From Trileptium ribeirensis (Eukaryota; Nematoda; Enoplea; Enoplida; Thoracostomopsidae), in the NCBI GenBank assembly GCA_030248225.1, contig JASANE010028274.1, positions 1 through 64,000 on the forward strand: DNA of 64,000 nucleotides, read 5' to 3'. How positions within the stretch are numbered: position 1 is the stretch's first letter; each line of letters starts with the position of its first letter. The notes under the pieces are model-generated. The model searched no databases, was not told the origin of the DNA, and was given only the letters and a program-made list of their open reading frames with translations. This document shows positions 1 to 64,000 of the stretch, one piece after another. Position numbers and translations under genes: made by a program.

Positions 1-3
1 ACA

Positions 4-30
4 TTTTGGTGCCGCAAGCCTGGAAGAGGT
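4..30 (+). other. Possible LTR-retrotransposon leader / primer-binding region
   Basis: The stretch reads TTTTGGTGCCGCAAGCCTGG, which resembles the tRNA-primer leader that follows the 5' LTR of Ty3 and Pao elements. A gag-like reading frame starts about 140 bases downstream on the same strand, which fits. The LTR itself would lie before base 1, so this cannot be confirmed. Confidence 0.25.
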
Positions 31-166
31 ACGCTCAAGTTTAAGAAAAATTTGAACTAGATCTGGATAATAGGATTCGGAGGCCTTTATTAACAAAGTC
101 TATCGACGATATACAGGTGGCCCTCGCGAGTCAAAAATACGACGAAGTCGATTAATTCCCATAGAA

Positions 167-845
167 ATGCCGGGAGGGATTGAGAGGACACCATGTGGAT
201 CCCAAACTGAGAATCGTATCATGGAAAATCGCTATGGATACCGAGCGATTGAGATCAAAAATATTCCATTATACAGCGGAAATTTTGGTGAGGATTTTGA
301 AGAGTGGCTAGGTACATTTGAGAGGATAGCCCTGGCAAATGAATGGAGCCATGGGGAAATGGCGCGTCTATTGCCTGCGTATTTACGGGATGAAGCTGCG
401 CGGAAATGGGAAGCTCTCCCTCCGGGGATTCAGAAAAATTATGAGCTAGTTAGAGCATCGCTTAAGGAATATTTAATATCTAAAGAAACAGCAAATCAAT
501 ATAGTATTCAGCTACGCACTAGGAGCCAAGGCTCTAAGGAACCAAGGCTCTAAGGAACCGGTGGAAATGTATGCCAGAGATATTGAGCGTTTGGTGAGGA
601 AGGCTTATCCAACCATAGATGCTGAGAGTAGGGACCGAATAGCGATGGATAACTTCCTAAACGGGCTGAAGAGCTCTATCAAGAGGTTTGTCATGACCTC
701 AAACCCAACCTCCATGCAGGCGGCTATTTCTAGAGCATGTGAGCAGGAATGCTATGAGCGGATGGATGAGCCTCCCAACCCAGACAGCTCAAAATTGGAA
801 GCTATGTTTTCAAATGTTAAAAAAACTGAATATCCGAAAAATGCA
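167..845 (+). pseudogene. Ty3-type gag, capsid part, broken by a frameshift
   Basis: Two consecutive frames, 167-553 and 561-845, together read as a retrotransposon Gag capsid region. The first half has the usual Gag pattern of a tryptophan-rich start (EDFEEWLGTFERIA, residues 42-55) followed by helical segments (LLPAYLRDEAARKWEAL). The second half continues with RDIERLVRKAYPTI and DRIAMDNFLNGL. The frame breaks at an exact 16-bp tandem duplication (526-557); the two halves are in register again if one unit is ignored, so the duplication is the lesion. The reading then runs into a small inverted-repeat transposon at 846. The role would be the structural shell protein of the retroelement particle. 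Family assignment is firm at the level of LTR-element Gag; the exact clade is not determined. Confidence 0.75.
526..557 (+). repeat. 16-bp tandem duplication inside gag
   Basis: The unit CCAAGGCTCTAAGGAA occurs twice back to back. Sixteen is not a multiple of three, so the second copy throws the gag frame and creates the TAA at 551-553. Confidence 0.9.
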
Positions 846-1166
846 TGAGTAAACTTAAGCTGTGCCCCTTACCATCCTCTTTTGACAAAAACGATTGCCA
901 TTCAGTTGTACACTGAACACAAATTTCATTTTTGCGGTAAAGAACAGAAATTAGTATGTTTCATATTCCATACATTATAATTTGAAAATGTTCGCGAACA
1001 CACTAGTGTTAAAGTACAGGGACCGAATTGCATTCGCTAATGGCGTTATGTAACAGAAAAATGTCGAAATTGGATACGGCTGTTGAAATTCGAGTTTTGT
1101 TCGCTAACAAAGTTTTGTATATGGTGTCAAAAGAGGATGGTTGGGGGCGCATCTTAAGTTTACTGT
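846..1166. mobile_element. Small terminal-inverted-repeat element inserted in gag
   Basis: The left end (TGAGTAAACTTAAG, continuing to ACCATCCT near 878) is matched in inverse orientation by the right end (AGGATGGTTGGGGGC... CTTAAGTTTACTGT, 1135-1166). Both ends abut TGCA (842-845 and 1167-1170), a plausible 4-bp target duplication, although a shorter duplication with slightly longer termini also fits. It has no coding capacity. It contains the perfect palindrome TGTTCGCGAACA (989-1000). A second copy lies at about 2092-2567. Confidence 0.7.
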
Positions 1167-1170
1167 TGCA

Positions 1171-1738
1171 TAATATTGAGTCAAAATTGGAAGATATGAT
1201 AAAATTGAACAGGGAATTATTACAAGCAGTGGTTAATCTTAAGGGTAAGTCATATGATGGTTCCCGCCCTGCAAATTTTGAGCAAAATAGGGGTAGAATG
1301 ACGAATGATGGTAGGAAAATATGTGATTTCTGTAAGAGGCCTGCTCATATAAAATTCAATTGCCCTCAACGACGGCAGAATTTTCCACAAAATTTTTCTC
1401 ATTATAGACCTTTACAAAATACTAATAGATGGCCTCCCAATAGGTCTCCCCAAAATTTTTGGCAGCCTAATATGTTGCAAGAAAATAGACCAAGACAAAA
1501 TTATAGCGAACCTCGGGTTCCTACTGTGCAAACTACTCAATGTAGGAGCTACGCTGAACCACCCGCATGGTCCAATGATGTTCGTCGAGCAAATACTTCG
1601 GGATATGCTGGTCAAGTTGGCGATTGGAAAGCAGAAATTACCCGACTAAGGGAACAAAATGAAAGATTAGCTAATAGAATCATGGATACTGATGCCTCTT
1701 ACTTCACAGTCAACTCAGCAGGTCAAATTACCATATAA
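1171..1738 (+). pseudogene. Ty3-type gag, nucleocapsid part
   Basis: This is the C-terminal part of the same gag, resuming after the inserted inverted-repeat element; the open frame that starts at 1028 includes about 140 bases of that element and is not a real gene start. It encodes a short helical segment (IESKLEDMIKLNRELLQAVV), a CCHC zinc knuckle at about 1321-1363 (CDFC, then H and C with the standard 2-4-4 spacing), a low-complexity Asn/Gln/Pro/Arg-rich tract, and a final coiled stretch (EITRLREQNERLANRIM). It would bind element RNA. It ends at TAA 1736-1738, inside the first unit of the downstream minisatellite. No protease or polymerase follows, so the element is reduced to gag here. 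Confidence 0.75.
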
Positions 1739-3305
1739 GAAACTAGTTTAATTTTTCAGGCTTTCGAAGGCCTGAGGCTTATATTGAGAATGGTAGGTAC
1801 CCTCCCGAGGGTAGCTTGACCCTCATAGCTCCTTTCCGGAACCTCGGTAAAATTTATCACTCCAATCGACTAACTGGGTCAAATTACCTTATAAGAAACT
1901 AGATTCATGTTTTCGATTTATGGATCAATGAGGCTAATATATGGAGTTGTGCCCATCCGAAAGTACCCTGAACACCTAGGTCCTCACAGAAACGTCGGTT
2001 AGAATTAGCCACTCCAGTCGACTCAGCGGGTCAAATTACCTTATAAGAAACCAGCTTGGTTTTTTTCGATTTGACGACCCTTGAGGCTCATGCGTGAGTA
2101 AACTTAAGGTGACCCCGCCAACCATCCTATTACCGATATCGAATCACAAACCGTTGTTACGGAAAACAGGCTTAATTTCATTCGGTTTTTCGCTAACCGA
2201 AAATTGGCAAAATCAAATCAAGTGCCATAAATTAGACCTTGTGTTGGAACAGAATTTTGGCGATTTCAGTTTGCAGAAATTCTGTTCCCTAATGTATTAT
2301 CATTTAAATTTGAATTATACAGTGTTCGCGAACAAATTTAATGCAAAAGTGACGTCACAATTAGATCGACAAATTTTCGTGCTCAAACATTCGGGTAATT
2401 TTACTTCAATTTTCGCGAACACAAAATGGATAGATTTCAATCGCGAGGGCTGTGCTCGCGAACAGCTTTACGTCGAATTTCAATCGCCAAAAAGCGTTCC
2501 GTAACAAATTTTATCCAAAAATACAAAATAGGATGATTGCCGGGGTCATTTTAAGTTTAGTCGCGCATCATATAGGGTGTGGTTCCGTCCCGAGAGTAGA
2601 CTCACCCCCCACAGCTCTTTTCGGGAACCTCGGTAAAATTAATCACTCCAGTTTCCTCAACGGGTCAAATTACTTATATATACCTTATAAAAAATTAACT
2701 TGATTTTTTCGATTTTTGGATTACTGAGGCTTATACAAAGAGTAGTGCCCTCCCGACGATAGTCCGACTTCCCATATCACCCTACCGGAAGTCCGGAAAA
2801 AATTAATAAATCCAATCGACTCAGGGGGTCAAATTAACTTGATTTTTCAATTTTTGGTCATCTGAGGCTCATATAGAGAGTGATGCCCTCCCGAGGGTAG
2901 ATTGACCCCCAATTGCTCTTATCCGAACCTCAACGATGAAAAAATTCAATCAACTCAGCGGATCCACTTACCTTAAAGAAATGAACTTATTTTTTTTTCG
3001 ATTCGTAGACCAATGAGGCTCATATAGAGAGTTCTGCCCATTGGATGGTATTCTGACTCCTCTAGATCCTTACCCGAAGCTAGATTTTTTCGATTGTTGG
3101 ACCCCTGAAGTTCATACAGTGAGTTGCGCCTCTCGAGGGTACTTTGACCTTGCTCAACTCATTAAAGGAACTTCGAAGATGAAAATTAACCACTCCAATT
3201 GACTGTGAAATTACGTTATGTGACAGTATTATTTTTTCGATTTTTAGACCCCTGAGGTTCAGACAAGGAGCTGTACCCTTCTAGCCAGTGGATTCAGGAA
3301 GTCAA
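1715..3305 (+). repeat. Diverged minisatellite of about 130-165-bp units
   Basis: A block recurs about eight times with heavy divergence. Its marks, in order, are GGTCAAATTACCTTATAAG, a T-run with TTTTCGATTT, a segment like TGAGGCTCATATAGAGAG, GCCCTCCCGAGGGTA, CCGGAACCTCGGTAAAATTA, and CACTCCAATCGACTCAGCG. Unit starts are visible near 1721, 1877, 2029, 2661 and 2828, with poorer units to 3305. The first unit overlaps the last codons of gag, so the array grew from the gag 3' end. Unit three is split by an inverted-repeat element. Confidence 0.8.
2092..2567. mobile_element. Second copy of the small inverted-repeat element
   Basis: Its termini match the 846-1166 element: left GCGTGAGTAAACTTAAG...ACCATCCT and right AGGATGATTG...TTAAGTTTAGTCGCGC. 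It carries the same TGTTCGCGAACA palindrome (2323-2334) and two near copies (2411-2421, 2454-2464). It sits inside a minisatellite unit; neighbouring units show the uninterrupted sequence GAGGCTCATATAG, so the insertion point is at the CAT. Nothing coding is recognised in it. Confidence 0.65.
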
Positions 3306-3600
3306 ATTACCCTTAGTTTAATCCAATTTGTTCTAATCAATTGAAATAAAAATTTCAACTGTTCTTGTTGTATCTGAAAGTGTGACAACGCACCAGCATC
3401 AGAAGCAGAACATAATCGCCATTAATATATAGATATGACCTCTGTTTTTTGACGTATTGGTTTCGTTGTTCCAAAAATACAACGATACTATAAAACCCAT
3501 AATACAGCATTTTTGGCACATTGAAACTACTTGATTCTACCGTATACAAAATGACTGCTAAAATAAACACCAGAATTAGTATTCCTTGCACAAAATTTAC

Positions 3601-3699
3601 TGTTAGCTTAGGAATTTCGTAGATCCGAGCATCGTTGGTAACAGTTCCAACCACAACGACAGTCTTTCCTTCCCGACCGGGTTTCTTCATTTGGCGAAT
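3601..3699 (-). CDS. RPL18: Ribosomal protein eL18 (RPL18), internal exon (fourth if the first is ATG only)
   Basis: The 33 codons read [25 protein letters not shown] and IYEIPKLT, which is the middle of eL18, a large-subunit ribosomal protein. The exon is bounded by an acceptor (TTTTTGTAG) just before 3699 and a donor (GTAAAT) just after 3601, both in phase 0. The open frame runs on past the donor, but the residues then stop resembling eL18, which supports the donor. The C-terminal half of the protein (usual family length about 188 residues) is not found at lower coordinates and probably lies outside the window. Upstream exons are at 11878-11985 and 13767-13853. Confidence 0.9.
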
Positions 3700-3821
3700 C
3701 TACAAAAATTTATTGAGAAATATATCTTTGAGAAATAGCGAGTGCATTAAAAACAGAGTGTATGATAACCAGATTTGACGCTTATTACAAAAGAAAAAAT
3801 AACATTGTACTTTGAAGCAAC

Positions 3822-4240
3822 ACTACTGGCTTCTCCAAAATTATACATGGAAACCCCAGTTCGGTAACTGGAGTATTGAAAAACCCTGGGGAGATTTGCC
3901 CAGCTCATCTGGGAGCACCTCAGTTGAATTAAGGGAGCGTAAAGCACTGCAACCGCCATGAAACGCCAAAAATTCCAATTAAACAACATTAATTGTGCCT
4001 GTCTAAAAACGGGAATTTAGTGATTTCTTGCACAGCAGGGCGAAGTTTTAGTGAATTTTTAGCCAAAAACAGAGGAAAATATCATATCTATAGCCCAACA
4101 GACAAACTTTGGTAATTTTTAGTGGCACAAGATTAAAACCTTATAGTACCTGGAAATTATGAATTGGAGTAACGCCAAAACTTACCTACGAATGGTCGAA
4201 ATACCTAGGGTTCCCCTTCCTGTTTGGAGAAGCCAGTAGT
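3822..4240. mobile_element. Possible small inverted-repeat element
   Basis: A perfect 16-bp inverted repeat, ACTACTGGCTTCTCCA (3822-3837) and its complement (4225-4240), bounds 419 bases with no gene. No clear target-site duplication is visible, so this may be an old MITE or a chance structure. Confidence 0.45.
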
Positions 4241-4467
4241 ATACGACTGCTATACATGTCAGAAAACATTAAGAGGCAATAATTATTCTAAAATCAGTTT
4301 CTAAAACTCACGGAAATAATCAAACAAAATCAGCCAATATACTACATATATAGGTATCATGAACGGTTTATGCGAGCTAGAATAAGTATTGAAAGGCCTG
4401 ACCAGGTTCATTATGTAAGAGCATGCATGTACGTAGCGTCACAAAGCAACAAAAGTGATGCCTATAG

Positions 4468-5639
4468 CAGGGAATAACCGGAACCGAAATTTACCGGAAC
4501 CGGAACCAGTAACCGGAACCGTCCATTTAAACCGGATCCGGAACCGGAACCTGGTCTTCGAAATTTATATATAGTAAAACAGATGATGGAAGAAATGAAG
4601 GTATAGTGGATTTAAAATGCATTAAAAATAACTTTTACATTAAACTTAATGTATTGCGATGGTATTATTGCCTTTCTGAAACTTTAAAGAGACTGAGGAA
4701 GCTAATAATGTTTATTTATCGATCAAATATGTCAGTTTTTGGACATTCAGAGCAAAAAAATGTCTTCCACTATACACCACTGCGTATACTGCGTCAAATC
4801 GAATGTGCTTACAAAGCTTGGAGCGTAGAATACACACTTTCGCTCTGTCTCCAGTCGCCTCCCTTTACTACACATACGTTTGTTGCATGTTCTTCTGTAG
4901 CAAACTTAAAATTATTGGTTTATATGATTCTAAGATAAAATAATAGATAGAAGGTAATTTTCTGATCAGTGGCCAGAGACACTGTTTAGGCTAGCGTTGG
5001 ACAAACAGTACCCGTCAGTTAGATGATAATGATGATAACTTTCTAATCAGAATGCTATAGATGAGACACACTGTGACGCTGCTCGCACAGTTTCAATAAA
5101 TACAGTTCATTGCCAAGGAAGCAGTTTCTGCTTGCGTTGCAGATAACGTTACTTCAATTTCACCTGATTTACAAAGTTTAAAGCGCACCGGCTGGTGCTT
5201 GACGCAATTTATGTTAGCCAAGCATAGGCTAAGTACTTCTGCGTAAGCCACACTCTGTTACCGAGTTGGACCGGTTTAATTCAAATGTATCCCACAGACT
5301 TCTGGATGTGTAAAATAGCTGCTACAAGCATCGACCTGGCTTTGATTTAACAAACTCCTGCAGGTAATTATGAAAAATTCCTGCTAAATTTATGTGCCCT
5401 ACTTACGTTTCACACGGCAAATTGGTTAGTTAATCTTTTCTTTGGCTCGGTTGTATTGGAGTTTGATCATTGTATAATATATATTATATACATATGTTTG
5501 GATCACAGATGAAGCAAAAATGTGAAAAATTTCAAACAAAATTTTTAAACCGGAATTCCGGTTCCGGTATGGTTTTTGCCCTTTGCCGGAACCGCAACCG
5601 GAACATGATTTTCGCCGGAACCGGAATTCCGGTTACTCC

Positions 5640-5642
<3 letters not shown>
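4468..5642 (+). mobile_element. Non-autonomous hAT-like element, copy A
   Basis: It begins CAGGGAATAACCGGAACC and ends GGAATTCCGGTTACTCCCTG, imperfect terminal inverted repeats of the CAGGG...CCCTG type used by hAT elements. Subterminal zones are packed with GGAACCGGAA repeats. No transposase frame remains in about 1.2 kb. The left flank is GCCTATAG; the right flank is an (AT)n run, so the target duplication is not intact around this copy alone. It is more than 90 percent alike by eye to copies at 8698 and 14065. Confidence 0.8.

Positions 5643-5701
<59 letters not shown>
5643..5701. repeat. (AT)n microsatellite
   Basis: About 29 uninterrupted AT dinucleotides directly abut the right end of hAT-like copy A. 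Confidence 0.95.
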
Positions 5702-5703
<2 letters not shown>

Positions 5704-8697
5704 TCGTTTCTTTGTTATGTTATGAAACTTTTGGGCCCAAACTTTTAGTATTGGGAGCCAAAGAGTCGAACCGAGCCTGGATTTCCATCAGAAGAGACGA
5801 GCTGGCATCGTTCACAAAGATCCAAGCCGTGGAAGAGCCAGATTTTAAGGAATATGGGCATGGATACGGGTGTCCGGGTAAGATTGTGCTATTTCTGGAT
5901 TATCCGGATATGGAAAACCATATCCTAACACTTCTTTTATTTAAATTTCAAAGACATAATACTAGGCTTTGCGGTTCACATTTATAGTCTTATTTTATGA
6001 TGTATTAAGGATTTGAGATATAAAAATTGGTCTTTTAATCAGTTGCTGCTGCACAACATGGCGGCATAAGCTTACATTAAGCCGGTGTTCAAGCCTGTTT
6101 TAGTGAACAGCATTTAATTTATACCTGGATGCCATTTTATTTTATAGTTAACGTTAATTTATTCAGAATAAATTGGGAATTTATTATATTCTGGACATTT
6201 TGGAGGCCCTATCTCTGTCGTTGGGGTTTCAGAAAGCCGTCAGATATGACGGACAGTCCAAAGTAAGGTGACAAGAAAGTTTAATCCAAACAGCCGAGGT
6301 TAAATATACACCTAATTTCCGACACTGAAATTTTATGGAATCTGAAATTAGTTATTTGAGTTTAGAAGTTCCAGCAAAATATGCGACGTCACAGGGCACC
6401 ATTTTAAAATATATGTAATCTCTATTAATTTGCAAGATATGTTTAAAACTTTTTAATTCAAACATATCCCTCAAAACATCTCGCGACACATTTTGGGATT
6501 TTTTCGAGACCACAAGAAATTTCAAATCAAAGTATATAAATCGGTAAAAATAACTCAAATATATATGTCTTAAATGGTCAATAGCATGATACACCATGTT
6601 GAGGTGGATGCCAAAAACATTCATAGCTGTAGATACGGGAACGACTTTGGGCTAAGGGGGCAAACTGTCTTTTGTCCGTACTTTGTTAGTCAACCGGCTA
6701 AAATATATATAAAAATTAGAAGTGATTTTGCAGTAACGCAACGAGAACTACCAAATTTTAAATAAAAACTGTTATTTTGCCATAAGTCTCTTGAATAAAC
6801 AAAGTTGGACAATGGGCACGGTGTTGTGCGTCCCATGAGCGTTGCAGTGAACTAAACGGGATGCAAAATTTGCTTGGATAACTTGTTTCTTCGAAAACCT
6901 GAATCAAATTCAGTTGGCGAAACGGCTTTCACCACCCTCCTGAAAAATGCCAGAGGGCGATGCCCCCCGGCCCTGTCCATGGCCGTCACAATGTAGAGTG
7001 TTATATTAAAACGGAGAGAGCGGAGTTTCCGCAAATACCGCACGCTTGTTATATAATTTTTTTGCCCTGTGTTGGTCGAATAACTCTTCCCCAGATTAAT
7101 GGCTTTTTGATTTGAAAAAGATTTATTTACAAGTGATGGAATATAGTTCTGCACATAGCTTTGTTTTTCTGCCTAAACTTTGAAAAACAGACTGGAATTG
7201 AAGACTTTATGATTTTGGCCATGTTTGATAACCAGAATTTTTGGGTTATAACTCTTGCCAAAGACACCAGAGAGAAAAATTCAGATAGAATCCTCTCATT
7301 GAGGGCTGCAACATTACGGTTATGTATTTTTTGTGAGTACCCGTTATTGACCTATGTGCTAGAGTTTAAAAATTCACCAAAAAGTGACTTTCAAATTCCG
7401 AGAATGTGAGTTTCTTGCTTGTTGGAAATGAACGATGGGATTATAACGTCATTTAACCCGTTAAACACGTTGGCTGCATCGTGGTAACGCGAAATTAGGC
7501 ATATCAAACCGGAGGCTCGGCGTCTGGCTTAATTTACTAAATTTTGGCACCAAAAAGCTAACTAGTGCCACTTTTCAGTTAGATATATGTAGGAAATTGG
7601 AACTAGCTGTTAAATCATGTCGAGGTTGCTGAATACGGTTAAATCAAATATATTTGCATGGTATGCATCAAATACGGCAGGAGCTGGAGACATAAAACAT
7701 ATATAAATGTACTCTTCAAACTGTAATTTTTAAAATTTTTGAATAATATAAACATTTCCCTGAGTTGCCATGACACTGTATATTTTTTCTCATTTAGTCA
7801 TTTTACAAATAACATCAAAATTAGAATTCAGAAATACAGATAATCCAAAAATCAACTAAGATTTAAGAACCTGTAAAAATATATAAGTTTCAAAAGATCG
7901 TACGTCAGAAAATGAGAAATTTCAACCGGTTTATCGACTATGACTCGAGTCAGATTAAAAATCATCAAAAAAAATTAAACGGAGAAATCTCAGTGCGTCT
8001 AGATCTTCGTGGTAATAGCTTTTCACCGCAACGCGTATTTCGTATAATAAATTTGTACAAGATAAAAACAAGAAAAGAACGGGAATCTATCGTTTGGAAA
8101 ATCGGAGTATTTTGGGTTTCCAACTAATCGTAAACCAAAAGATGATCAAGTGAAGTGACATAACCTCCCTGGGCTTAGGCAAAAATAAACACTAAAATTT
8201 ACAGTCTAAACCGTATTATGTGGGTCCTACGACAAAATATCTTCACAAAAGATCATAGGAAACATATCTCAGTGTCTCTCAGCTTCCTCGAAAACGTGTG
8301 TAGCTTCTCTGTCTATAAAATTTTGAAACTAGTTACCGGAAGTAACGATACGATATCCGGATTATCAGGACGTCATTGACAATATCCGAATACGAAATCG
8401 TATCCGGATATCATTGCCTATCAGTAATCCATGGTTCTGATAAGATCTAAAAATGGAAGTGACGTTACCCTTAGCACATTGCTGATGCATTGTTTTTCTG
8501 GGGTTTCCAAAACCCACAGAAGCCCAGACTGGAACCTTGAAATAGTCACTTATCACAAACTACCCACAGTTGCTCGTTTCTCCTCACTGCGAGAGTTACC
8601 AGCAGTGGTAGTAACATAACAGTTTGACATACTGGAAGGTGGGTCAACATACGATTACGCAGCGAGCGGTATCACTGCGAGCAAGCGACGTTTATAG

Positions 8698-9861
8698 CAG
8701 GGAATAACCGGAACCGAAATTTACCGGAACCGGAACCAGCAACCGGAACCGTCCATTTAAACCGGATCCGGAACCGGAACCTGGTCTTCGAAATTTATAT
8801 ATAGTAAAACAGATAATGGAAGAAATGAAGGTATAGTGGATTTAAAAATAACTTTACATTAAACTTAATGTATTGCGATGGCATTATTGCCTTTCTGAAA
8901 GTTTAAAGAGACTGAGGAAGCTAATAATGTTTATTTATCGATCAAATATCTCGGTTTTTGGACATTCAGAGCAAAAATGTCTTCCATACACCATTGCGTA
9001 TACTGCGCCAAATCGAATGTGCTTACAAAGCTTGGAGCGTAGAATACACACTTTCGGCTCTGTCTCCAGTCGCCTCCCTTTACTACACATACGTTTGTAG
9101 CATGTTCTTCAGAAGGAAACTTAAAATTATTGGTTTATATGATTCTAAGAGAAATTAATAAATAGAAGGTAATTTTATGATCAGTGGTCAGAGACGCTGT
9201 TTAGTCTAGCGTTGGACAAACAGTGCCCGTCAGTTAGATGATAATGATGATAACTTTCTAATCAGAATGCTATAAATGAGACACACTGTGATGCTGCTCG
9301 CACAGTTTCAATAAATACAGTTCATAGCCAAGAAAACAGTTTCTAGATGCGTTGCAGATAACGTTAGTTTACTTTAATTTAGACTGATTTACCAAGTTTA
9401 CAAGCGCCCTGGCGGGTGCCTGACGCAATTTATGTTAGCCAAGCATACCCTAAGTACTTCTGCGTAAGCCATACTCTGTTACCGAGTTGGACCGGTTTAA
9501 TTCAAACGTATCCCACAGACTTCTGGATGTGTAAAATAGCTGCTACAAGCATCGACCTGGCTTTGATTTAACAAACTCCTGCAGGTTATTATGAAAAACT
9601 CCTGCTCAAATTATGTGCCCTACTTACGTTTCACACGGCAAATTGGTTAGTTAATCTTTTCTTTTGCTTGGTTGTATTGGAGCTTTATCATTGTGTAATA
9701 TATAATACATATGTTTGGATTACAGGATGAAGCAAAAAACGTGGAAAATTTCAAACAAAATTTTTAAACCGGAATTCCGGTTCCGGTATGCTTTTTGCCC
9801 TTTGCCGGAACCGGAACCGGAACACGATTTTCGCCGGAACCGGAATTCCGGTTACTCCCTG
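8698..9861 (+). mobile_element. Non-autonomous hAT-like element, copy B
   Basis: Same ends and interior as copy A and in the same orientation. The flank after its right end is GCCTATAG (9862-9869), identical to the flank before the left end of copy A, while its own left flank is GTTTATAG. About 40 bases left of A and B also look alike apart from C/T changes, which points to duplication of one insertion together with its left flank. Confidence 0.8.
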
Positions 9862-10950
9862 GCCTATAGGTATAGATTTTAAATTTGTTTTAGCAGTTAC
9901 TGAGCGCATATAAACACCATATATTCACTCCGTGAATGATTAATAGATAAATTATACAGTCCGCAGTCGGTTGCGGGAGAGCACTCGCTATTGTTCCAAA
10001 CAGGTTTATTGTAATGCGAGGAGGTCGGCCTGAATATGTATGCGAACCATACGATAAAATCGATCGTGCAATACTGGGAATCCTGATACTGTCAGTATGA
10101 AACGGTGTAACGAGCATATGCCTGAGCAAGTCCTTTACTTATTTTGATTTATCTAAAGCTGTTAGTGTTTTAAAAGTCTATCACATTTTTACATCAATCA
10201 ATGTCCTCGAAAGGTTTTTATGTCTTCATGAGAATAGTCGGACAGTTTTCGCTATCGCCACACGCGTTAAGTATGAAACAACCCATCTCGCTTTAAACCC
10301 CTGTTTTAGGGAGACGGCAGGACGAGTAACCCCTGATGTTCGGGAGGGGGTGCGTGGGAATGGTACCACGAATAATAATTTGTAGCCCAACCATTTTAGG
10401 GGTCGCATAAGTACTAAATATAAAATTTCGCCTCCATCCCCAGACTAAATATAAAATTTAAAAAAATGGTGAGTCTGGAAAATGTTATTCATGACCACAA
10501 AATCCTGGTGGGGTAAAATCGAAATGGATCTTGCCATGCTCAACGCTATTATATGGGAATTGGCGAAAATCTGTCATACTATTATACTAAGGAAGCCATC
10601 ACAAACTCTTGATATCAGTAAAAATAACAACGAGCATAAATAAACCGTCAGAGAAAAATATAATCTAAAAGCTTGTCTTATCGCCAAGGTAGTTCTGATT
10701 GTTTAATATCTAATTTAGAAAGATGTATATACGCAGCAATACTGAGCATGCAAAATAAATCGAACATTAGCTATGTTGTGAGTACTTGAAGTTATTCCCG
10801 GTTTATGCGTATTTAGGGAGTCATAACGAGCGATTATATATATAAAAGATAAACTAACTTACAAAATGGTGTTTAGGCTTCATGAGTTCATTTAAAAACA
10901 CATTTTAATGCAACCACACAGCGCAAATATTGACAATAGCAGGCCACCAT

Positions 10951-11200
10951 TCACAAATATACAGAGACTGCATGTATGTACAAAACGACACTAAAATACT
11001 CATATAGCTCGATTGGTTGCGGAGATACTGCCGTGCTTGTGGGTCCATTTAAAAAACCGCAAATCCTAGATTCTAAAAGATCCGCGCAGCAAATACAGTT
11101 TTGTAGAGACTTATTTGCTCTACAAAATGAGCCTAAGCAGACGAGATACAACGAATACCGTAATTTTTCGGTCCTCTTTAGTGATCCTACCCAAGCCATT
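10951..11200 (-). repeat. Fragment of the ~170-bp dispersed satellite
   Basis: On the minus strand it shows GGCTCATTTTGTAGAGCAAA, then ATCTCCGCAACCAATCGAG, the marks of the satellite seen at 18 and 51-56 kb. The 118-residue open frame on the opposite strand (10976-11332) is covered mostly by this repeat and I do not regard it as a gene. Confidence 0.5.
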
Positions 11201-11877
11201 TACGCCCGCTTTCTCAGTGAGTTGTTGGACTCGGCCTTCCGCTCAACTAAAGGGTACAAATTTCCAACTTTCAACAAGGTACAGCGCGAATTAATCCGCC
11301 CAGCCAAAGTTAAGCTATATTTGTTACATTGAAACCAATAACTCGCTCCGTTGACTCACTGCATTCATAACCAATATTCGCAAAATATAATTATTAACAT
11401 GAATACATGATAGCAACCGTGATTACATTAACGCAAGGCATTAGTTCTCCATTTTAATGAGAATTGCCTATACTTCTATAATGATCAGCTCTAAAATATA
11501 TGTTCCAAAATTACCAAAAAACAGTTTTAGTGAAAGCTTAGATTGTATATGACAAATTACTTATTCGGAATAAAAATATATTTATACAACTTGGATAGGG
11601 GTGCATATGACTATCGACCGAAAGATCAGGTGTTCTAACCCGGTCCGGGATGATCTATGCGCGAAAATGGCCGATAGCAAGGACGCCTCTCACCGCATCT
11701 AGTTACAACTGTGAACGTCGTATGTAGCGAAAATGTTGGTGTAAATTAAAAATTTTTTCCATATTATAACTATAACGTAACAGTAAAGAGCAGATTGTAC
11801 AATATTCTGAAAATACAATTGATACAGCCTAATTTTCTTTATATAACTTTTACAGAAGCTGCTGCAATTTAACTTAC

Positions 11878-11985
11878 AACTCGTGCAATTGAAATAGGAG
11901 GACGATTCACTTTTGACATGTATAATCGCTTCATAATGACTCGGTTAAATCTTGCTCCGGTCCTGCGAGCTAGATAACGGTATAG
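11878..11985 (-). CDS. RPL18: Ribosomal protein eL18 (RPL18), exon 3
   Basis: The 36 codons read [27 protein letters not shown] and RPPISIARV, a clear match to the N-terminal third of eL18 (the LARRT, KRL-MS and NRPP blocks). The acceptor is ATTGTTTCAG before 11985 and the donor GTAAGT after 11878; both boundaries are in phase 0 with the neighbouring exons. It is too short for an ordinary ORF scan. The exon is uninterrupted, which argues for a functional gene. Confidence 0.93.
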
Positions 11986-13766
11986 CTGAAACAATGTAGA
12001 TAAAAACGAGATAGAACATAACATTTATCTATACGTATACACATCATTAATAATTTAAACCGGTACTACTGCAGATTTGCGCTAAACATTTACGAAACGT
12101 GAAGTGGCTATTTTGACTTAACAATTCAACAAAATTAACATCTCCAAGGTACAAAATTGACCTAAAGCAAAAAAGAGAGCATTTGAATAGCCAGCAGTAT
12201 CTTACTGCATTTATTGCAAGCGTGACAGAAACTATATATTCATACATGACATAACTAGAGATAAAATATAATGTTAATAATAATGTATATACAAACAATT
12301 TTTTCGAAATAGTGTAAATTTTTTTACACACGGAAAACACTGGACACACATCGTTTACAGTTTTCGCGTATTTTCGCTTACAGTGCCGTGGACACGTTTT
12401 TACCTAATCCAGAATGTTTTCGGGCATTGCGTGTTTCCGGGATCTTTTGTAAATCACTCCGTACCAAGGAGTAATTGGAATTCCGGTCCCAGCGAAAATC
12501 GTGTTCCGGCAAAAGCCAAACACCACAATGGAACCGGACTTCCGGGTTAAAAATTTTCCAACTTTTGCTTCGTCTGTGATCCAGACATACGTTAGCCATG
12601 ATCAAGCTCCAATACAATCAAATAAAAGGAAATGTTAATTCAGCTAATTGCCCAGTGAAACGTAAGTAGGATATATCGCAGTAGCAATTTTTCATCTTTG
12701 CTTTGCATTAAGTTTGTTAACTAAGCTGATGCTTGCATCAGTTGTTTTGTCCATTCAGAAATTTACGGTGTATGTCAGAATTAAACCAGTCCAACTTGAT
12801 ATGCAAAACCGAGTATGGATTATTTAGGAGTATATACTTAGCTGTAAGCGTAGCTAAAATAAACTGTGTCAAGCATCAGCCCAGTGTTCTACGCTCGACG
12901 AGTTAGTAGCACACTCATTTTATGTAATTCGATATATTGGAAGACATTTATTGCTGTGGAGTTCCCAAAGACCGACATCATGATCGATAAATAACATTAT
13001 TAGCTTCCCCAGCATCTTCAACGTTCCAGCGTGGCAATATTGTCATTGCAAGTGGACGGTTTACTCAACATAGTGGAATTCCCTGAAGACCCCTGCATAA
13101 AATCACGCTATATAACGTATAGAATGGCAGAATACAACAGTTACAAATTATATCAACAACAAAACCTTTCTCTCAATGGTTCAATATTTAGTTCTTATGA
13201 GTATTAGATACTTTTGTAACAACTTAAATTAAATTATTTTGCAGTAGGGTGTTTATGAAATTTTTTAGCTTAATTTACTCAAACATTGTTCAATTTTTTG
13301 CTAAGTTAAAATCTTAACTAAGTAGCCATAAATTTTTGCCAACTAGAAACTTCGAACTTGTACAAGGGCCCTCCATGTGTCTTCCCGTCTAATATTCGTA
13401 ATGGCGTAAACGAAAGATCTGCAATCAATCGTAACAATTTCAGAATCCACAAATCGTGACCTCCTTTTTTTCCGAAAAAATACGGGATCTTTGTTTAGCA
13501 GAAAATAATGCTTATGATGTGGGAGGGGGTTATTTTCAGCGACAAGCTGTCCTTCCTGATTGAGACATAACACCGTTGATTCCGAAAGAGCATAGATTGA
13601 CCTTATTTTAATGTGCACTGGCAAAGTATCCTACATCCTTATTTTATTTTAATAATATAAAATGGACAGAACGAAAATAACTATTCCTATTTTATTGCAC
13701 CAACTCCATTTCTTTTTACACAACTCACAATTTACGTGATATATATGGTGATAACTACACACTCAC
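11986..13766 (-). other. RPL18 intron between exons 2 and 3 (1.8 kb)
   Basis: It contains an old hAT-like relic (12465-13085). An open frame at 13343-13624 (minus) is not recognised and shows no splice or codon-use support. Otherwise I see AT-rich sequence only. Confidence 0.75.
12465..13085 (-). mobile_element. Old, internally deleted hAT-like relic (copy D)
   Basis: It starts CAAGGAGTAATTGGAATTCC and ends GTGGAATTCCCTG, decayed versions of the CAGGG...CCCTG termini. The GCGAAAATCGTGTTCC block and the GGACGGTT block near the end align with copies A-C. It is half their length and much more diverged. Confidence 0.6.
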
Positions 13767-13853
13767 CTTTACAAGTAGCCTCAGATAAGGATCATTGCTA
13801 CGTGGAGCTTTCCGAACAACGCGTCTTTCGTTTTTATGACAGATATCAATGGC
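13767..13853 (-). CDS. RPL18: Ribosomal protein eL18 (RPL18), exon 2
   Basis: The 29 codons read AIDICHKNERRVVRKAPRSN then DPYLRLLVK, matching the eL18 N-terminus directly after the initiator methionine. The acceptor is TATTTTCAG before 13853 and the donor GTGAGT after 13767. Because the first codon is complete and corresponds to residue 2 of the family, the upstream exon should end exactly on its ATG, as in many ribosomal protein genes. Together the three exons give residues 2-99 of eL18, an RNA-binding component of the 60S subunit. Confidence 0.93.
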
Positions 13854-14064
13854 CTGAAAATAGAAGTAAAACAGTAATTTAAATCCAAGAAATTATTATT
13901 GATTAGCATTAAATGAAAAGATTTCACTGGCTTGAAATGGCACTGAATGAAAAGTTGTCCCCGACTTTGCGTAATTTGTTTCGTTTTCTCAATTCAATAT
14001 ACCATTCAAATGATTGTTGAATAAAAAATCTATTGTATATAAATATATATTGGTATGTAGTGGT

Positions 14065-15207
14065 CAGGGAGTAACCGGAATTCCGGTTCCGGCGAAAATC
14101 GTGTTCTGGTTGCGGCTTCGGCAAAGGGCAAAAACCATACCGGAACCGGAATTCCGGTTTAAAAATTTTGTTTGAAATTTTCCACGTTTTTTGCTTTATC
14201 CTGTAATCCAAACATATGTAATATATATTATACAATGATCAAGCTCCAATACAACCAAGCAAAAGAAAAGATTAACTAAGCAATATGACGTTTGAGACGT
14301 AAGTAGTGCACATAACTTCAGTTAGAATTTTTCATAATAACCTGCAAGAGTTTGTTAGCAAATCAAAGCCACGTCGATGCTTGTAGCAGCTATTTTACAC
14401 ATCCAGAAGTCTGTGGGGTACGTTTCAATTAAACCGGTCCAACTCGGTAACAGAGTATGGCTTACGCAGAAGTACTTAGGGTATGCTTGGCTAACATAAA
14501 TTGCTTCAAGAACCAACCAATGCGCTTGTAAACTTGGTAAATCAGTCTAAATGAAGTAAACTAACGTTATCTGCAATGCAGCTAGAAACTGCTTTCTTGG
14601 CAATGAACTGTATTTATGAAACTGTGAGAGCAGCATCACAGTGTGTCTCATTTATAGCATTCTGATTAGAAAGCTTTCATCATTATGATCTAACTGACGG
14701 GCACTGTTTGTCCAACGCTAGCCTAAACAGTGTCTCTGACCACTGATCAGAAAATTACCTTCTATCTTTTATTTTCTCTTAGAATCATATAAACCAATAA
14801 TTTTAAGTTTCCTACAGAAGAACATGCAACAAACGTATGTGTAGTAAAGGGAGGCGACTGGAGACAGAGCGAAAGTGTGTATTCTACGCTCCAAGCTTTA
14901 TAAGAATATTCAATTTGACGCAGTATACGCAATGGTGTATAGTGGAAGACATTTTTTGCTCAGAATGTGCAAAACCGACATATTTGATCGATAAATAAAC
15001 ATTATTAGCTTCCTCAGTCTCTTTAAAGTTTCAGAAAGGCAATAATAGCGTCGCAATACATTAAGTTTAATGTAAAAGTTATTTTTAATGCATTTTAAAT
15101 CCACTATACCTTCATTTCTCCCATCATCTGTTTTACTATATATAAATTTCGAGGACCAAGTTGCGGTTCCGGATCCGGTTTGAATGGACGGTTCCGGTTA
15201 TTCCCTG
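14065..15207 (-). mobile_element. Non-autonomous hAT-like element, copy C, with intact target duplication
   Basis: The ends are CAGGGAGTAACCGGAATTCC and GGTTATTCCCTG, and the element lies in the orientation opposite to copies A and B. It is flanked by a perfect 8-bp direct repeat, GTAGTGGT (14057-14064 and 15208-15215), the target-duplication length expected for hAT transposition. It has no transposase. It lies just upstream of RPL18 exon 2, probably in intron 1. Confidence 0.9.
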
Positions 15208-15215
15208 GTAGTGGT

Positions 15216-16618
15216 ATATTGAATAAAAAATTTCCCAGGCTATCCCTGATTTCCTTCGTTACAATAGCTTCATTAAGCAGTATACGCAGAAACGAACAAA
15301 ATTTATTCGAGCCCAATGTCCGAGATAACGGTACACTGACCTTTTTAAAAAGAGGAGAGGCCCCAGGATTTTGACAATTCCAAAGAAGTAGATTGAATGT
15401 TTCCAATGAGTTTACACTCGATTAACCCGATTGTATACATACAGTGCGTCTTCAGTTGTTTGGTTATATATTGCTCTCAGGGTATTTAGAGCTGTGTGTA
15501 CCGTTCAGGGTATTCAGGTTTTTGGGTACTTTGAATACAGTGGTGTAGTTATCATGTACTACGTCTTTTCAGGGATTTTCAAACGGTTTAAAATCGAATA
15601 TCGGCGTACCCGATTTACCGTAAAAAATTGTCTGTAGTCACTGATTTAGTTATAAGATGTTTTTTGCGCCTTCAGGTAAGATATGCATCAGGTAGTACCA
15701 TACGGTTCTGTGACACGCAGAATAAGTGGTGCTCCTAACTCCCACCAGACCAGGGTTGCCACAATTTTCGGCTGTGAATTCATAAGTTTTTACCCTTTCA
15801 AGTCAAATTTTCCGTTTTTAACGCTCTTTTAATGTTCATCATGTAAAATTATTAAAAAGGTAAGAACACCAACATAACTCGAGCTGTTATAGAGATATTA
15901 TACTACAAAATGAGTTACAGCAAACCGCTTCTTGAGATACAGCCAAGAATGTGTTTAATACCACTTTAACCAGACCAGCGTTTAGACCCTTACCGGTCGG
16001 GGGCTGGTGGAACCCATTTTCGCGTCTAACTATAGGGCACAAATAGCGATTTTAAGATTTTGAATGAGCTATAGCGCGAGTAAGTCGGCCTAGTCAAAGC
16101 TGAGTTATGCGTGGCACCTCAAAAAAATTTAACACTCTTGCCAGAGAGAATTTTTCGCTACACTAATTTAGCTCCATACGCAGAACTCAATAATGAGCAT
16201 ATTTAAGCTATATATTATCAGCATCAGTTTGTCTCATTTATATCAGTGGCAGCGGAACGTTGAGGAAAGTGGAACTCTTTCTGCAAACATCAAAAGAAGC
16301 GAGCACCAAAAAATGGTATAAAATACTGTAACTGCTTGCGTTATAGATATATACAATGTTCGCAATGACATGTAACATATAATTCGTGTAACAAGTAACT
16401 CGAAAACTGTGCAGTGGCATTCAACATGCGTGAGTCGAAGTTGGGCTGAGTCAAAACTTGACGCAGCATTACCTGACTCGGGAGGGAAGACATCATCATT
16501 ATAAAGAGCAAGATACTCAAACTGGGATGTTGCAAAAGTGGGGGAGGGCACTTTCAATATCTTAAAACTGGGGGGGGTAATGGCCTCCGGTTCCGTCGCC
16601 ACTAATTCAGATAGGTTA
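15216..16618. other. No gene recognised
   Basis: AT-rich sequence with overlapping short frames only (largest 119 codons, 16243-16602 minus, not recognised). It probably belongs to RPL18 intron 1. Confidence 0.5.
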
Positions 16619-17135
16619 CCATCACTATCATCGAACTGACGGGCACCAGTTGCCCAACGCTAGCCTAAACAGCCTCTCTAACGACCATTGACGAGAAAAT
16701 TACATTCTATTATTTTGTCATGGAGTCATTTATAAAGCTATACTTTCAAATTTCCTACAGAACAACATGTAACAAACGTATGTGTGGTAAAGGGAGACGA
16801 GTGGAGACAGAGCAAAAGTGTTTATTCTACGCTTCATGCGTTGTAAGCACACTCATTTTAACGCAATTGAAGCAAGGGTGTATAGTGGAGGGCATTTTTG
16901 CTCTGGGTGTCCAAAACCGACATATTGATCGATAAATAAACATTATTGCTTACTCAGTCTCTTTACAGTTTCAGAAAAGCAGTAATGCCATTGCAATACA
17001 TTAAGTTTAACGGAAAAGTTATTTTTAATACATTTTAAATCCACTGTACCTTCATTTCTTGTTTCATCTGTTTTACAATATATAAGGCTCAAAGACCAGG
17101 TTCCGGATTAAATGGACGGTTCCAGTTATTCCCTG
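16619..17135 (-). mobile_element. Truncated hAT-like element (copy E)
   Basis: It aligns with the distal half of copy C from the GACGGGCAC block to the terminal TTATTCCCTG. The other end is missing. Confidence 0.65.
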
Positions 17136-17674
17136 ATCTGTAGCTATACGCCGCAATTAATTTGTTCTTCCAACGCACTATTTTACGATTAAATAATCTA
17201 TAACTTACCTGTTTCGAAGGTTTGGCGACATATTATGCTCGCAACTTGTTATAAAAAATTAACTTTAAAATAACAAAATTTCTAGCCCAGTTTGCTGAAT
17301 TTTGCACTGTTGCCCTTGAAGTTCGGGCCTTCGTGGGCCGAAGTTAACAGTTGAGGAAGGCCTATCGAGAGCACAGTGTTGCGACATAATTTGTAGATTC
17401 CAGCTACCGGTTCCCGATACCTATACCAGTTATTGCACGCTAGCGTTCTTCGATATCGCCATTGCGAAAGAGTGACCCGCTCTATGTTTTAGCGCATGTT
17501 GGGTAAGACACGGTTTATTCAGCCACACAAACTTACATCCACCACGTGCCCTTATCATATAATAAATCTGTTGTAATTATGTTGCATTTATGATACGAAC
17601 ATATAAAAATAAGAACATTGTCCAAAAATTAGTTTATTCTTTGCGGTTGAATATAAATATATTTAGCTACATAC

Positions 17675-17677
17675 CAT
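17675..17677 (-). CDS. RPL18: Candidate ATG-only first coding exon of RPL18
   Basis: Exon 2 requires a first exon that ends on ATG. Here the minus strand reads AAATCCGCAATG followed at once by GTATGTAG, a good donor, with a pyrimidine stretch (CTTCTT) a little upstream. Other ATG-GT pairs exist between 13.9 and 17.6 kb with weaker donors, so this is a suggestion only. Confidence 0.3.
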
Positions 17678-17989
17678 TGCGGATTTAATTACTCCACGAC
17701 TTGAAATTAAGAAGCTTCAATTTAGGTAAATCATACGTTATAGTATAATCTAAAAACAGAACTATATAACACTTTATACATGACGTGAACACATACAATA
17801 ACTGGCGGCACTTATCGGCAGTGGTAGTTTGTTATTCTGAGTATTAACAATGCATTCTTACTTTTCAAGTTGGTTTAGTCCTGTCAGATTGCGGATTTAT
17901 TTTATTCTTGTGGCATAAATAATAGAAATTTGAATCGTGAAGTCGACCTACTATGGTCTTTAATCTCTATTTTTGACCTAAAACAGATT

Positions 17990-18720
17990 GAAACTTCCCT
18001 CATATAACTATTCGGACGGGGTCGGGTCTGGTCAAAATCTGGGCGTGACAAACGATTTTTTGCCTGTATCTCGACAACGAATTCAACATTTCATTGAAAT
18101 CAGGTACATTTTGTAGAACAATATAAAGGTCTATAACAATGTATTCAAAGATTGAAAGAAGAAACTTCCCTCATATAACTAGGCGGACGGGGTCGGGTAT
18201 GGTCAAAATCTGGGCGTGACAAAGATTTTTTGCCGGTATCTCGACAACGAATTCAACATTTCATTGAAATCAGGACCATTTTGTAGAACAATATAAAAGT
18301 CTATAAAAATGTATATATTCAAAGATTGTGCGTAAATCTACTCTGGGATCCATGATTTCCGCCAGAAATGCGTTTTAAAAAGACCCATAAGATCCGAGCT
18401 ATGCAAAAACGGTCGTTTCCACATACGTAACCAATGAAAATATGTGGGCCTGCTTGGGTTCATTTTGCAGAACGACCGAAACCCTACATAGCTGCACATG
18501 GTTGTGGTGGTTGCCTTTCCTACAAGATTATATAAAAATAATCTTTAAGATGGGCCCCAAGAGGCCCGAAATACATGAAAACGGTCATATCTTCATTCCC
18601 GATGAAAACATACACTTGTGCGAGCTTGTGCTCGTTTCGCACAGCGAGAGAAGCTCTATGCAGCTGCATATACGGTTGTTGTAGAATACATTCAGAATTC
18701 AAAAACCTACAACTCCTAGT
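17990..18720 (+). repeat. Satellite array, ~165-171-bp unit
   Basis: Two nearly identical units start at 17990 and 18161 (GAAACTTCCCTCATATAAC, then CATTTTGTAGAACAATATAA). Two more diverged units follow to about 18720, carrying GAAAACGGTCATATCTTC and TTCATTTTGCAGAACGACC. Related units occur at 11, 51-53 and 55.7 kb. Confidence 0.75.
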
Positions 18721-19429
18721 TTAATATATAATCCAATTGTAATGACCACAACACAACAACAACCAGGCAACATCAGCTACTTCCGTTACATAAGTTTTTT
18801 TTAACAATTTCTAGGCAGCAAACAATGATAATTAAAGGTAAAAGCTATCTAAAAAATGAATTGAAGATTTCACAAAATCCAAAAAATGTGCGTCGTTTTT
18901 AGTTATACGTTTACGAAAACTTCTTTTTTAAATTAAAGTAAAATTTCCGAAGCTTGATATTGTATTTATGCATAAATTCACATGTTAAATTAATAACCAC
19001 ATAAATTAAATAATATGCACATAAATTAAAATTCACATGCATAAATAATAGCTATCCCTATCCAAAGTAAGTGTAAAATGCGATACCAATGTAGCGAAAG
19101 ATTCAATGTTAAGTAAAGTGACAACGCCCATTACACAACCATGCTTAAAACTAAATTAAGTTTATTAGATGAAGCTATATGAACGTACTAACTTCCTTAC
19201 ATCAAGTTTCTAATATTGGATGACTTAGCAATGAATTATGCAATACTATTTATATACAATACAAACTTATATTTTTAAAAGAATCCAGCTCTAACACTTC
19301 TTGATCCGCGATGACTATTTAAAAAACAAATATACTGCACCGAGTATATTTAATATGTATATATACATATAAAAAGGGTCGCAAATATGTTACACCCAGC
19401 TCTCGCAAGGACGAATATATACTACATTT
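18721..19429. other. No gene recognised
   Basis: AT-rich sequence with short tracts of ACATAAATTAAA; nothing else is supported. Confidence 0.5.
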
Positions 19430-19791
19430 CTGGCCTGTCCACAGCCCTCCGAAAAGTGGGGGGCCATGTTCATTCTCGAGGGAAATTTCAAAGTGGGGGA
19501 TAAATTTTGCTTAAAAATACAAAATATTTTCATATTTTCATGCATTCTTACTACTGTGAACGTACTTTCAAGCTAAAAACAATATTTTAGCATTATAAAT
19601 AGTGGTAATTAATGTTTAAAAAACAATTTGCAAACAAAGAACATAAATTTTCAGACATAAAAATTTTTGGAATTAGTTGAACATGGGGGTTTCGGCCAAG
19701 TGGGGGGGACGGACGTGGGGGGAAATCTCATGACCATGGAGGGATTTGGAAAGTGGAGGGTCCCCCCCACCCCCCACTGTGGACAGGCCAG
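19430..19791. mobile_element. Small inverted-repeat element, family CTGGCCTGTCCACAG, copy 1
   Basis: It begins CTGGCCTGTCCACAG and ends CTGTGGACAGGCCAG. Near both ends are G-rich stretches (AAAGTGGGGG), and the middle is AT-rich. CATTTC occurs on both sides and may be part of the target duplication. A relative is at 20098-20398. Confidence 0.75.
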
Positions 19792-20097
19792 CATTTCTAT
19801 TAACATGGAGTTATAAGTTTACAAGATCGGCACTGCGAAACAATTAGATATCGACCAAGTATAACGTCCTGACGGTGATACGGTTCTTGGTCAGGTGGTC
19901 GAATACGACAGCCCAAACATCAAATACCTACAATGGTCGGCAATCCAATAACGTTGTCCCGCTTTCAGAAACACTGATTTGGTTTACTTCTAGGCGTCTG
20001 ATAAATGCAGCCAAATGTAACACCACAGCTTGTCCGTATTTCGCGGCTTTTATTAGTGAATCTATCATTCATTGCAGTTGCTTTTTACATTATTCAT

Positions 20098-20398
20098 CTG
20101 GCCTATGTACAGTCCTCCGAAAAGTGCGGGGAGGAAACTTCGGGGCCTCCATGTTCACTCTCGTGGGAAAATTAAAAGTGGGGGATAAATTTTGCTTAAA
20201 AATACTAAATATTTTCGTATTTTCATGCATTTTTACTACCGTGAATAAATAGTAAATAAATGATAAATAGTGGTAATTAATATTTAAAAAACGATTTGCA
20301 AACAAAAACATAAATTTTTAGACAAAAAACTTTTGGGATTAGTTAAACATGGGGGTTTCGGCCGAGTGGGAGGGTGCCCCCCACTGTGGACAGGCCAG
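20098..20398. mobile_element. Small inverted-repeat element, family CTGGCCTGTCCACAG, copy 2
   Basis: It starts CTGGCCTATGTACAG and ends CTGTGGACAGGCCAG, with the same order of internal landmarks as copy 1 (AAAGTGGGGGATAAATTTTG, ACATGGGGGTTTCGGCC). Its length is 301 bases and it has no gene. Confidence 0.75.
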
Positions 20399-20860
20399 TT
20401 TATCGGTGTATATAAAGGTGATCTACTGAACGACAACCAATTTAAGTAAAGAGCAATGGATATCAATCGATCTGCTTACTACGTCTCTCTTGATTACCGA
20501 CAGAACGTGTTGTCGCATGGGTCAGCACTAGAAAAAATCGATACTGATTAGTACATTGTATCGTCGGTCGATGTGTTTTGCAACACTTATTGGCTTACTT
20601 CCATGATAATCCGACACACGCTAAACATTTGAGATTGTTATCGATCGCGTTTACAATTCGATCGATGTATACATTTGCGGCGAGTCAGCGACTCGCCTGA
20701 TAAATCCCGGATGGATAATGCTGGCCGCGCTAGTGCCAATGGCGCATTGACGACATGCAGTGCGTAAGACGCTTCCAAATGGATAATAACAACAAATCTT
20801 CTGAACTTAGCACTAGCATCGCGAACGAGTATATATTTTCACAGCAGTTCAGCTCAACAA

Positions 20861-22251
20861 GTGGAAATACGTAGTCCTAGGCCACAAGGGAATGGAACAA
20901 AGCCGAGTTCTGATATCGCTTTGAGTAAAGAGGATCATGTCAGTCAAGCAGAAATAGGCGAAAATTTAGAACTTAATAGGAAGTTGAACATGCAGAGGTA
21001 CTACTGGACGGCGTTAAAGTCGGTGACAAGTAATGACAGGGAAAAGTTCGAAGGTTGTGGGTGTGGATATAGAGAATACCCAAGAAACAATAAAAATAGC
21101 GGTACAGCTAGGGAGGTGTGAGTCAGCAGTAGTAACGTGTAACAGGCGGAGAAAGAAACCGACTTAATTGGAATATCCCTAACCGAGCGACCGGTCAATT
21201 TGACGGAGATAGTTGATCGAGCGGCGAAGATGTCTGAGTCGTTGTGGAGTGTGCAAACTTTCGGCCGAGTTAGGAGAGCCCTAACGAATGATGCAATAAA
21301 GTAGCACTGGCACAGAATGAACCAGTTTCGTACATGGACGGACAGACAACACGAGTCAGATGTAGAGTTAGGAAACTCTTTGCGTTGAACGCGGCGAGTG
21401 ACACAGTAGACCCCTTAATCACACAGGGAAAGCCATAATGTGAACGGATAGAGTTGTTAGGACCGGATTTGCATTTTGTGTACACAATCACTTCCGCTAG
21501 CATTGGGACATCATCTCGACAATTTCAAAACAGCTAAGTTGACATCCGGAAACAACGGGTTGCCCGTAAGAATACTATTCCGTAGGCGAGAGCTATAGGT
21601 GGCAGATCAGATTTGTCATACCAGCTGCTCCGACTCGAGCGGATGCAGTAACCCATTTTGATGAATACACGTCAGCAGTCGCATTTTAAAACAACGGGAG
21701 GGCCAAACAGAAATACTGTTTAACTCAATGAGCAACGAGCAAGTGTTAACGGAGTATATATATCGCGCACAGCCCCCAATATCACAAATTTGTGGCGTTT
21801 GTGAGGAACAACACTACCAATATTTCACGCCAACAGCTGAATGTGTTTTCACCACTATAACGGCGAATATGATTAGAAATGGAACTTTGCCGATTATGGA
21901 ACAATCCGTAGGGATGAAGCAATCTATCATGCGAAAAGGAAAACGTGATATACGCACAACACCTGAGCTTGGGGCTTACAGCAACGCTAATATGAAGTGG
22001 CTGCAAACGGTAATCGATGCATCGTATCAGTTAGGCCATATAGTAACGGAGTATTACGAATCCGAACCGCGGTCTCCGGTGATCGCTTTTTAAGGAAGCA
22101 GGGTGCAAGCAAAATCGCGAGGAACTGCTGTATTTACGACTCCTTTAGTTACGCGAGCCTGCGCAAGACATGGGGCAGTGCGTTCCAACCTGGAACAACG
22201 TTTTTGTTTTCGTCAGAGGGGAAAATTCGGTACCGTCTGTCCGTCCGTTGA
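20861..22251 (+). pseudogene. Decayed coding-like region, possibly retroelement-derived
   Basis: Base composition and short open frames (20861-21121, 21728-22093, 21997-22251) differ from the AT-rich surroundings, suggesting former coding sequence. The 121-codon frame at 21728 has paired cysteines (ICGVCEEQ), one N-glycosylation-like NGT, and a basic KGKR followed by an alanine- and glutamine-containing helix, a pattern that recalls a processed envelope protein. I cannot confirm homology to the envelope-like region at 61-63 kb and do not assign a function. Confidence 0.25.
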
Positions 22252-22754
22252 ACTCCTCAATAACTACTGGGCCGATTTAAAAACTTTTTGTTTGAAAGGC
22301 CTAATATCGGACAGGTGCGAGACATATTTTGTCAAAATTTGCTTTAGTTAATTAATAATTAATTAGTTAAGCGCGTCAGCCTTTTTTATCATTTTCAAAC
22401 AGAAACTGTTATTTTTCAATGAATAATTATTGTAAACCTATTATTTTGGTGCGTATATTATAACTCGCCGTGCTGATTATGATTCTGGTGTTTATTGCTA
22501 TTCGGGGATGTTAAAAATATGCTAATTAGTTATATATATAATAATTTTTTGAAAAATTTAAAAGTGCTCCGAAATGAAAAAAAATTGCACAAGGGGGTTT
22601 TCTATGACGCTGATTACGAATATGATATTTCTGAAGCTCCAAAACTTCGCCGTATATGCTAATTAGTTAAGTCATTTACTTACCGATACCGTCACAAATT
22701 TTTCTTTTGGGTTTGTTTTTGAGTTATTTTAGGGGGATTGGGTGGATCTGGGCC

Positions 22755-22990
22755 TTAGAATTCCTTGCGTAGCCTACTGGACCCCCGACATCCTCGGTTG
22801 TTGGTGGAGCATCTATCACTGATGCCCTTATATAAATACCAAAACAAGATGGGTAAGTGCTCACGAGAGGCGAACGGGGACGTTTTTAAATGGTGAACCC
22901 CGTCACACCACGGACCGATGTCTTTAACTTTTCTTATCGAGCTCACGCCCGCATCTGTCTTTATCCCAGCCGGTTACTAATCCCCTTCTT
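22755..22990 (-). repeat. Retroelement end block shared with 38.8-39.0 kb
   Basis: On the minus strand, a segment with GTGGTG...GGGGTTCACCA, ACGTCCCC and GCATCAGTG leads into TGTCGGGGGTCCAGTAGGCT. The same series recurs at 38830-39030, and the TGTCGGGG part again near 32050, 30135 and 45870. TGTCGGGG is a plausible LTR start, though in this copy the block also follows a non-LTR RT tail, so ownership is uncertain. Confidence 0.5.
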
Positions 22991-23204
22991 TATGTATTGT
23001 TGGTACCGAAGTCGTGGACACTCAACGATCGATCACTTTCGCCACAATTACAGTCGTTTGTCCACGACTGGATTTCGTCTCCACCCACAGGAGACCGACA
23101 TTGCACGGACGGTAAATAGCAAAGGATCGCGCAGTACGTAAATCAAATGCGGTATCATAGGTCATCTACTGTGCCGGACTAGTGGTGACGACATTTAAAC
23201 ACAT

Positions 23205-23606
23205 TCAGACTTGTTCATGCAGACTGTTCCACGGGCCCACCACTCTGACAGCAAACGAGTGTAAACGGAAGTCTAAACGGGACTGTGGTTTCCTAAGGTT
23301 CAGACAGTGTCCGCGTAAAACTCCATCTGGTGCCAAAGTGAAAAGTCGTTGCCAATTATAAATGAGCAAATCGTGCATCATCTTATTCACAAGAATTAAG
23401 CCAGCTCTATGACGTCTTGTCCCCAGTTTTTGTAGAGTGAAATACCGGAGTCTCTCTTCATAATCCATATCATGAGTGCCCAATACAGTCCGAGTAGCAC
23501 GGCGTTGCATAGCTTCAAGTATGGCTATGTCACGACCCAAATACTGCGACCACGCTTGACAAGCATACTCAGCGTTCGAACGTACGAGTGCCTTGTACAA
23601 TAGCAA
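23205..23606 (-). pseudogene. Non-LTR retrotransposon RT, C-terminal part
   Basis: The 133 codons read LYKALVRSNAEYACQAW, LEAMQRRATRTVLG, then ERLRYFTLQKLGTRRHRAGL and end RLHSFAVRVVGPWNSL. This is the conserved thumb and C-terminal domain that follows the reverse transcriptase of Jockey/CR1-group non-LTR elements. The catalytic RT core is missing upstream on this strand, so the copy is truncated. Confidence 0.8.
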
Positions 23607-23779
23607 AAACGGCTTCTTAGCAAGAAATCCAAATGTATATACCCATTAGGCTGATGATTTTATGGCATTCTCATGCCAACTTTTGACAATGGTCGGATAA
23701 CTTAGCAGTATTAGATATGAAACGCCCTAGATATCGTTTGCATTCAGACTGTTTTACGGACTCGTTGCACAGACGGTAG

Positions 23780-25456
23780 TATTGCATGTAAGGTATTAGA
23801 ACACATAATTAAAAATGTAATATTTAATTATTTAAAAACAAATGCCTTGATTCGAAGTCACCAGCATGGTTTTATATCTAAACGTTCCACTGTTATAAAT
23901 GATCTCTCAAGCATTACACCATGGTTTAAAAATCGGTCTTATCAAAAAATACTCACTGTTGTTACATTGACTTCGCTAAGGCCTTCGATTCTGTTAGTCA
24001 TCAAAAACTGATTTACAAAATTAGTAAGTATATACATATGTTATCGAAGGAAAACTGTTAGCCTGGATCAGTGCCTTTTTGAACAGTCAGACCCAAACAG
24101 CTATCATTGATACTGTTTCATCGCATGAGGGTCCCGTTAGTAGCAAGGTTCAGTACTTGGGCCACTACTATTTTTATTATACATAAATGATCTACCTGAT
24201 GTAATCTTGTCTTGTGAAATATCACTGTATGCAGATGATGCAAAAATCTTTTCTGACACAAGCAACAGTAATTTGAAGTCCGATTTATTACAAGCTGACC
24301 TTAATCGCATAATCGATTGGGCTGAAACATGGCAATTGTGAATTGCTCTTTAAAAATGTTGCATTACATTTTATCTTTGCTTTAGTTTCTAATACTCAAC
24401 CAACATACAGTTTTGGTAGCTATAATTTAGAATTAGTTAATACTGTTAACGACCTTGGTATTCTAATATCGTGAACTCAAAAGTTTTCAAATCATTGTTT
24501 ATCAATAGCTAAAAAAGGCCACCGATCAGTTTCTCATATTTTTCTTACCTTTAGGTGTCGTGATCGGAAATTTCTTCTTAACATGAATAAAACATTCGTA
24601 TGTCCTATTTTAGAGTATGCTTCTCCTGTCTGGTCCCCGAGGTTGCTGAAAGACATTGACACTTTTGAAGCGGTTCAAAAAGGGTTCACAAAACGAATTC
24701 CACACCTGTCAGGTTTATCATACCCTGAGACTTGTACAACTAAATTTAGATAGCCTGGAATATAGACGAATTTTCGATGACTTAACTAGGGGGTATAAAA
24801 GTTTTCATTCACATTTCGAAATTTATATTTCTGATTTTTTGATTATAGTGCTTATGTAGGTCCTAGATCCCATCCACTAAAACTAAAAGTACCATTTACT
24901 GCATTACAAACCGTAAAAGAAAGTTTCATCTTTAATCTTCCCCAATTATGGAACGATCTCCCAGCCAAAATAGTTACGCAAAGATCAGTATCTCAATTTA
25001 ACAACCACCTAAAGAAGCATGACATTTCCTGTTACCTGAAGGGTCGATATTTAAGGTGACCACCTGGTCCTTTATCGACCAATCAGATTTATATGATCTA
25101 TTTCTGTAACTGTTTGCATCAGAGAACCTAACCTAAAAATCAAATTTATTTATATATTTGTATACTTTATGTAATTTTATCAAATCAAATGCCATCAGGT
25201 CTTTGTTCTAATGTTTACTGCACTACAAACCATTTGCATGAAACGAATAATCGTTTACTGATTAAACTAAACCTAAATTAAGAATATTTGTGACTGTAGT
25301 ATTTGTGTATGTAAAATTTTGCGATTGTTTTGTAATCGGCAACCGAAGGGCTGTAGGCCTTGCTGCATCAGTGGGAGGCAAATGATGGATTTTCTGAGCT
25401 GACCTACTGAGCTGTCTGATGGTGTCGATAATAAACTGTTATCTATCTATCTATCA
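23780..25456 (+). pseudogene. Non-LTR retrotransposon RT relic with (ATCT)n tail
   Basis: The sequence is 5'-truncated and full of stops and frameshifts, but fragments in series read CKVLEHIIKNVI, IDFAKAFDSVSHQKL (RT motif A aspartate), LPDVILSCEISLYADDAKIF (motif C, ADD), CPILEYASPVW, then a C-terminal FNLPQLWNDLPAKIV near 24950. It ends after AATAAACTGTTATC in ATCT repeats (25441-25455), the microsatellite tail typical of CR1-like and related elements. It encodes no intact protein now. It once copied its own RNA at a nicked target. Confidence 0.8.
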
Positions 25457-26332
25457 GCGTTAAGGTTTAGGTTACGCTAGTCTTATTAAGCCTCCTTTGA
25501 GGTTGATGCAATCGCCCCCTGATGGATGACAACTGCACGATTAACTGAGTACCTGAGCCTAACTCCGTAGATCGACGCTTATACAGTCCTTATTTTTAGT
25601 CGATAGCCCCCGTATGACTGGCATACCGCATTAACTTCGGTGATTTGAGTTAGATTAGCTGATATTTTATTACAGCTCTTGTGAGTTGATAGAATCGCCC
25701 CCGGATGGCAGACAATAGCACGATTATTTAATTACCTGGACCCATTTCCTTAAAATTAGTCTAGTATATACTGCCGCTATACTAGTGCCCCAGCCCCCGG
25801 ATGGCTGACGAACTACGCTAATATAGGAACTGATTAGTAGCGGTCGACTACTATCCAGTTGTTCTTCCGGCCCCAGGATGGCTGGCCGATAGGTAATGAT
25901 TGGGAACGAGGACGGCTGGATGGGATTTACGAATCCGCGCCGCTTACTTTGTCCCGGGTTATTTTCAAGCAATTACCTCACTTCTAACTCCAGGGGGAGA
26001 GCTCGCTCGACACTAGGCCCATATTTTGAACTATTACAGACTAATACTATCTGATAAGTTATGACCACTACTAGTAATTATTTAGCCCAGGATTGTATTT
26101 GGAATTTGATATTAACAACATAGTTTATTACCGGTCAAGCCAGCCATATTACATAAAACTGTTATGCATTGTCCATACTCACACTGTTATTATATTACTA
26201 ATTAGAAGTTAAGATATATACATATTTGTGAAGCTCGACAACCAAGAGTCGATGTTCTTTCATCAAAATCACAGCTATAAGCCAAAAGTCATCATGAAGT
26301 CGAATATCTAAACTGTGCGCATTTATATAATA

Positions 26333-26369
26333 TAAAGTATAAGCGCAATTGTTTTACGCTTATACTTTA
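26333..26369. repeat. Perfect 13-bp-stem hairpin
   Basis: TAAAGTATAAGCG (26333-26345) is followed after an 11-base loop by its exact complement (26357-26369). It lies within the long LTR-like repeat and could be a cruciform or RNA hairpin. Confidence 0.6.
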
Positions 26370-27352
26370 AATCCCATTAGGTGAGCCATTAGATCTTGAA
26401 AACCCTAAAAGTCGGATCGAAGCTAAACAATTATGTTATATCTTTTTATGTTTAGGGACAGGGGTTGGATGGGGATTTTTCCTTATATCGGCTTTCGGAA
26501 TTAAAAAGGGGGCGGGATTCGTCACCGAAATAATGTGAGGTTCGAGGCGTAGCCAGTAGCATGCCGGTGGGACACTTGGTACGGCGCGCGTCCTTCTTTT
26601 TCGCGAGCGAGACTAGTGCCTTATATTTTGCAATCCGGCGTGATCCTTGCTCGGCTCTACGTGCTCGAGTTTCAGATAAACGGTCAACAGACACAGATAT
26701 AGAATCTTTATTACGAACCATAAAACGTTAGGCACTGATACGCCGTCTATCACATTTGGCACTGATTTTGATAACCGTATCCGAATACGTATTCTCCTCG
26801 GTGCTCAGCTCAAAAAGCCTCGGTACCGCTCTATCGTACCGTACTTTAGCTCACGCAGACTTCAAGCTACTTTTTCGATACCGTTATTCAAGCGCTCGAT
26901 ACCAAATTGACGGTACTTTCTTTAGTACCAGATTATTTTCAGCTCTCGGTTATACACCACAAGTTTTCTTGCACAGTATGACTCTATTTTTGCACAGCCT
27001 GACACCAAAATATATACTGCACAGTCTGACGTTCTACTTTCGTTGTGCACTTTAGCTACTACCGTAAAGTGGGGTGACTTTGATAATGCGGGTGAGTTTG
27101 ATCACACGTGATCAAAGTCACCCCAACTGGCGTTGTGTAATATGACGCACATATAATAATATTATATATACCATACTGTTTCTTTTTCGGGTTCGCAGAA
27201 GCAGTATATATTGACCTTCCTTGGAAAGTGGCCTCGTCAATGCGTCATTTCTTTAACTGGGTCACCAGGACACTAGTATGCTAATTCATCTGTAAAAGCA
27301 GTAGTGCCATGCAGTGGCTTTTGGATGATATTAAAATGTTTTCCAATACTGT

Positions 27353-28255
27353 TTCTTTTTTTATGACGAAACTAATGTCACTGACGATCCGAAAGCAAAG
27401 AAAGTGATGGTTAGACGGGGAGCCAGACGTGTGGAGCGTAAAATGGAACACTCTAAGCAAGCGATTAGTGTGATGTTTTCTGGCAACGCTGAAGGAGAGT
27501 TTCTACCGCCAATGGTGGTCTACAAAGCAGAGAATATGTATTCAAATTGGGCTGCTGGGGGACCAGTTGGGAGTGTTTATGAGAACACAAAGAGCGGGTG
27601 GTTCGATTCGCGAACATTTGAAGTTTGGTTCCAAAAAATTTTTATCGAGGCCGTCAAAGAAAACCCGGGTAAGAAGCTCTTAATCGGAGACAATCTCTCT
27701 TCTCATTTTTCCCTCGATGTTATCAGCAAATGTGTCGAAAACGACATCGTTTTTGTGACCCTCCCCCCGAACTCTACGCATCTATGTCAACCTTTAGACG
27801 CCGCAGTCTACGGCCCACTCAAGAAAGCATGGTCCGACATTCTAACCGCATGGCGAAAAGAAACACGATCAAAAGGGACGTTACCGAAAACACAATTTCC
27901 TGGATTGTTGCAACGGCTTTGCCATCGTTTGAAACCTGAGAACCTCATTAACGGGTTTCGTGCTACTGGAATTGTTCCATTGGATCGGCAACAGGTGCTT
28001 AAACGGCTATCGGGAGCGAACAAAGATCCTGGTGGGCCTGAAACATCGCAAAGATTGAGCGACTCTGTCGTTAATATGCTGAAGGACAGTTGTGGAGCAA
28101 GGCCGGAGGAGGGCGGGGAAAGAAACTTGTTCCGGGTAAGCGTATCGTTGCGTTACCGCAGCCCAAGAGTGACTCGAAGACGAAAAAACGCAAGGCTGAG
28201 ATGGAAATTGAGGAGGAGGAGGAGGATGAGTGGATTTGTGGCGAATGCTCGGTAG
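27353..28255 (+). pseudogene. Pogo-type DDE transposase, catalytic domain
   Basis: The frame is open before the first ATG (27404) and already reads YDETNVTDDPKAKKV, giving the first catalytic aspartate at 27365. Then come IGDNLSSHFS (second Asp) and PPNSTHLCQPLDAAVYGPLK (third Asp), the latter two 35 residues apart as in pogo/jerky-like D35D transposases. The usual N-terminal psq/CENP-B DNA-binding domain is absent: the 220 bases between the left terminus and this frame hold no match. At about 28085 the conserved frame shifts by one base into the PHD-encoding frame, so the last ~55 codons of this ORF are out of frame. Confidence 0.85.
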
Positions 28256-28395
28256 AGTGGGAGCGGGATGGTGACGATAGATGGATTGTCTGTGACAATT
28301 GTAACGAGCCATTCCATTTGCAGTGTTCGGGCGTTGATTATGACACAAGTAAATACTATGATGTCGATATTGAAAATATGGATTTCTTATGTTAG
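28087..28395 (+). pseudogene. C-terminal PHD finger of the pogo-type transposase
   Basis: After a basic linker (KLVPGKR, KTKKRKAEME) and an acidic run, the frame reads EWICGECSVEW, WIVCDNCNEPFHLQC and ends MDFLC: a C4HC3 PHD zinc finger. PHD fingers often read histone tails, and some invertebrate pogo/jerky-like transposases carry one at the C-terminus. The final Cys pair is split by an in-frame TAG (28393-28395), with Leu-Cys following it, so the finger is incomplete. It is separated from the catalytic domain by a one-base frameshift. Confidence 0.75.
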
Positions 28396-29514
28396 CTTTG
28401 TGCGTAGACAGGCGCCGTTAGTGTTAGTGTTGTGTTTGTTTCGTGGCTAATTTGTTGGAACTCTTTTTTTAAACAATGAAAGTGATCAATGTCACCCGCA
28501 ATTTGTGTTGCTTTGATCAATAGAACATTTTGGTCGGCTGATCAAAGTCACCCCAAAGTAAGGGGTGACTTTGATCAAACTTTGCCTTTTAAAAAACACG
28601 TTATGGTTCCAGCACGTTTAGTATCTAATGTCAGTTACTGAGGACCTAACGTGTCATGATAGGAGTGGATGTGGTCATATTAGCTAGCCTCCGGCCGATA
28701 TATGCATGGGAAAAGCCAAAAATTGATCAATTTCACCCACCTTACGGTACTTTTCGGTATTCTCGACGATCCCTAGCTAGTATTTTGGTTCTTAGGTTAA
28801 GCTAAAGCTACTGAGTATTTGGCCTAGTCCTTATCCCTAAGTTATGAGCGCTATTGTTTAAGGGTTGCACTTCAGCGATAGTGATTAGGGTTTAACTTTA
28901 TATATCTGTTACGTTACTAACCTTATGGTTTTAACACAACACACTTCCGGACGGCGAGTGCACCACGCAATTGTGTAATTACCTCAACCTAGGCCTTAGA
29001 TTTACGCTAGTAGCGCCAGTTATTTCACACAGGCCGACACCGGATGGCTGTCAGACCACGTTATTAAAACTGTACAGAAAGGGTCGACTTCTATGCAGTT
29101 GAAGTTTGCTCAGCGTATGCCCCCGGACGGATGACGATACTGGTATTTAGGTAAGTGCTCAAGTTATTGGTCGTCCGAACCAGTCCCCTTACTCACCCGG
29201 TCTTCTTACGAATAATGCTTCCACGCCGACAACGCAGGACAGCCGCCAGACGACGCAGTTGCACTACTAGTATTTTCGAGTCCCACCTGCACTCCCATCC
29301 GGGTTATAACTCACTCGACTCCACGGGACCGACATTTTTAAGCTATTACTAGACCTAGTACATTTCTATTAACTACTGCTCCTATTAGACTTATGGCCAC
29401 TTCTATCGAATTTATATGGAACTTTCTTCTCTCTATTCTAGAGATCACGTAACAGGCCACGCATTCTTCGCGCTTCTAAAACAAAACCTGCTATTCTGTA
29501 AAATCAAAACCAAC

Positions 29515-29640
29515 AGGAATCCGAGTATAGGCGTTTCTTTACAATTCAATAAGCAATCAAGGCCCGAGTATAGGTGCCTTTCCACAGATATAAACGAAGT
29601 AAGCGAAGGACCGAGTCTAGGTTCCTTCCGATAATATCAA
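29515..29640 (-). repeat. Short tandem repeats of GAGTATAGG type
   Basis: Three to four ~35-45-bp units share CCGAGTATAGGCGTTTC or close variants. The same repeats, more numerous, lie at 37900-38240. Confidence 0.7.
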
Positions 29641-30236
29641 CACCGTAGAACCGGGACGCAATTCTTTGCGTATAACTGCTCTCCAGTATTCAAATATCGT
29701 ATAAATACTCCGAAAGCAAGACCAATCAAGCCACCAATACGCTTATTCGGACTGACACGTAAATCAATACCACTCTAATAAGGCCGCTTTGATGACGTAA
29801 ATTAAAACAAATCCCTTAGCTAGGTAATCAGTTTCGAGTAAAACGAAAACAATTGAAATAATACATCAGACTGGAAAACACAACTGTGTGCGTCTGAACT
29901 CCACAAGATCGAAATAAGACTGAAATTTAAAACAAAAACCGAACTATATATTAGCTAGTAAGTAAAATGAATGATTTTATGCAAATTAGGAAAAAGGAAA
30001 AGAAAGTAAGTTTTAAAATTTTAGGATTTTGTAAAACTTGAAATTCGGGGGAAACATATAATAAATGATTTAGGGAAAAAGCAAGAAAAATTGGAATTTT
30101 GCCCGGGAACCCATGGGTAGCCTACGGGACCCGACAATTTACACTGTATACTCCAAGCACTGAAAAACACACCCCGATGAAATAAATTCCGTAAAAATTG
30201 AAATTAGGGAAATTAGTGGGATAGAGGTGTAACGCC

Positions 30237-31769
30237 ATGCATTGCACTGTCGATTTCTCCCCTTTGCTAGTATGCAACACACTTGCTTGTCTCAAAAGTC
30301 AGTCGTCGCCTGGTCCTGACGGCATACCAAACACAATTCTGTCCAAGTGTTCCATCGCTCTGTCGATCCCACTCGCCTCTCTATTCCGCAAATCCTTCCA
30401 AACCGCCTCGCTTCCCTCTGACTGGATGGTCGCAAACGTCGTCCCGATATTTAAGAAGGGCGCAAAGCTGGATCCCGGCAACTATCGGTCTATCAGTTTG
30501 ACGTCGTCGTGTTGCAAAGCCATGGAATCTGTCGTCAAATCGGCTATCATGAAGTTCGCATCGACCCATGAGCTCTTTAGTACAACACAGTTAGGATTCC
30601 GCAGCAACCGATCCACAACGCTTCAACAAGTCGACTATCTCGAAACTATTACCTCCTACATCGACACCAAGAGCTGCGCTGATAGCATACTTCTGGACCT
30701 AAGAAAAGCTTTCGATGTGGTTCCGCACCAGCGGCTCTTGGCCAAACTCAGTAGCCATGGTATCTGCAGTACGCTCTATCGATGGATCAATGCCTTCCTA
30801 TCCGATCGCAGCCAAACAGTTGTCGTCTCCGGAGCATCTTCGCTTCCGGCACGAGTGCTCAGTGGAGTTACTCAGGGTTCAGTTCTAGGGCGACGCTATT
30901 TTTGTTCCACATGAATGACCTGGCTGACAATATCAAATGTCATATCTGGTCTTTTGCCGATGATACGTGTCTTCTGAACCGCATTAGTCAGTCCGATCCC
31001 GCAAACGATCACGCTGCTCTCCAGTTTGACCTACACACAGGACTTAATTGGTCACAGGACTCGCAGATGTCTTTTTCCGTCCCCAAATGCGCTGTTATAC
31101 ACTTTGGCCCCAACAACCCGGACTATCCATATGACCTTGGCGGCGAAATTATTCCATCTAGCGACTGCGAGCAGTATCTTGGCTACATGCTTTCATCATC
31201 CTTAAAATCGTCGGTTCACTGCCGCAAAATCGCGTCACAGGCTCATCGCGTCGTCTCTCTGCTCTCGCGCGTTTTTGGTCTACTCGACATAAGGTCATTC
31301 TTACAACTTTACCGATCTCTAGTCAGGCCCAAGCTTGAATATGCTTGCCAGGCATGGTCGCCATACCTCCGAGGGGATGTAAACTTGCTCGAAAATGTTC
31401 AGCGTCGGGCAACCCGGCTGGCCAGAGGCATCGGGCATCTCGGTTACCCGGACCGTCTCCGTTACCTGTCACTACAAACCCTGGAAACGCGCCGTTTCCG
31501 AGCCGACCTCATCCTCACGTTCCAAATCGTGCGGGGGTTTGTGGACTATGATTATCGTCACTTGTTTACCCTCGCCGAAGAAAATAATTTGCGTGTGCAT
31601 TCGCTCAAAATCATCAAGCCGCGGGCCCGTGAATGCTCTTCTTCACAGCGTCGCTCTTCGCGTCGTCCGGCCCTGGAACGCGCTCCTACAAAATGTGGTC
31701 GTCGACGCCCTATCTGTTGAGACATTTAAGCGGCTCCTCCATGTCTCAGGGACACTGACCGAGCTTTGA
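30237..31769 (+). pseudogene. Non-LTR retrotransposon reverse transcriptase, frameshifted twice
   Basis: Three frames (30237-30896, 30897-31620, 31620-31769) together give a Jockey/CR1-group RT. Landmarks: SSPGPDGIPNTIL, VVPIFKKGAKLDPGNYRSIS, TQLGFRSNRSTT, LLDLRKAFDVVPH (motif A Asp), SGVTQGSVLG, then after a frameshift HMNDLADNI, FADDTCLL (motif C), FGPNNP, then the C-terminal RPKLEYACQAWSPYL and ENVQRRATRLARG. The last frame ends VVRPWNALLQNVVVDALSVE. The first break lies at SVLG about 30893, the second near 31620. The endonuclease half is absent upstream, so the copy is 5'-truncated, as is usual for these elements. Confidence 0.9.
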
Positions 31770-31919
31770 CATTTGCGCTGCCTGCTCGTCCGTTAGTCTT
31801 TTCAGTCCAACGTCATCTGTGCCGGGGTCGATTGGGGACGAAATACTGGTTGGTCGTGGAACTTCATCAACGACTTTGCTCACAGCACTGACATTCTTCG
31901 TTCGCGATCCTGGTTAGAA

Positions 31920-32050
31920 TTAAGGGTGGTATATTAAATACTTTGCCGAAAAACATAAATTTTTGTTTTGGGTTGGGATTTTGAGTTATTTTAGGGGGAT
32001 TGGGTGGGTCTGTGAATTGGAATTCCTTGCGCAGCCTACTAGACCCCGAC
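31920..32050 (-). repeat. TGTCGGGG-type element terminus
   Basis: On the minus strand it starts GTGTCGGGGTCTAGTAGGCT and includes CACCCAATCCCCCTAAAATA, matching the block at 22785 over about 120 bases. Confidence 0.6.
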
Positions 32051-32399
32051 ACCCGCTAAGGTAAACAGCGAAGGTAAGCTGTCAACATATAAAAGGTAGC
32101 GAAGTAACGAAATGTTAGCCGATATGGTAGTTAGTAGGAGAAAATTATAAAAAGTTTATCACTAATTTAAATCAAAGCACAAGGGAAGAAAACCCCAGTA
32201 AAGGAGTCAAAGGATAAGCCGCCGAACATTATGAGGTCTCGTCGAGTTAACTTATAATATGCGATAACAACCTTCGTTGGAGCATCGTTTGAACAACGAA
32301 CCTGGCTGTTAACAGCCAACGATTGAACCATTTGCGCCACCTGAATCAGCGAATTTCCGACTACCGACCATCCCATTTACTGCGTCAATAATCGATAGC

Positions 32400-33260
32400 T
32401 GTACGTCGCCATATTGTCCCACAGCACTGTCTGAGCGGATCTGGCTCATATGTATGAAGCTTCAGCGCCATTGCACAACGAGGCAAACTCAGCAGCGATT
32501 TTTGACAACACTACCAAGAACAGGTGCTACTGATATTGGGGAACATCTGTACATGACGAGGTTGCCAACTGCAAATAAAGTCACGGGCGCCAGAATTGAA
32601 AGATCAACTGGTGTGTTTACGTAACCGAAGTCCGGCTAAAGCCACTTCTCGAAAAGTTGATGTGGCCAATTATTCTGGAAAAGTTTGCGTTCTCAGAGTG
32701 CGACCGTATTTTGGCCCCACGGGAGACTAGCGACTGTTCAAAGGCTATACGGCTCCTTATTGGAACGTAGGAAACACCATTCAGCAACTAGAACGAGGAG
32801 ACACCAGGCCGATGCTACAACTTTATGGGCACCTACTGGAATCAATGCTGGAATCGAATTATTCCTGTTACGCGCTACGCACACATGCCATTATTCTGGG
32901 CGAAGCGTTAGCGCTGCCCGTGTTGGAAATAGCTTGTGAAGCATGTGGATGGATTGCGGTCGGCCAGAAGTTGCGCTGGCTATACTCGTTCAGCTAGCCA
33001 ACTATAACGTCCAAATCCAAGTGTGTCATCATTTTGTGGCCACATATACTCTCTGGAGCAGTTACACGCGACCAAGCAGAATGCAGCTGTTAAAAAATCA
33101 AACGCTAACTGCGCGTATTGTCGAGACGCATGTCACCGAGAGCGCAGATATTGATTGCCCCGCCAACGCTAAGGCGGATCGCGACAAATAAAAATGCAAC
33201 GTCTTGGATTGTTGGGCTCAAACTGGTCCTCGATAGTTTCCGACCCACGACACGCTCTAT
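32400..33260 (+). pseudogene. Decayed gag-like relic
   Basis: Composition suggests former coding sequence. Around 33020-33165 one frame reads FCGHIYSLEQLHATKQ and then NCAYCRDACHRERRY, which resembles two degenerate zinc knuckles in the same arrangement as in the gag at 63.4-63.7 kb. Stops and shifts break it throughout. I give this low weight. Confidence 0.3.
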
Positions 33261-34570
33261 AACGTGCGGTTCCTGACTCGGCCGATTGCGCTCAACGCTG
33301 TTGAAACGCAGGAACAGAACTAACCGAATATAGAGTTGCGCGAACGACGACAGTTCAAAGAGCCGACGGTTTCAGACTACTGACATTGAAATTTTTGTTA
33401 CTGTGTGACACAATGCCGAATGCCGCATGTCTGCTACGGGTGAAACTTATGTACGGAAGCCACTGAGCTATATGGAAGCTGTTGCTCGGTTGCTTACAGA
33501 ACCTCACAACGTTATCGAATAACAGCACACGCTCAAACGTACGACATACGACAAACTGTTAAACACAACGACTCGCCTTTGTGCGTAAGGTAAATTTGGA
33601 CTTAGTCGGCATGAAAGGATTATGTAAACCCAAAATTTAACTTCAACAATTTGCAATATTGAATCCAAATAACGAGCAGACGCCGGTAGAGCTTGGTTTT
33701 AGTACGTAATTTCCCCCCCCCTCCCGCCGTGGGGGGCCTCTACCCCCCGGCATGACCGACCGCCGACATGTATGGGTTAGACTAATAATAAAATAATGTC
33801 TTTTCTACTTTCCGTGATTAGGCATTCGAAGACCGAAGGCAGGAAGTATTACTCAAACTAATAAAAAAGGGCGACGATGTTACCTCTAAAATTCAGCGAT
33901 CGGACCTTCTAGACGGCCTAGCGTCAACGGATAAGTGCTTAGGATGCCTCTTCGTGGCGCATTTCTTTTTCAACACACAAAAGAGAATCAAAATATTTTA
34001 AATTTCCCGATTTTTGGAGCTCTTTACCACCACTGGTCACTCTACAATCTATATTACCCAAACCTATAACCACGAGCGCCCACGGCGCCTGAACTCTCAA
34101 ATATTTTTAAATGTCGCAGCAATTTACACTTTATCAACGATTTTTATTTCAAATTAATGATTTGAATGTATGTGTAATTGTTTAGCTAGTGCGGGAATCC
34201 TGTTTTTATTTCTTTTTCACAAAATCGCTTATTATAGGTCTGGGTTTTTAATTTCTAAAATCTTAAAATTTTAAAATTTTTATCTCCTTTTCTTTATGTA
34301 ATTTGCATAAATCCGTTCGTTTTATTTATTAGTTATGTACAGTTGTTTGTGTTTTTGTTCATTAAGTTCAGTCTTAGTTCCGAATCTCAGACAGCAGGGT
34401 TTCTAAAAGAATGCGAAGTACAGCCTTCTTCTTGTTACTTTTATGTGTTATGTGATCGGTTACGTTGCTAATGCTTTTTACTTCCGTCTTTGTTGCAGTT
34501 TTCCGCCCCGGGTTTTACCTTTGAGATCGACCCCCCCCTTTTTCCACCGCCACAAATCCCACCGAAAGGG
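33261..34570. other. No gene recognised
   Basis: Mixed decayed sequence to about 33700, then a C- and G-rich inverted stretch (33711-33760), then AT-rich DNA. Nothing coding is supported. Confidence 0.5.
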
Positions 34571-34573
34571 CCC

Positions 34574-34612
34574 ACCCCCCCCCCCCCCCCGGACAAAACA
34601 CCCCCCCCCCCC
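34574..34612 (+). repeat. Poly-C low-complexity tract
   Basis: Two runs of C (about 16 and 12) flank GGACAAAACA. The open frames across it on both strands are by-products of the homopolymer. Confidence 0.9.
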
Positions 34613-35083
34613 AGGGAAAACAGGGGAAACGGTGAAAACTGATATTTTTACAGGGAAAACAGGGAAAAACGGAATTTTGTCATTTTGCAACAGGGAAAAA
34701 GTTGTGAATTCTAAAATTAAATTTAAATAGCATTTTTGGGAGAAATTCACGGTTTAACTCGGTTTCATTTTTTGTTGTTTTAGGTTATATTTATCCCTCG
34801 AACCGGTCTTAACACGGCTTTTGCATCTCTTAACATCAAAATGATAATTAAATAACTTTAACATTATATTTTAAACACATATTTTAAATATTTAATTCGC
34901 GCGGAATTTTCGGGAATTTGAATTAAATGTGAATTTGGCTCAGGAAGCGGCTGCCTCGGGTGTACCGGGTGCTTCTATAGTGGTTTCTCATAGTCGCAAA
35001 CCCCGATTTAATCTCAGTTTGAAACATTCATTTTGGGCTCTGGAGACAGGGAAAATGGTACCCCGAATTCCGCGGGAACCCTG
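34612..35083. mobile_element. Possible CAGGG...CCCTG hAT-like element
   Basis: It starts CAGGGAAAACAGGGGAAACG and ends CGCGGGAACCCTG. Internal CAGGGAAAA repeats lie near both ends. The left flank is poly-C and no target duplication can be seen. Confidence 0.3.
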
Positions 35084-35369
35084 ATTCGGGTTTCCTTTTG
35101 GATTTCACGGAGCAGTTGCCTCATTGGAACATGCAATGGATGCGTGGATTGTGACACAATTTCATGTACTAGAATGAGGAAAGGCCTAGCTTAAGGAAAG
35201 AGCAGTGACTGGCCACACAAATAAGTATATAATCCTATTTCTCTATTACTTTACTCAGTAATATTATTTTTTCTCATAAATTCGGTAGGAGTGGCTATAA
35301 GTTTAATAGTGGCGGTAGTTCGTAACAACGTATTAGATATAGCAATACTTAAAAACTTTCGGCCCCCTT

Positions 35370-37710
35370 GTGTCGAGTGAGTGGTAACCAGGGCGAGAGT
35401 GCAGGTGGGACTCGAAAATATTAGTAGTGTAACTGCGTCGTTTGGTAGCCGTCCGGTGTCGTCGACGAGGGAGCATTATTCTTGAGTAGACCGGGTGAGT
35501 AAGGGGACTGGTTCGGACGACCTAAAACTTGAGCATCTTAACTAAATACCAGTATCGTCATCCGTCCGGGGGCATACACTGAGCAAACTTCAACTGCATA
35601 GTAGTCCACAGCTACTGTACAGTTTTAATAACGTAGTTCGGCAGTCGTCCGGTGTCGGCATGTTTAACATAACCGGCACAACTAGCGTAAATGTAAGGCT
35701 TAGGTTGAGGTACTTATATAATCGCATGGTGCACTTTCCGTCCGGGAGCGTGTTGTGTTAAAACCATAACGTTAGTAACGTAACAGATAAAATAAAAATA
35801 AACTCTAATCACTACCGCTCAAGTGTAACCCTTAACAATAGCTTTGATAACTTAGAAATAAGGGCTAGGTCAAGTAGTCTGTAGCTTTAACTTAACCTAA
35901 GAACTAAAGTACTAGGTAAGGATTGTCGAGAACACCGAAATGAGTGGCCGAAGTGTATCGTGAAAGTGAACGTCAAACTGGTTAACTTGAGTGTCAGACT
36001 GCAATAATTGGAGTCAGACTGTGCAAGGAAACCGGTGAAGTACTAGCGTGAGCTGAAATTAATCTGGTACGAAAGAAGGCACCGCCGTTTTGATTACGAG
36101 AACTCAATCAACCGTTAGTTAAAAAACAATGTGAAGCCTGTCTGAGTTAAGGAACGGTACCAAACAACAGTGCCGAGGCTTTTCAAAATCGAATATTAGG
36201 AAGAATACATATTTCGGGAACGCTTATCAAAACTAGTGCCAAACGTGATCGACAGTATTATCATGGCCTAACGTTTTATCGTTCGCAATAAACATTCTAT
36301 ATCTGCGTTTGTTGTCAAATTATCTGGAACTCGAGCACGTAGAGCCGAGCAAGATCACGCTGCAACGCAAAATATAAGGCACTAGACTAGTTCACGAAAG
36401 AAAGACATGCGCCATACCAAGCGTCCCACCGGCATTCTACTGGCCACACCTGGAACCATACAATCTTTCGGTGACGAATCCCGTCCTCTTTTTAATTCGA
36501 TAGCCGACATAAGGACAAATCCCATGCCAACCCCTACCCCTTTGGATCTATAAAAATATAACATTTACAATTGTGTTATATTGTTTTAGATCTAGGGGGT
36601 AGGGGTTAGATGGGGATTTTCCTTATGTCGACTATCGGAATTAAAAGGGAAAGAGATTTGTTACCGGAAGATTGCGGTCCGAGGTGTGGCCGGTAGGACG
36701 TAAATATGGCGCGCGTCCTTTGCGTGATCAGTAATTATGCCTTATATTTCGCGTTGCGGCGTGTACCGTGCTCGCCTCGATCACTCTGGTTCATACACTT
36801 CAACACCAAACGCGTAGTTAATAATGTTTATTACATAACCAGATAAAATGTTAAGGCACAATATTGAGCTAATATCACCCGTTGTTGCGACACGGTATTT
36901 GACTAACGAGTAATCAGAGTCCTTCCTCAAAGCCTTTAACTTTCACTATCTCTACATCAACACGGTTACTGATCACTGAATTTTGACACCGGCTCGCTAG
37001 ATTTTTGTAGTTACCAACACACCTAGATTTTTACACACTCTTCGACCACTACCCAATCTAGGCGCGTACCTAAGGCTACTAGCGTTATCGTTAGATTACG
37101 TGCTATTTTATTACGCCTCTTGTGAGGTTTGTACGACCGCCTCCTGATGGCTGACGACGCAGATTATCTGAGTACATGTCCTAGGTCCCTAGGTTTACGC
37201 TAGTACGATTCTTATTTAAATGGTTACGCTTTGAATGACAACCCCTGTTACTTTTAGGTTAGCTATTACGTTACTAAGGCTCTTGTGAGTTCATATACCT
37301 GACCACCGGACGAATGAACGAATGCAGGGTTAATTGATTACTTTAACCTGAGCCTTAGAATTTCGCTAATAAGTGCCGGTTATATTATGTTTGTAGTCGC
37401 CTACGGATGGCTGGTAGGCTACTTTTGATGAACTAAACAGTAGCGGTCGACTACCGAATAGTTGAAGTTTGGTCAATGTGTGCTGACGATACTGGTATTT
37501 GGGTTATGATATACTCGAGATTGTGGTCGTCCGAATCCACTCCCCTTACTCGCCCGGCCTTCTCAAGACTAGTACTACTTGATTCGTCGAAACCGGATGG
37601 CTGCCAGACTCACAAGTAGCACTACTAAATTATTCGAGACCCACCTGCACTCTCGCCCTGGTTACCACTCAATCGACGCTTGAGGCCGACAAATTTTTAC
37701 GTATTATTAT
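35370..37710. repeat. Large imperfect palindrome of two LTR-like repeats
   Basis: 35370-36570 is an inverse copy of 36571-37710, centred near CAATTG at about 36570. Matching blocks include GGACTGGTTCGGACGACC (35510) with GGTCGTCCGAATCCACTCCC (37513), and GGGGTAGGGGTTAGATGGGG (36596) with its inverse at 36530. Each arm corresponds to one orientation of the repeat described at 25480-30135. The small frame at 36382-36564 belongs to the conserved block and is not a gene. Confidence 0.75.
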
Positions 37711-38860
37711 GACTAATAAACCTAGTACGGTGCCACTCTTAATACCTAGTTATAGAACCTACGATTTTAATTAGGAAACTAATTTAATTAAGATAACTAA
37801 TAAGATTCTAAGATACCTATGTGTGAAGCATTCTAGCATAAGCGCTTTCTCTGTGAATAAATGTCCTAGCACGCCATTTCACCAATCAGGATACAGGGTC
37901 AAGCCCTACTCCATGCAAATTGTGACAACATATATCGGAAACCTGAGATAGGCGTTCCATTAGAGAAGTATTGCTGAGGAAGCCGAGCCCTACTCCGTGC
38001 AAACTGTGACAACATATATCGGAAACCCGAGTATAGGCGTTCCCATTAGAGAAGTTTTGTTGAGGAAGCCGAGTATAGGTCTTCCTTTTAATCAAGAATA
38101 ATTCTAGGAAACCTGAGTATAGGCGTTTCCTTTAGATATACGTGCCGAGGAAGACTAGTATAGGTCTTCCTTCCACTCCAGAATATATGTAGGAAAGCCG
38201 AGTATATATAGGCTTTTTTTCAGCGCAATGTTCTTTGTTACAATCACTACTCGCTTCGATATTGCTGACCTCATCGTAATTCGTAATTCTTTGCGTAAAC
38301 CTTAGGCTGAACCATACAAGTCACCAAAAACTATAACAATGTGAGCTAAAACACAATTCCAGAACTAAAGCCCAACATCCGCCACAGATATACTAAGGTA
38401 ATGGTACATTATTAGCTAGGTACTCCAGATCAATAAAACAATCAAAGCGGAAAACCATATTTATAAAACATTGTGGCTAATTCAGTCCAACTTCCGACAA
38501 CAGCCTCTTCAATAATGCTATACGCGTATCCGAAAAAAATAAGCCAATGAATTAGCTGGTTTACATAACAGGAAGTGAAAGAAAGTTATTTAGCATGTAA
38601 AACCGTAAAGTGTAACAACAGTCGCCGCTTTGTGCAAACTGATTATAAAACTAAAATTAAACTTAAACTTAAGTTAGCTAAGCTTAATAATGAACGAAAA
38701 AATATGCTAATTAGATTAAGTTAAGGTAAGATTTTAGGGAAATAAAATTTTAAGAAATTAAAGCTTAAGATGAACATTTTAGGGACCGCTAAGTAGGTGA
38801 AAAATTGAAAAACACAATTTTAAAGGTTTGGACCCCGCCTAGTCTAGGAAACCCCAACAG
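36575..38860 (-). mobile_element. Long LTR-like repeat, 3' flank of the 39-45 kb element
   Basis: On the minus strand it directly follows the shared end block (38830-39030) and shows the same ordered landmarks as 25480-30135: AT-rich zone, GAGTATAGG repeats (37900-38240), the GGTCGTCCGAA block and the GATGGCTGAC repeats (37080-37470). Its position downstream of a gag/protease region on the same strand is what would be expected of a 3' LTR. Confidence 0.5.
37880..38240 (-). repeat. Tandem GAGTATAGG repeats
   Basis: About seven units of 40-60 bp contain GAGTATAGGCGTTCC, GAGTATAGGTCTTCC or similar; two longer sub-units share GCCCTACTCC and TGTGACAACATATATCGG. The layout is a minisatellite inside the LTR-like repeat. 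Confidence 0.75.
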
Positions 38861-39937
38861 CCCCGGTTGCCGTAATAGCATCCACCACTGATGTCATTCT
38901 TTTTGTTCCCAAACGAGATAGGGGAGTGCTCTCAAGAGGCTAACGGGGGACGTTTTGTGTGGTGAACCCCTAAACACCACGGGCGGAAGCCCTTAACTTT
39001 GCCTCTTGAGTTCACACCCGTATCTGTTTTTATCCCTGTCGATTAAATTTCCTTTTTTCTTCTTTCTATCACCATTTGTCCCCTTCGTCCAGATTGCGTC
39101 TACCACTGACGATTCCTAACCAATTTTTACTCTTCTGTGAACCGGCCCCTGATTCCGTCCCGATTCTTTCAGTTCATACCGTCCCATATTTTATATTTTC
39201 TTTTGATTACCATACCAGTTTTTTTAAGTTCTTTAGTGGGTTTCTTCGGACTTGCGGACTCCCCCTGAAATAAACATAACTGCTTGAAAAAAATATGATT
39301 GGACAATAATATAGTTAGTATAACAAAAACAAGTTACTAATAAAATATAAAATACTATTTTTGAGAATTCTTTTTATAAAATTTTCTTCTTTGGTTTGGG
39401 AAGGCGGAATGTTTTTGGCAGGATATTATTCGGCAATATTATATAACTATTATATATTAGATGATCCTCTTTTTGGGATCATTATGTGAGGCCACCATGA
39501 TTTCTTCGGAGTGACGGCCTCGACGTCGTTTCAATACTTAAGTTACGGTTCCGTTATACCGGTTCTTTTGGCCATTGTATAATCGCGTCGGTTGTATGGG
39601 TCGTCGTCGGTCCTTGATCGTTCCCATTACCTCCCGTTCCTTCGATTCGTATTATGCCGATTGTTCTTTTTGGAATCGGTTCTGACGTAATCAGTTCGTT
39701 TTGTTTTGCTTTGTACACCGATTTCTTTTTCCCATGTGTCCGTTCATGGTTTCGTTTTGATTTCTATCTTATTGATCATTTTTGGTCAGCATGAGGTCCG
39801 AGAGTCTCAGTGCTTCCGGATGGCTGACAACTGATCGTCCCTTGCCTCAATTTCTGCCTTCCTGATCAACTAAGATCTGGTGAGGAAGTAGGCGCCCGGC
39901 TGGCTCGTCACCTCCTCCACCTCAAGTTTCATTGTTC

Positions 39938-40203
39938 TTTTGGACACCGATTGTGGATTTAGGTTCCTTTTTGTTCATCGATTGTTGATTTTCAATTCGT
40001 TTTGCTCACCGATTGTGGATTCCAGTTTGTTTCATTTATCGGTTGTGTGTTCTGTGCGACTACCGCCTGTAAATTCGAGTTCACTACGATCACTGGTTGT
40101 TGTACCAATTTAGGATCGCCGATTGCTAGTTTAGGTTCTTTGGATTCGACTTCTTTATGACCACCGATTGTGACTACAACGTCATTTCGTTCACCGATTG
40201 CGT
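39938..40203 (-). repeat. ~30-bp tandem repeat with CACCGATTGT core
   Basis: CACCGATTGT or a close variant recurs about nine times at ~30-base spacing. On the minus strand this would give a ten-residue repeat, but stops occur. It lies near the distal end of copy 1. Confidence 0.6.
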
Positions 40204-41413
40204 CTTTTTCGATCTGGTATAATAGTATTTTGATTCGTATCCTGGTTCTTGTGTCCGACTCGATCTTTTCTAGTCTCGCGATCTCGGTCGATTAGATCCA
40301 TGTCTTCGTTCTGAAGAGTTCTTCCAATGTTCAGATGGTTGTGAGTTTTTACGTCTACTTTCTGTTGACTCACGTTGAGGATATCTTGTTCGACTGTGTT
40401 TCGCGTTTTGTAGCTCGTCCTTTGGAGACATTGAGTGTCTTTCCGTACTTTGTTCTTTTCTAGATGCTTTTCCTGCTGCCGCCAATGTTTCCCAGAATTC
40501 GTCATCTTTACGCTTTGCATCTTCTTGTACTTCTGCCTTCATTATCTGTTGTTGCTTTTCTCGTAATGCGATTTGACCCACTCTCACGAACATGTCTCCC
40601 AATATGTATTAGATTTTCTTTGGTTCTTTTTGAGTGTTCTTTCTTTAATCCTCTCCGCTTGATCTTGTCGGTTGATTGTTCATTCTTTCCAGTTGTTCAA
40701 CTAGAACCTTCCTTTTTGGTAGTTTTTGGTGTTGTGGTATTGGTTGCTCGGTTTGCCTTTCTCGGTTCAACGATAAGGTATCTTCTTCTTCTTCTGAGGT
40801 GTCGCCTGTGGTTTCGAATCGTTGTTCTTCTTCTACTGAGGTGTCGCCTATAGTTACGAATAATTGGTCTTCTTTTTCATTCATTGCTATGTGTCCGGTC
40901 ACTAGAGTCTTTTCCATAACAATTGTTGTTCTTTTCTTTTTGCGCTCGATTTTCCTTTGGTTCCATTCTTTGTTTGCCCCTTCTTATGGCTTTGTGAGTT
41001 TTTTCTTTCTTGGGGCTTTTTCTTTTCGGTTTTCTGCACCATTGTCGTAGGTTCTTCCGATTGTTTCATTCGACTGTACGCTTTTCGTCCGCCACCGTAA
41101 GTAGTTCTTTGCCTCTTTTTGTTTCGTCTTGGCCTTCGATGCCAGACCATTGACTGTCTTCCCTTTGAGTTGGTTGTGCTTGTATCTCCGTTTCGAATAT
41201 AGATGATGTTGCGGAATCGGATTCTTCTTGATTCCCTGCAGTTACGCGATGCTTCTTAGCTATTTGGTTTCCTTTTCGTTGTTCTTCTTTGACCTGTGGA
41301 GTTTCTTTCTGCTCGACGATACTTTTGCATAACTCAATTAGCTTCGTTTTTTCTTGCCGAACTGACCCCATTTCGCGTATTCGCCAATTATGGGGTAACA
41401 ATTCCCCATTCAT
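40191..41413 (-). pseudogene. Lys/Glu/Gln-rich decayed frames of copy 1
   Basis: Overlapping minus-strand frames (41066-41413, 40902-41150, 40645-40917, 40270-40602) are rich in K, E, Q and R. One piece (ERMNNQPTRSSGED near 40650) repeats the gag-protease junction seen at 41900 (ERMNNDPARSSG), so part of this stretch is a second, diverged copy of that junction. No polymerase motif is present. Sequence similarity to copy 2 stops after about 41330. Confidence 0.45.
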
Positions 41414-41607
41414 AGTTATTCCTAATTGTTAATAGTCAATTACCAATTCGAATTCTGCTAGGAAATCGTGTTCATATATCGCAATCTTGGAAAAATTTCG
41501 GATCACGATTAATCGTAGCCCTCGCAGCTTCTTTTCTAGATGTACCACCGGCACGAAGAAGTAGCCTATCGCTCTTTCTGTGAAATTTCGGCTTAACGCT
41601 ACCGGGC

Positions 41608-41937
41608 TTAATAACGTTTTTTGAGCGGCAAATGACTGAAGTGTTTTTCGTATTGTTTCTCGCTTATGATTGTTATTTGTGACCCAGTATCAACTAGGCC
41701 TCGAAGTTTCTTAGTTCCTTCCAGGTATGCATCGATGCAATATCTTGATAGCACCGTCGGATCGCTACATTGTTCTTGTTCTTCTGTTCTATCTATTTGG
41801 TTCATCGCTACGAATTGTTCATTTTCTTCAGTTCTTTCTTCGATATTCTTCGAATCGCTACGATATATCTTCGGTGTTCTTTGGTTCTTTTTGAATGTTC
41901 TTTCTTTGTTGTACTCCACTCGATCTCGCCGGATCAT
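41608..41937 (-). pseudogene. Retropepsin-like protease of copy 1
   Basis: The frame contains LRGLVDTGSQITIIS (catalytic Asp near 41691) followed by EKQYEKHFSHLPL, the N-terminal half of a retroviral-type aspartic protease, which would cut the polyprotein as a dimer. It stops at TAA/TAG right after KKRY, and the reading continues in other frames (ERAIGYFFVPV, FSKIAIYEHDFLAEF), the latter corresponding to the usual C-terminal half. The gene is frameshifted. Confidence 0.7.
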
Positions 41938-43600
41938 TATTCATTCTTTCGTTATGTGGAATCCATCGCTTTGGTACCACTCTGTATCGATTGTGGTTTT
42001 GTTGCTTATCTTCCATTCGCACTAATCTTGCGTTTTGCACTGCGCTCCTTGGAAAGCATCGTTCTATTCTATGGCCCCGCCTTCCACAGTTGTTGCTGTT
42101 GCACCTTGGTGGCGTTTGGTTCATCAACGTTTGTCGATTTTGCTGTTGTTGATTAATCGTTGATAATGACATTATTTGCTCTTTTTGCCAATTCGTTTGT
42201 GGTTGCGTTGATTGTTGCCACACTTGCCCCTGATATATCGTTTGCGGCGTTAATTGTTGTGTTCCCATCGATTCGTAATATAGTTGCATCGGTCGCTGGT
42301 AATTCATGCCGTTCTGTGTTGGCATCATTGATATCGGTATCGTCCACCGTTGCTCGATTTGTTGTAGTTGTGGTTGATGTACTTGTATTGATTGATTGTT
42401 CCACCGTTGCAGACGCCATTGTGTTTGCGGACTTTTCGGTCTCGGTCGCCATGTTTGTTGGTCCATGTTCGCTGTCATTTGGTTTGTGTTCGGTCGACTC
42501 GATTGTATTTCTCTATACCTTTGTCGTTGCTCGCCTATGCTTTGTAATCCTTAGGTCATTTGTTGATCCAAGTTCTCGCCTGCTTCGGCTTTCTCCGTCA
42601 ATGTCGTGAATGTCTCTTCTTTCGTCACGCACAATCGGTTTCGAATGTCATTCTTTAATCCTGTAATCAGTGCGGACTTGAGGACCTGTACGACGATTGA
42701 CTATGGTATGCTTCTTACGGTCAGGCTTCTTGTTGCGTGAACCCGTAAACCATCCACGGAGTCTTTGACCGTTCCAGTTTGCCGTGGATTTTGAAACTTG
42801 TTCATGTGATTCGTCAACGTCTTTGGTACGTCGAATCGTTCTTTCAATTTCTTGACCAATTAGTTGTAGTTGTTGAGTTCTTTAGCCTTTTCGAGCGTCA
42901 CGACTTCTAAGTATTCTTCTGCTTTTCCTAGCATTTTCGCTTTGAATACTCAGAGCTTTTCTTGTTGATCGTCAATTCCATCTTGGGCCAGCGCTTTCTC
43001 GAGTTCTTTATGAAATTTCCCGAAACCACTATCGCCTTTGCTGGGCTCTCCATTCGCTGAAAATTTTGCCAGGGGACATGAACCAGGGAGCGCCCGGTTT
43101 TTCCAGGGGCATTTTGCCAAGAGAAAAACGGTTAAAAATGGTTTTTGACGCTTTTGATGGAGAGAAAAAGATATTTTAAAGCAAATTTTCACAAAATTTG
43201 CGAAATTTTTGGCTTCAGAACGGAATTTTAGTGCAAATTTTGATCAAATTTTTTGTACTTTAGACCGATTGCAAACTACAAATTTTTCCAGAGGCGGTGA
43301 ACCGGGGGAGCCCAAAATTTTGCCAGGGGGCATGAACCGGGGGGCACCTGCTCTGAACCAGGGGAACCGAAAAGTGCCAGCCCCCTCAATTTGCAGAGCC
43401 CAGCTTTGTACGGTTGCAGATTTCTGACCTCATACTCCATCTTGACCATGATCGCTTGGCCGATTGGTTGTTGCGTTGTATTTGGTACTTGCGGTGTTTC
43501 TTTTTATTCGCCACCTTGATCAACGCTTCGATCAACTGTAGATTCATCGCCATCAGGTCATTGATTTGACTTGTCGTCGCCGATGTTTGTTGCGGTTAGT
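41858..43600 (-). pseudogene. gag core and nucleocapsid of copy 1
   Basis: Minus-strand reading begins near 43560 (NDLMAMN...ALIKVA), is interrupted by a 363-bp insertion, continues through ERFDVPKTLTNHMNKFQ and QTGTVKDSVDGLRV, then a Gln-rich stretch, and a zinc knuckle at 42103-42056. The knuckle reads C-x4-C-x4-H-x4-C, two residues longer than standard in the first gap. Corresponding blocks are at 47305-48700 in copy 2. Several stops make it non-functional. Confidence 0.7.
43041..43403. mobile_element. 363-bp inverted-repeat element inserted in gag
   Basis: The ends are CTGGGCTCT and AGAGCCCAG, and CTTTG is duplicated on both sides (43036-43040, 43404-43408). The second gag copy, at 47450-47462, has the uninterrupted site with a single CAAAG (the same bases read on the other strand), confirming an insertion. 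Inside are repeats of CATGAACCGGGGG type and runs of AAAATTTTG; there is no gene. Confidence 0.85.
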
Positions 43601-43944
43601 GCAGTTGGCATATATATGGCGTTGCTGTTGCTAACGGTACGCCGGGATTGATAATCGAATTGCATCTCTCCAGGGGGACATGGTTGCATTGTGGGACCGA
43701 TGGTGTTGCACTGTAGTATTCGTACGCATCGTTTTGTATTGCACCGGTTGTTATGATTTGCGCTTGGTTCCATGTGCTCATTGTTGGAAACGCGCCGTAA
43801 TTCGTCGTCACATACAGTGTTTGCATGTGGTTGTATCCATTTTTGCTTTGGTTTGCACCGCAGTTTGTTACAGCGGTCGGAATTTGCGCTTGGTTTCATG
43901 CACTTGTCATTTGACTTGCACTGTTTTGTTCTTTGTTTGCGCTA

Positions 43945-44766
43945 TATGTATCGGTTTTGAATCGCGCCGAATTGCTCTTGATTCGTGCCAAATCGTTCGT
44001 GGTTCGTGTCAACTAGGTCTCGGTTTGTGTTGTGTCGCATTTGGTTCGTGTCCAATCGATATTGGTTTCCACCGAATTCATTGCAGTTTGCACCGAATTG
44101 TTCCTGGTTTGTATTTGATTGCATTTGAATTGCACCGAATTGATATTAATTTGCGTCGGGTTCGTCACCGTTTACGTTGACTCAGCTTTGATTTGCACCG
44201 GGTTGATCGTAGTTTGCGTCGAATTGTTCTTGACTTGCATTGAATCGCATTCAATTTGTCCCGATTCGTTCTTTGCTTGCACCGAACTGGTCATAGTTTG
44301 CATCGGGTTGATCTCGGTTTGCGTTGAATCGTATTTGGTTCGCGCCAATTCGTTCTTTATTTGCACCAATTTGCGTTTGGTTTGTACCGAATGGTATTTC
44401 ATTTGCACCGAATTGATTTGGGTTTGCACCGAAATCGTTTTGGTTTGTTCCGAATCGATTGCTGTTTGCACCGAGTCGATCGTTGTTTGCATCGAATCTA
44501 TCGTAGTTTGCCTTGATTTGATCTCGGTTTACGTTGAATCGTGTTTTGATTGCACCGAATCGCTCCTTGTTTACACTCAACTGATAGCAGGTTGCGTCGT
44601 ATTGATCGAGGTTTGCGTTGAGTCGCCTTCGATTTGCACCGGTTTGATTTGCACTGAGTTGGTCACTGTTTGTATCAACTTGGTCTCGGTTTTCGTTGTG
44701 TTGCGTTTGGGTTGCACCGATTGATTCTTTATTTGCACCGAATTGTATTCGACTTGTACTGATCAT
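43945..44766 (-). repeat. 21-bp tandem array encoding an Asn/Gln-rich heptapeptide repeat
   Basis: The plus strand repeats GTTTGCACCGAATTGATTTGG with variation, period exactly 21. In one minus-strand frame this gives about 39 heptapeptides of the form xx-R/Q-F-G-A-N (for example NQFGAN, ERIGAN, DRFDAN), interrupted by only two or three stops. It sits upstream of the gag core of copy 1 and would form an N-terminal extension. Copy 2 has no such array. The product is unknown; the composition is prion-like. Confidence 0.85.
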
Positions 44767-45179
44767 TTATTGATTTGTACCAATTCATATTTGGTATTCA
44801 CCGATTGTTGGTTCGTTTCTGTTGGTCGTGTTCGATTGCTGTTGTTGCTCATGAATCTCGACTCTGTTTCGTTTTGCACCGATTTCTTGATCATCGACTG
44901 TAATTGTTATCGGGTGTATTTGCTCCGATTCTTTGTCGTTGTCAGGTACCGTCCGTAGTTGACCTCAGTTGAACGATCTTCGTTGACTTTCGTTGTCTTG
45001 CCACATTTGGATTTCTTCATCCTCATCGGCATTTTGCGATTCTTTTCTTGGTTGTGCCTGTGGAATCTCTGGTTCGTTTTGGTCGAAGCTTTGACATAGT
45101 TGTTGCAATTCTTTAGTCAACGTTGCGTGCTTCTATATGAATTGCGGCTGTCTTTCTTTTTGCTGCTGTAGTTTTTACT

Positions 45180-47270
45180 AAGCCTAAGTATAATTCCATT
45201 ACGCTATCGCCCCTGTTAAGGTGATGACCACTTCCTAGAGTTTTTCTCGGAAAGATTGTATTACTAAGTAAACTGATGACTTGTATTGGAATACTTATGT
45301 GTGTAGTTTCTGTGATAGCTCATAGGTTTCTCAACCACCAGTAAATTAAGCACAGCTCCACTTTCTCACAAAACGCAGTTCTTTTGCGTATACCAGATCA
45401 TTTCTTCACGTCAGGTGTGTGAAATGCTAATTCAAGAATAGAAAAACCGTAAAAGCATTAAAATCCAAACGATATTATACTTTTCCGCCCCTTAAATATA
45501 ACCGCCGATAAAGAAAATGTTGACGTAGCCTAGCTATTAGCTAGGTAATCTTCTAGCATAAACACAAAAATAAAGAAAACATTTAATATTCGCTGCTATA
45601 ATTCACTGCCGCTTCTTCGACGAGATCACAACCGAACTGAATAAAAATAATCAAACCTACTCAATACAGGGTAGCTACACAATAAAATTAAACTTAATTA
45701 TGCAAATTATTTTAGGAAGTAGGAACTAAAATTGTATAAAACATAAAATTTTAAAACCTAAAATTAGGTACCCGTATAATAAGTGATTTAGTGCAAAAGT
45801 ATTTTTAAAACCAATTTTTGTTAAATTTAGGGACTGGGCCCCTAATAGCCTACTAGACCCCCGACAGCAACATGTAAGTGTTAGGCATGTACAGGCTACA
45901 GGAAGAATCCCTATCGAAACCCGTCCCAAATTCTCCAAAACCCAGGGTTTTCCAGTAATCATATCCCTCCCCCTTTCTACGTCCTTGTTTCCGTTTTGTT
46001 TTGTTTTCAACTTGTTTGCCTAAATGTACCTAATTTGCATAAACTGCATTCGTTCTTAATCTTACCTAACCCTAAGTTAATCCTAATTTTAGTTTTGTTT
46101 TCAGTTTGGTTCTTGTTGCTCCGGGGATATACGAAAAGAACTGTGTACAGTACAACAAAGTTTAAAGATTAAGGTTTTAACATTAGCTGTCACTTCCGCT
46201 TAAAGAAACGTCTATTGTATTTTGTTGTATTTTTATTGGTTTTCTTGGTTACCTAGCTAGTCGAAACTGAGTTGTCATTGTGTTTTATGGTTGTGTTCAC
46301 TAATGATTCTTCTTGGAAGCGGTTTATGATCATAGATCTAATGCGATATTACGAGTTTAAGCTTTACTGATTTTATGGTTGGTGTTTAACTTAAACAGGT
46401 TTTTGCGTAAAGAATTAAGCTTAGTTGCGGTGTTCCAACAAAACTATTAGAAGTTGTAGAATTGTTCCGTTTTGGTTAAAGAATTAATGTTCATGGCTCA
46501 AGTGACTTCACACATAGGTACTTTAAAAAGTAATTACTAATAACTTAGTAATAATACTTGTCCCAAATAAAATCATAGGGTTAAATAAACGTATTAATCT
46601 TATACGTATTAGCGGAATATTGGTTAGTAATACTAATGAATTTCGGCCCTAAAGCGTCGACTGAGGAATAGCCAGGAAGATCAGATTAGGAGTTCAGAGA
46701 AAAGTAGTATCACTTGTTAAGGGCCGCAGCCGTCCGGGGCGGCTTAGCAAGTGGTGTTATTTTTGAGAAGACCGGGTGAGTAAAGGGCGTGGATTAGGTT
46801 AACCTATCGAGCCACCTCATTCCCAACTGCTAACTCGATCAGCCGTCCGGGGATCCATTTGAGAAAATAACTGGACAGTAGCTCGCCACTACTATACAGT
46901 TCTTATAATAGCATAGTTCGTCAGCTGTCCGGGGACAGCTATAATATAACGGCTCGTAGTCGCGTAAATCTAAGAAACTAGGTACAGGTATTTAAATAAC
47001 CCTGCAGTGGTCATCCGTCCGGGGCCAACTGTGTGAACTCACAGGAGCTGTAATAACGTATCAGAGCGCACAGTATGAGCACATGCAATCACAACCAAAG
47101 AAAGATAAGCGGTGCAATACAGAACAAAGTATATAGACACTACGATACAACGCCAGTACCCCCAATACAATCTCAAACCATATTGGAAACAATTCAGTGA
47201 TCAATCCCAGAGCACCGTTAGCAAAAGCAACACCGTACGCATATTAAATTTAACAACCACAACATGCAAC
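45180..47270. repeat. Back-to-back LTR-like sequences between the two Ty3-type copies
   Basis: 45870 to about 45180 (minus) starts TGTCGGGGGTCTAGTAGGCT and continues AT-rich into copy 1. 46640-47050 (plus) has the GACCGGGTGAGTAAAGG block and four CGTCCGGGG repeats and leads into copy 2. The two face away from each other, with an AT-rich inverse centre near 46000. No coding sequence is seen here. Confidence 0.55.
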
Positions 47271-47277
47271 AGCGACA

Positions 47278-48920
47278 ATGAATCAAACTAATAATCAAGA
47301 TCAACAAAACAATGACCTAATGACGATGAATCAACAGTTTATCGGAGCCCTAATCAAGGTGCGACTAAAGAAACGCCGCAAACACCGAACACAACACAAC
47401 AAGCAATATCAAGCGATCATGGTTAAAATGGAGAACGAAACCTGTAAACGTACAAAGGAGAGGCGAGAAATTCCGCAGAGAACTCGAAAAGGTATTGGCT
47501 CAAGATGGTATTGACGACGAACAAGAAAAACTCCGAGTTCTAAAAGCCAAAATGCGCGGAAAAGTATTGACCCTCGAGAAAGCTAAGGAACTACACAAAT
47601 ATAGCGACTTAATCAAAAAATTCAAAGAACGATTCGACGTACCAAAGACGTTGACGAATCACATAAACAAGCTGCAAAGTCTACGGCAAACGGGAACGGT
47701 CAAAGATGTTGCAGATGGCTTACGTGTGTATGCAGCACGACATCTGACCGCGAAAGACATAGAACAATCAATCGTTGAAGAGGTCCTTAAGTCCGCGTTG
47801 ATTACATGATTAAAGATCGAGATCCGAAATCGATTATGCGTGACAAAAGAAGAAACCTTCGCGACACTGACAGTGAAAGCTGAAGCTGTCGAGAACTTGG
47901 ATCAACAGATGAACGAAGGATTGCGAAGCATGAGCGCTCAACGTCCAAGGTACGGAGAAATTCAATGAAATCGACCGATTCAAACGAGAGCGAATATAGG
48001 ACAACAAACGTGGGAACTGGGACACCAAAGATCACGAGTACAATGGCATCTGCAACGGAGAGCAATTAACCAATACAAAACCAACCGCATCAGCAAACCT
48101 TGATCACAAGATTAAAGAACGAAATCCGGGACCGATTGTGCGTAACGAAAGAAGAGACCATCATGACATTAACAGAGAAGGCCGAAGCAGTCAAGAATTT
48201 GGATCATCGGATGACCCAAGGTTTATAATGTACAAGCGAGCAACGGCCGAGATACAGAGATCCAATCGAGTCAACCGAGTGCAAAATAAACGGGAACGAA
48301 CACCGGCCAACACACGTGATAACCGAGATTACAAAGGCCGCAAACGCAATGACGTCTACAACGGTGGAACAGTCAATCGATACAAGTACGCCAACCACAA
48401 CAGCAACAAATTATGCAACCGTGGACGATACCGGTATCAATGATGCCAATACAGAACGGCATGAAGTTTCAGCAACCGATGCAACTATATTACGAACCGA
48501 TGGGAACGCAACCCTGCAAGCGATATACCCTTAACGCGACCGCAAACGAATTAGCAAAATCAGCAAAGAACATCAATATCGATGACAAACCGACAACAGC
48601 AAAATCAGCAAACGTTGACGAATCAAACACCACCAAGGTGCTACAACTATGCAAGGCTAACCTATAGAACAGAACAATGCTTTCCAAGGAGCACAGGGCA
48701 AAACGCAAGGGGAGTGCGAATGGAGAATAGCAAAAACCACAACCGATACAGAGTTGTTCCAAATCGATCGAGTGTTCAAAACGACAGAATGAACAATCAA
48801 CCGGTAAGTTCGAGTGGAGTACAACAAAGAAAGAACATTCAAACAGATCCAAAGAACACCGACGATATATCGGTGGAAGAAAAAAGAACAATTCGTAGCA
48901 GTGCACCAAATAGATAGAAC
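47278..48920 (+). pseudogene. gag of copy 2
   Basis: The reading starts ATGAATCAAACTAATAATC (Gln/Asn-rich) and passes through EKAKELHKYSD, KERFDVPKTLTNHINKLQ and KDIEQSIVEEVLKSAL, a capsid-like helical region at 47495-47809. Two tandem copies of a ~300-bp part follow (47812 and about 48110), present only once in copy 1. The knuckle is degraded near 48637: two positions that should be Cys and His are Tyr. Multiple shifts and stops make it a dead gene. Confidence 0.7.
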
Positions 48921-48929
48921 AGAACACGA

Positions 48930-49530
48930 ACCGTTTAGCGATCTGACCGTACTGTCAAAATATTACATTCATGTGTACCTGGAAGGAACTAGGAAGATTC
49001 GCTACTGGATCACAAATAACAATCATTAGCGAAAAACAATACGAAAAACACTTCAGTCACTTGCCGCTCAAAGAAACGTCATTATGCCCGGTAGCGTTCA
49101 ACGCAGAATTCACAGAAAGAGCGATGGGCTAGTTTTTCGTACCGGTTTACTTAGAAAAGATTGTACGGAAGATACGATTCATCGTGATCCGAAATTTCTC
49201 AAAGATTGCGATATATGGACACGATTTCCTAGCAGCCTATGAATTATATAGTAATTGATTATTGACAATTAAAAATCTTATGAATGGGACGCTGCTACCT
49301 CATTGTTGGCGAGTGAACGAAATGTGGGCGCGTCAACAAGAAGACGAGAACCGCATCGAGTTGTGCAAGTGCTCGTACAATCTAGTAATCCCGCCATGGT
49401 TAGCGAAGTTCATCGAAGCCAAAACACCATATGGAACCAAAAAGGCGACACGGTAATCGTGGAGCCATTAGTGAAAACCAGCAACGGTCTAGCGACTCTA
49501 AGCAGTATCGTGAAAGTAAAAAAACGGTAA
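48930..49530 (+). pseudogene. Protease of copy 2, catalytic Asp lost
   Basis: Near 48998-49075 one frame reads TGSQITIISEKQYEKHFSHL, the same as in copy 1, but about three bases are missing before it and the DTG aspartate is gone. The region continues with broken frames ERAMG, FSKIAIYGHDFLAAY and RVNEMWARQQEDENRIELCK. No activity is possible from this copy. Confidence 0.65.
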
Positions 49531-49893
49531 AATCGTGGTACTGGTATGCAGTCTAAATACGGTTGATATAGAAATAATTGAAGATCAACCGTTGGTACGT
49601 AGAGTAGAAGAGAAGATCGTAGGCACGGTGGTTGATGAATAAAAAGTACAAAGAGCGATTGATCGGTTCGACAAAAAAGCAAACAAAGAATCAGACTAGA
49701 AATAAACAGAAGACCAAAGTTGGATCAAGATCGGAAAATAGGAAAACCAATAAATTGTTGGGCTAGCAAAATCCAAACAAAGAATACACAGATGGCGTCG
49801 ATGGTGGATATTGAAATAAGAGAAAGGAAGAAAGAACACCGACAGTTCAAGATCGCGTAATTTCAAGAACATATAGTATGCCAAACAGAGCAC

Positions 49894-50699
49894 ATGAATA
49901 GTGTAGAGCTCCCGGCCGAAATCGATTTAGGAAAATCAGTCACCGATGAAGAAGGAAAAGCGTTTTTGGCAACCGTGCTTCATAACTATCAAGACGTCTT
50001 TTCCAAATCGGACTTCGACATTGACATCAATACACAGGTAGAACACTGCATTCAAACTACAGTTGAAAAACCTGTACAACAACCGTACGTGGATCGAAAC
50101 GAAGCGAGCAAACAGGTCCAAGAAATGCTGGACCAAGGAGTAATAAGAAAATCGTATAGTCCGTGGGCTTCACCAATCGTACTGACCAACAAAAAAGATT
50201 GATCGAAAAGATTCTGTGCCGACTACAGAATGCTCAACTCAATCTCAAAGCTCGACAGTTTCCTTAGCCAAGAATCGACGAAATGTTGGATACATTACGC
50301 GGTGAAAAATACTTCGCAACGTTAGATCTCAAGCCGGGTTATTGGCAAGTACCGATGAACTAGCAGAACAAAGAAAACACAGCAGTTATCTCCCAGGACG
50401 GCTTGTTCGAATTCAGCGTCATGCATTTCGGGTTGACGAACGTAACTGCATCTTATGGAGTCCTGCTTATGTTATCTCGACGACATTATAATCATCCCAC
50501 CGTCGCATTGGGATCACTTGTACGACATCAGCCAAATACTAAAACATCTCAGAGAAGCAAATTTCAAAGCGAAAGGCTCAAAGTGCGAATTTTTAAAAGA
50601 AGAAATTCCGTCATTGGGATATATTGTATCGGACAAAGGCATATCAACGAACTCAGGAAAAATTTTACAGAACTTTTCGAAACCAAAAAAGTGACCCAA
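49894..50699 (+). pseudogene. Reverse transcriptase of copy 2, truncated
   Basis: The frame 49894-50202 gives the RT N-terminus (VLHNYQDVFSKSDFD, VEHCIQTTVEKPV, SYSPWASPIVLTNKKD) and ends at TGA where family members have Gly. It continues broken as RFCADYRMLN, YFATLDLKPGYWQVP and FEFSVMHFGLTN, then YLDDIIII (catalytic YxDD, about 50475) and KCEFLKEEIPSLGYIVS. At 50699 the similarity stops and satellite-type DNA begins, so RNase H and integrase are absent. Confidence 0.85.
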
Positions 50700-51710
50700 C
50701 TAAAAAGCCATCTTCTCATCTATTCGAGCAAGATGGCTGATATTGGTTTCTCAGTTTGTACTTCAATGCTCAATATAATAGCTGTATTTGTGCGTCTCTG
50801 TAATTTACATAGCCAATCCTCAGGATTCACCATCTTGGCGATAAGACAAGCTACATACTAGTTTTAAATGTACGTCGTTAACAAGTTGTCGCGAGAGGTC
50901 TTGTTATAGAAATATTTTTTTGAATTTTGCCGAAAATCTCATTTGTTTTTGAATTTGGGGCTGTCGAGCCCAGCAGAGACCCTGTGTAAAGCTTTTCCAC
51001 AAGGATGTCCTTGGGTTTAGAATTAGTTCTAAAGCGGTTTGAAAGAGCCTGCAGGATCCCAAATACACGAAACCGACCATATTTCTGTAACCGATGTCCA
51101 TATAAGCGTGATATTAGCCTAATTATGTACTGTCATATAAGAACCTCTGAGCTGCAGGTGACGCGTAATTACGGTGGGTACGTATGCTCCAATATTAGGT
51201 AAAAGGGTATTTAAAATTAGCACTAGGGACATGATACTTGAAATACACGAAAACTGCCATATCTCCATAACAGATGAAAACAAAATCCCCATATTCGAAG
51301 AGAGTCCATGTTTGGGCACTCTTAACGTTTACAGTAGGTCCATTAAACTTACATTATACATCCTAAAAGGTCTCATCACCAAAACTGTTCAAACAATATG
51401 GGTAAGACTGGGCTTTTTTGCATAGTGAAATAATGTGTTGCTCACCTGCGTGTTTGGATTGCTATAGCGGTTGATTATATGACTATACAAAAATACTTTC
51501 AGTGCTTCTGCTAGAGCTTCATACATCTTGTGTATTTTGTGAAATATGCTGCACGAAACAATCTATTTAAATTGCATGTACTGATAGACTCAGAGAATTT
51601 AAAAACTTGGTCTCGACGAGTTCCTAGCTTTATTTGTTATTATTCCTTTCAGCTCTATATTGTATAGAATAAATTTCATGTTTGTAGCTTAATTTTTTGT
51701 TTTATTTTAG
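50700..51710. other. Upstream of the SelU-type exon: satellite relics, no gene seen
   Basis: Two satellite relics about 180 bases apart carry AAATACACGAAACCGACC (51062) and AAATACACGAAAACTGCC (51242), each followed by ATATCTCC/TTTCTG-AAC-GATG. The rest is AT-rich. An upstream promoter or 5' UTR exon could lie here but is not recognisable. Confidence 0.5.
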
Positions 51711-51880
51711 CTTCAATGATATCCTTTAGCACTCTAGGATACGGATTTGTTTCTGCAGCGAGTGCAGTGTTATTATGGGCTAATCTTCCAACACGACTAA
51801 CGCTTCGGATGTCAGTCGCAACAATAGAATATCTTTCAGCAACGAAGTTAAAAACAGTGGATGGCGGTGTAACATTTGAT
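51711..51880 (+). CDS. PRXL2/SelU-family protein, N-terminal exon
   Basis: After a good acceptor (TTTTATTTTAG) the exon has ATG at 51716 and encodes STLGYGFVSAASAVLLWANL, a hydrophobic N-terminal segment, then IEYLSATKLKTVDGGVTFD. This matches the N-terminus of PRXL2A (FAM213A)-type proteins: a membrane-like helix, then ALEYL, LKTL and TF directly before AK-LW. The exon that follows at 54526 begins with AKDLW in phase 0. The donor is uncertain: GTTAGC after 51880 best preserves the family alignment, GTAACA after 51868 is the alternative. Whether the ATG is the true start is not proven. Confidence 0.7.
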
Positions 51881-54525
51881 GTTAGCAATATTTATTTTGC
51901 TCAGTACTATTGCTTAAATTTTGGCTTGAATTCTATAATTACACACAATTTTTTGATATGATTGTCAGTCGTTATGCTTTGTTTGCACAAGACCTGATTC
52001 GAACTCATCTTCCGCTCCCCCGTAAAAGCAGCCCATGTGGAGAAAGTAAAAAAAGGGTAAAAAACAAAACAACTTCCTGGTTTTAAATCACCTTCGATTT
52101 GTAGAACAATAAATGCTGAATATGAGTATATTTATTAATCTTTTCCGCAAGGTACTTTTGAGTCGAGGATTAGAATGCAAAAGGGTTATTACAAGGGCAC
52201 ACGTACTCGAAATGCACGAAAATATCGATATATATATATATGTAACCGATGAAGATATATGAGTCATATTAAATTGATAAAATAGGTGCGGATCTATATC
52301 AAGGTATGGTGTGTTGCTATTGTGCTTACGTATGTTGTGGAATTACGTAAATATTGGTTTTAAAATATGCCCGTGAGGACCGGAATACACGAAAACGGCC
52401 AGCAAGCCATTGTAAATATATCTGTGCTATCAGGTTCATTTTGAAGACGAGGAATAATTACTACTTTACGTGTGGTAAAATTTGAGTGTAACATTGTGGA
52501 TTCTCTGTTAAGGCATCCATAACATATTTTTGCAAAGTCCGCTTGATAGCTCAGACGCAAACTAGAAATCTGATTTTGTATGTATCTCTTCAATGATGCA
52601 CCCAAACTGATTCCAATTTGTTCACTCTTAAAAGTGGGTCGGTTGAAAATAGGCTATACAAAACAAGTTTCTGGCTTCGTATTATCAACTGATAATTCAG
52701 CTAACTCGAGTTCATTTTTCAGAGCAGTTAAGGTTATATACGACTTAAGCATTTCCTATAGGCTACCCTTTGTTTTATGATTTGAGCCCAAACGAGTTTT
52801 ACAATTGCACATGAGATAGAATATGCAGAAAACGATCGTATCTTAATATATGGAAATATGCGGCTGATTTGGTTGAGCGCTTCTAGCTCTAAGTAGCTGC
52901 AATTTGTTTCCTCATGATTTTCCACGTTTTCCACCATTTTTATCATTTTGCTCATAATAAATTATTGCTAAAATTTTTCTGTGCGGCGGAGTCTCAGGCG
53001 GGGAAATATGGCTTTGGAGAGTAATCCTCAATACCCGTTCCTTCATGGGCGCCTACTGTCCACATACATTTTAAAATCTGTCTGTGACATCCGAAACGGA
53101 CGAAAACAGTCTGTCATCACAAACGTTGAGGCAACAGGGCACTTTTTGTACAAAATAGTAAGCATTGTTTAACTGCGCTGGTTACATAGCTATAGCAAAG
53201 AAATTTTTACTGCACATACATTTACTGAGAACTTTGTTTATAATGGGTATATATCGTGAATTATCTACCTACTTCTTTTAAGTCGACCGACTTCGCGTAA
53301 CTATGATATTCTACCTACATTTTACAGGGATATTTTTAGTTTGAATCTCGAACTTCTGATTTTCAAAATAATCATGATCGCAGTACATTTAAAAATGTTT
53401 ATTTGCGCCACTTTTGGAGCAAAAGGTATTAGAAATATTCAACTAATAACATTTTTGGTCTGGATTTTGTCTCTTCTTGGAAGACAATGTTCGTTGGAAC
53501 TTGAATTTTGGTTTCTTATTGATATTGGCGTCACAGAAAATTTTGGCATGCGGATATCAACCAGAATGCTCCGGGTTCAAAACCGGGGCCCATGTCAACT
53601 TTAGGGGCCGGATATTATAACGTTAGAAAAAAGGACAGCTTAGAGCGGCGGATTCGGGAGGCGGCTGCCCCTGACTTAGGCTTAGGCTTAGTACATGGCT
53701 CATATAGTGACCTTACCTTAGGCTAAGACTAAGAGTTAGGCTTAGTATATCGAGAACGGCATGGCATGTATTATAGTTCGGCCCCTAAAGTTGACATGGG
53801 CCAACACCGGGATCGTCAGATTTCACTTTTGGGCATGAAACTGGCGGCATCTGCGGTTCAACAGTGAGGCCACCAAAAACTTAAACATTGTCGAACCAGT
53901 GTTTTAATATATACATGACGATAAATTTATTAACAAATAGCCTTAGAAATCAGAAAGTTCAAGTATACTAATACATTGCAGGCCTTGGTTTGTCAATTAC
54001 CAATAATTCGAAATACATTTTTGTGTACGACAGCAATGTCAGGCTGAGGTTTATCAACATTCACGGCAATATTTTATGTATTTAGTTCACTCGGCAACAT
54101 ATCTTCGGTCAGAAACACATCCGGATTATGGTAGCTAAGGAGCTTCTTGCTTCAATGTTTTTGCGCCCCCACCGTCAAGTATTAGTAATCGATTTTTATT
54201 TGCCAAATACATTATTGTGTTGGATATATGTTTGGATGGTACAATCGCATTATAAACTGCGTAGTAATGGTCTCGTATCCTTAAAGGTAACTTGATTTAG
54301 GACATAAATTATAGCCAAAATGCTATGTGTCGAATCTTTAGTGCAATTTTTCGATGGTTTGGCGAATAGTAGAAACCCATCGGTGCTAAAGACGCATCTA
54401 GTCAAGATTTTAACATTTATATATACTTGTAATATTAAAAAAACCATCTTGCTTTTTAGTGATACATAGATATATACTATCGCTTGAATTTTATATAATT
54501 GATAAATATTTTACCTTTTGTCTAG
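51881..54525 (+). other. Intron of the SelU-type gene (2.6 kb)
   Basis: It lies between two phase-0 exons. It carries diverged satellite units (52209, 52384, 52820, 53093; GAATACACGAAAACGGCCA type) and a short inverted-repeat element at 53587-53802. No other coding sequence is supported; the frames at 52981 and 53341 are not recognised. Confidence 0.65.
53587..53802. mobile_element. 216-bp inverted-repeat element (MITE)
   Basis: The 24-bp ends GGCCCATGTCAACTTTAGGG + GCCG and their exact complement (53779-53802) enclose 168 bases. The inverse similarity extends a few bases inward (ATATTATAA with TTATAG). The interior has CTTAGGCTTAGGCTTAG. No target duplication is clear. Confidence 0.8.
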
Positions 54526-54600
54526 GCAAAAGATTTGTGGAAAGATAACGGTGCCGTTGTTATGGCAGTTCGACGCCCCGGATGACAGTTGTGCAGAGAG
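54526..54600 (+). CDS. PRXL2/SelU-family exon with in-frame TGA (probable selenocysteine)
   Basis: The acceptor TTTTGTCTAG precedes 54526 and the donor GTATGG follows 54600. The 25 codons read AKDLWKDNGAVVMAVRRPG, then TGA (54583-54585), then QLCRE. In PRXL2A proteins this is the redox site, GAVIMAVRRPGC-x-x-CRE; in the SelU selenoproteins of fish, birds and some invertebrates the first Cys is selenocysteine (UxxC). Everything else in the exon is intact, so TGA as Sec is the best reading. The protein is a thioredoxin-fold, peroxiredoxin-like redox protein. Later exons and the 3' UTR with a SECIS element are not seen before the retroelement at 56 kb and would be beyond the window. Confidence 0.8.
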
Positions 54601-56067
54601 GTATGGTTGGTATACGTGCACATATTTAAGTCCAGTGTTACCGCGACGATTGGTCTTAAGGAGTCAAAATATTCTGACCGGTCTGTGGAAATGGCTAAAC
54701 CGTAGCAAAAATTGCAGAACTAGTAAACTTTAATTATTCGAATTTTCTAGTTCTTTGAAAGGTATATAAATCTTCTTTGGATTTTTAAAATTTAAAAGTT
54801 CAGTCAATGTTTTAAGAAGTTTCTTATAAAATAAGACTCATTGATACAATTTAATTATCCAAATTTATAAGCTTCATTGAAGTGTCGTATAAAATAGGGG
54901 TCAAATTTAATCATCCAAATTTTTTTATTTCTTTGCAAAGATAAATTATCTTTGGATTTGCAGAAATTTTGTACAGTTCGCTTATACAATGTTTTATTAT
55001 TCTTAAGCTTATTTTTTAGAGTAAAATGAATTGAAACTTCACAACTTGACATGTATTTTAAAGTAAATTTAAGGCATTCGGTATGCAATTTACCTTGTCA
55101 GCTTTAGTGCAGTCATTGTTTTAAGAAGTTTCATATCCTGGATTTTTCTACGTAGGCGAAGGCTCGAGTGACTTTTATATTTTGAGCCCTTCACAAAGCA
55201 CTTCCACAGTACTTCACTCTCCATGTTATTTTTGTCTTTCCTCAGTTCTAAATGCCAGCCAGCACTTACAGTTGAATTCTGAGTGTTGAGTTAACGATGA
55301 ATTCATACTTTTCATGTGAAATTTGGGATTATCAATTTGTAGGTTTTTCTTGTGGCATCCATAACTCAAATTTGCAATGTCCACTTTATGCCAACAAAGT
55401 CCTAAACAAAACCTGAAAATCCCTAGATCAATATACCTTCATTTCAATTATATCCTAACTTATCTCTATTTCATCAACCGGCGCATATAGTTAAGATAAA
55501 TCACGTGAATTTTATAGAGCAATATAAGACTATATACGAATATAATATACCATAATTGGGTTCAAATGTGTAAAATTTAAGGCTCGTGATGTACAAAACC
55601 AAAACGATATTGGCAATAATTTATATAGCAGCTGAAGATCTGTGTAGATTTTTATAACCCGCTGTTCCAGTTGTTCCCTATTTAATTGGGTACACACATT
55701 TATGTAAAATAAGCTCAAAACATCCGAAGTATATATATAAACACAGTCACATCTCTATAACGAATAGGCATATGCGTTTGATATTACGCTCATTTTGTAA
55801 AACAATATTTAAGGTATAGGTTTTTGGCACCATTTTGCGGCTGTTAGATATTTTCTAGCTTTATAGGATCTAAAATGGGCGCATGATGCCAGAAATATTA
55901 TACTAAAACGACCATATCCAGAACGCTCTATGCAACAACTCCTCAACCGTTCTTTCCCCGCGGTATCCCCGAAAATTTTCCAAACTGCACCAACACAAAC
56001 TTTAAAACTTGGCGTTTTTCTTATCTTACCGGAACACATATCATCCATCGACAATCATCAAAAAAAA
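54601..56067. other. Downstream intron-like DNA with satellite relics
   Basis: AT-rich sequence with repeated TTTGGATTT and TTTAAGAAGTTTC motifs (54770-55130) and two satellite units near 55718 and 55890 (CTCATTTTGTAAAACAATAT; AAAACGACCATATCC). No further PRXL2/SelU exon is recognisable. The 3' LTR of the element on the minus strand may begin within this stretch but has no identifiable boundary. Confidence 0.5.
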
Positions 56068-56089
56068 TTCCTCTTTCTTCCCCCCCCCC
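56068..56089 (-). promoter_or_regulatory. Candidate polypurine tract
   Basis: On the minus strand this reads about ten G followed by AAGAAAGAGGAA, some 280 bases after the last pol codon. Such a purine run primes plus-strand DNA synthesis just before the 3' LTR in LTR elements. No LTR start could be checked because the 5' LTR is not in the window. Confidence 0.4.
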
Positions 56090-56367
56090 GGCAAACGCAA
56101 ACAAAACAAAAAAAAACACCTTAAAAATAAAAAGAACATTTACGATCTGGTATTTTCAGAGAACTGCAAGCTTCGAAAAATATTTTATATTTTTCTAAAA
56201 AAAACTTCTTCTTCAGACAAGCATAAGCAACCTTCTTTAACCTTTCCAGCCGAACAACGTTCGCCCGATATCTCAAAAATTCCAGAACAACAAAATCAAA
56301 TAAATTTCAGAACACGCCGCCTTCGTCAAAACAATGTAAAAAACGCCGTTTGCAACTCGGAAGGTCG

Positions 56368-59300
56368 CTACAGATTCCTCCCCTTTCCAGATGGCACATT
56401 AATGTCCTTCAACCCAACCGACGTAGAAGGTTGTTCTTGCATGGCAATCACCCACTCATCAACGTCCTCCAGTAACATAGCTGATCCCCCTGCTTCGCTA
56501 CTCCCGTGGCACATTTCCACTTGAATTCCATTATCGCACACGTAAGTACGAGTATTTCTCGCATCCAGTCCTCGCAGCCACTCCGGAACGGGCCGTCCCT
56601 CTTCTGCACACTTGCGTCTGACTTTTGAAGCATGTTCAGCGTTGTGCTTACGCCGAGAAGTATTACCACGATGACGACGCCTAGTGTAATCATCAAACGC
56701 GTCTCCACCGCCTGATCTAGTTACGAAACTATATTGCTTAACTGGTAACTCCGCTAAACCAATTCCCGCTCGCCCAACGCCGAGGGGAACAGCATTGGCC
56801 CCGGTTACCACCCGCGCCGCCCTTCGTGGTATTTTCTTACCTGCGACGCCCTGCTTTTTGAACTGAAATCCAAATAACCCACCGGATTCCCGCCATGTCT
56901 CGTAAGCGGATTTTACTTCCAAATTATTCCAATTTATCGGCTTCGATTTAAGATTATTGTTGACCTCCAACTCCTTAGGCCTATCCACCGCGATTGCCAC
57001 GCTACGTAGCGGCTTTGCCATATCGCCAGCCAGAGGAAAGCGATCATATCCCATGGCCATAGCCAGTTCTGGGCTCCGTGGTACAACAGCCTTATCCAGC
57101 TTCGGAATACGATAATGGCTTAGACTTCCACCTACCGGCTTGCGGTCGCTTGAAGAACGATTCACTTCCGCAATCGGGCACTCAACATTAATTTCCAACT
57201 TGACACAGTAATTATTCAGCCTCACCGTGAAATGGGCCGCAGCCCCATATTGAGGGCCGGTTATTATCATCGAATTAAAAACACTGCGAACTATCGCATT
57301 CTTCTTATCGGTTGCGCTTTCCTCCATCTCCGAGTAGTCAGAATAATCTAATACAAGTTCGTCTGGTTCCGATATATCTTCATACATAGATTCCATTGTT
57401 AAATGCAAATTTTTAGTTACGTATTTATTGCAAACAGGCTTTGAAATTAAATCATCTGAAACATCAATAGCACTAATGTCACCAACATTTCGCGCATTAC
57501 ACGATCGAGGTCTCAAGTTATATGAATGAGTAGGTTCGACACCGTTAATCGTACTATCAGCAGTGTCCGTAATACCCTCTTCATCATCTAACAAAACATC
57601 TTTCTCGCCCGACCCTTGAGCTAAATTAGGGGCAAGTTTTAGCCTGCGGACATTTACTCGTTTCAACTGTCTCCACGGACAATTAGTGTTCCTTCGGCAC
57701 GGCGTAATGAAAGCCACTGTTCCATCCGATGTTACCTGTATCACCCTATAAGGACCACGCCAGAGTCGAGCAAATTTTCGCGTTTTCCCGCGGGCAACTC
57801 GTGGAACGTATAAATACACGCGGTCCCCCTCCAATACAACTTTACCTTTTTTAATGTTGGCATCGTGAACTTGCTTTTGCTTTTGCTGAGATTTCCCTAG
57901 CGTCTGCTCAGCCAGTTCCCAAGCCGCCGACAGTTTGTGGGCTACTTCGAATGCATAATCATCCGGTGACAAATTTGGTACCTCTGCTCTAAGAGTAGTG
58001 TCTAAGGGCAATACTGGATCTCGTCCAAAGTTTAAATAAAACGGTGTCTCACCAGTCGACTCATGGGGGCTACTGCAGTAAGCGAAAGATACGAAGGGCA
58101 ACAGCGTATCCCATTCAGTTTGGCCAGAATTTATGTACATACTGATCGTGGCCTCCATGGTTCTATTAAACCGCTCGACCAGCCCATTTCCAGCCGGGTG
58201 GTAAGCCGTCGTTTGTAGTTTACGAATTCCCAACAGCCTGCAGACATTCTGAAGCAACTCAGAAGTATAATTGGCACCTTGATCACTCATCAGGTTGTAG
58301 GGAACTCCAAACTGACAGACTATGCGCTCCACGAAAATTCGTGCCACACGGATAGCTTTCATATCAGGCATTGGGTAACATGTAACCCACTTTGTAAATG
58401 AATCCATGAAAACAATTATATATTGATTTCCACGCGGTGTTCTAGGCAATGGACCTACTATATCAGTGGAAACTTGATACCAGGGGCCCACGCAGGGTAT
58501 CGGATGTAGCCCAGGTGTTATTTTTACTGTGGGGTTCTTCCTAGCCAAACAGGATGAACAAGAAGCACACCATTGCACCACGTCATTTCTCACACTTGGC
58601 CAATAATAACGATGTAAAATTTTTCCTAGGGTTTTTCGCACCCCGAAATGGCCACCTAAAAGATGATCATGACAGGCCGTGAAAACTTGCCTACGGAGAC
58701 ACTGTGGTACTACAAGTTGCTGTCGATTTCCTGCATTGCGCCAAAGCTGCCCACTACGTAGATAATAAGTATTACCCTGCATATCCTCATTTTCTGAGTT
58801 TTGTAGGTCCACATCTTGTATTTCATGCATAATTTTAGCCAGCTCTGGATCACCCTCCTGTCTTTCATGGATATTTAACGATACGCTACCGTCATTGCCC
58901 TCGAGAACAAGACGGGTCAACAACACATTCTTCGACGTTTCAGATGCATCGCGCAGCATATCAGTGCATATTTTACACTGCTGTGGACCAATTTTCAAGC
59001 CTTCCAAATCAGCGTCACCTGGTGGTCGCCGAGACAATGCATCAGCGTTTCCATTTTGTTTACCGGGCTTGTGTAAAATAACCATGTCATACTCTTGCAG
59101 CGTTAGACTCCACCGACAAAGTCGCCCATGCGGGTCTTTTACGGTTAGGAGCCACCTTAGTGGTTGATGGTCCGTAATCACAAAGAACTTCCGACCATAC
59201 AAATACGGTCGGAATAACCGTATGGCCCATACCACTGCAAGCGTCTCCTTTTCTATCGTTGCGTAGCGTTTCTCAGACTTGTTTAAAACACGACTAGCGT

Positions 59301-60045
59301 AATAAACAGGTTTATCTCTACCGTTGCCATCACATTGGCTCAATACCGCGCCTATAGCCCCATCACTAGCATCTGTTTGCACCAGGAACGGTACTGAAAA
59401 ATCGGGGTAGGCTAAAACTGGTGCTGTACTAAGCGCCAATTTCAAATTTTCAAAGGCACTTTGACAATCTGCGCCCCATTGAAATTTACGTTTTCCGCCA
59501 CACAAAGCATGCAGTGGTGCTGCTATTCTTGCGTAGTTCTTAACAAACGACCGATAGTAGCCGGCTAGTCCAAGAAAAGACTGTACCTCCCTGTCGGACG
59601 TTGGCACCGGCCAGGTAAGAACTTTTTCCACTTTTGAGCACTGCGGAAAAAATCCATCCGACGAGATGACATGACCCAAAAATGGCACAGAACTGCGGCC
59701 GAACTGACATTTTTTCAGTTTCAACTTCAACCCAGCTGCTCGGAGTCGGTCCAGAACCAGACGCAAACGCAGTAACAACTGTTCCGCGTCCGCACCCGTT
59801 ATTAATATGTCGTCCAAATAGACAAGACATATTTTCCAGTCAAGTCCAGATAAAACAGATTCCATCAAGCGCTGAAATGTAGCGGGCGCATTACAAAGTC
59901 CGAAGGGCATTTTCTGGTACTGGTATAGTCCTTCGTGCGAGATGAAGGCCGTCTTATGCCTGCTGTCTTTATCAACAGGGATTTGATGATAACCGCTTTG
60001 CATGTCAAGTGTACAAAAAAAACTTAGCCTTTCCCAACGACCCAA
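56368..60045 (-). CDS. Pol: RT core, RNase H, integrase and unknown C-terminal extension
   Basis: This 1225-codon frame is the continuation of RT after a homopolymer frameshift; its first codon (TTG) is not a start. Residues 9-25 carry RT motif A (TLDMQSGYHQIP), 76-79 YLDD, 156-165 FLGLAGYYRS. RNase H spans about 220-340 with D225, E268, D292 and ADALSRRP. Integrase has the zinc-binding region at 459-499 (HDHLLGGHFG, CASCSSC), and the catalytic triad D528, D588, E624 (35 residues apart), then a GPY/F motif (WRGPYRVI, 762-769) and a tail motif YNLRPR (842-847). Residues from about 850 to 1225 match nothing I know: acidic at first, then basic (TRRRHRGNTSRRKH, 1121-1134). The product would reverse-transcribe and integrate the element. 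Confidence 0.93.
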   Translation of the reverse strand: MGRWERLSFFCTLDMQSGYHQIPVDKDSRHKTAFISHEGLYQYQKMPFGLCNAPATFQRLMESVLSGLDWKICLVYLDDILITGADAEQLLLRLRLVLDRLRAAGLKLKLKKCQFGRSSVPFLGHVISSDGFFPQCSKVEKVLTWPVPTSDREVQSFLGLAGYYRSFVKNYARIAAPLHALCGGKRKFQWGADCQSAFENLKLALSTAPVLAYPDFSVPFLVQTDASDGAIGAVLSQCDGNGRDKPVYYASRVLNKSEKRYATIEKETLAVVWAIRLFRPYLYGRKFFVITDHQPLRWLLTVKDPHGRLCRWSLTLQEYDMVILHKPGKQNGNADALSRRPPGDADLEGLKIGPQQCKICTDMLRDASETSKNVLLTRLVLEGNDGSVSLNIHERQEGDPELAKIMHEIQDVDLQNSENEDMQGNTYYLRSGQLWRNAGNRQQLVVPQCLRRQVFTACHDHLLGGHFGVRKTLGKILHRYYWPSVRNDVVQWCASCSSCLARKNPTVKITPGLHPIPCVGPWYQVSTDIVGPLPRTPRGNQYIIVFMDSFTKWVTCYPMPDMKAIRVARIFVERIVCQFGVPYNLMSDQGANYTSELLQNVCRLLGIRKLQTTAYHPAGNGLVERFNRTMEATISMYINSGQTEWDTLLPFVSFAYCSSPHESTGETPFYLNFGRDPVLPLDTTLRAEVPNLSPDDYAFEVAHKLSAAWELAEQTLGKSQQKQKQVHDANIKKGKVVLEGDRVYLYVPRVARGKTRKFARLWRGPYRVIQVTSDGTVAFITPCRRNTNCPWRQLKRVNVRRLKLAPNLAQGSGEKDVLLDDEEGITDTADSTINGVEPTHSYNLRPRSCNARNVGDISAIDVSDDLISKPVCNKYVTKNLHLTMESMYEDISEPDELVLDYSDYSEMEESATDKKNAIVRSVFNSMIITGPQYGAAAHFTVRLNNYCVKLEINVECPIAEVNRSSSDRKPVGGSLSHYRIPKLDKAVVPRSPELAMAMGYDRFPLAGDMAKPLRSVAIAVDRPKELEVNNNLKSKPINWNNLEVKSAYETWRESGGLFGFQFKKQGVAGKKIPRRAARVVTGANAVPLGVGRAGIGLAELPVKQYSFVTRSGGGDAFDDYTRRRHRGNTSRRKHNAEHASKVRRKCAEEGRPVPEWLRGLDARNTRTYVCDNGIQVEMCHGSSEAGGSAMLLEDVDEWVIAMQEQPSTSVGLKDINVPSGKGRNL

Positions 60046-60829
60046 TGATATCGTCTATGCGCTTCATTGGATAACTATCCTTGCGCGTCACTGCATTTAA
60101 CTTACGATAGTCAACACAGAAACGCCAAGTACCATCACTTTTTTTAACCAAAACGATTGGCGATGCCCATTCACTGGCAGATGGTTCGATTATACCACAT
60201 TTCAGCATATCGTCGATTTTCTGCTTTACAACCGGACGTAATGTAACCGCTGTACGGTATGGTGCTTGCCGCACTGGCACCGCACCTTGTGTGTCAATTT
60301 TGTGTCGAACGCGACTAGCGCAGCCAAGGTCATGATCTCCCGCCGCGAAAACATCTTCGTATTCAGTCAAGAGCGCTTTCAAACTTTGTTGTCCTGTCTC
60401 GTCGAGACTACATTGAGACAAGTCCAGATCGTTAAACTTTATATGCTCAACCAGTGTTCCAGGAATAATTTCACATGCTTCCCTTGTTACAGTACCCGAC
60501 GCGTGTTGCTCACTAGTATGTCGAATTTGGTTCTCCGTTAGAACGGTCTCTCGCCCTAACGTCATATTTTGATACAATGTAACTGGAGCACACGTAGGGT
60601 TTAACAACCGTACCGGAAGCGTGCGATTCTCGGTTCGGGAAACTACAGTAGGTGCTACCACAATACCCAGATCTCGGTTCTTAATGGTATCTGACTCTAT
60701 GAGCCGAGGACATTCACTAGCTACGCAACTGACAGCTGGTACCACGCACTCTGTGCGTGGTGGAACCACGACCGTTTCCAGCAAGAATATTGGCTCGCTA
60801 GCAACAAATTTATTTGTTTCACAGTTCAT
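60005..60829 (-). pseudogene. Pol: linker and RT N-terminal part, ends at frameshift
   Basis: The frame is the same as that of the envelope-protease ORF and is separated from it by a single TAA (60860-60862); ten codons (FLEIDHHRVA) precede the first ATG. It encodes a typical Ty3 protease-RT linker (VAPTVVSRTENRTLPVRLLN) and the RT fingers: VRHKIDTQGAVPVRQAPYR, IIEPSASEWASPIVLVKKSD, WRFCVDYRKLNAVT and MKRIDDIIGSLGKAKFF. At 60015-60022 a run of eight identical bases holds one base too many and the frame ends a few codons later; RT continues in the next frame (56368-60045). A sequencing or assembly error in the run is possible. Confidence 0.88.
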
Positions 60830-60859
60830 GGCTACACGATGGTGATCAATTTCTAAAAA

Positions 60860-63349
60860 TTATCGCTTGTAATGGAGACTAAACATCCCGAGCTTACAGA
60901 GGAAACCACGTCCCAGTATAATATCATACGGCAATGTGTCTACTATTGATAATGGCCCTTTCATTGCCAATTTCCCTAATTGAATGTTAACACCAACGCA
61001 TCCCTGTATTTTCATCACATGACCCGAAGCAGATTTCACCATTCGGTTATGATCTAAGGCATCCACAGCAACAGGGATATGTGCTGCTTTTATCCTCGCT
61101 ACAGCTTCCTTTGTCACCAGAGATATTTGAGCTCCCGTATCCACGAGAGCCCTGAAGTCTTGCCCATGTATTAAAATTGTAACTGTGCCATCAGAGTTCG
61201 ACTCACGGGTGATCTGACACAGGCGATACGGTGAATATACGGACCTTTGGGTATCGCCAGGTAATCGGTCATGTGTTTGTTGTTCTGATACAACAGATAT
61301 TCCTGTCCTATCGCCCTCAACGGCTGTTAGCTCGATGGCTTGCCCCGCACGATTCACGGTTGCCCTCGCCGTGACCACGCCATAAATTTTATTCACAGCG
61401 CCCGTCACAACCGCATAATTTTTTATTGCCTTTACTGCAACACTTCCCGTTACATACAGACAGCAACCAAATATCCATATCTGAATAGGATCAATCGTGA
61501 ATCCTCTCAGGAATCCAAATATACCGGCCCTTACAATACTGCTTGCTGTGCGTTTTGCCGTTTCATGTACTGGCTCGGAACCGACCTGCATGCCAAGATA
61601 TTGAAGAACTCTACGCTGATTGTTATAATCTCGTAAAATATCGTTAAGCGAAATATGAGATCGGAATTCATGTACACGATACATTACCACTGGATGAAAA
61701 ATAACATCCGGCAATGTTTTCAACCGTTCCTTCGGTAAACGCAGCGAAGGCAAGACAAAGGAATGACCTTTCGGCTGCAACACTCCTGTTAACTGATACT
61801 GGTAAGTATGGTTACGCAGTTGTACTATTAACTGTTCGCCGTGCTCACAGTCGGCGAATGCCACCGGATCACGATGAATTACGTTGGTATTAGGATCCAA
61901 AAACCCTAACTGCGTTTCATTGCCGAACGAAAATTGCACCGGCATCCTCCTCACACATGTTGTATTTGCTGGTACCACGGTAAACTGATCATCTTCAAGC
62001 TCGGTGCATGGCCAAGCTTCTATCACCGGACCTCCGGACCGAGCTACCAGTTTATCCGACTTCAACAAAATCCGCATAGCCAGGGTAGGGGACGCTAAGA
62101 TTTGACTGCGCAAAATTTGCTGCAGATTCTGCATAGCTACACAAGTCGCAGCCACCGCATGATTAAAGGAGAAGGTTATCGCGCGGTTGGTATGTATTTC
62201 TAGGGCCTGTAGCCCTGCCGCTAACTGTGATGACGATACAACTGCCATATCAGCAGCCACTGCGGGCCGGACAGCTCTTCTAGTCTTGCGAACTTGCACA
62301 AGGTGTTGAAAAATGGAGCTTGTAGAGGTATTTCTCGCTTCCCTACTTAGAATTCGAAAGGGTATGCCTTGATCACTAAGTACCACGGTTTCGCCTTCAC
62401 AATCCCTCATAGTTTTTCCGTCCGAAAAAGTGAGAGCTATAGTACCGTCGTTAGATAACCATTGATTCCCGCGAAGATGACCAGGCATCACGTTCCATGG
62501 AAGAATTTCACATGTTTCTGTTTTATTGGGCTTCCATCGCAAAAATTTACCGTCTTTCAAGCTACAACTGCCAAGTTTATAACGACAATGGGATACGTCA
62601 GATGCAGTTGATTCCATCTCAGTCTCGCCATGCCTTTTGTACACTCGGACCTTGCTCAAGAAACAGTTGGTGACGGAAAATTTTTTCCAGCGGCAGCAAT
62701 GGATGCCGCCGCCTGGATATTCCCACTTTAAATCGGCGCCCGTAGTCCAAACGTCTCCATCCGGTTTAAGATGGCCCGCTTCGCACACTTTGAATTTATA
62801 CATACGATCACACTCGTCTGGCCCGACAAATTCGGTTTTGACCTGCGATCTTTTTAGATTCTCGTCAGCAAAAAAATAAGTAAAGGTTTCAACAATCGAC
62901 GTCTGTTTTTGGCACAGCCAGGCTTCGCTTACGAACTGCACAATGTTTCGTCGGTACAGCTGAACCTCGCTGAAAACAGGAATCTGACTGTTTTTGCTCT
63001 CTATTTTCTTACAACTTGTTAGTGGTGGGAAGCGCCACATCTGGGCTGCCTGCGCTGAGCTGCAAAGCAACGGGTTTGGGAACCACGTACCCGCGCGTAC
63101 TGGCACCACTGTTGCCAGTAAGAGAGCCAGACAGCACAGTAGCAGTGGCACCAAGAAACTGTTAGCCTTCCTAGAGTTAGGTATTGTCGATCCTACTTCC
63201 AGTACGGTTCCCATCAACATCGAGACCTGTGAATATGATACAGAATCCAATCGGTGTTGACTGTTATTGTTGTCTTCATGTATACCATCGACATCTTGAT
63301 CGATTCTAGTCCATTTGTCATCGACGGTTTCAGATGATACCGTACCCAC
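60860..63349 (-). CDS. Envelope-like glycoprotein fused in frame to protease
   Basis: The 829-codon frame starts at GTG only by convention; it is open back to 63393 and overlaps the end of gag. Residues 64-86 form a strongly hydrophobic signal-like segment ending VRA before GTWFPN. Residues 87-620 are a cysteine-rich ectodomain (C96, C113, C146, C180, C189, paired C218-C219 and more) with five N-glycosylation sites (275, 340, 462, 477, 513), and a furin-like site RKTRR at 354-358 followed by an Ala/Gln-rich helical region. Residues 621-640 (PIQIWIFGCCLYVTGSVAVK) form a transmembrane helix. A ~70-residue linker then leads into the protease. This is the plan of a class I or III viral fusion glycoprotein; resemblance to chuvirus-like glycoproteins captured by invertebrate retroelements is possible but unproven. 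If expressed, it would allow membrane-enveloped particles. Confidence 0.7.
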   Translation of the reverse strand: MGTVSSETVDDKWTRIDQDVDGIHEDNNNSQHRLDSVSYSQVSMLMGTVLEVGSTIPNSRKANSFLVPLLLCCLALLLATVVPVRAGTWFPNPLLCSSAQAAQMWRFPPLTSCKKIESKNSQIPVFSEVQLYRRNIVQFVSEAWLCQKQTSIVETFTYFFADENLKRSQVKTEFVGPDECDRMYKFKVCEAGHLKPDGDVWTTGADLKWEYPGGGIHCCRWKKFSVTNCFLSKVRVYKRHGETEMESTASDVSHCRYKLGSCSLKDGKFLRWKPNKTETCEILPWNVMPGHLRGNQWLSNDGTIALTFSDGKTMRDCEGETVVLSDQGIPFRILSREARNTSTSSIFQHLVQVRKTRRAVRPAVAADMAVVSSSQLAAGLQALEIHTNRAITFSFNHAVAATCVAMQNLQQILRSQILASPTLAMRILLKSDKLVARSGGPVIEAWPCTELEDDQFTVVPANTTCVRRMPVQFSFGNETQLGFLDPNTNVIHRDPVAFADCEHGEQLIVQLRNHTYQYQLTGVLQPKGHSFVLPSLRLPKERLKTLPDVIFHPVVMYRVHEFRSHISLNDILRDYNNQRRVLQYLGMQVGSEPVHETAKRTASSIVRAGIFGFLRGFTIDPIQIWIFGCCLYVTGSVAVKAIKNYAVVTGAVNKIYGVVTARATVNRAGQAIELTAVEGDRTGISVVSEQQTHDRLPGDTQRSVYSPYRLCQITRESNSDGTVTILIHGQDFRALVDTGAQISLVTKEAVARIKAAHIPVAVDALDHNRMVKSASGHVMKIQGCVGVNIQLGKLAMKGPLSIVDTLPYDIILGRGFLCKLGMFSLHYKR
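60863..61210 (-). CDS. Retropepsin-type protease domain
   Basis: This is the C-terminal part (about residues 714-829) of the envelope-protease frame. It has FRALVDTGAQISLVT with catalytic Asp at residue 737, and YDIILGRGFLCKLG (residues 808-821), the paired flap and ILGR signatures of Ty3-type aspartic proteases. It would act as a dimer on the polyprotein. The position just before RT is normal; what is unusual is that an envelope-like domain precedes it without a stop. Confidence 0.9.
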
Positions 63350-63362
63350 AATTTGAGAGATT

Positions 63363-63393
63363 TTAAATGTTTCCCCAGTTTTTTTGTAAGGCC
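63363..63393 (-). other. gag-pol overlap, +1 frame relation
   Basis: The pol frame opens after a TAA ending about 63394 and gag stops at TAA 63363-63365, so 31 bases are read in both. Pol is in the +1 frame relative to gag. The overlap holds a run of seven A (CAA AAA AAC in gag phase) and ATT TAA at the gag stop. Either a +1 (or -2) frameshift or an indel in this copy is implied. Confidence 0.6.
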
Positions 63394-64000
63394 GTTAGAC
63401 AGTCACAGTTATTAATGTTATTCATTTGTGGGATTGTGCCACCGCCAAAATTCCGTGGTGGGAAAACGGTGCGCCTGTTAACGCGGTTTTTCTCGCTGTC
63501 AGCAGCAATATTTCCACGTGCTCTGCAATCAGCGGTATTATGCGCACGTGAGCGATGATACTCGCAATATTTCGCTGACTGACTCTGTTGATAGCAGCTC
63601 AGTGCTATATGACCAGCTTTACCGCACAACTGGCAAATCGGCTTATTAGCAGATGTGAACCGTTGCGGTTCATACATCGGTAACTGGGCAGATTGAGAAG
63701 CCCTTCGGTTGGCACACCAAGAAGTTTCTGACGCCTGTTCCAGACGATCAATTCTTTCGAGGAGCTTTGTCGCCCACGACGGCATATTATTTCTGCCTAC
63801 ATTAGAACTTCGACCACCTTGATGTTCCAGTTCGTCTATTCGTTTGGTGAGATCCAGCGCCCATATAGGCGCTGCACGGTCACCGTCATTTCCGGTAGCA
63901 CGTGGCATTCCAGCTGCTTGTCCCGGCGTAGATTTTTCAATGCGTTCTAGACGCATTGCTACTTGTTCCAGGCTTTGAGCTATTTGTGGTTGAGCACTAA
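63363..64000 (-). CDS. gag, C-terminal part with two zinc knuckles (partial)
   Basis: The frame is open to the window edge (reading SAQPQIAQSLEQVAMRLERI), so the ATG at 63956 need not be the start. It has repeated coiled segments (LTKRIDELEHQG, LLERIDRLEQASE), then a CCHC knuckle CQLCGKAGHIALSC (2-4-4 spacing) and a second zinc-binding motif CEYHRSRAHNTADC (C-x2-H-x4-H-x4-C), followed by a basic linker. It ends LTALQKNWGNI at TAA. It would package element RNA. The capsid part lies beyond the window. Confidence 0.85.
   Translation of the reverse strand, partial: SAQPQIAQSLEQVAMRLERIEKSTPGQAAGMPRATGNDGDRAAPIWALDLTKRIDELEHQGGRSSNVGRNNMPSWATKLLERIDRLEQASETSWCANRRASQSAQLPMYEPQRFTSANKPICQLCGKAGHIALSCYQQSQSAKYCEYHRSRAHNTADCRARGNIAADSEKNRVNRRTVFPPRNFGGGTIPQMNNINNCDCLTALQKNWGNI

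Follow-up and report, generated by a model that had tools for sequence, protein, structure and literature searches.

The TGA codon at positions 54583–54585 of the DNA described here is likely read as selenocysteine (Sec, U), at the redox site of an intact and apparently single-copy SelU1 gene, in what is likely an invertebrate animal; we put the probability of this reading at about 94%. The stretch of DNA analyzed—'the window'—is 64,000 bases long and comprises bases 1–64000 of an 89,262-base contig in a 687-Mb assembly, contig and window coordinates being the same. The initial annotation had singled out one 75-base exon of this window, bounded by an acceptor and a donor, as the active-site block of a PRXL2/SelU gene, and had proposed that its TGA takes the place of the first cysteine of the redox pair, in an organism that keeps this family in Sec form. 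The coordinates of the exon proved exact, and the gene to which it belongs turned out to be an intact SelU1 gene of five exons in which this TGA is the sole in-frame stop.

Gene structure

The features of the gene are as follows, those past the window end being given in contig coordinates.

51716..51880, + strand: exon 1, beginning at the probable start ATG; N-terminal part, likely a membrane anchor plus linker, MISFSTLGYGFVSAASAVLLWANLPTRLTLRMSVATIEYLSATKLKTVDGGVTFD
51881..54525, + strand: intron 1; 2,645 nt, phase 0, GT...AG
54526..54600, + strand: exon 2, the predicted redox-site exon, AKDLWKDNGAVVMAVRRPG-U-QLCRE; from tblastn, profile and splice sites
54583..54585, + strand: TGA codon 75, predicted selenocysteine; sole in-frame stop, at the Cys column of homologues
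54592..54594, + strand: TGC, Cys78, second member of the predicted UxxC pair; the gene's only Cys codon
54601..64000, + strand: intron 2, window part; continues to contig 66056, 11.5 kb overall
contig 66057-66197, + strand: exon 3, past the window end
contig 69681-69825, + strand: exon 4, past the window end
contig 72107-72222, + strand: exon 5, past the window end

The gene is complete on the contig, with all of its splice junctions GT-AG and with 213 codons followed by TAA. Two exons lie inside the window; a first search for others in the window after 54600 found none, because intron 2, at 11.5 kb, runs beyond the window end into the rest of the contig. The remaining exons, which the initial annotation had suggested seeking downstream, are indeed there, at 66057–72222, and the gene is undisrupted elsewhere: among its 213 codons, codon 75 alone is a stop. 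That the 75-base exon might be an orphan, or a retro-fragment, was considered and is ruled out by the four further exons. Exon 2 itself comprises 25 codons in phase 0/0, coding for AKDLWKDNGAVVMAVRRPG-TGA-QLCRE. The acceptor TTGTCTAG stands directly before 54526, and the donor GTATGG follows 54600, so that the exon is flanked by TTTTGTCTAG on the 5' side and by GTATGG on the 3' side.

Exon 1 scores lower than exon 2: tblastn gave E 0.035 with a PRXL2A query, E 0.059 with P0044, a Cys-type PRXL2A-like protein, and E 0.007 with P0081, another homologue, the last two alignments being with the N-terminal segments of those proteins. Its profile score, 13.1 bits, was exceeded in one of 20 Markov windows (13.8 bits; the next reached 7.6). 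It is convincing despite these weak scores because strand, order, phase and splice sites all fit: it is collinear with exon 2 and on the same strand, it is bounded by AG and GTTAGC, and it ends in phase 0 at the very point where the family goes on with A-K-[DE]-L-W. A hydrophobic anchor is predicted within it, and its ATG probably serves as the translation start.

When the whole genome was searched with P0044, all four of the candidates scored were exons of the SelU1 locus. Among scored candidates, then, the genome has one SelU1 locus, and the gene is apparently single-copy.

Family assignment and relationships

Exon 2 was matched by tblastn with the PRXL2A query at 76% identity (19/25; E 1.3e-7 in the window), and a profile built from 120 homologues gave it 32.3 bits. 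The best score among 20 first-order Markov windows, each of the same length as the real window, was 13.8 bits, and together with the tblastn E-value this control rules out a chance match. Searching for proteins with just the first two exons gave two matches among 11 candidates, and Pfam found no family either in the 25 residues of exon 2 alone or in exon 1. The spliced protein is more informative: it is 53% identical to P0044 over 208 amino acids (201 bits), and it matches PF13911 (AhpC-TSA_2) with 56 bits against a cut-off of 27 (E 6e-15). A scan of the genome with PF13911, exon by exon at E 0.001, gave no matches. The redox motif of the family, RRPG-[CU]-x-L-C-RE, appears here as RRPG-TGA-QLCRE, in columns that are conserved in most of the 120 homologues. 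Judged by its sequence, the gene is a member of the SelU1/PRXL2A-type family.

SelU1 is the Sec form of PRXL2A, known also as FAM213A and C10orf58. With it our gene has in common the TGA at the active-site Cys column, the motif RRPG-U-xLCRE, the PF13911 domain and an N-terminal hydrophobic segment, the last predicted here. It differs from SelU1 in the residue directly after the Sec position, which is Q here and F in 101 of the 120 homologues listed, and in that its SECIS is a candidate hairpin only. The Cys form of PRXL2A, which is thought to use its CxxC for redox chemistry, can be aligned over 208 positions, exon 2 ending at the family's CRE|EA, but the first Cys of that form is replaced by TGA here. 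PRXL2B (prostamide/PGF synthase, of the SelU3 group) was the one protein that a search of solved structures brought up at E 0.01, with two entries (PDB 9us9 and 9usa). It aligns with residues 37–205 (65 bits, E 6.3e-17), leaving the N-terminal hydrophobic segment unmatched, and it has RRFG where our protein has RRPG, and GCVVC as its redox site. Going by 201 bits for P0044 against 65 bits for 9us9—scores from different programs, compared without a tree and with PRXL2C outside the comparison—the gene is nearer PRXL2A than PRXL2B.

A Sec-type SelU1 in such an animal has precedents. According to PMC3473315, the Cys form of PRXL2A occurs in mammals and frogs; all of the invertebrate SelU1 proteins in Figure 2 of that paper contain Sec, and three SelU1 Sec proteins are reported there from six invertebrates. 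A passage in PMC3316567 places the Sec-containing vertebrate SelU proteins in SelU1, and one in PMC4244043 credits a centipede with 20 selenoproteins. Since Sec-type invertebrate SelU1 has been published, a gene like the present one is to be expected, its selenoprotein family being a known one. With it, the likely invertebrate set gains a further Sec-type SelU1, in agreement with Sec being ancestral in the subfamily. A gene of this sort would likely be broken or dropped by automatic annotation, in which TGA is taken for a stop; here it can be seen intact.

Selenocysteine machinery in the genome

The initial annotation had implied that the organism retains the machinery for Sec insertion, and parts of it are present. 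A gene for tRNA-Sec lies at C8762:42850-42935 and scores 81 bits, where the gathering score is 47; ARAGORN finds it too, with anticodon UCA (tca). Six matches to this family are listed in the genome, two of them over the gathering score, the second being partial (57 bits) and about 180 bases away from the first. The family matches all 14 control genomes as well, over the cut-off in five, and so only the strong 81-bit match counts. For SepSecS, six of the seven candidates scored match, all of them above the cut-off and on two contigs, and we read them as separate exons; one holds a TAA inside the matched stretch, perhaps at an exon edge. Controls matched by the SepSecS family as well include Bacillus subtilis and two archaea.

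For selenophosphate synthetase (SPS), seven exon matches were found on contig C17317, none of them reaching 125 bits, the cut-off for the whole protein, as is to be expected when exons are scored singly. A search for the motif upstream brought out the first exon of SPS2 (SelD), which reads LTALTDLKG-TGA-GCKVPRE, with TGA at 36487–36489; LKG-U-GCKVP is presumably where animal SPS2 carries its Sec. The protein is unrelated to SelU1, yet it is a second gene of the same genome with TGA in a Sec-type motif, so that two genes on different contigs have TGA at exactly such sites. It is very likely that this animal decodes selenocysteine. In passing, C17317:18145-41056 contains two copies of SPS2 in inverted orientation, both with the TGA; the 1,001 bases compared between them are 100% identical, and the pair may have arisen by recent duplication or be an artefact of assembly.

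The TGA codon

The TGA is followed three residues on by TGC, giving UxxC, the arrangement that the initial annotation had pointed out. Among the 120 aligned homologues listed, the column of the TGA holds Cys in 101, a gap in 11, V in four, W in two, L in one and S in one. These homologues are the best 120 of 549 matches to a query with Cys at this column, and the sample leans to Cys-type proteins for that reason; wherever an organism name is shown, it is a vertebrate. Among the 19 rows without Cys, three from fish (P0099, P0111 and P0119) are missing exactly this residue, and two (P0106 and P0107) have W in its place. From their sequences, these five are probably mis-annotated Sec forms, the omission or substitution being a work-around of annotation. 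The other 14 are truncated, mis-spliced or different at the site, some of them mammalian proteins with a different front part, and they give the Sec reading no support.

Could the gene instead be a recent pseudogene, or a nonsense allele, in which mutation of the Cys codon to TGA truncates the protein? A single change suffices to turn TGC or TGT into TGA, the Rfam models find no SECIS here, and a Gypsy-like element sits within intron 2. The pattern of stops speaks otherwise. Of the single changes in exons 1 and 2 that could make a stop, one in 35 falls on codon 75, and none of the 86 possible in the other 212 codons has occurred. Past the TGA, the frame stays open for 138 codons, whose alignment with the family reaches the end of the protein. 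The genome has kept tRNA-Sec, SepSecS exons and an SPS2 that bears TGA, and a second, Cys-type copy is absent among the scored candidates. We consider a pseudogene very improbable, and the earlier argument that a random nonsense mutation would hardly have hit this one codon, with all else conserved, has held up well.

Another idea is that exon 2 is mainly skipped, as a poison or regulatory exon, which would leave a protein lacking its redox site. At 75 nt and in phase 0/0, the exon could drop out with the frame kept. Yet no exon of the gene is better conserved: 22 of 25 residues are identical to P0044 when TGA is counted as Cys (the alignments of the other exons show about 37 to 62% identity), and skipping leaves this conservation unexplained; we rate it lower still than a pseudogene. 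That TGA is read as some other amino acid (Trp, or whatever general read-through inserts), or is an assembly error for TGC or TGT, is scarcely credible: UGA in SPS-like genes is read through in some insects that lack Sec, but the six Trp codons of the SelU1 gene are all TGG, which rules out Trp, TGA stands at Sec-type sites in two genes on different contigs of a genome with tRNA-Sec, and a base error would have had to strike exactly this codon.

The search for a SECIS element

The initial annotation had proposed looking for a SECIS element in the 3' UTR of the gene. One candidate hairpin was found by hand, and the Rfam models matched nothing. The Rfam SECIS models gave no match over the whole contig at E up to 5, nor in two stretches of the 3' region rescanned at E up to 10, and a strict energy scan found no SECIS in the first 1,078 nt after the SelU1 stop. 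The candidate, at contig 74236–74294, 2.0 kb after the stop, was found by reading, after a crude scan. Its layout is SECIS-like: GGCUUU, then GUGA, then C, a 9-bp helix (UGUAUGGAC/GUUCAUGCA) and, 13 nt after GUGA, AA; on the 3' side CGAU closes the GA quartet, with AGCGCC below. An AATAAA follows at 74329, 35 nt past the hairpin. There is an earlier AATAAA at about 72702, and this may end the mRNA ahead of the candidate.

How exceptional the hairpin is depends upon the measure. In an energy scan of 72223–74600 it came second (–14.8) to a hairpin at 74407 (–28.0, no AA), the median best value over 74 tiles being –14.3 and the candidate's AA not being counted as unpaired. Its fold has no extra stability: 104 of 200 shuffles were as good (z 0.12). 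As a match to a strict core pattern—one written, it should be said, after the candidate had been seen—it is the sole site in 89 kb on both strands, and the same pattern matches nowhere in a background of 400,000 nt (twenty 10-kb stretches of other contigs, read on both strands); in Markov sequence it occurs 0.0025 to 0.0058 times per 2,178 nt. With one base of slack, the background yields no site when the helix must have 8 bp or more, one site for a minimum of 7 bp and six for a minimum of 6 bp, and a third, loosened scan yields 0.63 background sites per 2,200 nt. The candidate has GUGA where AUGA is usual. In its treatment of SECIS elements, PMC3473315 reports GUGA in many from sponges and AUGA in almost all of the other invertebrate ones.

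SPS2 was used as a control. The loosened pattern found nothing in 6,021 nt around the SPS2 3' end, Rfam found nothing over 801 nt, and the third scan found three weak hairpins in the SPS2 3' region. One of these three, a UUGA hairpin about 83 nt after the SPS2 stop, shares with the SelU1 candidate a distance of 13 nt to its AA; it could be a product of chance. Taken together, the SECIS results do not discriminate between the readings of the TGA. A bolder proposal is that the animal belongs to a poorly sampled, deep-branching lineage of protostomes or ecdysozoans that has SelU1 in Sec form and drives it with a divergent SECIS of GUGA type, which lies 2 kb downstream of the stop, has its AA 13 nt past the GUGA and is beyond the reach of the Rfam models; its SPS2 would have an equally divergent element. 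We hold this to be possible but unlikely. If the element is truly divergent, it would show why standard SECIS models miss such elements in poorly sampled animals.

Should the Sec reading be right, events might proceed as follows. The SelU1 mRNA would carry a SECIS element in its 3' UTR, for which the hairpin 2.0 kb after the stop is the candidate; this would recruit SBP2 and eEFSec, and Sec-tRNA would be delivered at UGA75. The product would be a membrane-anchored protein with a thioredoxin fold, in which U75 and C78, as a U-x-x-C pair, perform redox chemistry. By analogy with known SelU1 and PRXL2A proteins, the SECIS, the insertion of Sec, the anchor and the redox activity are all plausible for this product.

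Other features of the window

The DNA of the window is rich in transposable elements, and its ratio of observed to expected CpG is 1.09. The Gypsy-like element of intron 2 (56368–63998, – strand) crosses the window end and lies antisense to SelU1. One of its ORFs has an aspartic protease and, next to it, a stretch similar to the fusion glycoproteins of viruses; the matches, to PF00606 (E 2e-4) and PF24664 (E 0.02), fall short of their cut-offs. A hint from telomere repeats that the animal is a nematode was dropped, as no runs of three or more were present in the bases examined.

A gene for ribosomal protein L18 occupies the – strand near the start of the window, with three exons at 13850–13764, 12006–11875 and 3699–3598, the longest intron being about 8 kb; the stretch from the third exon to the window start (base 1 of the contig) yielded no further one. 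Among the best 120 of 561 matches to this part of L18, the best scores belong to horseshoe crabs and beetles, with 70 or 71 of 95 to 97 residues identical. Among 25 of them, the highest identity (72/97) is that of a springtail, but the scores lie close together, with many other invertebrates only slightly behind, and no close named relative stands among the 120. It is from this comparison that we take the animal to be a likely invertebrate.

At 27335–28255 (+ strand) there is a transposase ORF (DDE_1, 85 bits), which we take to be of the pogo/Tigger type. A long imperfect inverted repeat at 36455–36680 (– strand) resembles Rfam MIR7723, at 66.5 bits against a gathering score of 200, and is perhaps a MITE-like palindrome.
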